A DNA stretch of 33,851 bases. Source: Rubrobacter sp. (GTDB taxonomy: Bacteria > Chloroflexota > Chloroflexia > Thermobaculales > Thermobaculaceae). Below the pieces are notes generated by a model, which ran no database searches, was not told the DNA's origin, and saw only the letters and a list, made by a program, of their open reading frames with translations. Below, in pieces: positions 1 to 33,851 of this stretch. The translations under genes and the position numbers were made by a program. The stretch spans positions 1 to 33,851 of the forward strand of contig JADDPP010000322.1 in assembly GCA_016781845.1 (NCBI GenBank), given 5' to 3'. Position 1 is the stretch's first letter, and every line of letters starts with the position of its first letter.

Positions 1-158
1 AGCTCATCTACTCACGTAGAGTTTGCTTTCCTAGGTTCTGCCGCATCAGAGGTTACATCTGCACCGCCAGGAAACAAGGGCAGAGTGCCCTAGATGCTCT
101 CGTACACCCCTTCACCGGCAACCCCTTCGCGCCTGTCTTACAACGCTGAATAGTTACT
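1..158. other. No gene recognised; probable IS-side sequence
   Basis: I see no convincing coding region here. The stretch lies on the inner side of the IS-like end at 159-184, so it is probably part of a second, diverged or truncated insertion element that continues beyond the window. The only structure is a short hairpin, AGGGCA-gag-TGCCCT, at 77-91. Confidence 0.35.
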
Positions 159-184
159 CCCCAACGCAGAAATGTGACGGGCAC
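159..184. repeat. IS terminal inverted repeat (solo end)
   Basis: These 26 bases differ at one position from the right end of the ISKra4-like element at 33102-33127, in the same orientation (shared core CAGAAATGTGACGGGCAC). The three following C's are also shared. The element it belongs to would lie to the left, outside or at the edge of the window. It ends only 18 bp before the -35 box of the pyr promoter. Confidence 0.75.
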
Positions 185-202
185 CCCCGGCGGCGCTTTC
201 GC

Positions 203-232
203 TTGATACCTGTCCGTTCTGAGCCCTATAAT
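203..232 (+). promoter_or_regulatory. Sigma70-type promoter of the pyr operon
   Basis: TTGATA at 203-208 and a perfect TATAAT at 227-232 are separated by 18 bp. Transcription would start near 239-241, just before the PyrR-binding leader. This is the only strong promoter I see for the genes down to pyrD. Confidence 0.8.
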
Positions 233-240
233 TCTTTCAG

Positions 241-274
241 GCCTTTAAAGACAGTCCCGTGAGGCTGGCAAGGC
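241..274 (+). promoter_or_regulatory. PyrR-binding loop (anti-antiterminator) in the pyr leader
   Basis: AGTCCCGTGAGGCTGG at 253-268 matches the conserved PyrR-binding RNA loop known from Bacillus-type pyr leaders. It is closed by a lower stem GCCTT (241-245) / AAGGC (270-274) and an inner CAG/CTG pairing. In the known mechanism UMP-bound PyrR stabilises this hairpin, which prevents an antiterminator from forming and so lets the downstream terminator fold. Confidence 0.8.
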
Positions 275-307
275 GAGGATACGCACTCCGTAGGCGAAGT
301 GCGCCTG

Positions 308-340
308 CTCCTGCCTGCCGCACGGCTGGCAGGAGTTTTT
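308..340 (+). terminator. pyr attenuator terminator, overlapping the pyrR ribosome binding site
   Basis: CTCCTGCC (308-315) pairs perfectly with GGCAGGAG (328-335), with extra CCG/CGG pairing in the loop, followed by TTTTT at 336-340. It follows a smaller hairpin CGCACT/AGTGCG at 282-302. The AGGAG at 331-335 is also the Shine-Dalgarno sequence for the GTG start at 341, so the same arm terminates transcription and hides the ribosome binding site. Confidence 0.8.
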
Positions 341-907
341 GTGTCAGTAACATCCCCATTCAAGGGCGCTTTGGTCCTGCTCGATAGCGAGGCGATGTCA
401 CGCGCCCTCACCCGTATCGCGCACCAGATACGTGAGCAGAACCCTGACCTCTCCCAGGTAGCCCTCGTCGGCATCCGCACACGCGGCGTCCCGCTGGCTC
501 GACGCATCTCCTCCGCGCTGGAGCGGTTTGGCGATGCTCGCGTTCCCGTCGGAGAAATCGACATAAATCCTTATCGCGATGACCTCTCGCGCGAGGCGCT
601 TGCCCGACGTGTGGACTCGTCGCGCATCGGCTTTGGTGTCGAGGGTTTGTCGGTGGTGCTCGTGGACGATGTGTTGTACACGGGCAGATCGGCGCGGGCC
701 GCGATGGACGCGCTTGTGGACCGCGGCAGGCCAGGCAGGGTGCAGCTCGCGGTGCTCGTGGACCGCGGCCACCGGGAGTTGCCCATACGCGCGGATTACG
801 TGGGCAAGAACGTGCCGTCCTCGCGTGACGAGGAAGTGCGGGTGCGGCTGATGGAGACGGACGGCGAGGATGCCGTGCTGATGGTAAAGCTACAGGAGGA
901 AGTGTAG
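341..907 (+). CDS. pyrR: PyrR, pyr operon RNA-binding attenuation protein / uracil phosphoribosyltransferase
   Basis: Type I phosphoribosyltransferase fold protein that senses UMP/UTP and PRPP, binds the pyr leader RNA and often has weak uracil phosphoribosyltransferase activity. The N-terminal LLDSEAMSRALTRIAHQI and the PRPP-binding signature VVLVDDVLYTGRSAR (about residues 105-119, acidic pair D109-D110) are typical. With the GTG start at 341 the protein is 188 residues, the usual family size. The frame is open back to GTG 299, but that start would lie inside the terminator stem and has no ribosome binding site, whereas GTG 341 has AGGAG five bases upstream. First gene of the pyr operon and cis-encoded with its own target site at 241-274. 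The stop directly abuts the next start. Confidence 0.93.
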   Translation: MSVTSPFKGALVLLDSEAMSRALTRIAHQIREQNPDLSQVALVGIRTRGVPLARRISSALERFGDARVPVGEIDINPYRDDLSREALARRVDSSRIGFGVEGLSVVLVDDVLYTGRSARAAMDALVDRGRPGRVQLAVLVDRGHRELPIRADYVGKNVPSSRDEEVRVRLMETDGEDAVLMVKLQEEV

Positions 908-2308
908 TTGGCAACACAGACAGAAGCTCAGGCGGGGACACGGGCGGTGGTGGCGTACCCGGAGACCCGGCTTCCCCTCGCACGCACAATCGCGCTAGGG
1001 ATGCAGCACGTGCTCGCGATGTTCGGCGCGACGGTGCTTGCGCCGATAATCATGGGCTTCAACCCCAGCCTCGCGATCCTGTTCTCAGGGGTGGGCACGC
1101 TCCTCTTCATCCTGATCACTCGCGGGCGGGTGCCCTCGTACCTGGGCAGCTCCTTCGCGTTCATCGCGCCTGTTATCGCTGCGAAGGCCGAGGGAGGCAT
1201 ACCCGCGGCGCTTGGCGGAATAATCGCCGCGGGCGTGGTGTACGGCATCATCGGCCTGATAGTGATGCGAACGGGCGTGGGTTGGATCGAGTACCTGATG
1301 CCGCCGGTGGTGACGGCGGCGGTTGTGGCGGTCATCGGCCTGGCGCTCGCGCACGTTGCGGTAGATTTGGCTGCGCGAAACGTGTGGCTCGCAGCCTTGA
1401 GTTTCAGCCTGGCAGCCCTGATCGCGGTCGGCACACGCGGCTTCCCTCGGCTGATACCGATACTGCTCGGCGCGGTGATCGCGTACATCGTCGCGCTCGT
1501 GACGGGCAACGTGGATCTGGCACCGATACGACAGGCCGCCTGGATCGGAGTTCCCGACTTCGTTACCCCTACCTTCAACCTGCGCGCGATCTCCCTGATC
1601 GCCCCGGTGGCGCTCGTGCTCGTCGCGGAGAACGCGGGGCATATCAAGGCGCTCTCGGCGCAGATGGACCGCAACCTGATGCCGTACCTCGGCCGCGGGT
1701 TCCTCGGCGATGCTGTGGGCACAGTCGTCTCGGCGTTCGGAGGCGGGACGGGACAGACAACCTACGCGGAGAACATCGGCGTAATGGCGATGACGCGCGT
1801 GTACAGCATCTACGTCTTCGTCGCCGCGGCCCTGACTGCGATAGTGCTCGGCTTCAGCCCGAAGTTTGGCGCGGTCATCGGCTCCATACCTCCGGGCGTG
1901 ATGGGAGGCCTGGCGATCCTGCTCTTCGGCCTCATAGCAGCGACCGGGGGCAAGATCATCCGCGACGGGCGGGTGGACTTCGCGCAGCCGCGCAACCTGA
2001 TCGTGCTCGGCTCCACGCTGGCTATCGGCGTGGGCAGCGCAGCGCTGGAGTGGGCTCACACAACCGTGCTGAACACGCTTCTCAACAACAACCTGCCGCT
2101 CGGCGCGCTCGACCGGGTGCCGACTGGCACGCTGAACGTGGGTACCGGGAACTTCTCCTTCGCGCTGGGTAACATCGCGCTCGCAACGTTCGTGGCAATC
2201 GCCGTCAACCAGGTGCTCGCGCTCGTCGAGAGGTTTGGGGCACAGAAGGCTCCAAGCACGCGCCGGGAGGCGGTGCAGGACCGGACCGTCCACGAGGTCC
2301 GGGCGTAG
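908..2308 (+). CDS. uraA: Uracil permease, NCS2 family
   Basis: Membrane protein of 466 residues of the nucleobase:cation symporter-2 family, expected to import uracil with protons. About 14 hydrophobic segments run through the protein. The signature GTGQTTYAENIGVMAMTRV lies at about 281-298, and glutamates at 241 (VLVAENAGH) and 288 correspond to the two substrate-contacting glutamates known in E. coli UraA. The start is TTG, placed immediately after the pyrR stop and preceded by CAGGAGGA, which suggests translational coupling. Position between pyrR and pyrB is a common arrangement in PyrR-controlled operons and supports uracil rather than xanthine or urate as substrate. Confidence 0.9.
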   Translation: MATQTEAQAGTRAVVAYPETRLPLARTIALGMQHVLAMFGATVLAPIIMGFNPSLAILFSGVGTLLFILITRGRVPSYLGSSFAFIAPVIAAKAEGGIPAALGGIIAAGVVYGIIGLIVMRTGVGWIEYLMPPVVTAAVVAVIGLALAHVAVDLAARNVWLAALSFSLAALIAVGTRGFPRLIPILLGAVIAYIVALVTGNVDLAPIRQAAWIGVPDFVTPTFNLRAISLIAPVALVLVAENAGHIKALSAQMDRNLMPYLGRGFLGDAVGTVVSAFGGGTGQTTYAENIGVMAMTRVYSIYVFVAAALTAIVLGFSPKFGAVIGSIPPGVMGGLAILLFGLIAATGGKIIRDGRVDFAQPRNLIVLGSTLAIGVGSAALEWAHTTVLNTLLNNNLPLGALDRVPTGTLNVGTGNFSFALGNIALATFVAIAVNQVLALVERFGAQKAPSTRREAVQDRTVHEVRA

Positions 2309-3274
2309 GTGACAACGGTGCAGACCCCGCAGCCCCAAAAAGCCGTGGCTCTTGGCCGACACCTCCTGGACGTGGACAGCCTCGGAGCCGAGGGCATTGA
2401 CCGGGTGCTCGAGGAGGCGTTGTCGGAGGCGTTGCGTGCAACGTCTCTACGGGGGAAGACAGTCGTCAACTTCTTCTACGAGGCGAGCACGCGGACGAGA
2501 CTCTCTTTTGAGATCGCGGCGAAGAGGCTGGGCGCGGACGTGATCAACGTGTCGTCAGGCGAGAGCAGCGTGACGAAGGGTGAGTCGCTGGTGGACACCG
2601 CGCGCACTCTGGAGGCGCTGGGTGCGGACGCGGTCGTGTTGCGCCACCCGGAGCCGGGGGCGGCGTACCTGATGGCTCGCTATTTCAAGGGTTCGGTGCT
2701 CAACGCTGGCGACGGCAGGCACGCGCACCCGACGCAGGCGCTGCTCGACCTGCTCACGCTGCGGCAGAGTTTCGGCGACCTGCGCGGCCTCCGGGTGGCG
2801 ATAGTGGGAGACATAGAGCACAGCCGGGTGGCGCGCTCCACGACGGTGGGTCTGCTCCTGTGTGGCGCGGATGTGCGGCTGTGCGGGCCGCGGACGCTTC
2901 TACCACCGAGGGGATGGCTGGAGACCTTTCCGCGTTCCGACAGGGGGGGCAGGGTGACTCAGACAGCCTCGATGGGGGACGCGCTCAGGGACGCGCACGC
3001 GGTGATGGCGCTCAGGATGCAGGGTGAGAGGCAGGCCAGGAGCCTCCTGCCAGACCCCAAGGAGTTCGTGCGCCTGTACGGACTCACCCGCGAGCGGCTG
3101 AAGGAGCTTGCGCCGGACGCGCTGGTGATGCACCCGGGTCCGGCGAACGAGGGGGTGGAGATAGCGCCTGGATTGATGGATGCACCAAACAGCCTCATCT
3201 CGATGCAGGTCACGAACGGCGTGCTGGTGCGCATGGCCGTGCTGCGGCTGCTACTGGGGGGTAACGGTGAGTAG
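2309..3274 (+). CDS. pyrB: Aspartate carbamoyltransferase catalytic subunit
   Basis: Condenses carbamoyl phosphate with aspartate, the first committed step of pyrimidine synthesis. The 321-residue protein has the carbamoyl-phosphate motif STRTR at 60-64, SSVTKGES near 87-93, the HPTQALLDLLTL motif, and the C-terminal MHPGPANEGVEI. The length matches the family. GTG start directly follows the uraA stop; the end overlaps pyrC by 8 bp. There is no pyrI (regulatory subunit) nearby. Odd point: codons 40-51 are built from a copy of a dispersed palindrome (2427-2446) that is intergenic elsewhere in the window; it lies just before the conserved LRGKTVV segment, in a normally variable part of the chain. 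Confidence 0.95.
   Translation: MTTVQTPQPQKAVALGRHLLDVDSLGAEGIDRVLEEALSEALRATSLRGKTVVNFFYEASTRTRLSFEIAAKRLGADVINVSSGESSVTKGESLVDTARTLEALGADAVVLRHPEPGAAYLMARYFKGSVLNAGDGRHAHPTQALLDLLTLRQSFGDLRGLRVAIVGDIEHSRVARSTTVGLLLCGADVRLCGPRTLLPPRGWLETFPRSDRGGRVTQTASMGDALRDAHAVMALRMQGERQARSLLPDPKEFVRLYGLTRERLKELAPDALVMHPGPANEGVEIAPGLMDAPNSLISMQVTNGVLVRMAVLRLLLGGNGE
2427..2446. repeat. Dispersed palindrome copy inside pyrB
   Basis: AGGCGTTGCGTGCAACGTCT differs in one base from the intergenic copy at 11463-11482, and the flank TACGGGG is shared too. Here it is read as codons within pyrB without breaking the frame. Confidence 0.7.
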
Positions 3275-4619
3275 GAATCCGTTGTTGTTTTCAGGCGCGC
3301 GCGTCCTGTGCCCGTACACCGGCAGGGATGTAGTGGGCGACGTGCTGGTGGATGAAGGCAGGGTGGCGATGGTGCGCCCCGGAGGCGGGATAGAGGCGCC
3401 GGACGCAGAGAAGATAGAGTGCTCAGGGCTCGTGCTCTCTCCGGGCTTCGTTGATCTCCACACGCACCTGAGGGAGCCTGGCGAGGAGCACAAGGAGACG
3501 ATACATAGCGGGGTGAACGCAGCGCTCGCGGGCGGCTTCACAACGCTGTGCGCGATGCCGAACACGCGGCCCGCGCTGGACTCGCGCATCGCCGTGGAGA
3601 CGCTGCTGGAGCGCTCCGAGGGATTGGGTGTCCGGGTGGTCCCAATAGGGGCGATAACAGTGGCCCGCGCGGGGGAGAGGCTGGCTCCGCACCACGCCCT
3701 TGCGACCGCAGGGGTGGTGGCGCTCTCCGATGACGGCAGCCCGGTGAGCGATGCGGCTCTGATGCGCAGGGCGCTCTCGTATAGCGAGCCTACGGGCCTG
3801 CCCATCACATCGCACTGCGAGGAGCTAGCGCTCTCCGCAGGCGGGGCGATGCACGAGGGAGCGGTGAGCGCGCGGCTTGGCCTACCTGGGGCGCCTGCAT
3901 CTGCCGAGGAGGTGATGGTGCGCCGCGACATCGCGCTCGCGGAGGAGACCGGGGGCAGGCTCCATGTCGCGCATATCAGCACGAAGGGTGCGGTGGAGGC
4001 TGTGCGGGATGCGAGGGCAAGGGGCGTACCCGTGACCGCGGAGGCTACCCCTCACCACCTGCTGCTCACTGATGAGTGGGTGGCGGGCTGGGGCGCGCTG
4101 GATGGCGAGGATAGGCGCCACAACGTACTGGGCGAGCGTGCCTACGACACGAGCACGAAGGTGAACCCGCCGCTACGTTCGCGGGAGCACGTGCGCGCCG
4201 TCGTGGAGGCTGTAAGGGACGGCACCATTGATTGCGTAGCCACGGACCACGCCCCCCATTCCGCGACGGACAAGGAGTGCGAGTACGGCTGTGCCGCGTT
4301 CGGCATCAGCGGGCTGGAGACAGCGCTAGGCTTGCTGATGCAGCTTGTCCACCGGGGGGAGCTTGGGCTACCCGACCTTGTGCGGCTGCTGACGGTCGGG
4401 GCGAGCAGGACATTCAACCTGCCGGGGAGAGGCATCACGGAGGGTGCTCCTTCGGAGCTCGCGCTGTTTGACCCCGAGAGGGAATGGGTGGTGGACGCGA
4501 GCAAGCTGCTCTCAAAGGGCAAGAACACTCCGCTGGATGGGCACACATTGAAGGGCAGGGTATTGATGACCGTGGCGGGCACGAGGACGTACCGCGTGAG
4601 TGGGATGGAGGTCAGATGA
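3267..4619 (+). CDS. pyrC: Dihydroorotase
   Basis: Amidohydrolase that cyclises carbamoyl aspartate to dihydroorotate. The 450-residue length fits the long (class II-like) bacterial dihydroorotases. The metal-binding motif DLHTHLREPG (H65, H67) is followed by TIHSG, ITSHCEE, HVAHIST and the late ATDHAPHS motif, all expected for an active zinc enzyme. I chose GTG 3267 because the product then starts right before the conserved beta-strand (LLFSGARVL) and a GGGGG stretch sits upstream; the frame is open further back inside pyrB but that part is not family-like. It overlaps pyrB by 8 bp and carA by 4 bp (ATGA). Confidence 0.94.
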   Translation: MSRNPLLFSGARVLCPYTGRDVVGDVLVDEGRVAMVRPGGGIEAPDAEKIECSGLVLSPGFVDLHTHLREPGEEHKETIHSGVNAALAGGFTTLCAMPNTRPALDSRIAVETLLERSEGLGVRVVPIGAITVARAGERLAPHHALATAGVVALSDDGSPVSDAALMRRALSYSEPTGLPITSHCEELALSAGGAMHEGAVSARLGLPGAPASAEEVMVRRDIALAEETGGRLHVAHISTKGAVEAVRDARARGVPVTAEATPHHLLLTDEWVAGWGALDGEDRRHNVLGERAYDTSTKVNPPLRSREHVRAVVEAVRDGTIDCVATDHAPHSATDKECEYGCAAFGISGLETALGLLMQLVHRGELGLPDLVRLLTVGASRTFNLPGRGITEGAPSELALFDPEREWVVDASKLLSKGKNTPLDGHTLKGRVLMTVAGTRTYRVSGMEVR

Positions 4620-5758
4620 GTGAGCCGGCGTTGCTGGTGCTGGAGGATGGGCGAGTCTTTCGTGGCGAGCGCTTCGGTGCCCCGTCCACCGCGGGTGGCG
4701 AGGTCGTGTTCAGCACATCCATGACGGGCTACCAGGAGATGTGCACTGACCCCTCGTACCACGGCCAGATACTGTGCCTCACGTACCCAATGGTGGGGAA
4801 CTACGGCGTGAGTGAGCTTCATGACCAGTCGGTGCGGCCCTGGGTTTCCGGCCTCGTGGTGCGGCAGCATTCGAACGCTCCCTCGCACTGGGGCAGTGAG
4901 GGCACTCTCGACGAGTACCTGAAGCGCCACGACATCCCAGGCATCAGCGGCGTGGACACCCGCGCGCTCACGCGCCACATACGCTCCCACGGCTCCCGCC
5001 GGGGAATAATCGTGGCTGGTGAGACGGGAGAGGATACGGCGGCGCTCGTGAGAAGGGCGAGGGAGGCGAGGCTGCCATCCGAGCTTACGGGTGTCGGCGA
5101 GGTGAGCGGGAAGAACGCGCTAGTCGGCGGGGGCATTCAACTGAAACCGCCTACGGATGCGGCGGAGCACCACCGTGTCGTGGTCATAGACTGTGGGCTG
5201 AAGACGAACATACTGCGCTCGCTGGCGGAGCGTGCTGCGGAGACGGTGGTGGTGCCGTACTCGGCGACCGCGGAAGAGGTGCTCTCCCTGGCGCCGGATG
5301 GGGTCGTGACCTCGCCGGGCCCCGGGGACCCGGAGGACGCGGAGATACCTGTGCGGACGGTCGGCGCGGTGTTGGAGCGGGGAGTGCCGTTCTTCGGCAT
5401 CTGCCTGGGACACCAGATACTCGGTCTGGCGATAGGCGCGACGACGAGCAAGCTGAAGTTCGGACACCGGGGTGGGAACCATCCAGTCAGGGAGGTAGCC
5501 ACGGGCAGGGTGCATATCACGTCCCAGAACCACGGCTACCAAGTGGATGCTGAGTCCGTGCCCCTGAAGGACGGCTGGCGCATCAGTCACCTGAACGTGA
5601 ATGACGGGTCCGTGGAGGGGCTGGTTCACGTCGAGAAGCCCGCGTTTTCAGTGCAGTATCACCCCGAAGGCGCGCCGGGGCCGGATGAGAATGAGTACCT
5701 GTTCGACGCATTTCTGAACAGCATCGAGCGCAGCAAGCTGCAGCGGAGGGAGTCGTAA
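4616..5758 (+). CDS. carA: Carbamoyl-phosphate synthase, glutamine amidotransferase small subunit
   Basis: Hydrolyses glutamine and passes ammonia to CarB. The 380-residue protein has the CarA-specific N-terminal domain (LVLEDGRVFRGERFG, FSTSMTGYQE) and a class I glutamine amidotransferase domain with nucleophile C263 in FFGICLGHQ and the H349/E351 pair in QYHPEGAPGP, so the catalytic triad is intact. The ATG overlaps the pyrC stop in an ATGA junction, which fixes the start. Three bases separate it from carB. Confidence 0.95.
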   Translation: MSEPALLVLEDGRVFRGERFGAPSTAGGEVVFSTSMTGYQEMCTDPSYHGQILCLTYPMVGNYGVSELHDQSVRPWVSGLVVRQHSNAPSHWGSEGTLDEYLKRHDIPGISGVDTRALTRHIRSHGSRRGIIVAGETGEDTAALVRRAREARLPSELTGVGEVSGKNALVGGGIQLKPPTDAAEHHRVVVIDCGLKTNILRSLAERAAETVVVPYSATAEEVLSLAPDGVVTSPGPGDPEDAEIPVRTVGAVLERGVPFFGICLGHQILGLAIGATTSKLKFGHRGGNHPVREVATGRVHITSQNHGYQVDAESVPLKDGWRISHLNVNDGSVEGLVHVEKPAFSVQYHPEGAPGPDENEYLFDAFLNSIERSKLQRRES

Positions 5759-5761
5759 CAC

Positions 5762-8700
5762 GTGCTTGAGGATAACAGGCAAACCGTACTCGTCATCGGC
5801 TCCGGACCTATAGTGATAGGTCAGGCTGCAGAGTTCGACTATGCGGGCACGCAGGCGTGCCGAGCGCTGCGTGAGGAGGGCGTGCGCGTCGTGCTCGTCA
5901 ACTCCAACCCTGCCACGATTATGACGGACGACGAGGTGGCGGACCGCGTGTACGTCGAGCCCTTGACGGTCGAGGTGCTGGAGCGCATCATCGAGCGGGA
6001 GCGGCCGGACGGCCTGCTGCCCACGCTCGGCGGGCAGACGGGTCTGAATCTCGCGATGGAGCTTGCGAGCGCGGGGGTGCTGCAGAAGTGGGGCGTGGCT
6101 CTGCTGGGTACGCCGCTGGAGAGCATCCGCATGGCCGAGGACCGGCAGGCGTTCAAGCTGTTGCTGGAGCGCATCGGAGAGCCGGTCATCGAGAGCCTGA
6201 CCGTGCACACTGTGCAGGAGGGCCTGGCCTTCGCGGACCGGGTGGGGTTGCCGGTCATCAGCCGTCCTGCGTATACGCTGGGGGGAACCGGCGGCGGGAT
6301 GGCGGACACACGCGAGGAATTGGCGGTGCTGCTGGAGCGGAGCCTGCGCGCGAGCCCGATCAGCCAGACCCTCGTTGAGCGCTCCGTCGCGGGCTGGAAG
6401 GAGATCGAGTACGAGGTGCTCCGCGACGCGGCGGACAACGCGATCACCGTGTGCAACATGGAGAACTTTGATCCGGTGGGAGTACATACCGGAGATTCCA
6501 TAGTAGTTGCCCCGAGCCAGACGCTCTCCGACCGGCAGTACCAGATGCTGCGCAGCGCCTCGCTCAAGATAGTGCGGGCGCTGGGGATAGAGGGCGGGTG
6601 CAACGTGCAGCTCGCGCTCGACCCCTCCTCGGACCGCTACTACGTCATCGAGGTGAACCCGCGCGTCAGCCGTTCCTCAGCGCTTGCATCCAAGGCAACC
6701 GGGTATCCCATTGCGAGGGTTGCCGCGAAGATAGCGCTCGGCAAAAGGCTGGATGAGATACCGAACGCGGTGACAGCCGGGACGACCGCGGCTCTGGAGC
6801 CCGCGCTCGACTACTGTGTAGTGAAGATACCGCGCTGGCCGTTTGATAAGTTCACGGGCGGCGACAGGCGTATCGGCACGCAGATGAAGGCGACGGGCGA
6901 GGTGATGGCTATTGAGCGCACGTTCGAGGCGGCACTGCAGAAGGCGGTGCGCAGCCTGGAACTCGGGGGACGCACCCTCTTGTGGGAGTCGCCCGAGTGG
7001 GAGTCGGATGAGGCGCTCCTGAAGGCTGTGCGAACGCCGACGGACTCCCGGCTGTGGGCAGCGCTGGCGGCGTTGAGGCGGGGCTACGGCGTGCGGTATC
7101 TTGCGGAGCAGTCGGGCATTGACCCGTGGTTCCTCCATGGCCTGCACAACATCACCTGTCTTGAGGAGGAGCTGCGCCAGCGCGGATTCGAGGAGGGGAC
7201 GCTGTGGCGCGCCAAGCGGTCGGGGTTCTCGGATGCCTCGATAGCCGAGTTGACGGGCGCTGATGAGGAGGAGGTGCGCGCCCGCCGCGCATACCTCGGA
7301 CTGCGGCCCGTCTGGAAGATGGTGGATACGTGCGCCGCGGAGTTCGAGGCGACGACGGCGTACTTCTACAGCACATACGAGCAGGAGAACGAGGCACTGC
7401 CGCTGCAGGGACGGTCCTCGCTCGTGCTTGGCTCCGGGCCGATACGCATCGGTCAGGGCATCGAGTTCGACTACTGCAGCGTACACAGCGCGCAGGCTCT
7501 GCGCGCGGCGGGCGCGCACAGCATCATGCTCAACAGCAACCCTGAGACGGTTTCAACGGACTTCGACACCTCCGACCGGCTGTACTTCGACCCGCTGGAT
7601 GAGGAGAGCGTGCGCGACATCCTGGAGAACGAGGGGCTGGAGTCCTTCCACGATGGGTTCCCCGTGCAGGAGGCGCTGGACGGCCGGGAGCAGCCGGTGG
7701 CCGGCCCTCCGGTGATTGTGCAGTTCGGCGGGCAGACGGCGATAAACCTCGCGGCGGGGCTGCACGACGCGGGCTTCGGTGTGCTGGGCAGCAGCCTGGA
7801 TGCGATAGACCTCGCGGAGGACCGGGAGCGCTTCGAGGAGTTCCTGCAGAGTCTGGGCATGCGCCGGCCAGAAGGGGCGAGCGTGCGAGACGTGGAAGGC
7901 GCTCTCTCCGCTGCCGAGCGAATAGGATACCCGCTACTCGTGCGCCCCTCGTACGTGCTCGGCGGGCGGGCAATGCGGATAGTTCACAGTGAGGACGAGC
8001 TGCTCGGGTACATCCACACCGCGACGGAGATAAGCGGTCGTCATCCCGTGCTGCTTGACCGCTACATCAACGGCCGGGAGGTCGAGGTGGATGCTGTGTG
8101 CGACGGGGAGCGGGTTGTAATTCCGGGCATAGTGGAGCACGTCGAGCGCGCGGGCGTACACTCGGGGGACAGCTTCGGGGTGTATCCGCCCGTGGACCTT
8201 GCGCCAGAGGAGAAGGCGCAGGTTGAGGACATGACAGTGCGCATCGCACTGGGGCTGGGGCTGAGGGGCTTGATGAACGTGCAGTACGTCGTGCGGGAGG
8301 GGCTTGTGTACGTGCTGGAGGTGAACCCCAGGGCGAGCCGCACGGTCCCGTTCCTGAGCAAGGTGACGGGCGTTCCGATGGTCACGCTCGCGACCCGCGT
8401 GATGCTCGGCGAGACTCTGGCGGAGATGGGGTACGAAGGGGGGCTCATGCCGGAGCGCGACCTGTGCGCGGTGAAAGCCCCGGTGTTCAGCATGTCGAAG
8501 CTGGCGGGCGTGGATACCGCGCTTGGCCCCGAGATGAAGAGCACAGGGGAGGTGATGGGCATAGATACGGAGCTTGCGCCCGCGATGATGAAGGCGATGC
8601 TCGCGTCCGGCATCAACCCGCCAGAGGGTGGAACGGTGCTTCTGAGCATCGCGGACCGGCACAAGGAGGAGGTTGTGAGCCTCGCCCGCGACCTCGTGGA

Positions 8701-9049
8701 CCTCGGGTACAACCTGGCGTGTACTGAAGGCACCTCTACGTATTTGGAGGAGCGCGGGGTACGCGTGGCGCAGGTAGTTCACAAGATAGGCTCCGTGCGC
8801 CCGGACATCACGGACATCATCCGGCGGCGGCAGGTCTGCGCTGTCATCAACACCATCTCGCCCTCGAAGAAGCCCGTGCGCGATGGCTTCGAGATCCGCC
8901 GCGCGGCGGTGGAGGCGGGCGTGCCGTGCCTGACATCGCTCGACACCGCCCGCTCGCTTGCTCGCGCGCTGCTGGGCAGGGGCGAATACACGGTCGCGAC
9001 GGTCGCTGAGTACCGCGAGGGCGTGGCGGCGCTGGCGGGCCGGGCGTGA
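5762..9049 (+). CDS. carB: Carbamoyl-phosphate synthase large subunit
   Basis: Makes carbamoyl phosphate from bicarbonate, ammonia and two ATP. The 1095 residues show the two ATP-grasp halves: the first from about 8 to 400 ([52 protein letters not shown]) and the second from about 555 to 930 ([43 protein letters not shown]), with the oligomerisation region between and a C-terminal MGS-like allosteric domain ([17 protein letters not shown] to the end). It is slightly longer than the usual ~1070 because of an extra segment at about residues 623-651 ([15 protein letters not shown] and on) before [17 protein letters not shown] start; the end overlaps the HAD gene by GTGA. Confidence 0.96.
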
Positions 9050-9756
9050 CAGGGAGACCTTTCGGCGATGTCACGTCCGTGCTCTTCGATCTGGACGGCA
9101 CGCTCGTGGACACCACGGAGCTCATCATCTCCTCTCATGAGCACACCCTACGGCAGCACCTGCGCAGCGGGTGGCAGCCAACCCGGCGGGACATCCTGCG
9201 CAACGTCGGGCGGTCGCTGTTCGAGACGCTGCACGACTACGCCGTGGCGGACAAGGCGGCGGACGTCGCGGAGGCGTCGGAGCAGATGCTGCGTACGTAC
9301 CGCGACTATCAGCGCGCGAACCACGACGATATGATCCGCCCGTTCGAGGGGATGAGTGAGACGCTTGGTATCTTGCGCGAGAGGGGGTACACACTGGGCG
9401 TCGTGACTAGCAAGCTGGAGGAGAACGCCCGACTCGCGCTGGACATGTACGACCTGGGTGGGTATTTTCCACTCGGCGTGTTCCACGACGACACGGAGCG
9501 GCACAAGCCGGACCCGGCACCTCTGTTGCTGGCTGTGCGCAAGGGCGGGCTCGATGCTCCTCGGACGGTCTATGTCGGGGACAGCATCCACGATATGGCT
9601 GCGGGGCGGGCTGCGGGGATGCGGACTGTGGCCGCGCTGTGGGGGCCGTTCCCGCGCGAGGATCTGGAGCTCGAGCATCCGGACGCCTTCGCGAAGTCGC
9701 CGCCCGCACTGCTTGAGCTGCTACCCGGTGTTCGTAAGTCGGGAGGCGCGTCCTGA
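9046..9756 (+). CDS. HAD-superfamily phosphatase (PpaX/Gph-like) in the pyr operon
   Basis: Haloacid dehalogenase-type hydrolase of 236 residues. Motif I is [10 protein letters not shown] (D15, D17), motif II is VVTSKLE, the motif III lysine is in HKPDPAPLL, and motif IV is [12 protein letters not shown]. The helical cap between motifs I and II places it with phosphoglycolate phosphatase/pyrophosphatase PpaX-like enzymes. The substrate cannot be read from the sequence. Its position between carB and pyrK, with a 4-bp overlap upstream and 1-bp overlap downstream, makes a role linked to pyrimidine metabolism plausible, such as nucleotide dephosphorylation or pyrophosphate/phosphoglycolate clean-up, but this is inference from context. 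Confidence 0.85.
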
Positions 9757-10478
9757 TGTCGGCGGCGGAGCTGGGTGTGGTTCGCGCGGTCGAGGAGGTA
9801 CAGGAGGGCCTGTACAACCTGGAGCTCGTGACCGCGCCCCGCGTGGCGCAGGGGAGCGCTCCGGGCCGGTATGCGATGGTGTCTATAGGCGAAGACACGG
9901 ACCCATTCCTGCCACGGCCGCTGTGGGTGCGCCGCACCGGTGATTCGCTCGTCGGCCTCCTGGTCCAGGTGGCGGGGCGAGGGACGGAGTGGCTGGCCCG
10001 CAGGAGGCCGAGGGACCGGGTGCGGTTCTATGGGCCGCTCGGCAAGCCGCTACAGCTTCCCCCGCGAACGCAGCGACTTTTGCTCGCCGGGGACACCTGT
10101 GGGCTCAACTGCCTGCTCGCCCTCGCCGACCACGCCCTCGATGGGGGGGCGGAGGTCGCGCTCGTGCTCCCGGCTCAGGATACCCGGCTATCAACGCGAC
10201 TGCTGCCCCCGGATGTGGAGGTGCTGCCGGGTCTCGATTCGGATGCGCTGCAGTGGGCGGATGCGCTGTACTGTGTGGGCTCTCCGGGGGTAGTGCTGGG
10301 GGCGATGGGGACGCTGCGGGATTCGAGGAGCCGCATTCCCGCGTACGGGCTGCCGCACGCACCGATCGCGTGTGGGGTGGGGGCGTGCTACGGCTGCGTC
10401 GTCGAGACGCGCAAGGGGGCGCGGCTGTCGTGCGTGGACGGCCCCGCGTTCGATCTGAGGGAACTTGTATGGACGTAG
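9756..10478 (+). CDS. pyrK: Dihydroorotate dehydrogenase electron transfer subunit
   Basis: FAD/[2Fe-2S] protein that passes electrons from PyrD to NAD+. The 240-residue chain has a ferredoxin-reductase-like N-terminal part with RYAMVSI and RPL (54-56) for flavin binding, and C-terminal iron-sulfur cysteines C206, C211, C214 and C226 (CGVGACYGC and SC). The NAD-domain loop reads AGDTCGLNCLL where many homologues have GGGIG or similar, so nucleotide binding may differ. It partners with the class 1B PyrD next door, with a 10-bp overlap. ATG start overlaps the HAD stop by one base. Confidence 0.88.
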   Translation: MSAAELGVVRAVEEVQEGLYNLELVTAPRVAQGSAPGRYAMVSIGEDTDPFLPRPLWVRRTGDSLVGLLVQVAGRGTEWLARRRPRDRVRFYGPLGKPLQLPPRTQRLLLAGDTCGLNCLLALADHALDGGAEVALVLPAQDTRLSTRLLPPDVEVLPGLDSDALQWADALYCVGSPGVVLGAMGTLRDSRSRIPAYGLPHAPIACGVGACYGCVVETRKGARLSCVDGPAFDLRELVWT

Positions 10479-11416
10479 ACCTTTCGGTCGAGTTGGGGGT
10501 GGGAACACCCCGTCCGCTCCTGCTGCGTAACCCGGTGTTGTCCGCTGCGGGAACGTTCGGATACGGTGTGGAGTACGCCCGACTGCTGCCCCTGGATCGT
10601 ATAGGCGCGGTGGTGACGAAGAGCACGACGCTGCGGCCAAGGGCTGGCGCTCCAATGCCCCGTTGGGTGGAGACGCCCTCGGGCATGCTCAATGCCATAG
10701 GCATCAACAACCCCGGTATAGACAGGGTGCGCCGCACATACGCGCCGAAGTGGAAAGGGCTCGGTGCTCCTGTGATACTCAGCGTGGCAGGGGAGACGGT
10801 TGAGGAGTACATCGAGGTTGCGCTGCGGGTTGAGGAGGCAGAGAACGTCTCGGCTCTGGAGCTGAACATCTCCTGCCCGAACGTTCACGAGGGCGGGATG
10901 TGGTTCGGCACGGACCCCCATCAGGCGGCGGGCGTCACCTCTGCGGTGCGGGCCGTGACGAGCCTTCCGTTGATAGTGAAGCTGACCCCGAACGTGGCGG
11001 ACATCTCAGGGGTGGCGCGAGCCGTGGAGGACGCGGGCGCAGATGCGGTCTCGCTGGTGAACACATTGACTGGCATGGTGATAGATACGGCGTCCCGACG
11101 GCCGGTGCTTGGCAACAGGACGGGGGGCCTGAGCGGGCCCGCCATACGCCCGGTAGCGGTGCGGATGGTGTGGGAGGTGGCTCAGTCGGTTGATGTGCCG
11201 GTGATTGGACTCGGAGGCATCACACGTGCGGATGACGCGCTGCAGTTCATCATGGCGGGCGCGTCCGCTGTGCAGGTGGGAAGCTCCGGCTTCGGGCGGC
11301 CCAGCACCATCGTCGAGGTTGCGGATGGGCTGGGCGCGTGGTGCGCGGAGAAAGGTGTCAGCAGCCTCGCGGATGTCAGGGGGTGTGTGCTGCCGTCGGG
11401 TAGTAGATGCTCGTAA
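10469..11416 (+). CDS. pyrD: Dihydroorotate dehydrogenase, class 1B catalytic subunit
   Basis: FMN enzyme oxidising dihydroorotate to orotate. The 315-residue sequence has NPVLSAAGTFGYG, VVTKSTTLRPRAGAP (K51), NAIGINNPG, the active-site cysteine C136 in LNISCPNV (cysteine marks class 1 enzymes), IVKLTPN, and the FMN phosphate motif GLGGI...GASAVQVGS. The pairing with pyrK supports class 1B (NAD-linked, cytosolic). I chose ATG 10469, which overlaps the end of pyrK by 10 bp; the frame is open much further upstream but that is a shadow of pyrK. A 139-bp gap with a palindromic repeat follows before the antiporter gene. Confidence 0.93.
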   Translation: MDVDLSVELGVGTPRPLLLRNPVLSAAGTFGYGVEYARLLPLDRIGAVVTKSTTLRPRAGAPMPRWVETPSGMLNAIGINNPGIDRVRRTYAPKWKGLGAPVILSVAGETVEEYIEVALRVEEAENVSALELNISCPNVHEGGMWFGTDPHQAAGVTSAVRAVTSLPLIVKLTPNVADISGVARAVEDAGADAVSLVNTLTGMVIDTASRRPVLGNRTGGLSGPAIRPVAVRMVWEVAQSVDVPVIGLGGITRADDALQFIMAGASAVQVGSSGFGRPSTIVEVADGLGAWCAEKGVSSLADVRGCVLPSGSRCS

Positions 11417-11462
11417 CCCACGTATGTCCGACCGAGCCGGTTTGTAGAGGGTGATGCGAGTG

Positions 11463-11482
11463 AGACGTTGCGTGCAACGTCT
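11463..11482. repeat. Dispersed palindrome copy
   Basis: AGACGTTGCGTGCAACGTCT, 9-bp arms around GT, followed by GTACGGGG. It is one of four copies in this window (2427, 11463, 15774, 25802). It sits in the pyrD to cax gap, where the rest (11417-11555) shows no other clear signal. Confidence 0.75.
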
Positions 11483-11555
11483 GTACGGGGTGCGTATCGC
11501 TATGAAGGGCCCATGATGATCGCTTTGCTGGTCAGCATTAGTTAGGGGATTCTCG

Positions 11556-12827
11556 TTGAAATACATATACCCGTTGCTAGCTCTGGTGCCCATAGCGTTT
11601 GTGCTCGAATATCTCGTTCACGCGTCGCCGGTTGTCATCTTCATGGTATCCGCGCTCGCGCTCATACCGCTCGCGGCGGTGCTGGGCAAGGCTACGGAGG
11701 AGATAGCGGTCCATACCGGGCCGCGGATTGGTGGTCTGCTGAACGCTACCCTCGGAAACGCGGCGGAGCTGATTATCACGATAGTCGCGCTGAATGCCGG
11801 GCTCTATACACTGGTCAAAGCCTCCATCATTGGCTCGATTCTCGGCAACATCCTCGTCGTCCTTGGCGCGAGCCTGTTGCTGGGGGGATTGAAGAATGGC
11901 ATACAGAGGTTCGACCGGGCGGAGGCGGGCGTGGTGGCCTCCCTGATGATGCTCTCGGTTATCGCGATGGCTGTGCCGACGGCGTTCGCTAGGACGATTG
12001 AGGAGGCAAGCCTAGTGACGCTGAGCGACGAGGTCGCCGCGATTATGCTGCTCCTGTACCTGGCTTACCTGGCGTACAGTTTCTTCAGCAGCCCGAATGC
12101 CGAGCCCGCTGCCCACGGGTCGGCGGCGGGGGAGACGCCGCGTGTGTCTCCCGACCTTGTAGACGCGGGGCGAGGCGCTGCTACGTCTTCAACAGCCGCT
12201 CCGGCCCAGGCGGCGCGTCTCTCCGGCAGCAACACTACCTCAACCACCATCACCACGTCTTCCTCGCGTGGAGGCTCCAGCTCTGCTGGCCCAGGCGCGC
12301 CGACCGCATCTCATGCTCCCGCGCAGGGTGGACATGGCGGTCACGCAGGGGGGCATGAGGCTGCGTGGAGCGTACCTGTAGCTCTCGGGGTCCTGGTGGT
12401 GTCAACGCTCGCAATAGTGTTTATGAGCGAGTTCATAGTCGGCGCTGTCGAGCACGTAACAGAGAGTCTGGGGTGGACGGAGTTCTTCCTCGGTATCATC
12501 ATCATCCCACTCGTCGGCAACGTGGCAGAGCACATCGTTGGCGTCCAGGTGGCGTACAAGAATCAGATGGACCTGAGCCTTGCTATCTCCCTGGGCAGCA
12601 GTCTTCAGATCGCCCTCTTCGTCGCACCCGTGCTCGTGTTCGTCAGCCTGTTTGTGGGCCCCAGACCCATGGACCTCGTGTTCAACACGTTCGAGATGAT
12701 CGCGCTCATCGCTGCCGTGGTTGTGGGAGCATTCGTCAGTCTGGACGGCGAGAGCAACTGGCTGGAAGGCGCGCTGCTACTGGGTGTGTACCTGATATTG
12801 GGCTTCGCGTTCTTCTACGTGGGTTGA
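11556..12827 (+). CDS. CaCA-family cation/proton antiporter (Cax-like) with long low-complexity loop
   Basis: Membrane protein of 423 residues, probably exporting Ca2+ or another divalent cation in exchange for protons. The two alpha repeats are visible: GGLLNATLGNAAELIITIVAL in the first half and PLVGNVAEHIVGVQVA in the second, each with the metal-coordinating glutamate. About 11 hydrophobic segments are present. Between the halves, about residues 187-268, lies a linker rich in Ser, Thr, Ala and Gly that ends in a histidine cluster (GGHGGHAGGHE), where eukaryotic and bacterial CAX proteins usually carry an acidic stretch. TTG start preceded by AGGGGA. The stop overlaps the pyrE start by one base, so it is probably co-transcribed with pyrE. 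Confidence 0.85.
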   Translation: MKYIYPLLALVPIAFVLEYLVHASPVVIFMVSALALIPLAAVLGKATEEIAVHTGPRIGGLLNATLGNAAELIITIVALNAGLYTLVKASIIGSILGNILVVLGASLLLGGLKNGIQRFDRAEAGVVASLMMLSVIAMAVPTAFARTIEEASLVTLSDEVAAIMLLLYLAYLAYSFFSSPNAEPAAHGSAAGETPRVSPDLVDAGRGAATSSTAAPAQAARLSGSNTTSTTITTSSSRGGSSSAGPGAPTASHAPAQGGHGGHAGGHEAAWSVPVALGVLVVSTLAIVFMSEFIVGAVEHVTESLGWTEFFLGIIIIPLVGNVAEHIVGVQVAYKNQMDLSLAISLGSSLQIALFVAPVLVFVSLFVGPRPMDLVFNTFEMIALIAAVVVGAFVSLDGESNWLEGALLLGVYLILGFAFFYVG

Positions 12828-13411
12828 TGAGCGACGCTGAGAGGTTGCTGGCGGAGGCGGGAGCCGTCCTGCACGGGCACTTCCTGCTGTCCAGCGGGCT
12901 GCACAGCCCAACGTACGTGGAGAAGTTCGAGCTGATACAGCACCCCCATGTAACTGTACCGATCTGCGGGCAGATAGCGGATCACTACGGCGACGCGGAG
13001 GCGCAGACGGTCGCCGGGCCGACTACGGGCGGCGCGATACTCGCTTTCGAGGTGGCAAGGCAGCTGGGGCTTCGGTGCATAATCGCGGAGCAGTCGGCCG
13101 ACGGTGGACGAGAGTTCCGGCGCGGGTTCAGGATAGAGCCGGGAGAGCGGGTGCTGGTGGTGGACGACGTGATGACGACGGGAGGTTCCGTGCGACACAC
13201 CGTCGCGGCGGTGGAGCGGCTGGGCGGCGTCGTGGTAGGTGCAGGGCTCCTGGTGGACCGCTCGGGCGGCACGGCGGAGGCCGGAACGGCGTACTGGGCA
13301 GCGCTGACGCTCGATGCTGCGGCATATCAGCCGCAAGAGTGTCCGCAGTGCGCGCAGGGAGTGCCGATTACGAAGAGGGGAACGTCGGGGACTGCTCCGC
13401 GTCGATGGTGA
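12827..13411 (+). CDS. pyrE: Orotate phosphoribosyltransferase
   Basis: Joins orotate and PRPP to give OMP. The 194-residue protein has the substrate-binding start (HFLLSSGLHSPTYVEKF), AGPTTGGAILA, and the PRPP motif RVLVVDDVMTTGGSV; the tail CPQCAQGVPITKRGT is typical of one bacterial PyrE subgroup. The start is ATG at 12827, overlapping the antiporter stop by one base. The frame is open upstream but overlaps the antiporter. No pyrF is found next to it or elsewhere in the window. A small GC hairpin (CTGCC-tgcg-GGCAG, 13414-13427) without a T-run follows the stop. Confidence 0.94.
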   Translation: MSDAERLLAEAGAVLHGHFLLSSGLHSPTYVEKFELIQHPHVTVPICGQIADHYGDAEAQTVAGPTTGGAILAFEVARQLGLRCIIAEQSADGGREFRRGFRIEPGERVLVVDDVMTTGGSVRHTVAAVERLGGVVVGAGLLVDRSGGTAEAGTAYWAALTLDAAAYQPQECPQCAQGVPITKRGTSGTAPRRW

Positions 13412-13478
13412 AACTGCCTGCGGGCAGCATGGCATGCAGGACAACACCGGCCTTACAGTTTTAGAAGAGTGGTCGGGG

Positions 13479-13685
13479 CTACACCGCGGTGGGGACGTCT
13501 TGTGACCCCAGTTGTTGTTCCAGCTCGGACATCTCGCGGATTCGGTGGCGTATCTGGCTGAGCGTAGTATCGTTGGGGCGGCGCTCGTACTCTGCGCGGA
13601 GTTCTATGAGGAGTTGCGCTAACCTTCCGATAGTACGGACCGTGACGAGGTCGGCTTCATTGTGGGAAGTCTCGGAAAAGCCCAA
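13479..13685 (-). CDS. Small helical hypothetical protein (68 aa)
   Basis: Not recognised. The 68 residues are highly charged and helix-forming (LAQLLIELRAEYERRPN, IRHRIREMSELEQQL) with no membrane segment or cysteine motif. A TTG start with GGAGG eight bases upstream supports translation, and the amino-acid make-up is far more protein-like than the opposite-strand frame at 13489-13788. It is convergent with pyrE and divergent from the GIY-YIG gene. Confidence 0.55.
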   Translation of the reverse strand: MGFSETSHNEADLVTVRTIGRLAQLLIELRAEYERRPNDTTLSQIRHRIREMSELEQQLGSQDVPTAV

Positions 13686-13820
13686 GCCGTGTTCCTCCGT
13701 TATCTATGTGGCCGTCTGGTGCGCTAGAGTATACGACCACAGCCATGCACCGTCAAGGATACACCTCATTGGGCGCAGTATCGAGTAGTGTGAAGCCAAA
13801 CCTCCGGGAAGTCTCGTAGC

Positions 13821-15563
13821 GTGTCCGCTGACGCACGGCTGCTCGCGACCGCCGAGAGACTGCTGGCTGGGGGGCCGCTTGCCGAGGAGGAGCTTGCGCG
13901 GGGGCTGTACGGGGTAGCAGGCCCCGTCGGGCCGTGGCTGCGTCTGCTCGATTCGCTGCTTGGGGGGAGTGAGGGGTTTGGCCGCCTGCCCGACGGACGG
14001 TGGGCGCTGCTGCGTGGAGAGGTTAGCGCCCCGCAGCAGCCGCTGTTGATGGCGGGGCGGAGTACCAGGGCGCGTGGCGGGAGACTTCGGGAGCTCGCGC
14101 TCACGGGGGCTGATGCGCCGCGACCGGTTTTCAGGTGGAGGTTCGACACCCGGCCCATAACCCCGGAGACCTTGATGCAGCCCGACCCTCTGGATGGCGA
14201 GGAGGCCTACGTACGCTTCGAGGACGTGGCGGAAGAGGTCGTAGAACTGATACAGGGGCGTGAGCTGCTCACGCTCGATGATGCGCTGTTCTCCGTGCTG
14301 TCCCACGAGCTTCAGCTGTGCGGAATGCCCCCGCTGGGTAACACGGTCCGCATCCTGGGTCGGGATCTGTGGCTTCAGGGCGGCAGCAAGCGCTCGTTGG
14401 AGGCTGTGCGCGCGTCGCTCGGGCTGGTGTCCGCCATGTCCGACACCTTGCTCGGCGAGGTGGAAGTTCTCAGAGGCCTGCACGACAGCCCGAGTGGCGC
14501 ACGCATTGCGCCGGGAACTGCAAGAAACCGGACTCGGTTGCGGGAGCGCCTGAGGGCTGTGGCGTCCTCCATGCCGGAGGGTCCCGGCGTGTATGTGTTT
14601 CGCGACGCTGCGGACTCCGCGTCGTACATAGGGTCCGCCTCGAACCTCAGGCGGCGCGTGCTCTCCTACTTCAGCGAGCAGATAGAGCTGACGCGCGGGC
14701 TGAGGGGTTTGCTGTCGAGCGCGGCCCGGCTCGACCACGTCCTGCTCGGGACACACCTCGAGGCTCTTCTGGAAGAGGCTGAGCTTATCCATAACTTGCA
14801 GCCCCCCTACAACGTGCAGCGGAAAGTCTCGGCGCGGGCGGCGTGGTGGCTGCGTGTAGGCTCAGAGCATCCGGTAAACGTGGTCCAGGTCGCATCCGCG
14901 CCACGGGAGGATGGAGCGCTCTATGTTGGTCCACTCCCAACCCGTGCCACAGCCGATGCCGCAGCCGGGGCGCTGGCTGGCCTGTGGGGGTTGAGCCGCC
15001 GGGGCGGGAGCGCCCAGACGTGTGATGAGTCGCGGGCCAGGCTGGAGGAGCTGAAGGTGCTGCTCGCGGACCCAGAGAGGTTCTGCGGCGAGATGCGCGC
15101 GAGGCTGCACGCGATGGCAGCGCGCATGCCCACCCGCAAGTGGTCCGTGCTGGCATCCCACGTCGAGCGCACAGAGCGCGCGGCGCTGGGTGGAGAGCTG
15201 GCGCCCGCGGCTTCGGAGAGTGGGAACAGGGTTGTTGCCCGGTACGACGAGACGGGCGGGTGGCTATATCTGCTGCTCGTCCGCGACCTGGGATGCGTCG
15301 CTTGCGCTCGTGTCAGCGCCTTCGACGAGTCGGGGCTGGCGGAGGGTTTGAGGTCGCTGCTTGCGGTCGCGTCCGAGGGCGGTGAGCAAACGCCTGAGAG
15401 AATCGCCCTCACAGCGCGCTGGTTGCACTCGCACCGTGACGACGAGTGGGTGTTGGCTCTGGATGACACGCCGGACGCACTCGCATGGAGACTGATCGAG
15501 GGTGTGCGCCGGAGGCTGGAGGAGCGGACCAGCCCTAAGGAGGCATTGGAGGAGTCATGGTGA
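13821..15563 (+). CDS. GIY-YIG nuclease fused to a degenerate DnaQ-type exonuclease domain
   Basis: A 580-residue protein. Residues 1-67 look like a winged-helix region. Residues about 68-225 align by eye with DEDDh (DnaQ/epsilon) exonucleases: STRARGGRLRELALTGAD for the first motif, GRELLTLDDALF for the second (normally LVAHNAxFD), and VSAMSDTLLGEVEVL for the third (normally HRALxDA). The leading DxE, the FD aspartate and the catalytic histidine appear lost. Residues 250-335 form a UvrC-like GIY-YIG domain with GVYVF, SYIGSASNLRRRV (R277-R279), a glutamate near 319 and PPYNV, so this nuclease may be active. The rest resembles the segment after the nuclease in UvrC-like fusions. Related exonuclease-GIY-YIG fusions are known in actinobacteria. 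GTG start; DNA repair role is inferred. Confidence 0.7.
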   Translation: MSADARLLATAERLLAGGPLAEEELARGLYGVAGPVGPWLRLLDSLLGGSEGFGRLPDGRWALLRGEVSAPQQPLLMAGRSTRARGGRLRELALTGADAPRPVFRWRFDTRPITPETLMQPDPLDGEEAYVRFEDVAEEVVELIQGRELLTLDDALFSVLSHELQLCGMPPLGNTVRILGRDLWLQGGSKRSLEAVRASLGLVSAMSDTLLGEVEVLRGLHDSPSGARIAPGTARNRTRLRERLRAVASSMPEGPGVYVFRDAADSASYIGSASNLRRRVLSYFSEQIELTRGLRGLLSSAARLDHVLLGTHLEALLEEAELIHNLQPPYNVQRKVSARAAWWLRVGSEHPVNVVQVASAPREDGALYVGPLPTRATADAAAGALAGLWGLSRRGGSAQTCDESRARLEELKVLLADPERFCGEMRARLHAMAARMPTRKWSVLASHVERTERAALGGELAPAASESGNRVVARYDETGGWLYLLLVRDLGCVACARVSAFDESGLAEGLRSLLAVASEGGEQTPERIALTARWLHSHRDDEWVLALDDTPDALAWRLIEGVRRRLEERTSPKEALEESW

Positions 15564-15702
15564 GGAGGCCGTACACCGTGCCTGTGCGTATACTCCCTCA
15601 TCGCTGTTGGGCAGAGGCATCCGCAACCTCGCACCGAGTGTTCTCTGCTCCGCGCAGAGGGACATAAACAACGATGGTTGTGGCGAGAGTCCGTAGACCG
15701 GG

Positions 15703-15736
15703 CAGGGGGCGGGGCACATTCAGGCCCCGCCCCCTG
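15703..15736. terminator. Strong hairpin between convergent genes
   Basis: CAGGGGGCGGGGC (15703-15715) pairs perfectly with GCCCCGCCCCCTG (15724-15736) around an 8-base loop. There is no T-run on either side, so it is not a canonical intrinsic terminator, but its place between the converging GIY-YIG gene and nrdJ fits a two-way terminator. The rest of the 253-bp gap holds only the palindrome at 15774. Confidence 0.5.
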
Positions 15737-15773
15737 TATCTATGTCGTGCCTCTTCCGTGCTGTGTTCTGAGT

Positions 15774-15797
15774 AGAGACGTTGTATACAACGTCTCT
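15774..15797. repeat. Dispersed palindrome copy (24-bp perfect)
   Basis: A perfect 24-bp palindrome centred on GTTGTATACAAC with outer arms AGAGAC/GTCTCT. It is the most symmetrical copy in the window and lies 20 bp past the nrdJ stop. Confidence 0.75.
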
Positions 15798-15816
15798 GCA
15801 GGTGCGTGAGGTCAGC

Positions 15817-18315
15817 CTAGCACTCAGAGTGACCGCAGACGATGCACTTGCGGCAGCCTTCCTGGTGGACGAGGCTGTTGCAGCCGCAGCCGGGGCAGAG
15901 GTTGCCGGTTAGCTGCACCGTCTTCTCCAGCAGCTGCTGCGGCGTCACCGTCGCGGGAACAGAGGCGAGCTTCGAGCCGTTGCCGTTCGTGCCTGCACCG
16001 TGCCCGCCGTTCGTCTCCGGCTCTGCAGGATTTACGGCGGGCGGCTGCGGTGCGGGCACCGCGCCCGCATGCCCGTCGCTACCTGCCGTCGGCGCGCTCT
16101 TCTCGCGCTCCAGGTGCTTGATGAGCGCCTGGCCAACGGCGTCCGGCAGGCTCTTGACCTGCCCCTGCCCGAAGCCAACTGTGCGGCTGCCGCCGATGCC
16201 GCGCAGTTGGTCCGCCATCTCCCACGCGCGTTGGTCAGCGGTCATCGGGCTCGGGAGCTGCAGGTTCAGGCTGATGAGCCTGCCCAGTGCCTCCGCCATC
16301 GCGGCGATGTCCGTGCCGGCTTTGCCGAGGTTGATGAAGATCTCGAGCAGCCCGGTCTCGTCCGAGTTCAGCGTGATGTTCACCTTGCCCTCGGGAGCGC
16401 GTACTTGCCGGGTGTATCCCTGCACCACCATTGGTCGCGACTTGATCTCCGGCTTGAGGTCGGGGACGACAGGCGCGGGCACTCTCTCCACGGCCTGCTT
16501 GACCTCCTGCGGCTGGCTCGCGGGCTCCGCTTTCTTCTCCGTGACCGCTTCGAGGACCGCGTCGCGGCTGCCCTGGCGATAGTACGTAACGCCCTTGCAG
16601 CCCAAGTCGTACGCGTCCAGGTACAGTTGCTCTACGAACTCGATCGTGTCCGTCGAGGGGCCGTTCACCGTCTTCGAGATCGACGAGTCGGTGTACTTCT
16701 GCACCACGGCCTGGATTGCGATGTGCTCGTGCGGCGTGAGGTCGCCGGAGGCCACGAAGTAATCCGGCAACTCCTCGTCCGGGTTCGCGTCCTTCCACTC
16801 CTGCGCGAGCGGGTGGTAGAGAACGTGCTCGCCCAGCCGATCCTTGCGCTTTGTAACGAACGCGAACACAGGCTCGATGCCGGAGTTGACGCCCGCCAGC
16901 GAGGACGTTGTGCCGGTAGGCGCCTGGGTGAGCAGGACGCCGTTGCGGATGCCGTGCTCCGCTATCTGGTCCTGGACGTGCTGCGGCAGCTGCCTGATGA
17001 AGTCACCCTGCATGAACTTCTCGCGGTCGAACCTGGGGAAAGGCCCCTTCTCTGCGGCGAGCTGCGCGCTCTCCTCGTACGCGGCGTCGCGGATCGTCCT
17101 GTAGATCTGCTCGACCACCGGCATCGCCTCGTCGCTGCCATAGCGCAGGCCGAGCTTGATGAGCACGTCGGCGATCCCTATTGTGCCCAGCCCCGTGCGA
17201 CGCGTGCCGTTCTGCTGTGCCTCGCGGTTCTCGTCGAACGGGTAGTTCGTAGCATCAATCACGTCATCCAGGAAGCGGATAGCTGTCCTCGATGCCTGCG
17301 CGAGGTCCTCGTAGTCGAAATACGTCTCACCGTCGAGCTGTTTGACGAACGATACGAGGTTGAGCGCCCCAAGGTTGCATACCCCGTACGGCGGAAGTCC
17401 CTGCTCTCCGCACGGATTTACGCAGCGTATGTTCTCGAAGTACCAGGTGTTCGAGCGCTTATTGTACTGGTCCATGAAGACTACGCCCGGTTCGGCGTAC
17501 GCCCAGGCGCTCTCGGCTATCTTGCGCCACAGGTCGCGCGCGCGGATGGTCCTCCAGACCTCCCCCTTCCACTTCAGGTCCCACGGCCTGTCTTCCTTCA
17601 CGGCCTGCATGAACGCATCGCTGACACAGACGGAGAGGTTCGCGTGGTCAATGTGCCCTGGGTTCTTGCGCTTGTACTCGACGAACTCCTCCACATCCGG
17701 ATGGTCGTCGTCAAGCATCAGCATGAGCGCGCCACGGCGCGAGCCGCCCTGGATGATGACTTTGCCGGTCATGTCCGAGTAGAGGATGCCCCACGAGCAC
17801 GGGCCGGAGGCTGTACCGTTTACCGTCTTGATGTACGCGCCACGGGGCCGCAGTGTGGAGAGGTTGACGCCTACGCCACCTGAGCGGCGCATTATCTCAG
17901 CCGCAATCGAGATGTTGGCGAAGATGCCCTGCACCGAGTCCTCAGGGCTCGGGATCACGAAGCAGTTGTAGTAGGTGACGTCCGTGCCCGAACCTGCGCC
18001 GGAGAGGATGCGGCCGCCCGGCACGAAGCGGAAGTCCGAAAGCACGTCGTAGAACCTGTGGGTCCACTCCGCGCGGCGCTCCTCGGACTCAACGGAGGCG
18101 ATGGCCTTGGCGACGCGCAGCCACATCTGCTCCGGGTAATGCTCGACAGGCTTGCCCTCCGAGTCCTTGATGGCGTACCGGTCGAGAAAGATCTTCTCTC
18201 GGTAGCCAGTGAGGGCGGTCGCCTCACGCCTGTGTATGAGGGATCGCACCTCGGCATCGAGCTGTTCGACGCTCTGGCCGGAGTACATCCCGGTAGGTCT
18301 CGCGGTGTTAGCCAT
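15817..18315 (-). CDS. nrdJ: Adenosylcobalamin-dependent (class II) ribonucleoside-diphosphate reductase
   Basis: Reduces ribonucleotides to deoxyribonucleotides using a B12-generated thiyl radical, without oxygen or an NrdB partner. The 832-residue chain shows the radical-site motif NPCGEQ (N300, C302, E304), the redox cysteines C118 (YYNCFVIPSPEDS) and C313 (YGVCNLGALNL), RSGGVGVNLSTLRPRGA, and GTTSSLAGVNSGIEP. The spacing C302-C313 equals that known in Thermotoga NrdJ. A variable Pro/Ala-rich linker leads to a C-terminal cysteine-rich tail (CPGCGCNSL ... CIVCGHSEC) used to re-reduce the active site and possibly bind zinc. ATG start with AAGGAAGGG upstream. It lies downstream of nrdR with two NrdR boxes and a DnaA box in front. 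Confidence 0.95.
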   Translation of the reverse strand: MANTARPTGMYSGQSVEQLDAEVRSLIHRREATALTGYREKIFLDRYAIKDSEGKPVEHYPEQMWLRVAKAIASVESEERRAEWTHRFYDVLSDFRFVPGGRILSGAGSGTDVTYYNCFVIPSPEDSVQGIFANISIAAEIMRRSGGVGVNLSTLRPRGAYIKTVNGTASGPCSWGILYSDMTGKVIIQGGSRRGALMLMLDDDHPDVEEFVEYKRKNPGHIDHANLSVCVSDAFMQAVKEDRPWDLKWKGEVWRTIRARDLWRKIAESAWAYAEPGVVFMDQYNKRSNTWYFENIRCVNPCGEQGLPPYGVCNLGALNLVSFVKQLDGETYFDYEDLAQASRTAIRFLDDVIDATNYPFDENREAQQNGTRRTGLGTIGIADVLIKLGLRYGSDEAMPVVEQIYRTIRDAAYEESAQLAAEKGPFPRFDREKFMQGDFIRQLPQHVQDQIAEHGIRNGVLLTQAPTGTTSSLAGVNSGIEPVFAFVTKRKDRLGEHVLYHPLAQEWKDANPDEELPDYFVASGDLTPHEHIAIQAVVQKYTDSSISKTVNGPSTDTIEFVEQLYLDAYDLGCKGVTYYRQGSRDAVLEAVTEKKAEPASQPQEVKQAVERVPAPVVPDLKPEIKSRPMVVQGYTRQVRAPEGKVNITLNSDETGLLEIFINLGKAGTDIAAMAEALGRLISLNLQLPSPMTADQRAWEMADQLRGIGGSRTVGFGQGQVKSLPDAVGQALIKHLEREKSAPTAGSDGHAGAVPAPQPPAVNPAEPETNGGHGAGTNGNGSKLASVPATVTPQQLLEKTVQLTGNLCPGCGCNSLVHQEGCRKCIVCGHSEC

Positions 18316-18375
18316 TCATCCCTTCCTTTCGCGCCGTCCTGTCCGCCCTACGTCGCTCTCGGGCGCATCGCCGGC

Positions 18376-18422
18376 CTACTATATATCGTGTTACCGCAAG
18401 GAGCGAACACAATTTATAGGTT
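18376..18422 (-). promoter_or_regulatory. Pair of NrdR boxes upstream of nrdJ
   Basis: CTACTATATATCGTGT (18376-18391) and ACACAATTTATAGGTT (18407-18422) each match 13 of 16 positions of the NrdR consensus ACACWATATATWGTGT. Their starts are 31 bp apart, three helical turns, the spacing typical of functional NrdR box pairs. The AT-rich cores probably overlap the nrdJ promoter. Confidence 0.8.
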
Positions 18423-18451
18423 ATCACCGTGCGTGTGACGACACAATAGGG

Positions 18452-18460
18452 TTATCCACA
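18452..18460 (+). promoter_or_regulatory. Perfect DnaA box upstream of nrdJ
   Basis: TTATCCACA is an exact match to the DnaA consensus. It is a single site 30 bp upstream of the distal NrdR box and 6 bp from the end of nrdR. A lone box is more consistent with DnaA control of nrdJ (as known for E. coli nrdAB) than with an origin. Confidence 0.55.
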
Positions 18461-18466
18461 TGTTTT

Positions 18467-18949
18467 CTACAGATCCAGTTGGAGTTGGTCATCCGCGGGC
18501 CGGCCGGGACGCTTGACGCGCTCGACTTCCTCCAGAAAGCCGTTGACGTCCCTGAAGCGAAGGTAAACGGAGGCGAAGCGGATGTACGCGACCTCGTCGA
18601 GGTGACGCAGCCTTCGCATGACGGCCAGACCGATCTCGGTGGTCAGTATCTCCTGCCTACCGCTCCCCGCGACTTGCGCTTCCACCTCGTCCACCAGCTC
18701 CTCGATGCGAGCGGAGGAGATTGGGCGCTTCGTGCAAGCGATCCTCACGCCCTCCAGCAGCTTCGTCCGGTTCCACTCTTCGCGGGTGCCGTCACGCTTG
18801 ACGACGAGCGGCCTCAGTGTCTCCACACGTTCGTAAGTCGTGAAGCGGTTGCCGCAGTTCTCGCACAGCCGCCTCCTGCGCACCGCGTTCACGGCGTCCC
18901 TGGAGTCCACGACGCGGCTGTCTCCCGAGCCGCACTTGGGGCATCGCAA
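18467..18949 (-). CDS. nrdR: Transcriptional repressor NrdR
   Basis: ATP/dATP-sensing repressor of ribonucleotide reductase genes. The 160-residue protein starts with a zinc ribbon (C3, C6, C29, C32: MRCPKCGS ... CENCGNRFTTYERVE) followed by an ATP-cone domain (LVVKRDGTREEWNRTKLLEGV ... VAYIRFASVYLRF). The TTG start at 18949 gives the canonical N-terminus MRCPKC and has GGGAGG eight bases upstream; the frame is open further upstream but the added residues are not family-like. Its target boxes lie directly in front of nrdJ, the next gene on the same strand. Confidence 0.93.
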   Translation of the reverse strand: MRCPKCGSGDSRVVDSRDAVNAVRRRRLCENCGNRFTTYERVETLRPLVVKRDGTREEWNRTKLLEGVRIACTKRPISSARIEELVDEVEAQVAGSGRQEILTTEIGLAVMRRLRHLDEVAYIRFASVYLRFRDVNGFLEEVERVKRPGRPADDQLQLDL

Positions 18950-18957
18950 CTTTGCTG

Positions 18958-18985
18958 CCTCCCATATATAGTACGGCCTATTATA
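18958..18985 (-). promoter_or_regulatory. Probable nrdR promoter -10 and weak NrdR-box-like site
   Basis: On the minus strand a perfect TATAAT occupies 18985-18980, followed by GTACTATATATGGGAG (18974-18959), which matches 10 of 16 NrdR-consensus positions and runs into the ribosome binding site. I could not place a good -35 box. Autoregulation by NrdR is possible but only weakly supported. The remaining gap up to 19138 shows nothing clear. Confidence 0.4.
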
Positions 18986-19138
18986 CTCCACACAGGATGT
19001 TGTTGTAGCAAGGGGCTGCGAGGGCACTGCGAGAGAGCCGGAGGAGACAGGTCAATGACGTGGGGAGCGCGTGGGCGCTACGGGGCAATGCACCTATGGG
19101 TCCGCGGCGTATTGCTGTCTGTAGGTGTTGGGAGACCC

Positions 19139-19369
19139 CTACTCCTCGATGGGGCGCCCGAGGTTGCGCTGCTTGCGGTGGCGGGCTAGCTCGCCCGCGA
19201 CATCGCCCACCTGATCCTCCAGCGCTTTGCGCAGGCGCTTGAAGAGGTCCTTGCACTGGTCCTCGGGGGCATCCTTTGCGGCTTGCTTGTAGAAGTCCAC
19301 AAGCTGTCGCTGGTGCTTCAGCGCATCCTGGAGTAGCCGGTCCTGTTGCTGCACCTCTTCCTGGCTCAA
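19139..19369 (-). CDS. Small helical hypothetical protein (76 aa)
   Basis: Not recognised. The 76 residues are strongly helical and charged (VQQQDRLLQDALKHQRQLVDFYKQAAKDAPEDQ in part), resembling small ferritin-like or coiled-coil proteins, with a single Cys and a basic tail (HRKQRNLGR). The TTG start has AGGAGG at a good distance. It is divergent from tsaE; their shared 125-bp upstream region holds a 17-bp palindrome next to tsaE. Confidence 0.65.
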   Translation of the reverse strand: MSQEEVQQQDRLLQDALKHQRQLVDFYKQAAKDAPEDQCKDLFKRLRKALEDQVGDVAGELARHRKQRNLGRPIEE

Positions 19370-19470
19370 TGCGCGCCCTCCTGTATGGTGTTGCCCCTAT
19401 TCTACACTCCGCGCGCTCGGTTGCGACCCGCGCGCTAGCGCCCTGGCAGTCTGGTTCAACCGCTGTTTGC

Positions 19471-19487
19471 TACACATCGGATGTGTA
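19471..19487. promoter_or_regulatory. 17-bp perfect palindrome upstream of tsaE, candidate operator
   Basis: TACACATC-G-GATGTGTA, 8-bp perfect arms around one base, ends 7 bp before the tsaE ATG. Its size and symmetry fit a dimeric repressor site; no T-run follows, so it is not a terminator. The regulator is unknown. Confidence 0.4.
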
Positions 19488-19494
19488 ACCTATC

Positions 19495-20016
19495 ATGGTT
19501 ACGATGAGTGAGACGCTACCATACAACAGATCAGTACACACAGGCCAGCTCGTTCTCCAGAGCGCGTCTGCCGAAGAAACTATGCGCTTAGGCGCCTTGC
19601 TTGCGCCGTTGCTGCTTCCGGGGGACGTGCTGCCGCTGTGGGGCGGGTTCGGTGTGGGCAAGACCACGTTTGTGCAGGGCGTGGGGCGAGGGCTCGGCGT
19701 CGAGCGACCGGTGGTCAGCCCGTCGTTCGGTCTTGTCAACGTGTATCCCAACCCCCACGTACCCCTGTATCACCTGGACCTGTATCGGGTGAGCAGCGCC
19801 GCAGAGGCCGAGGTATTCGGGGTTGACGAGATCTTGGGTGGGGACGGCGCGGCGCTTATCGAGTGGCCCTCTGTGCTGCTGCCGAAACTGCCCTCGGAGC
19901 GCCTCGACGTGTACTTCGAGCTTGCAGTGGGGGATGAGGAGCGCACGATCCGCTTTGAGGCGGGCGGGAGGCGCGCGGTCGCGCTGCTCGATGCGCTTCA
20001 AGCGTCTGTTGGATAG
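19495..20016 (+). CDS. tsaE: tRNA threonylcarbamoyladenosine biosynthesis ATPase TsaE
   Basis: P-loop ATPase that drives turnover of the TsaB-TsaD complex in making t6A37 on ANN-decoding tRNAs. The 173-residue protein has Walker A GGFGVGKTT (50-58), SPSFGLVNVY (switch-like region), and the YHLDLYRV and IEWPSVL motifs typical of the family. The ATG at 19495 leaves a slightly long N-terminus; the ATG at 19504 is an alternative. First gene of the cluster tsaE-tsaB-rimI-tsaD, 5 bp before tsaB. Confidence 0.92.
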   Translation: MVTMSETLPYNRSVHTGQLVLQSASAEETMRLGALLAPLLLPGDVLPLWGGFGVGKTTFVQGVGRGLGVERPVVSPSFGLVNVYPNPHVPLYHLDLYRVSSAAEAEVFGVDEILGGDGAALIEWPSVLLPKLPSERLDVYFELAVGDEERTIRFEAGGRRAVALLDALQASVG

Positions 20017-20021
20017 GGCTG

Positions 20022-20672
20022 ATGTTGCTAGGGATAGACACCTCGACGGCGTGGGCAGGCATCGCGCTCCACGGGGAGAGGGGGCCGGAGGCTTCGCTGA
20101 GATGGAGGGCGGAGCGCTCGCACACCGTCCAGCTGATGCCGTGGATAGATCGGCTGCTGCAGAGCCGGGGCGTGCCCGCTGCATGCTTGACAGGCGTGGC
20201 GGTCGCGACCGGCCCCGGCTCGTTCACGGCGGTGCGAGTGGGGCTTGCGACTGCAAAGGGCATAGCGGCTAGCCTGGGAGTGCCGCTTGTCGGCGTGCCC
20301 ACACCGTTGTATACAGCATGGCCGCACCGCCACCGGGGACTGCCGATCAGAGCAGTGCTTCCGCTGGGCCGCGACCGGCTCGCAGTGGCGGCGTACAGGG
20401 TGGAACGAGAGGGCAGTCTCGTGCTTGAGTGGGCGCGCAACGTGCGTACGCAGGAGGTCGTGGAGGCAGGCGCCGTGCTCTATTGCGGTGAACTGAACGC
20501 TGACCTTCGCCTGCTGCTTGGGGACCAGCCGAAGGCTGTTGTGCCCAGTCAGGCTGAGGCGCTGCGCGACCCGGCGGTGCTCGCGGCGCTGGGATGGGAG
20601 CGGCTGATGCGCGGGGATGTAGATTCCGCTGCCAGTCTGCAGGCACTGTATCTGGAGGCTGGCGGTCTGTAA
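20022..20672 (+). CDS. tsaB: tRNA threonylcarbamoyladenosine biosynthesis protein TsaB
   Basis: Inactive ASKHA-fold paralogue of TsaD that acts as its scaffold partner. The 216 residues begin with MLLGIDTSTAWAGIAL, then HTVQLMPWIDRLL, and the family-typical GPGSFTAVRVGLATAKGIA. No metal-binding HxxxH as in TsaD, as expected. ATG start 5 bp after tsaE. A 128-bp gap precedes rimI; a 32-codon frame there from GTG 20701 is not convincing. Confidence 0.9.
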   Translation: MLLGIDTSTAWAGIALHGERGPEASLRWRAERSHTVQLMPWIDRLLQSRGVPAACLTGVAVATGPGSFTAVRVGLATAKGIAASLGVPLVGVPTPLYTAWPHRHRGLPIRAVLPLGRDRLAVAAYRVEREGSLVLEWARNVRTQEVVEAGAVLYCGELNADLRLLLGDQPKAVVPSQAEALRDPAVLAALGWERLMRGDVDSAASLQALYLEAGGL

Positions 20673-20800
20673 CGGTATGGTGTGCGGAAAGGGTGGAGCT
20701 TGTGAGTGGCGGCCCGAAGGCTTGTCCTGTGAGGGCGAGACCGCGGGTGCTTCGCCCCTACACGCTACTGGCGGGGACGGTGGTGCATGAGGGTACGTAG

Positions 20801-21427
20801 GTGCCGTACAAGATAGAGCGGATGCGTCTGGAAGACGTGCCCGAGGTGGTGGCGGTTGATCGTCGGTGTTTTTCCACCCCCTGGCCCGCCGACGCCTACC
20901 GGCGTGAGGTGACGCACCCGGAGAGGAACCTTTACATCGTGCTCCGGCGCATCGGTGAGGGACCACTCACGCAGCCGGACCCGAAGGGTGGCGGCTTCCT
21001 GACGAACATCCTTCCGTTCCTCAAGGAGGGCGAAGCGCCGAACACAGAACCGATAGTCGGGTACGCGGGGCTGTGGATCGTCAACGACGAGGCGCACGTG
21101 ACGACTATCGCCGTGCTGCCGGAGGTCCGCCGTCAGGGGCTTGGGGAGTTGCTGCTTCTCACCCTTATGGAGCACGCACGCGCGAAGGGGGCGCAGTGGG
21201 TGACGCTGGAGGCGCGTGTCTCCAACACCGGAGCGCACGCTCTGTATCGCAAGTACACCTTCAAGGATGCGGGGTACCGCCGTCGGTACTACAGTGACGA
21301 TGGTGAGGATGCGCTCGTGATGTGGTCGGACCGAGTGGATACTCTTGAGTTCGCTCGGAAGCTGGAGGAACTGCGCTCCCAACTGCAGGCGCGGCTCGAC
21401 GGCAGCCTGTTGGGGGTGTCCGTGTGA
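20801..21427 (+). CDS. rimI: GNAT N-acetyltransferase, RimI-like
   Basis: Acetyl-CoA-dependent acetyltransferase, likely acetylating the N-terminal alanine of ribosomal protein S18. The 208 residues contain the acetyl-CoA loop RRQGLG (110-115), DEAHVTTIAVLPEVR, RVSNTGAHALYRKYTF and the C-terminal YYSDDGEDALVMW, all RimI-like. It is longer than the usual ~150 residues because of an insert at about 52-83 (GEGPLTQPDPKGGGFL and on) and a C-terminal extension. GTG start. It overlaps tsaD by GTGA, a typical rimI-tsaD arrangement. Confidence 0.87.
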   Translation: MPYKIERMRLEDVPEVVAVDRRCFSTPWPADAYRREVTHPERNLYIVLRRIGEGPLTQPDPKGGGFLTNILPFLKEGEAPNTEPIVGYAGLWIVNDEAHVTTIAVLPEVRRQGLGELLLLTLMEHARAKGAQWVTLEARVSNTGAHALYRKYTFKDAGYRRRYYSDDGEDALVMWSDRVDTLEFARKLEELRSQLQARLDGSLLGVSV

Positions 21428-22422
21428 ACGTGCTTGGGCTGGAGACGAGCTGCGACGAGACTGGCGCGGCGGTGGTGAGCGATGGCACGCTCGTACTCGC
21501 GAACGTGGTTGCCTCTCAGATCGAGATACACCGCAGGTTTGGCGGCGTTGTGCCAGAGATCGCGAGCCGACAGCACGTGCTCACTATCCTGCCAACTATC
21601 GAGGAGGCGCTGGCACAGGCAAGGCTCGGCTGGGAGGACATAGACGCTGTAGCTGTCGCTCGGGGGCCTGGGCTGGTCGGCGCGCTGCTGGTGGGGGTGA
21701 ACGCGGCGAAGGGCGTGGCATGGTCGCGCGGCATCCCTCTTCTCGGCGTCAACCACATCGAGGCTCACATCTACGCTAACTGGCTTGTGAGTCCTGGCGA
21801 GCCCGCGCAGGAGCCCGCGTTTCCCCTTCTCTGCCTCGTGGTATCAGGCGGGCACACCGAGCTCGTTCTCATGCGCGACCACGGGCGGTACGAGCGACTG
21901 GGGAGGACGCTCGACGATGCGGCGGGCGAGGCGTTTGACAAGGCAGCGCGCATTCTGGGTCTGCCGTATCCGGGCGGGCCCGCCATACAGACCGCGTCGG
22001 CGGCAGCAGACGGGCGTGAGGTGGTGCTGCCGAGGGCGGAGCTGAGGGCGACGTACGACTTCAGCTTCAGTGGATTGAAGACGGCAGTGCAGCGTGTGGT
22101 GCGCGGGTCGGAGGACGTGGATGTGCCCGCAGTGGCGCGCGGCTTTCAGGAGTCGGTGACGGACATTCTAGTGCGCAAGACCGTCGCGGCCGCTGAAACG
22201 TACGGCGCAGCACAGGTGCTTGTAGCTGGCGGGGTAGCAGCGAACGCGCGCCTGCGTGAGCGTATGGGGCAGGCGTTGGGCGACCGGGTGCGCTTCCCTC
22301 GTCTAGAGTACTGTACCGACAACGCCGCGATGATAGCAGGCGTGGGATACCAACAGCTGCGGCGGGGCGAGGCAAGCGGCCTGGACATGGATGTGGACCC
22401 TGGTCTCGACCTCGCCGCGTGA
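21424..22422 (+). CDS. tsaD: tRNA N6-adenosine threonylcarbamoyltransferase TsaD
   Basis: Transfers the threonylcarbamoyl group to A37 of tRNA. The 332-residue protein has the ASKHA phosphate motif LETSCDETGAAVV, the iron-binding H111 and H115 in NHIEAHIYANW, SGGHTELVLM, DDAAGEAFDKAARIL, and VAGGVAANARLRERM, with the late metal aspartate in YCTDNAAMIA. Length and motifs are complete. GTG start overlapping rimI; its end overlaps the next frame by GTGA. Confidence 0.94.
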   Translation: MNVLGLETSCDETGAAVVSDGTLVLANVVASQIEIHRRFGGVVPEIASRQHVLTILPTIEEALAQARLGWEDIDAVAVARGPGLVGALLVGVNAAKGVAWSRGIPLLGVNHIEAHIYANWLVSPGEPAQEPAFPLLCLVVSGGHTELVLMRDHGRYERLGRTLDDAAGEAFDKAARILGLPYPGGPAIQTASAAADGREVVLPRAELRATYDFSFSGLKTAVQRVVRGSEDVDVPAVARGFQESVTDILVRKTVAAAETYGAAQVLVAGGVAANARLRERMGQALGDRVRFPRLEYCTDNAAMIAGVGYQQLRRGEASGLDMDVDPGLDLAA

Positions 22423-22943
22423 GATTACCGGGTGGTGTGACGCGCAAGAAGGCCGTAGGAGGGGCGTGGGCGGGACTCACGGGCTCGGTAGCGTACGCGC
22501 TGGCGATGTGGCTGGACCTGCGGCTTGTGCGGTACCGCTTCAACGACTTCACGCTGCTTGGCAGGCCGTTCTCGACGCGGCGGCGGGTATGGCTGCTGGT
22601 GGGCGCGGCGCTCCACCTGCTGAACGGGAGCGCCGTCGGTGTCATCTTCGCGTCGGTATGCCAGTTCTTTCCGGGCCCAGGCTGGCTTCGCGGCCTGCTC
22701 TTCGCGCAGCTGTAGAACCTGTTGCTGTGGCCGCTGATGCCGCTCGTGGACCGTTACCACCCAGGCAGGTGGGAGGGTGAGCTCGCGCCGGCATGGTCGA
22801 GGAGGAGTTTCGCTGTTGCCGTGCTGAGACATCTAGCGTACGGTCTGATCCTCGGTGCTCTGCATCGGCCGTGCGGAGGGAAAAGATACCGATTCCGGCT
22901 GCTGAGCGGTGCTTGCGCGTGCTGGGGGAATCAGAGATGGTAG
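22419..22943 (+). pseudogene. Membrane protein gene interrupted by an in-frame TAG
   Basis: The frame begins with GTG overlapping the tsaD stop and reads 98 codons with hydrophobic segments (AGLTGSVAYALAMWL, VWLLVGAALHLLNGSAVGVIF), then meets TAG at 22713-22715. The same frame continues at once with 75 sense codons that read as the same kind of protein (NLLLWPLMPLVDRYHPG, LRHLAYGLILGAL) to a TAG at 22941. This looks like one ~174-residue membrane protein with a point nonsense mutation (for example GAG to TAG); a sequencing error is the other option. I do not recognise the family. It would be the last gene of the t6A cluster. Confidence 0.65.
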
Positions 22944-23111
22944 CGGCTGCAGGTGGTGTAGATTGTCGTGTGACCCGTACCACTGAAGGTGTGAAATGTA
23001 GGGCGTTCTGGTCTGGCAATTTGGGACCGGAACCATGCATACTCAAAGTGGTTTTGGTATTCGGCATATAACTGTGCTTTGGACCCTGGTGGGAGAAAAG
23101 GTAGTTACTTC

Positions 23112-25706
23112 TTGAACACAAGCAACGCATCCAGTTATCCCCGTTCGCTCGCGCGTCCCTTTCGCAGTACGGGCGGGCGTGGGCGGTGGCTCTTCCTGTT
23201 CCCGCTGGCGCTGCTGGCGCTGATCGCGGCACTTATGGTCGGATACAGCCTGTGGTACTCCTCACGGGTGTACCCCGGAGTGGAAGTGCTCGGAACACAG
23301 CTCGGCGGCATGTCGCGGCAGGAGGCTGTTGCAGCCATCGAGGCTCGTGCGCAGCGGGACCTCGACCGGCCTGTGAGCTTTCAGTTGGGTCAGGAAACGG
23401 CGCGAGTATCGGCCCGAGAGCTTGGGTTGCAGTTTGACGCTGCGGGCACCGCAGATCGAGCGCTGGGAGTCGGTCGGTCGGGCAACTGGGTCGAGAAGTG
23501 GTCCGGACGGATTGGCGTGCTAAACGGCGGTCAGGTACTTCCTCCTGTCGTCGAGTTCCGCGAGGAGAGTGCGACCGAGGTCTTGCGCGGGCTGGCCCCA
23601 AGAGTGGACCAGCCGGTCATTGACGCGAAGTTGACGCTGGGCAAGGATGGGCCGAAGCTTGAGCCCTCCCAGGTCGGGCTGGCGCTCGACGTTCCCGCGA
23701 CGCTTGGTAAGCTGCCTTCGTCGCTGGAGGCTCTCTACGCCCAGCAGCAACCCGTTCAGCCCGTCATACGCTCTACGCAGCCAGAGGTGACGGAGGCCCA
23801 TCTGCAGGAGGCCCTGGACAAGCTCTCGCTCGCCTGGTCCCGGCCGATGGTGGCGACCTTCAGTGGACGGACGTGGACCCTGCCCGTGGAGGACGTGCGC
23901 CCTCTGCTGCGGCTGAAGGGATCGGGAGCGGACATCACGCCGATCATCAGGACCGATCCCCTCAAGGAGTGGGTGCAGGATATTGCCTCGGACATTGACA
24001 GGAGTCCCCAGAGCGCGCGTATCAAGGTGCAGACTGGTGCAGTCTCGCTCGTGTCCGCCCGATCCGGATACGTGACGAACGTTGGCGGCACGGTCTATCG
24101 CCTGAAGAACGAGGCGTTCGGGGACGACGCCCGAGTTGATGCAGTGGTCAGGATAGTTTCGCCCAAGGTCACGAACGCGGAGCTAAGGCCGGCGGTGGAG
24201 GAGGCCGACGCGATGGTGCGCCGTCCACTTCGGCTGAAGCTGGGTGAGGAGACGTGGACGCTAACGAAGTCGGATCTCACGGACTTGCTCAAGTGGCGCG
24301 GAACGGGGGAGACTAGGCGCGCGTACATACCGACCAACGACCTGCGCGAGTGGGTAGATGGGGTTGCCGAGGACGTGTACACAGCGCCGGTCAGCGCGCG
24401 TATTGAGGTAGACCAGCGGGCGCGGGTGGTGCGCGAGGAGCCGGGCTTGCGTGTCCTCGTGCCGGAGACTCTGCGCTCAGTTCAGTCCTCGCTGCGTGAT
24501 CCCGCGGGCGTCGTCAACGTAAGAACCTCCTCCGTGCCTGCGAAGGTGAGTGCGGACCAGCTTCAGAAGGCGGCGGCGGACGCGAACCTTCTCATCGGCG
24601 CGCCAGTTACGCTCACGCACGAAGGCGAGGAGTGGATCGCCGACGAGTCGGAGCTGCGGGAGTGGCTTCGGTGGGAGGGGGAGGGTGCTGACGCCACGCC
24701 CTACCTCGACCAGGACGAGATCCCGGGATTCGTTGAGGAAATCGCGGAAGATGTCAACGTGGAAGCGCGGAACGCATACGTATCCAGCGGCGCCATACCC
24801 CAACTGGTCGAGGCGATGTACGGCGTGCGGGTTCACGAGGAGGCAACGGAATCGCTCCTCACCTCTCTCGCCAGGTCACCTCAGGTGCGCGAGGGACGGG
24901 TGGCAGTTGAGCGCAGCTCCCCTGGTGTGTCCGCCGCGGACCTTCGCCCGGAGTACACCCAGATAAGGAACTGGATTGACGGCAGGCTGTACCTCAGGAT
25001 CGGCAGTGACCACACCTGGTGGCTGGACCCCAACGACATCTCCAATGCCGTTTTCTGGAGCGACGCGGGCGGCGCTGACATCAACCCGTACATCAGCACG
25101 AGCGTGATGGAGACGGAGATCCGTCGGTGGGTGTCAAACCCGCCGAACATGGTCATCAACTACAAGGCAACCGCGGAGGAAGCCGTGGCTGCGCTGTATC
25201 GGGGCGACCGCTCCATTGAGATCACATATACGCGCGTGCAGAAGGCAGCATACGAACATAAGGGCAACGAGGCGGCCTGGGGAGGCAACTTCCCGGCTAA
25301 GTGGATTGACATCAACCTCACGAGCCAGAGCATGGCGGCATACGAGGAGGGCACGCAGGTAAGGGTGACCCTGATCACTAGCGGCCGTCCCGAGCTAGCC
25401 ACCCCGACGGGCACGTACTACGTCATGGCGAAGCTCAGCCCGTATGAGTTCGTCTCGCCGTGGCCGAAGACCTCTCCCTACTGGTACGAGACAGCCACAG
25501 CGAATTACGCGCTCCGGTTCACGGGCCGAGGCCATTACATCCACGACGCTCCGTGGCGGGCTACCTTCGGACCTGGTACGAACGGCTCCGGTCCTCCGGG
25601 AGCCTCGTTCACCGGCTCGCACGGCTGTGTGAACGTGCCATACGAGGCGATGTCGTGGCTCTTCTCGTGGGTCGGGACGGGCGTGCCCATAGTGATCCAC
25701 TACTAA
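23112..25706 (+). CDS. L,D-transpeptidase (YkuD) with membrane anchor and five tandem peptidoglycan-binding-like modules
   Basis: Envelope protein of 864 residues. A basic N-terminus precedes a membrane anchor (WLFLFPLALLALIAALMVGY). Then come about five repeats of the YoaR/VanW-associated putative peptidoglycan-binding type, each with a core like WTL...DL..LLKWRGTG...L.EWV...A.DV, visible near 23340, 23840, 24230, 24600 and 24985. The C-terminal YkuD domain has HYIHDAPW and SHGCVNVP with the catalytic Cys at about residue 839, so it should be active in making 3-3 crosslinks or attaching proteins to peptidoglycan. I chose TTG 23112 (AAAGG ten bases upstream); TTG 23079 is an alternative adding 11 residues. 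It is monocistronic, ending in a hairpin. Confidence 0.85.
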   Translation: MNTSNASSYPRSLARPFRSTGGRGRWLFLFPLALLALIAALMVGYSLWYSSRVYPGVEVLGTQLGGMSRQEAVAAIEARAQRDLDRPVSFQLGQETARVSARELGLQFDAAGTADRALGVGRSGNWVEKWSGRIGVLNGGQVLPPVVEFREESATEVLRGLAPRVDQPVIDAKLTLGKDGPKLEPSQVGLALDVPATLGKLPSSLEALYAQQQPVQPVIRSTQPEVTEAHLQEALDKLSLAWSRPMVATFSGRTWTLPVEDVRPLLRLKGSGADITPIIRTDPLKEWVQDIASDIDRSPQSARIKVQTGAVSLVSARSGYVTNVGGTVYRLKNEAFGDDARVDAVVRIVSPKVTNAELRPAVEEADAMVRRPLRLKLGEETWTLTKSDLTDLLKWRGTGETRRAYIPTNDLREWVDGVAEDVYTAPVSARIEVDQRARVVREEPGLRVLVPETLRSVQSSLRDPAGVVNVRTSSVPAKVSADQLQKAAADANLLIGAPVTLTHEGEEWIADESELREWLRWEGEGADATPYLDQDEIPGFVEEIAEDVNVEARNAYVSSGAIPQLVEAMYGVRVHEEATESLLTSLARSPQVREGRVAVERSSPGVSAADLRPEYTQIRNWIDGRLYLRIGSDHTWWLDPNDISNAVFWSDAGGADINPYISTSVMETEIRRWVSNPPNMVINYKATAEEAVAALYRGDRSIEITYTRVQKAAYEHKGNEAAWGGNFPAKWIDINLTSQSMAAYEEGTQVRVTLITSGRPELATPTGTYYVMAKLSPYEFVSPWPKTSPYWYETATANYALRFTGRGHYIHDAPWRATFGPGTNGSGPPGASFTGSHGCVNVPYEAMSWLFSWVGTGVPIVIHY

Positions 25707-25722
25707 CCCCCAGGCAAGTGTG

Positions 25723-25752
25723 AGGGCCGGTCAGCTACAACTGACCGGCCCT
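25723..25752 (+). terminator. Hairpin terminator after the L,D-transpeptidase
   Basis: AGGGCCGGTCAG (25723-25734) pairs perfectly with CTGACCGGCCCT (25741-25752) around CTACAA, 16 bp past the stop. The following tract (ACCTATTTCC) is only weakly T-rich. Confidence 0.65.
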
Positions 25753-25801
25753 ACCTATTTCCACCCCCTGTCACCGACTCACGCGCCGGGGTGAAGTGTA
25801 G

Positions 25802-25821
25802 AGACGTTGCACGCAACGTCT
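25802..25821. repeat. Dispersed palindrome copy
   Basis: AGACGTTGCACGCAACGTCT, 9-bp arms around AC, preceded by GTAG like the copy at 15774. It lies in the 340-bp gap between the convergent L,D-transpeptidase and yeiH genes. Confidence 0.75.
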
Positions 25822-25909
25822 GTGCCGCGGACAATCCTCCACACCACGCCGGATGCCCCGGTGCGGCGGCGAATAATCAGCCACAGGCCCCGAAGAAAGG
25901 TGGTGGAGG

Positions 25910-26050
25910 GTGGCGACTGGGTATGAGGATCTACATGAAGTGTCTCGACGTGAAGGGCTGACCGCCGCGCGCGACGAACGGCCGGGGGTCTGTCCTGCCT
26001 TGCTCGACGCGCACCTGCGGCGCATTCTAGCCAGGGGCAGGGGCTATTAG
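25910..26050 (+). CDS. Possible small protein (46 aa), doubtful
   Basis: Not recognised. A GTG-started frame of 46 codons with a charged, protein-like composition (GYEDLHEVSRREGLTAARDE in part, ending LRRILARGRGY) and purine-rich GGTGGTGGAGG directly upstream. Its stop overlaps the yeiH stop tail to tail by four bases. It could equally be a remnant of a longer gene or chance; the frame is closed 34 bp upstream by TAA. Confidence 0.2.
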   Translation: MATGYEDLHEVSRREGLTAARDERPGVCPALLDAHLRRILARGRGY

Positions 26051-27156
26051 AACATCATGCCCGCGAGCAGCATGGAGGCGGCGAGCGTGACCAGGGCGAG
26101 GGCCAAGCTGCCGAGTCCGATGGCGAGGAGCGGACGCGGACCAACACCACGGATATCGCTCCAGCGCAGTTTGAAGCCGATGCCTGCGAACGCGATGAGG
26201 AAGAGCCAGGACGAGAGGTTTCTCAGCGACTCGCGCTCCCCATCCGAGATAAGACCACCACCGGCGAGCAGAGAGAACGCGAAGAAGCCGAACACGAACT
26301 TGGGGAGTCGGTCCCAGAGATGTCTGCGCTGCACGGGACGGCGGTCTCGATCACTGCGGCGTTCGCGCGCCGCGAAGAGCGCAACTACAGGTCCAAGCAT
26401 TACGACGCGGCATAGCTTCGCGGCGATGGCTATGCTCCCCGCGACGATGCCAGTCTGATACGTGTATCCGGTAGCCACCGACTCTGCAGTGTTATTTACC
26501 GAGAGCCCGGTCCAGAGGCCGTATACGTGCTCTGGCAGGCCGAGCACCCGGCCCACCAGGGGATAGAGCAGGATAGCCGCTGCGCCGAGGACGAGCACAG
26601 CGCCCACAGCGTACTCTATCTCTTCCTCCTCCGCGCCAAGCTCGTCCGCAGTGTGCAGCACCGCAGAGACCCCGCAGATTCCGGTTCCCGCTGCGAGGAG
26701 GGCGGCGAGGTTTGGCGGAAGGCTCAGGCAGCGGCTGATAGCGAGCACGACGAATACGCCAAAGAGCACGGTAGCCGCCGCGAGGGGAAGCGCCTTCAAC
26801 CAGAAGACACCGAGCGAGTCGAGGGCTACCTGGCTACCTAGCAATACGATTCCTGTCTTCAGCCACAGCTCGTACGTGCTGATACCCTTCTCCAGGGAAG
26901 GGTGGACGCCGAAGGTGTTGCTCACGAACGCCCCCAGCAGAATTGCCACAGGAACGTACTGCAGCCCTGTGAGGTACGACGAGCTGAGCAGCGCAGCGTA
27001 GCCCACAACCGCGAGTGCGAGCAGACCGGGGGCGTAGCGCTTCACCCTCCGCCAGACCCAGACGTGCGGTGGAACGGATGACGGCGGCGGAGGCTGGGTC
27101 TGGAGTGGCCGATCCGTGCCTGTCGCACACGTTCGCTGCTCAGTTAGCTCAGCCAC
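26047..27156 (-). CDS. yeiH: YeiH-family (UPF0324) membrane protein, putative sulfate exporter family
   Basis: A 369-residue protein with about ten membrane segments. Typical YeiH features are VPVAILLGAFVSNTFGV, the GIVLLGSQVALDSLG segment, GTGICGVSAV, and the TGLSVNNTAESVATGY motif. The family is called putative sulfate export transporter, but function is not well proven. The frame is open up to 27702 but overlaps the upstream transporter; I start at GTG 27156, with AGGA eight bases upstream and a 13-bp overlap with the previous gene. Last gene of the minus-strand sulfur operon, which supports a role with sulfate or sulfite. Confidence 0.8.
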   Translation of the reverse strand: MAELTEQRTCATGTDRPLQTQPPPPSSVPPHVWVWRRVKRYAPGLLALAVVGYAALLSSSYLTGLQYVPVAILLGAFVSNTFGVHPSLEKGISTYELWLKTGIVLLGSQVALDSLGVFWLKALPLAAATVLFGVFVVLAISRCLSLPPNLAALLAAGTGICGVSAVLHTADELGAEEEEIEYAVGAVLVLGAAAILLYPLVGRVLGLPEHVYGLWTGLSVNNTAESVATGYTYQTGIVAGSIAIAAKLCRVVMLGPVVALFAARERRSDRDRRPVQRRHLWDRLPKFVFGFFAFSLLAGGGLISDGERESLRNLSSWLFLIAFAGIGFKLRWSDIRGVGPRPLLAIGLGSLALALVTLAASMLLAGMMF

Positions 27157-28073
27157 ATCTTCAGTCCTGTGAGAAAGAGCATCACTGCGAGGACCGTTCG
27201 GAGAAGGCGCTCGGGCGCAACTGATACGAGCCGGCTGCCGATTACTATGCCCGGCACCGAGCCCAGTAGCAGGTTGCTCACGAGCGCCAGGTCCACGTTG
27301 CCTTCGACGAAATGCGTAGCACCGGCTGCGGCCGTGAGCAGCACAGCGTGAAAGATGTCGGTGCCCACAAGCCGAGTCGTTGCTATGGGATAGAAGAGGA
27401 TGAGCACCGTCATAAGCAAACTGCCGGACCCAACGCTGGTGATACCGACGAGCAGACCAACCGTGAAGCCGAGCAGCACCGTCGCACCCTTGCGCCTGCC
27501 CGACATTTCGAGGCGTGAATCCACGGATTCCACCCTGCGCGTGAGGAAGGTCTTGAACAGTATGGAGGAGCTCACGAGAAGGAAGGCGAGGCCCAGCGCC
27601 TTGAGGATGTACACCTCGACCGACTCTCCGTACGCCCCTCTCAACCAGCTTATGGACTGCGCGCCGAGCAGTGCGCCGGGGACGCTGCCCGTGGCCAGCC
27701 ACCGTGTGAGGCTGAGGTCCACCGTCCCGGCCCTGTAGTGCTGGAACGCACCGAACGCTTTCGTCACAGCGGCATACACGAGGTCAGAGCCAACGGCGAG
27801 GGATGGCTTGACGTTCAGCACGAAGATGAGCACCGGCGCCATCAGGGCGCCACTGCCCATCCCGGTTAGTCCTACCATCAAGCCGACGAGCAGCCCCGCA
27901 AGGGCATACGTCGGGGCAAACCGTGCGCCTGTGCTCAGACCATCGGGCAACGCCTGTTCCCACGGCACGGAGAGCCCCAGCTTTACCGCGACGAGGAAGA
28001 GCACTGCGACGAGGCCGACCATCCAGTCCCGGTTGAGGTGCCACTCCTCTGAACGGCGCGCGATGTTGCTCAA
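27144..28073 (-). CDS. TauE/SafE-family sulfite/sulfonate transporter
   Basis: Membrane protein of 309 residues with about eight hydrophobic segments and the two-fold repeat of this family: GLLVGLMVGLTGMGSGALMAPVL in the first half and TVGLLVGITSVGSGSLLMTVLIL in the second. Members move sulfite, sulfoacetate or related organosulfur anions across the inner membrane; direction is uncertain. TTG start, with ACGGAG upstream. It lies 20 bp after sat and overlaps yeiH, so it likely handles an anion tied to sulfate activation. Confidence 0.85.
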   Translation of the reverse strand: MSNIARRSEEWHLNRDWMVGLVAVLFLVAVKLGLSVPWEQALPDGLSTGARFAPTYALAGLLVGLMVGLTGMGSGALMAPVLIFVLNVKPSLAVGSDLVYAAVTKAFGAFQHYRAGTVDLSLTRWLATGSVPGALLGAQSISWLRGAYGESVEVYILKALGLAFLLVSSSILFKTFLTRRVESVDSRLEMSGRRKGATVLLGFTVGLLVGITSVGSGSLLMTVLILFYPIATTRLVGTDIFHAVLLTAAAGATHFVEGNVDLALVSNLLLGSVPGIVIGSRLVSVAPERLLRTVLAVMLFLTGLKMWLS

Positions 28074-28093
28074 CTGCTCGCTCCGTCTCTAAC

Positions 28094-29275
<1,182 letters not shown>

Positions 29276-29299
29276 TCAGTGGTATCTCCTGTGTGGTGC

Positions 29300-29320
29300 G
29301 AGGGCGCGCAACGCGCCCTC
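29300..29320. repeat. Perfect GC hairpin between cysC and sat
   Basis: GAGGGCGCG-caa-CGCGCCCTC, a 9-bp perfect stem with a 3-base loop in the 148-bp cysC-sat gap. No T-run follows on the minus strand, so it may be an mRNA processing or stabilising element or a partial terminator that sets unequal expression within the operon. Confidence 0.5.
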
Positions 29321-29423
29321 CCGTGGCGGTATGAGCATTGACCAATGCGGGTACGCAGAGCCGTTCCCGCGTGGTATGAGGTGGGTACATGGCAGAGAGG
29401 AATGTCTGCGCTGCCGTTCGCGG

Positions 29424-29975
29424 CTAGGCTGTGACCGGGACCTGCGCCGGAAGGTAACCGAGCTCCTCGAGGCGAGCGATTACCTTGCCCAGGCTCTCCT
29501 CTTCGCTCTCGGTTTCGGAGTCAACTATCACCTCAGGGTTCAGCGGCTCCTCATACGGGTCGGAGACCCCCGTGAAGTTATTTATCTCACCCGCGAGAGC
29601 CCTGGCGTACAGTCCCTTGACATCGCGACGGGTCAGCTCGGGTATGGAGCATCGCACGTACACTTCGACGAACTCCCCGATGGTTTCACGTGCCTCGTCG
29701 CGCACCGCGCGGTACGGAGAGATAGCGCTCGTAATGACAGCAACCCCGTTGCGGGTCAGCAGGTCGCACACGAACGCTATACGCCGGATGTTGATGTCAC
29801 GGTCTTCCTTGGAGAAGCCGAGGCCCTTGCTGAGATTGGTGCGGATGACGTCGCCGTCGAGCTTCTCGACCTTGAGGCCGCGCTCGCGCAGGATCGGTTC
29901 CAGCTTGTCCGCCAGCGTTGTCTTGCCGGCGCCTGAGAGTCCGGTGAACCAAACCGTAAATCCCTTTTGTTCCAA
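29424..29975 (-). CDS. cysC: Adenylyl-sulfate kinase (APS kinase)
   Basis: Phosphorylates APS to PAPS. The protein begins [20 protein letters not shown], with the P-loop GLSGAGKTT at 12-20, then [31 protein letters not shown] and [12 protein letters not shown], giving 183 residues, the normal bacterial size. The frame is open to an ATG at 30035, but that start lies inside a hairpin repeat and adds 20 non-family residues; I therefore prefer TTG 29975, where homologues typically begin, though its ribosome binding site (AAGGG, 11 bases away) is only fair. Second gene of the sulfur operon. Confidence 0.88.
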
Positions 29976-30013
29976 CTCGATGCTTTCCCTTCGTGTTTTA
30001 TTGTTGGTTCGGA

Positions 30014-30047
30014 GTAGGGGCATGACCATGTACATCGATGCCCCTAC
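30014..30047. repeat. Inverted repeat between cysH and cysC
   Basis: GTAGGGGCAT (30014-30023) and ATGCCCCTAC (30038-30047) form a 10-bp perfect stem with a 14-base loop. It fills the short cysH-cysC junction and looks like a dispersed hairpin element rather than a terminator, since no T-run follows. Confidence 0.55.
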
Positions 30048-30059
30048 AGACGTATGTGC

Positions 30060-30785
30060 TTAGCGGTGCAAACCGCACTCGGTCTTCGCAATGCCGCTCC
30101 AGCGACCGGCCCTGGAGTCCTCGCCCACGCCTACCCTGCGGGTGCAGTTCGTGCAGCCGATGCTGGGATAGCCCTGGTCGTGCAGCGGGTTATACGGCAC
30201 ATTGTTCTGGAAGATGTATCGCCATACCTGCTTCTCGTCCCACTGCGCGAGAGGGCTGATCTTGTACAGACCGAACTTCTCATCCCACGTGACGGGCTGC
30301 ACGTTGCGGCGGGTGTTCGCCTGGTCTCGGCGCAGTCCCGTGATCCACGCGGTGCGGCCCTCGAGGGCGCGCTGGTTTGGCTCAACCTTACGCATCGCGC
30401 AGCAAAGGTCCGGATTGTTCTTCCAGAGCTCTTCGCCGTACTCATGGGCCTGCTGCTGTGGGTCAATCCGCGACCGGAACGCGAGAGGCTTGATGTTATA
30501 ACGCTGCATCGCTTTGTCGCGGGTCTCAAGCGTCTCCGGGAACAGAAAATCCGTATCCAGGTAGAACACATCTATGTCTGGTTTGATCTTCACCGCCATG
30601 TCGAGCAGCGCCATACCCGATATGCCACCAAAGGAGCAGGCAAGGATCAGACCCTCTCCGTGCTCGTCTATCGCCCACTGGATTATCTCTTGCGGTGTGC
30701 GTGTGGACAGACTCTCATTGAGTCGCTCCAGCTCTTCCGCAGTAGCCTTGCGGACCTGGGCTGGATTCTGGGTTGCCACCACCAT
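30060..30785 (-). CDS. cysH: Assimilatory APS/PAPS reductase with [4Fe-4S] cysteine motif
   Basis: Reduces APS (or PAPS) to sulfite using thioredoxin. The 241 residues include ACSFGGISGMALLD (substrate-binding P-loop-like region), LDTDFLFPET, the iron-sulfur pairs C128-C129 (LCCAMRKVEPN) and C211/C214 (GCTNCTRRV), and the catalytic C237 in ECGLH. The four iron-sulfur cysteines mark APS-using reductases, in contrast to E. coli-type PAPS reductases. ATG start with AGGAG upstream. First gene of the operon cysH-cysC-sat-tauE-yeiH. No sulfite reductase is present in the window. Confidence 0.92.
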   Translation of the reverse strand: MVVATQNPAQVRKATAEELERLNESLSTRTPQEIIQWAIDEHGEGLILACSFGGISGMALLDMAVKIKPDIDVFYLDTDFLFPETLETRDKAMQRYNIKPLAFRSRIDPQQQAHEYGEELWKNNPDLCCAMRKVEPNQRALEGRTAWITGLRRDQANTRRNVQPVTWDEKFGLYKISPLAQWDEKQVWRYIFQNNVPYNPLHDQGYPSIGCTNCTRRVGVGEDSRAGRWSGIAKTECGLHR

Positions 30786-31023
30786 ATACGTCGTATCTCC
30801 TACTGCACTTTTATTTTAGAGAGTCATCCTCGTGTTACACCACGATGCGAGCTACAGAGCTTGTGATTAGCATTATGCAGAACATTCGAGATAGTTATAG
30901 TATGTCTGCCCCTCACGAGAGATGGTCAGGGCAGCTCGCTCGCAGGGCGGGGCTTGCTGGGCCTTCACCCGTGCCCTGGCTGCGCTACGGTGCGGATGTC
31001 TGTCAAAGCTGTGGAAGGCGACA

Positions 31024-31638
31024 ATGTCGGTAGTAGTCGGTATAGCGGGCGGGTCTGGATCGGGCAAGACCACGCTCGTGAAGGAGATTCTGAGAGCGAT
31101 GGGCGGGGAGCCGGTGGTGAGGCTCGCGCAGGACTCGTACTACAGGCGCCGCACGGACCTCACGGCTCAGGAGCGCGCAGCTATCAATTACGACCACCCG
31201 GACTCACTCGACAACGCGCTGCTCGCCGAGCATGTCCGCTGCCTGATGCGCGGGGAGGCAGTAGAGAAGCCGGTCTACGACTTCGCCACGCACCAGCGTA
31301 CGGAGAGGACGGAGCAGGTGGAGCCCTCGCGCATCGTGCTGGTGGATGGCATCCTCGTCCTCGAGAGCGCGGAGCTGCGGGGCTTGATGGACCTGAAGCT
31401 GTACGTGGATACGGACTCGGATGTGCGGTTCATCCGGCGGCTGAGTCGCGACTTGCGGGAGCGGGGGCGGACACTCGACTCGGTGGTAGGGCAGTACATG
31501 GAGACGGTGCGGCCGATGCACTTGCAGTTCGTGGAGCCAAGCAAGCGATACGCGGACATAATTATTCCGGAGGGCGGCTTGAATGAGGCGGCGGTGAGCA
31601 TGGTCGTCGCCCGACTGCGCGCGTTGCTTCAGGGCTAG
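31024..31638 (+). CDS. udk: Uridine kinase
   Basis: Phosphorylates uridine/cytidine to UMP/CMP for salvage. The 204-residue protein has the Walker A GIAGGSGSGKTT (6-17), AQDSYYRRR, NYDHPDSLDNALL, PVYDFATHQRT, LVDGILVLES and the lid region RDLRERGR, all uridine-kinase features, and ends with the normal IIPEGGLNEAA ... ALL tail. The ATG at 31024 is preceded by GGAAGG; the frame is open upstream but without family residues. The last base of the TAG stop is the first base of an insertion element, so the native 3' flank has been displaced. Confidence 0.92.
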   Translation: MSVVVGIAGGSGSGKTTLVKEILRAMGGEPVVRLAQDSYYRRRTDLTAQERAAINYDHPDSLDNALLAEHVRCLMRGEAVEKPVYDFATHQRTERTEQVEPSRIVLVDGILVLESAELRGLMDLKLYVDTDSDVRFIRRLSRDLRERGRTLDSVVGQYMETVRPMHLQFVEPSKRYADIIIPEGGLNEAAVSMVVARLRALLQG

Positions 31639-33127
31639 TGCCCGTCACTTTTCTGCGGGCTGGGTAGCAGGATCTGACGGGTAGGGAGCACGACCGATGG
31701 GCGAACGACGCCACGGGTGATTAGCGGGGGGCGATGCGGTGCTTGTGTTGTTGCTGTCTGCTTGGGCTCAGGCTTGCTCAGGCACGACTCGACTCGGGCT
31801 ACGACTGCTGGTACTTCGTCTACCACTCCCAACTGCACAACTTCTCGCCTTGACCTTCGGGCTCGTGTTCGTACTCAATGTTTGTGCCGAAGCTGCTGTG
31901 TGATAAGCGGCCATTCCTGTGCCCACCGGTCGCTACACACCACCGTGCGCAAGGCGCACATCGGATTCACACTGGCTCTGGCCCAATGCATCCCCGAACG
32001 TTTGAGCCTGGACTGCATCACCAGCTTGTTCCCACTCTCGATCATCCCGCTGCCTATGGGATACCCTAGCGCCTCGAACTCGCGATAGCGTATCTGCTCC
32101 TTACGCTTGTCCAGATACTCCAGGGGGTTTTGCTGCTCCAGCCTCCTGAGTGCGTCCAGTAGCTTCTGGCAATCCCCGTGCCTTAGCTGGTGCAGCTGAT
32201 TCCCCAGCCACTCCGCGCACTCCACGCTACCGGCGCCAAACACCGCCTGGGCTGCCTTCACCACATACTCCGCCGCGTGCCCATAGTCGAGGATGCGCAC
32301 TGCCTCGTGGCATCTCGGTGCCACGCCTGTGTGTCTTACAAAGCGCCTGCCTGGTGAACGTCTCCGCCTCCGCAAGTCGCGAGAAGTAGCTTACATCTCG
32401 GGTATGCTGCTTGCCGCACTTGGGGTCCGGCTCATCTACCGTGCCGATATCCAGCGTCTTGACCTCAGCCCACTGCCCACCTGTAAGCGGCACCATCGCA
32501 CCGTCCACCGAAACCTGTTGCAGCGGTGGACGCTGTGGTGGCTGGGGTAGCTCTTGCCTGATCCACTCTTCTTGCTGGGATTGCATCTGGACATACGCTT
32601 CTGCAGCATCCCTGCAGCACGAGCAAACGGCATCCACGTGCCCAGCCGTGTCAAGCTCTCGACCAAGCTGGGCGTGAGCATTCCAGGCAACAACCCTAAC
32701 TCTTCATCCAGGGAGGGACATCCCCTCACCACACGAGGGGCAGACGGCGTAGCTCCTTGTAAGCTCGATATGCTGTTCATAGACGGTGCTCAACCTGCGT
32801 GTGTCTTTGCCCTGCGCTTGCATCCGCTGACCGCATCCAGCACAATCAACACCCTCCCCAGCCGTCATATCCGCAACTGTGCTTGCCATTGCCAGGTCCT
32901 GTAGCATCCCGACTCGTGCTCTTGCCCACCGCTCGTCCAGCGCCACCTCGATCTGAGCAAGCGTTGCCTTTGGATGCGCCAGCCGTCACTCCTTGATCCG
33001 GCTGAGCACCTCCACAGCCAACTGCTGCCACTTCGTATCCATCTCTTCTGCCATATCCATCGCTAGCCTCCGTACTCTTCCCCGTCGGCAGCCATCCTAT
33101 ACCCCAACCCAGAAATGTGACGGGCAC
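31638..33127 (-). mobile_element. ISKra4-like insertion sequence, decayed, about 1490 bp
   Basis: The left end GTGCCCGTCACTTTTCTG (31638-) and the right end, whose reverse complement begins GTGCCCGTCACATTTCTG (33127 back), form imperfect inverted repeats of about 26 bp. Between them is one broken transposase gene on the minus strand. I found no clear target-site duplication. The right end is nearly identical to the solo end at 159-184. 31639-31874 is the element's non-coding 3' region. Confidence 0.8.
31875..33060 (-). pseudogene. ISKra4-family transposase, frameshifted and interrupted
   Basis: The reading starts at ATG 33060 (MDMAEEMDTKWQQLAVEVL), stops at an in-frame TGA (32988-32986, probably a former TGG Trp), and resumes in the same frame through a zinc-ribbon-like part (CAGCGQRM, CPSCGEGM) to about 32705. 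It then shifts frame for SLDEELGLLPGMLTPSL, shifts again for VSVDGAMVPL ... WAEVKTL ... SYFSRLAEAETF, and shifts a third time for AVRILDYGHAAEYV ... YPIGSGMIESGNKLV ... GMHWARASVNPM. The segment before AVRILD appears shortened by a deletion. At least three frameshifts and one stop mean it cannot make an active transposase. Confidence 0.8.
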
Positions 33128-33307
33128 CCCTCGGTAGGCGTTGTACCTCGTGGCATCGGCTCCCTCCCTGACTTGTCCTGCAATCGGCGCTATGTTACTC
33201 TACCGGCCTGAGTTGGTGACAGGGGTACCTCCGAAGGGCGCGCGTATACCTCACCCTACGGGCGATGCGTGCGTCACCTAGTGTTGGGGTGGGGAACCGG
33301 GGTTGGT

Positions 33308-33607
33308 ATGAGTGGTCCGGTGCGTACTGGGGTTGTCTCATTATCGTGTAGTGGCTGTGCCGGTGTGATCCTCCTCGCGCTCTTTGTGCCTGGGTTGAAT
33401 CTCATCGGCTGGACGCCGTTGCCTGTGCTCGCGGGTCCTATCGCGCTCCTTGGTGTATTGCAGGGTTTCGTCGCGCTGCTGTGGTCCGGTATGCGCGGTA
33501 TGGGCTTGCGGAGTGCGCAGTACGCGTTGGCGGGTACTGTAGTCGGTGCCCTATCCATGGCTTTGTTCCTCGCGCTATGGAATGGGTGGCTCGCTTGGCT
33601 GCGGTGA
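33308..33607 (+). CDS. Small membrane protein (99 aa), hypothetical
   Basis: Not recognised. The 99 residues hold three hydrophobic segments (GVILLALFVPGLNLIGW, LPVLAGPIALLGVLQGFVALLW, ALAGTVVGALSMALFLALW). The ATG at 33308 has GGGG nearby; the frame is open from 33269. It lies 24 bp upstream of the relaxase start, so it is probably a cargo or accessory gene of the mobilizable element. The 33128-33307 stretch before it shows no clear feature. Confidence 0.55.
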   Translation: MSGPVRTGVVSLSCSGCAGVILLALFVPGLNLIGWTPLPVLAGPIALLGVLQGFVALLWSGMRGMGLRSAQYALAGTVVGALSMALFLALWNGWLAWLR

Positions 33608-33631
33608 TCGTGGTTCCGTGGAGGTGATCCG

Positions 33632-33811
33632 GTGGCGATCTACCACCTCTCTGCACAGGTGATCGGCCGCTCCTCGGGTAGGAGTGCGGTGGCTGCTGCT
33701 GCATATCGTGCCGGCGAGGAGCTGCGCGATGAGCACACGGGGCTGACCCATGACTACTCCCGCCGCCATGACATCGACTCCTGGATACAGGCTCCTGAGG
33801 GAGCCCCCTAG
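33632..33811 (+). pseudogene. MobA/MobL relaxase, truncated N-terminus
   Basis: From GTG 33632 the frame reads MAIYHLSAQVIGRSSGRSA, then VAAAAYRAGEELRDEHTG, LTHDYSRRHDI and IQAPEGAP before TAG at 33809. This is the start of the MobA/MobL relaxase domain (about 59 of several hundred residues), which nicks plasmid or integrative-element DNA at oriT. The conserved continuation after APEGAP (W and onward) is missing, and the last 40 bases of the window look unrelated, which suggests truncation by insertion or recombination. The Shine-Dalgarno GGAGGTGATCC (33620-33630) is an almost perfect complement to 16S rRNA. Confidence 0.7.
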
Positions 33812-33851
33812 CGTGAAAATAGAGTTGGTTTATGCTGCGACTGGATCTAGC

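Follow-up and report, generated by a model that had tools for sequence, protein, structure and literature searches.

A GIY-YIG nuclease of Thermobaculaceae joined to a DnaQ-like domain that lacks its catalytic residues

The gene and its GIY-YIG nuclease

The window, by which we mean the whole stretch of 33,851 nucleotides that was analysed, holds an open frame on the forward strand at 13821-15563. It begins with GTG, ends with TGA and encodes a product of 580 amino acids; in the orthologues a start codon is available at the alignment position of this GTG. The features of the gene are as follows.

13821-15563, + strand: whole gene, 580 amino acids, consisting of winged-helix-like, pseudo-DnaQ, GIY-YIG and C-terminal regions
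13821-14018, + strand: winged-helix-like N-terminus, residues 1-66, common to the intact Chloroflexota relatives (alignment)
14034-14489, + strand: DnaQ-like domain without catalytic residues, residues 72-223 (profile match, shuffles, predicted model, fold match, site residues)
14055-14087, + strand: GRxTRAxxGRL motif at the former Exo I (DxETTG), residues 79-89 (alignment of six family members)
14550-14840, + strand: GIY-YIG nuclease domain, residues 244-340, with Y258, Y269, R279, E319 and N331 (Pfam, NCBIfam and PDB matches, predicted model)
14841-15005, + strand: conserved 'GPL/GPF' region after the GIY-YIG domain, residues 341-395 (alignment, lowest dN)
15006-15560, + strand: C-terminal region, residues 396-580, with no recognisable UVR motif and a WLxxHRxD segment conserved in the family

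The first 66 residues are modelled, at a pLDDT of 58, as helices 3-16, 22-30 and 37-48 and strands 53-55 and 61-63. It is from this pattern of helices and strands, not from a family match, that we name the region a putative winged helix.

Database searches recognise mainly the nuclease half. The sole Pfam match of the window protein is GIY-YIG, which scores below its cut-off (19.5 against 22.6 bits), and no exonuclease family is matched; the intact relative L009 is matched by RNase_T at 1.1e-34. The best NCBIfam matches are the PRK07883 models ('DEDD exonuclease domain-containing protein', best stretch 236-544), although all 15 NCBIfam matches lie below their cut-offs and PRK07883 far below. 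The PDB sequence search returned six UvrC GIY-YIG chains at 241-335, and beyond these chains nothing under E 0.6.

Indeed the GIY-YIG site is intact, as had been supposed from the sequence: Y258, Y269, R279, E319 and N331 do not vary among the six family members. The lysine that follows YIG in UvrC-type proteins is serine (S272) in all six, and other residues also occur at this position elsewhere. The 'GPL/GPF' region has the lowest dN of five protein regions in ten Thermobaculaceae family pairs.

What the sequence-only reading overlooked is the state of the remaining UvrC-type features. The four cysteines that in most relatives come after the 'GPL/GPF' region are all missing from the window protein (0/4); in E. 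coli UvrC such cysteines reportedly hold an iron-sulphur cluster. No UVR motif was matched by Pfam at E values up to 5 and our own profile gave E 4.1, a result that a diverged motif could escape; L009 has a Pfam UVR match at 1.7e-8. The second, RNase H-type, nuclease domain of UvrC (PF08459) has no Pfam match in the window protein either. Without the cysteines and with no recognisable motif for docking to UvrB, the window protein may well function in another way than UvrC or Cho.

The former exonuclease

According to the sequence-only reading, the region ahead of the nuclease keeps the fold-level pattern of DnaQ while the DxE, the aspartate of Exo II and the catalytic histidine are lost. A profile of residues 72-223 from the six family members was compared with a profile of 23 intact relatives, and they match at E 5.7e-7 (probability 92%, 118 columns); the best of 100 column-shuffled profiles reached E 0.03. 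This comparison argues firmly for homology between the exonuclease-like region and DnaQ-type exonucleases.

The predicted structure points the same way. A first model, for which four family sequences were the only input, was of poor quality (pLDDT 58) and was kept out of the fold search. The second covers residues 72-392 at a pLDDT of 78.5 and was made from 12 input sequences, 8 of which are homologues with intact motifs. In two input alignments Exo I or strand 2 was wrongly placed relative to the actinobacterial sequences, and smaller sets were used instead. Because the set was picked for aligning those segments as in the alignment with intact Chloroflexota relatives, the fold result leans on the choice of alignment and on the intact homologues. 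With this model Foldseek found the UvrC GIY-YIG domain 1yd6 (E 3.9e-7) and DNA polymerase III epsilon (E 9.4e-5). Superposition on epsilon and UvrC, as had been suggested, agreed: in VIA-align the exonuclease part aligns with 2gui at Z 14.6 over 144 residues and 3.1 A, and the GIY-YIG part with UvrC 1yd5 at Z 15.3. In the predicted model, then, residues 72-223 take a DnaQ-type fold. Neither a model lacking that fold nor a surviving acidic metal site, the two outcomes that the sequence-only reading had named as speaking against it, was seen.

The loss of the catalytic residues goes further than had been supposed. By alignment, none of the five DEDDh residues is present in the window protein or in any of the six family copies. 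Compared with the 23 intact Chloroflexota relatives, DxETTG has become GRxTRA, the Exo II aspartate is lost, and the Exo III segment (HRALxDA, with the histidine and an aspartate) is deleted, so that the Exo III aspartate is gone as well. With Exo I turned basic and the Exo III segment deleted, the known two-metal site cannot form. In place of Exo I stand eight residues that are invariant in all six family members (G79, R80, T82, R83, A84, G87, R88 and L89).

We also considered whether the dead domain as a whole has turned basic, and this idea is unsupported. The mean net charge of the whole domain is -3.7 in the six family members, +0.8 in 17 other loci that are dead or keep three of the five residues, and -0.9 in 104 intact loci; the basic strand is the former Exo I only, with a mean of +3.8 in the family against -0.3 in intact relatives. 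The slightly negative overall charge does not favour simple DNA binding.

Despite its lost site, the dead domain is under purifying selection. The ratio of dN in the exonuclease region to dN in the GIY-YIG domain has a median of 1.90 in the family (range 1.53-2.07; 10 pairs of five members, the member at 32% identity left out) and of 1.87 in intact relatives (range 0.90-5.14; 225 pairs). Measured against the GIY-YIG domain, the dead region thus changes no faster than live exonucleases do; relative to the C-terminal region its dN ratio in the family is 1.00. In three pairs of genus g2, omega is 0.20-0.35 for the dead region and 0.22-0.28 for the whole protein, and for the window against L005 the whole protein gives 0.45. 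Absolute constraint on the whole protein is looser in the family than in intact relatives: omega of the dead region is 0.20-0.55 in family pairs against 0.04-0.48 for the exonuclease in the intact pairs listed, and omega of the GIY-YIG domain is 0.11-0.45 (family pairs where computable) against 0.01-0.13 (intact pairs listed), with dS saturated in many of these comparisons.

Taken together, the fold, the lost catalytic residues and the purifying selection make a non-catalytic role beside the GIY-YIG nuclease reasonable. The sequence-only reading, which saw the exonuclease turned into a DNA-binding or structural module for a UvrC-like nuclease, is thereby supported in part, DNA binding being no more than a candidate role of the module; the term 'UvrC-like' applies only in a limited sense, given the missing cysteines and the unrecognisable UVR motif.

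Relatives, descent and losses across Chloroflexota

A search of 61 genomes with the window protein gave some match in every one, and 30 loci were decoded from it: the window gene, its family counterparts or exonuclease-GIY-YIG proteins. Within Thermobaculaceae, full-length counterparts occur in four genomes at 46-49% identity (L002-L005) and in a fifth at 32% (L006), which with the window makes six copies among seven family genomes. The seventh (G004, 78% complete) has a single match, to a UvrC-type region. The dead exonuclease site, the missing cysteines, the unrecognisable UVR motif and the kept GIY-YIG residues are common to all six copies. In the family genomes a GIY-YIG profile matches window-type and UvrC-type proteins only, hence these assemblies show no exonuclease-GIY-YIG protein that is intact. 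Each of the seven has one match to the exonuclease family PF00929, in a frame of 966-1009 amino acids; a second match in G002 lies in a frame 1,800 amino acids long. UvrB is present in all seven (the frame in G005 is short, 151 amino acids), as is a protein with the second nuclease domain of UvrC; the single PF08459 match of the source genome lies on a contig other than that of the window. With UvrB and a UvrC that has its second nuclease domain in each of them, excision repair in these genomes need not depend on the window protein.

A pyrE-like gene (12827-13411 in the window, named by eye) adjoins the nuclease gene in all six family members, and a gene of this kind is also found near a dead copy in G007 and near an intact copy in G046. 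In our opinion the common N-terminal region and this gene order speak for descent from a Chloroflexota exonuclease-GIY-YIG gene. Trees are less straightforward. One built from the GIY-YIG domain only groups the family with Actinomycetota proteins (support 99/90); one built without the exonuclease columns, which contains no actinobacterial rows, places it among Chloroflexota, at the end of a long branch and close to unresolved forks. The actinobacterial placement may be due to long-branch attraction, or to exchange or transfer of the GIY-YIG domain.

Two further observations concern the neighbourhood. The pyrE-like gene lies beside or near the nuclease gene in distant Chloroflexota (the window; L123-L127, L131, L133), and a CaxA-like cation exchanger, also named by eye, precedes it in five of the six family members.

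For a wider survey, a profile of live and dead members was run against 400 Chloroflexota genomes at E values up to 1e-40, and all counts that follow are among the matches listed. To these were added the 30 loci of the 61-genome search, L122 and fetched regions. The survey covers matches that reach into the exonuclease part; GIY-YIG-only matches were taken for UvrC, and for this reason dead copies that match weakly or are heavily eroded may have escaped it. From 161 loci, 6 without exonuclease coverage were removed (leaving 155) and then 25 duplicates, which gave 130, a set in which the family of the window is over-represented. Contig ends cut 2 of the 130, hence 128 were scored for the exonuclease.

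All five exonuclease residues are kept in 104 of the 128 loci, four in 1 and three in 1; one residue is left in 6 loci and none in 16. These last 22, which we call dead, are spread over eight families (f1, f2, f38, f52, f60, f62, f64 and f68). The GIY-YIG Tyr, Tyr, Arg, Glu and Asn are kept in 129/129 loci uncut there, which suggests that GIY-YIG is the indispensable half of the protein. On the best tree, a quick one from which the exonuclease columns were left out, the dead copies make up four groups, and parsimony with regain allowed requires at least 3 changes. A single clade of dead copies is rejected (p-AU 0.00047; the 23 loci that are dead or keep three of five residues against 40 of the 104 intact, these 40 rows having been hand-picked after the larger tree was known). 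The exonuclease was therefore lost more than once in Chloroflexota; the exact number of losses is unsure because of the long branches and the quick tree.

The UVR profile matches 70 of the 104 intact loci (23/23 of those used in building it and 47/81 of the others) and 0 of the 22 dead ones, and it may miss diverged motifs; the remaining 34 intact loci are likewise without a match. The exonuclease and UVR losses provide only 2-3 independent pairs, so that a link between them cannot be significant and is without statistical support. That loss of the four cysteines is coupled to that of the exonuclease is unsupported, since they are kept in 8 of the 23 loci that are dead or keep three residues and are missing in 29 of the 104 intact ones. 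In these 29 the UVR match is absent too, which indicates that a protein can lose the cysteine motif and UvrB docking and still retain its exonuclease; L144, L149, L217, L225, L232 and others (f23, f33, f35) have a complete exonuclease site but neither the four cysteines nor a UVR match.

An intact second copy is present in at least 7 of the 23 genomes with a copy that is dead or keeps three residues: G007 (L018 and L122), G119, G147, G203, G252, G259 and G266. These second copies cluster in the tree, and those among the matches listed align only from profile positions 68-78 and so are without most of the winged-helix-like region. Partly eroded sites are also seen, with DEGHD in L213 (G133) and DEEHG in L230 (G263) instead of DEDHD; these are possibly intermediates of loss, or possibly misaligned residues.

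Possible role and comparison with known nucleases

The ancestor, we suggest, would have been a repair nuclease of the 'Cho-like+Exo' kind, with an N-terminal DnaQ-type exonuclease before a UvrC-type GIY-YIG domain. In Thermobaculaceae the exonuclease site and the four-cysteine motif would then have been lost and the UvrB-binding motif changed beyond recognition, with the GIY-YIG site kept. The present protein is most probably a GIY-YIG endonuclease that incises DNA once and needs no UvrB, and its winged-helix-like region and former exonuclease could serve as non-catalytic modules that position it on the substrate or hold it together. Since the known chemistry leaves no exonuclease step open to it and no UvrB handle is recognisable, we take it to be a UvrB-free GIY-YIG nickase in which the old exonuclease fold probably serves as a module that is passive or reads the substrate; we would put this somewhat ahead of even chances. 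The nicking activity, the UvrB independence and the positioning role of the former exonuclease are what we infer from sequences and models, and we know of no activity for any member with a dead exonuclease.

It could be argued that the former exonuclease is an inert scaffold, kept for the packing of neighbouring domains and without any recognition of substrate. Its constraint is about that of the C-terminal region, as the dN ratio of 1.00 indicates, and it has no overall basic charge. However, the GRxTRAxxGRL motif places eight invariant residues at the former active-site strand in six of six members, which seems more than packing needs, and we hold a mere scaffold to be possible yet clearly less probable than a nickase with a substrate-reading or passive module. 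Rather unlikely, in our opinion, is a third role, that of a surface to which a helicase, polymerase or clamp binds and which recruits the nickase in place of the UvrB contact. Epsilon-type exonucleases are known docking subunits, and with no UVR match in any dead copy a new route of recruitment would be needed; on the other hand, the gene neighbours, inspected by eye, point to no partner.

Two further explanations have little credit with us. The exonuclease might still be active through catalytic residues that have moved, and indeed D153 and E163, near the former Exo II, are invariant in all six copies. Yet Exo I has turned basic, its segment has no invariant acidic residue and the Exo III segment is deleted, which makes a moved site very improbable. 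Least credible of all is that the gene is decaying and has no function. The protein has lost three ancestral motifs and is less constrained than its intact relatives, but the frame is open in six of six copies down to 32% identity, the overall omega in the three g2 pairs is 0.22-0.28, and the GIY-YIG site is invariant.

If the preferred reading of a UvrB-independent nickase is extended to the phylum, we may speculate, and this is no more than tentative, that in Chloroflexota the exonuclease was switched off repeatedly, after or together with the loss of the UvrB motif, to give UvrB-independent nickases, and that the GRxTRAxxGRL pocket of Thermobaculaceae is a sensor (of a DNA 3' end or a nucleotide, for example) that licenses the nick. 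The available part of PMC1564403 reports a proposal that GIY-YIG incises first and that, starting at this nick, the exonuclease degrades the strand with the damage. The repeated loss of the exonuclease is a natural separation of these two activities, proposed there as sequential in one protein. The live and dead pairs, some of them within one genome, are material for asking what a DnaQ fold does without catalysis, and the question is open to experiment, given that Thermobaculum terrenum is a cultivated organism according to the available part of PMC3035366.

A search of titles and abstract openings, with subscription journals mostly outside it, found no description of a dead exonuclease in such fusions. 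Among known proteins, the window protein resembles the UvrC N-terminal domain in its GIY-YIG fold and in its Tyr, Tyr, Arg, Glu and Asn residues, but it differs from UvrC in having no match to the RNase H-type domain or the UVR motif and no four-cysteine motif, and its host has a separate UvrC. With E. coli Cho it shares a GIY-YIG domain without a second nuclease domain (the PRK10545 match at 241-357 is below its cut-off); unlike the window protein, Cho lacks a domain of the exonuclease type and carries a distinct C-terminal domain, as described in the available part of PMC1564403. The exonuclease part resembles E. coli DNA polymerase III epsilon (DnaQ) in the fold of the predicted model (Z 14.6), although it has none of the DEDDh residues and its Exo III segment is deleted. 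The same holds for DEDDh 3'-5' exonucleases in general, whose DnaQ-type fold is found in the predicted model and whose D-E-D-H-D residues are absent.

The closest likeness is to the Cho-like+Exo GIY-YIG nucleases, probably the same group as PRK07883. As far as the available part of PMC1564403 (Dunin-Horkawicz et al. 2006) describes them, they have the same order of a DnaQ-type N-terminus (called 'ExoIII' there), a UvrC-type GIY-YIG domain and a UvrC-like C-terminal part. The window protein has the DnaQ-type N-terminus, by sequence profiles and predicted model, and the UvrC-type GIY-YIG domain with its Tyr, Tyr, Arg, Glu and Asn. Three features of that group are absent from it, an active exonuclease (0/5 residues), the four cysteines (0/4) and a recognisable UVR motif, and it has in addition the winged-helix-like N-terminus. 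Judged by its sequence, and with the cysteines and a recognisable UVR motif gone, it may best be described as a Cho-like+Exo nuclease whose exonuclease has been retired.
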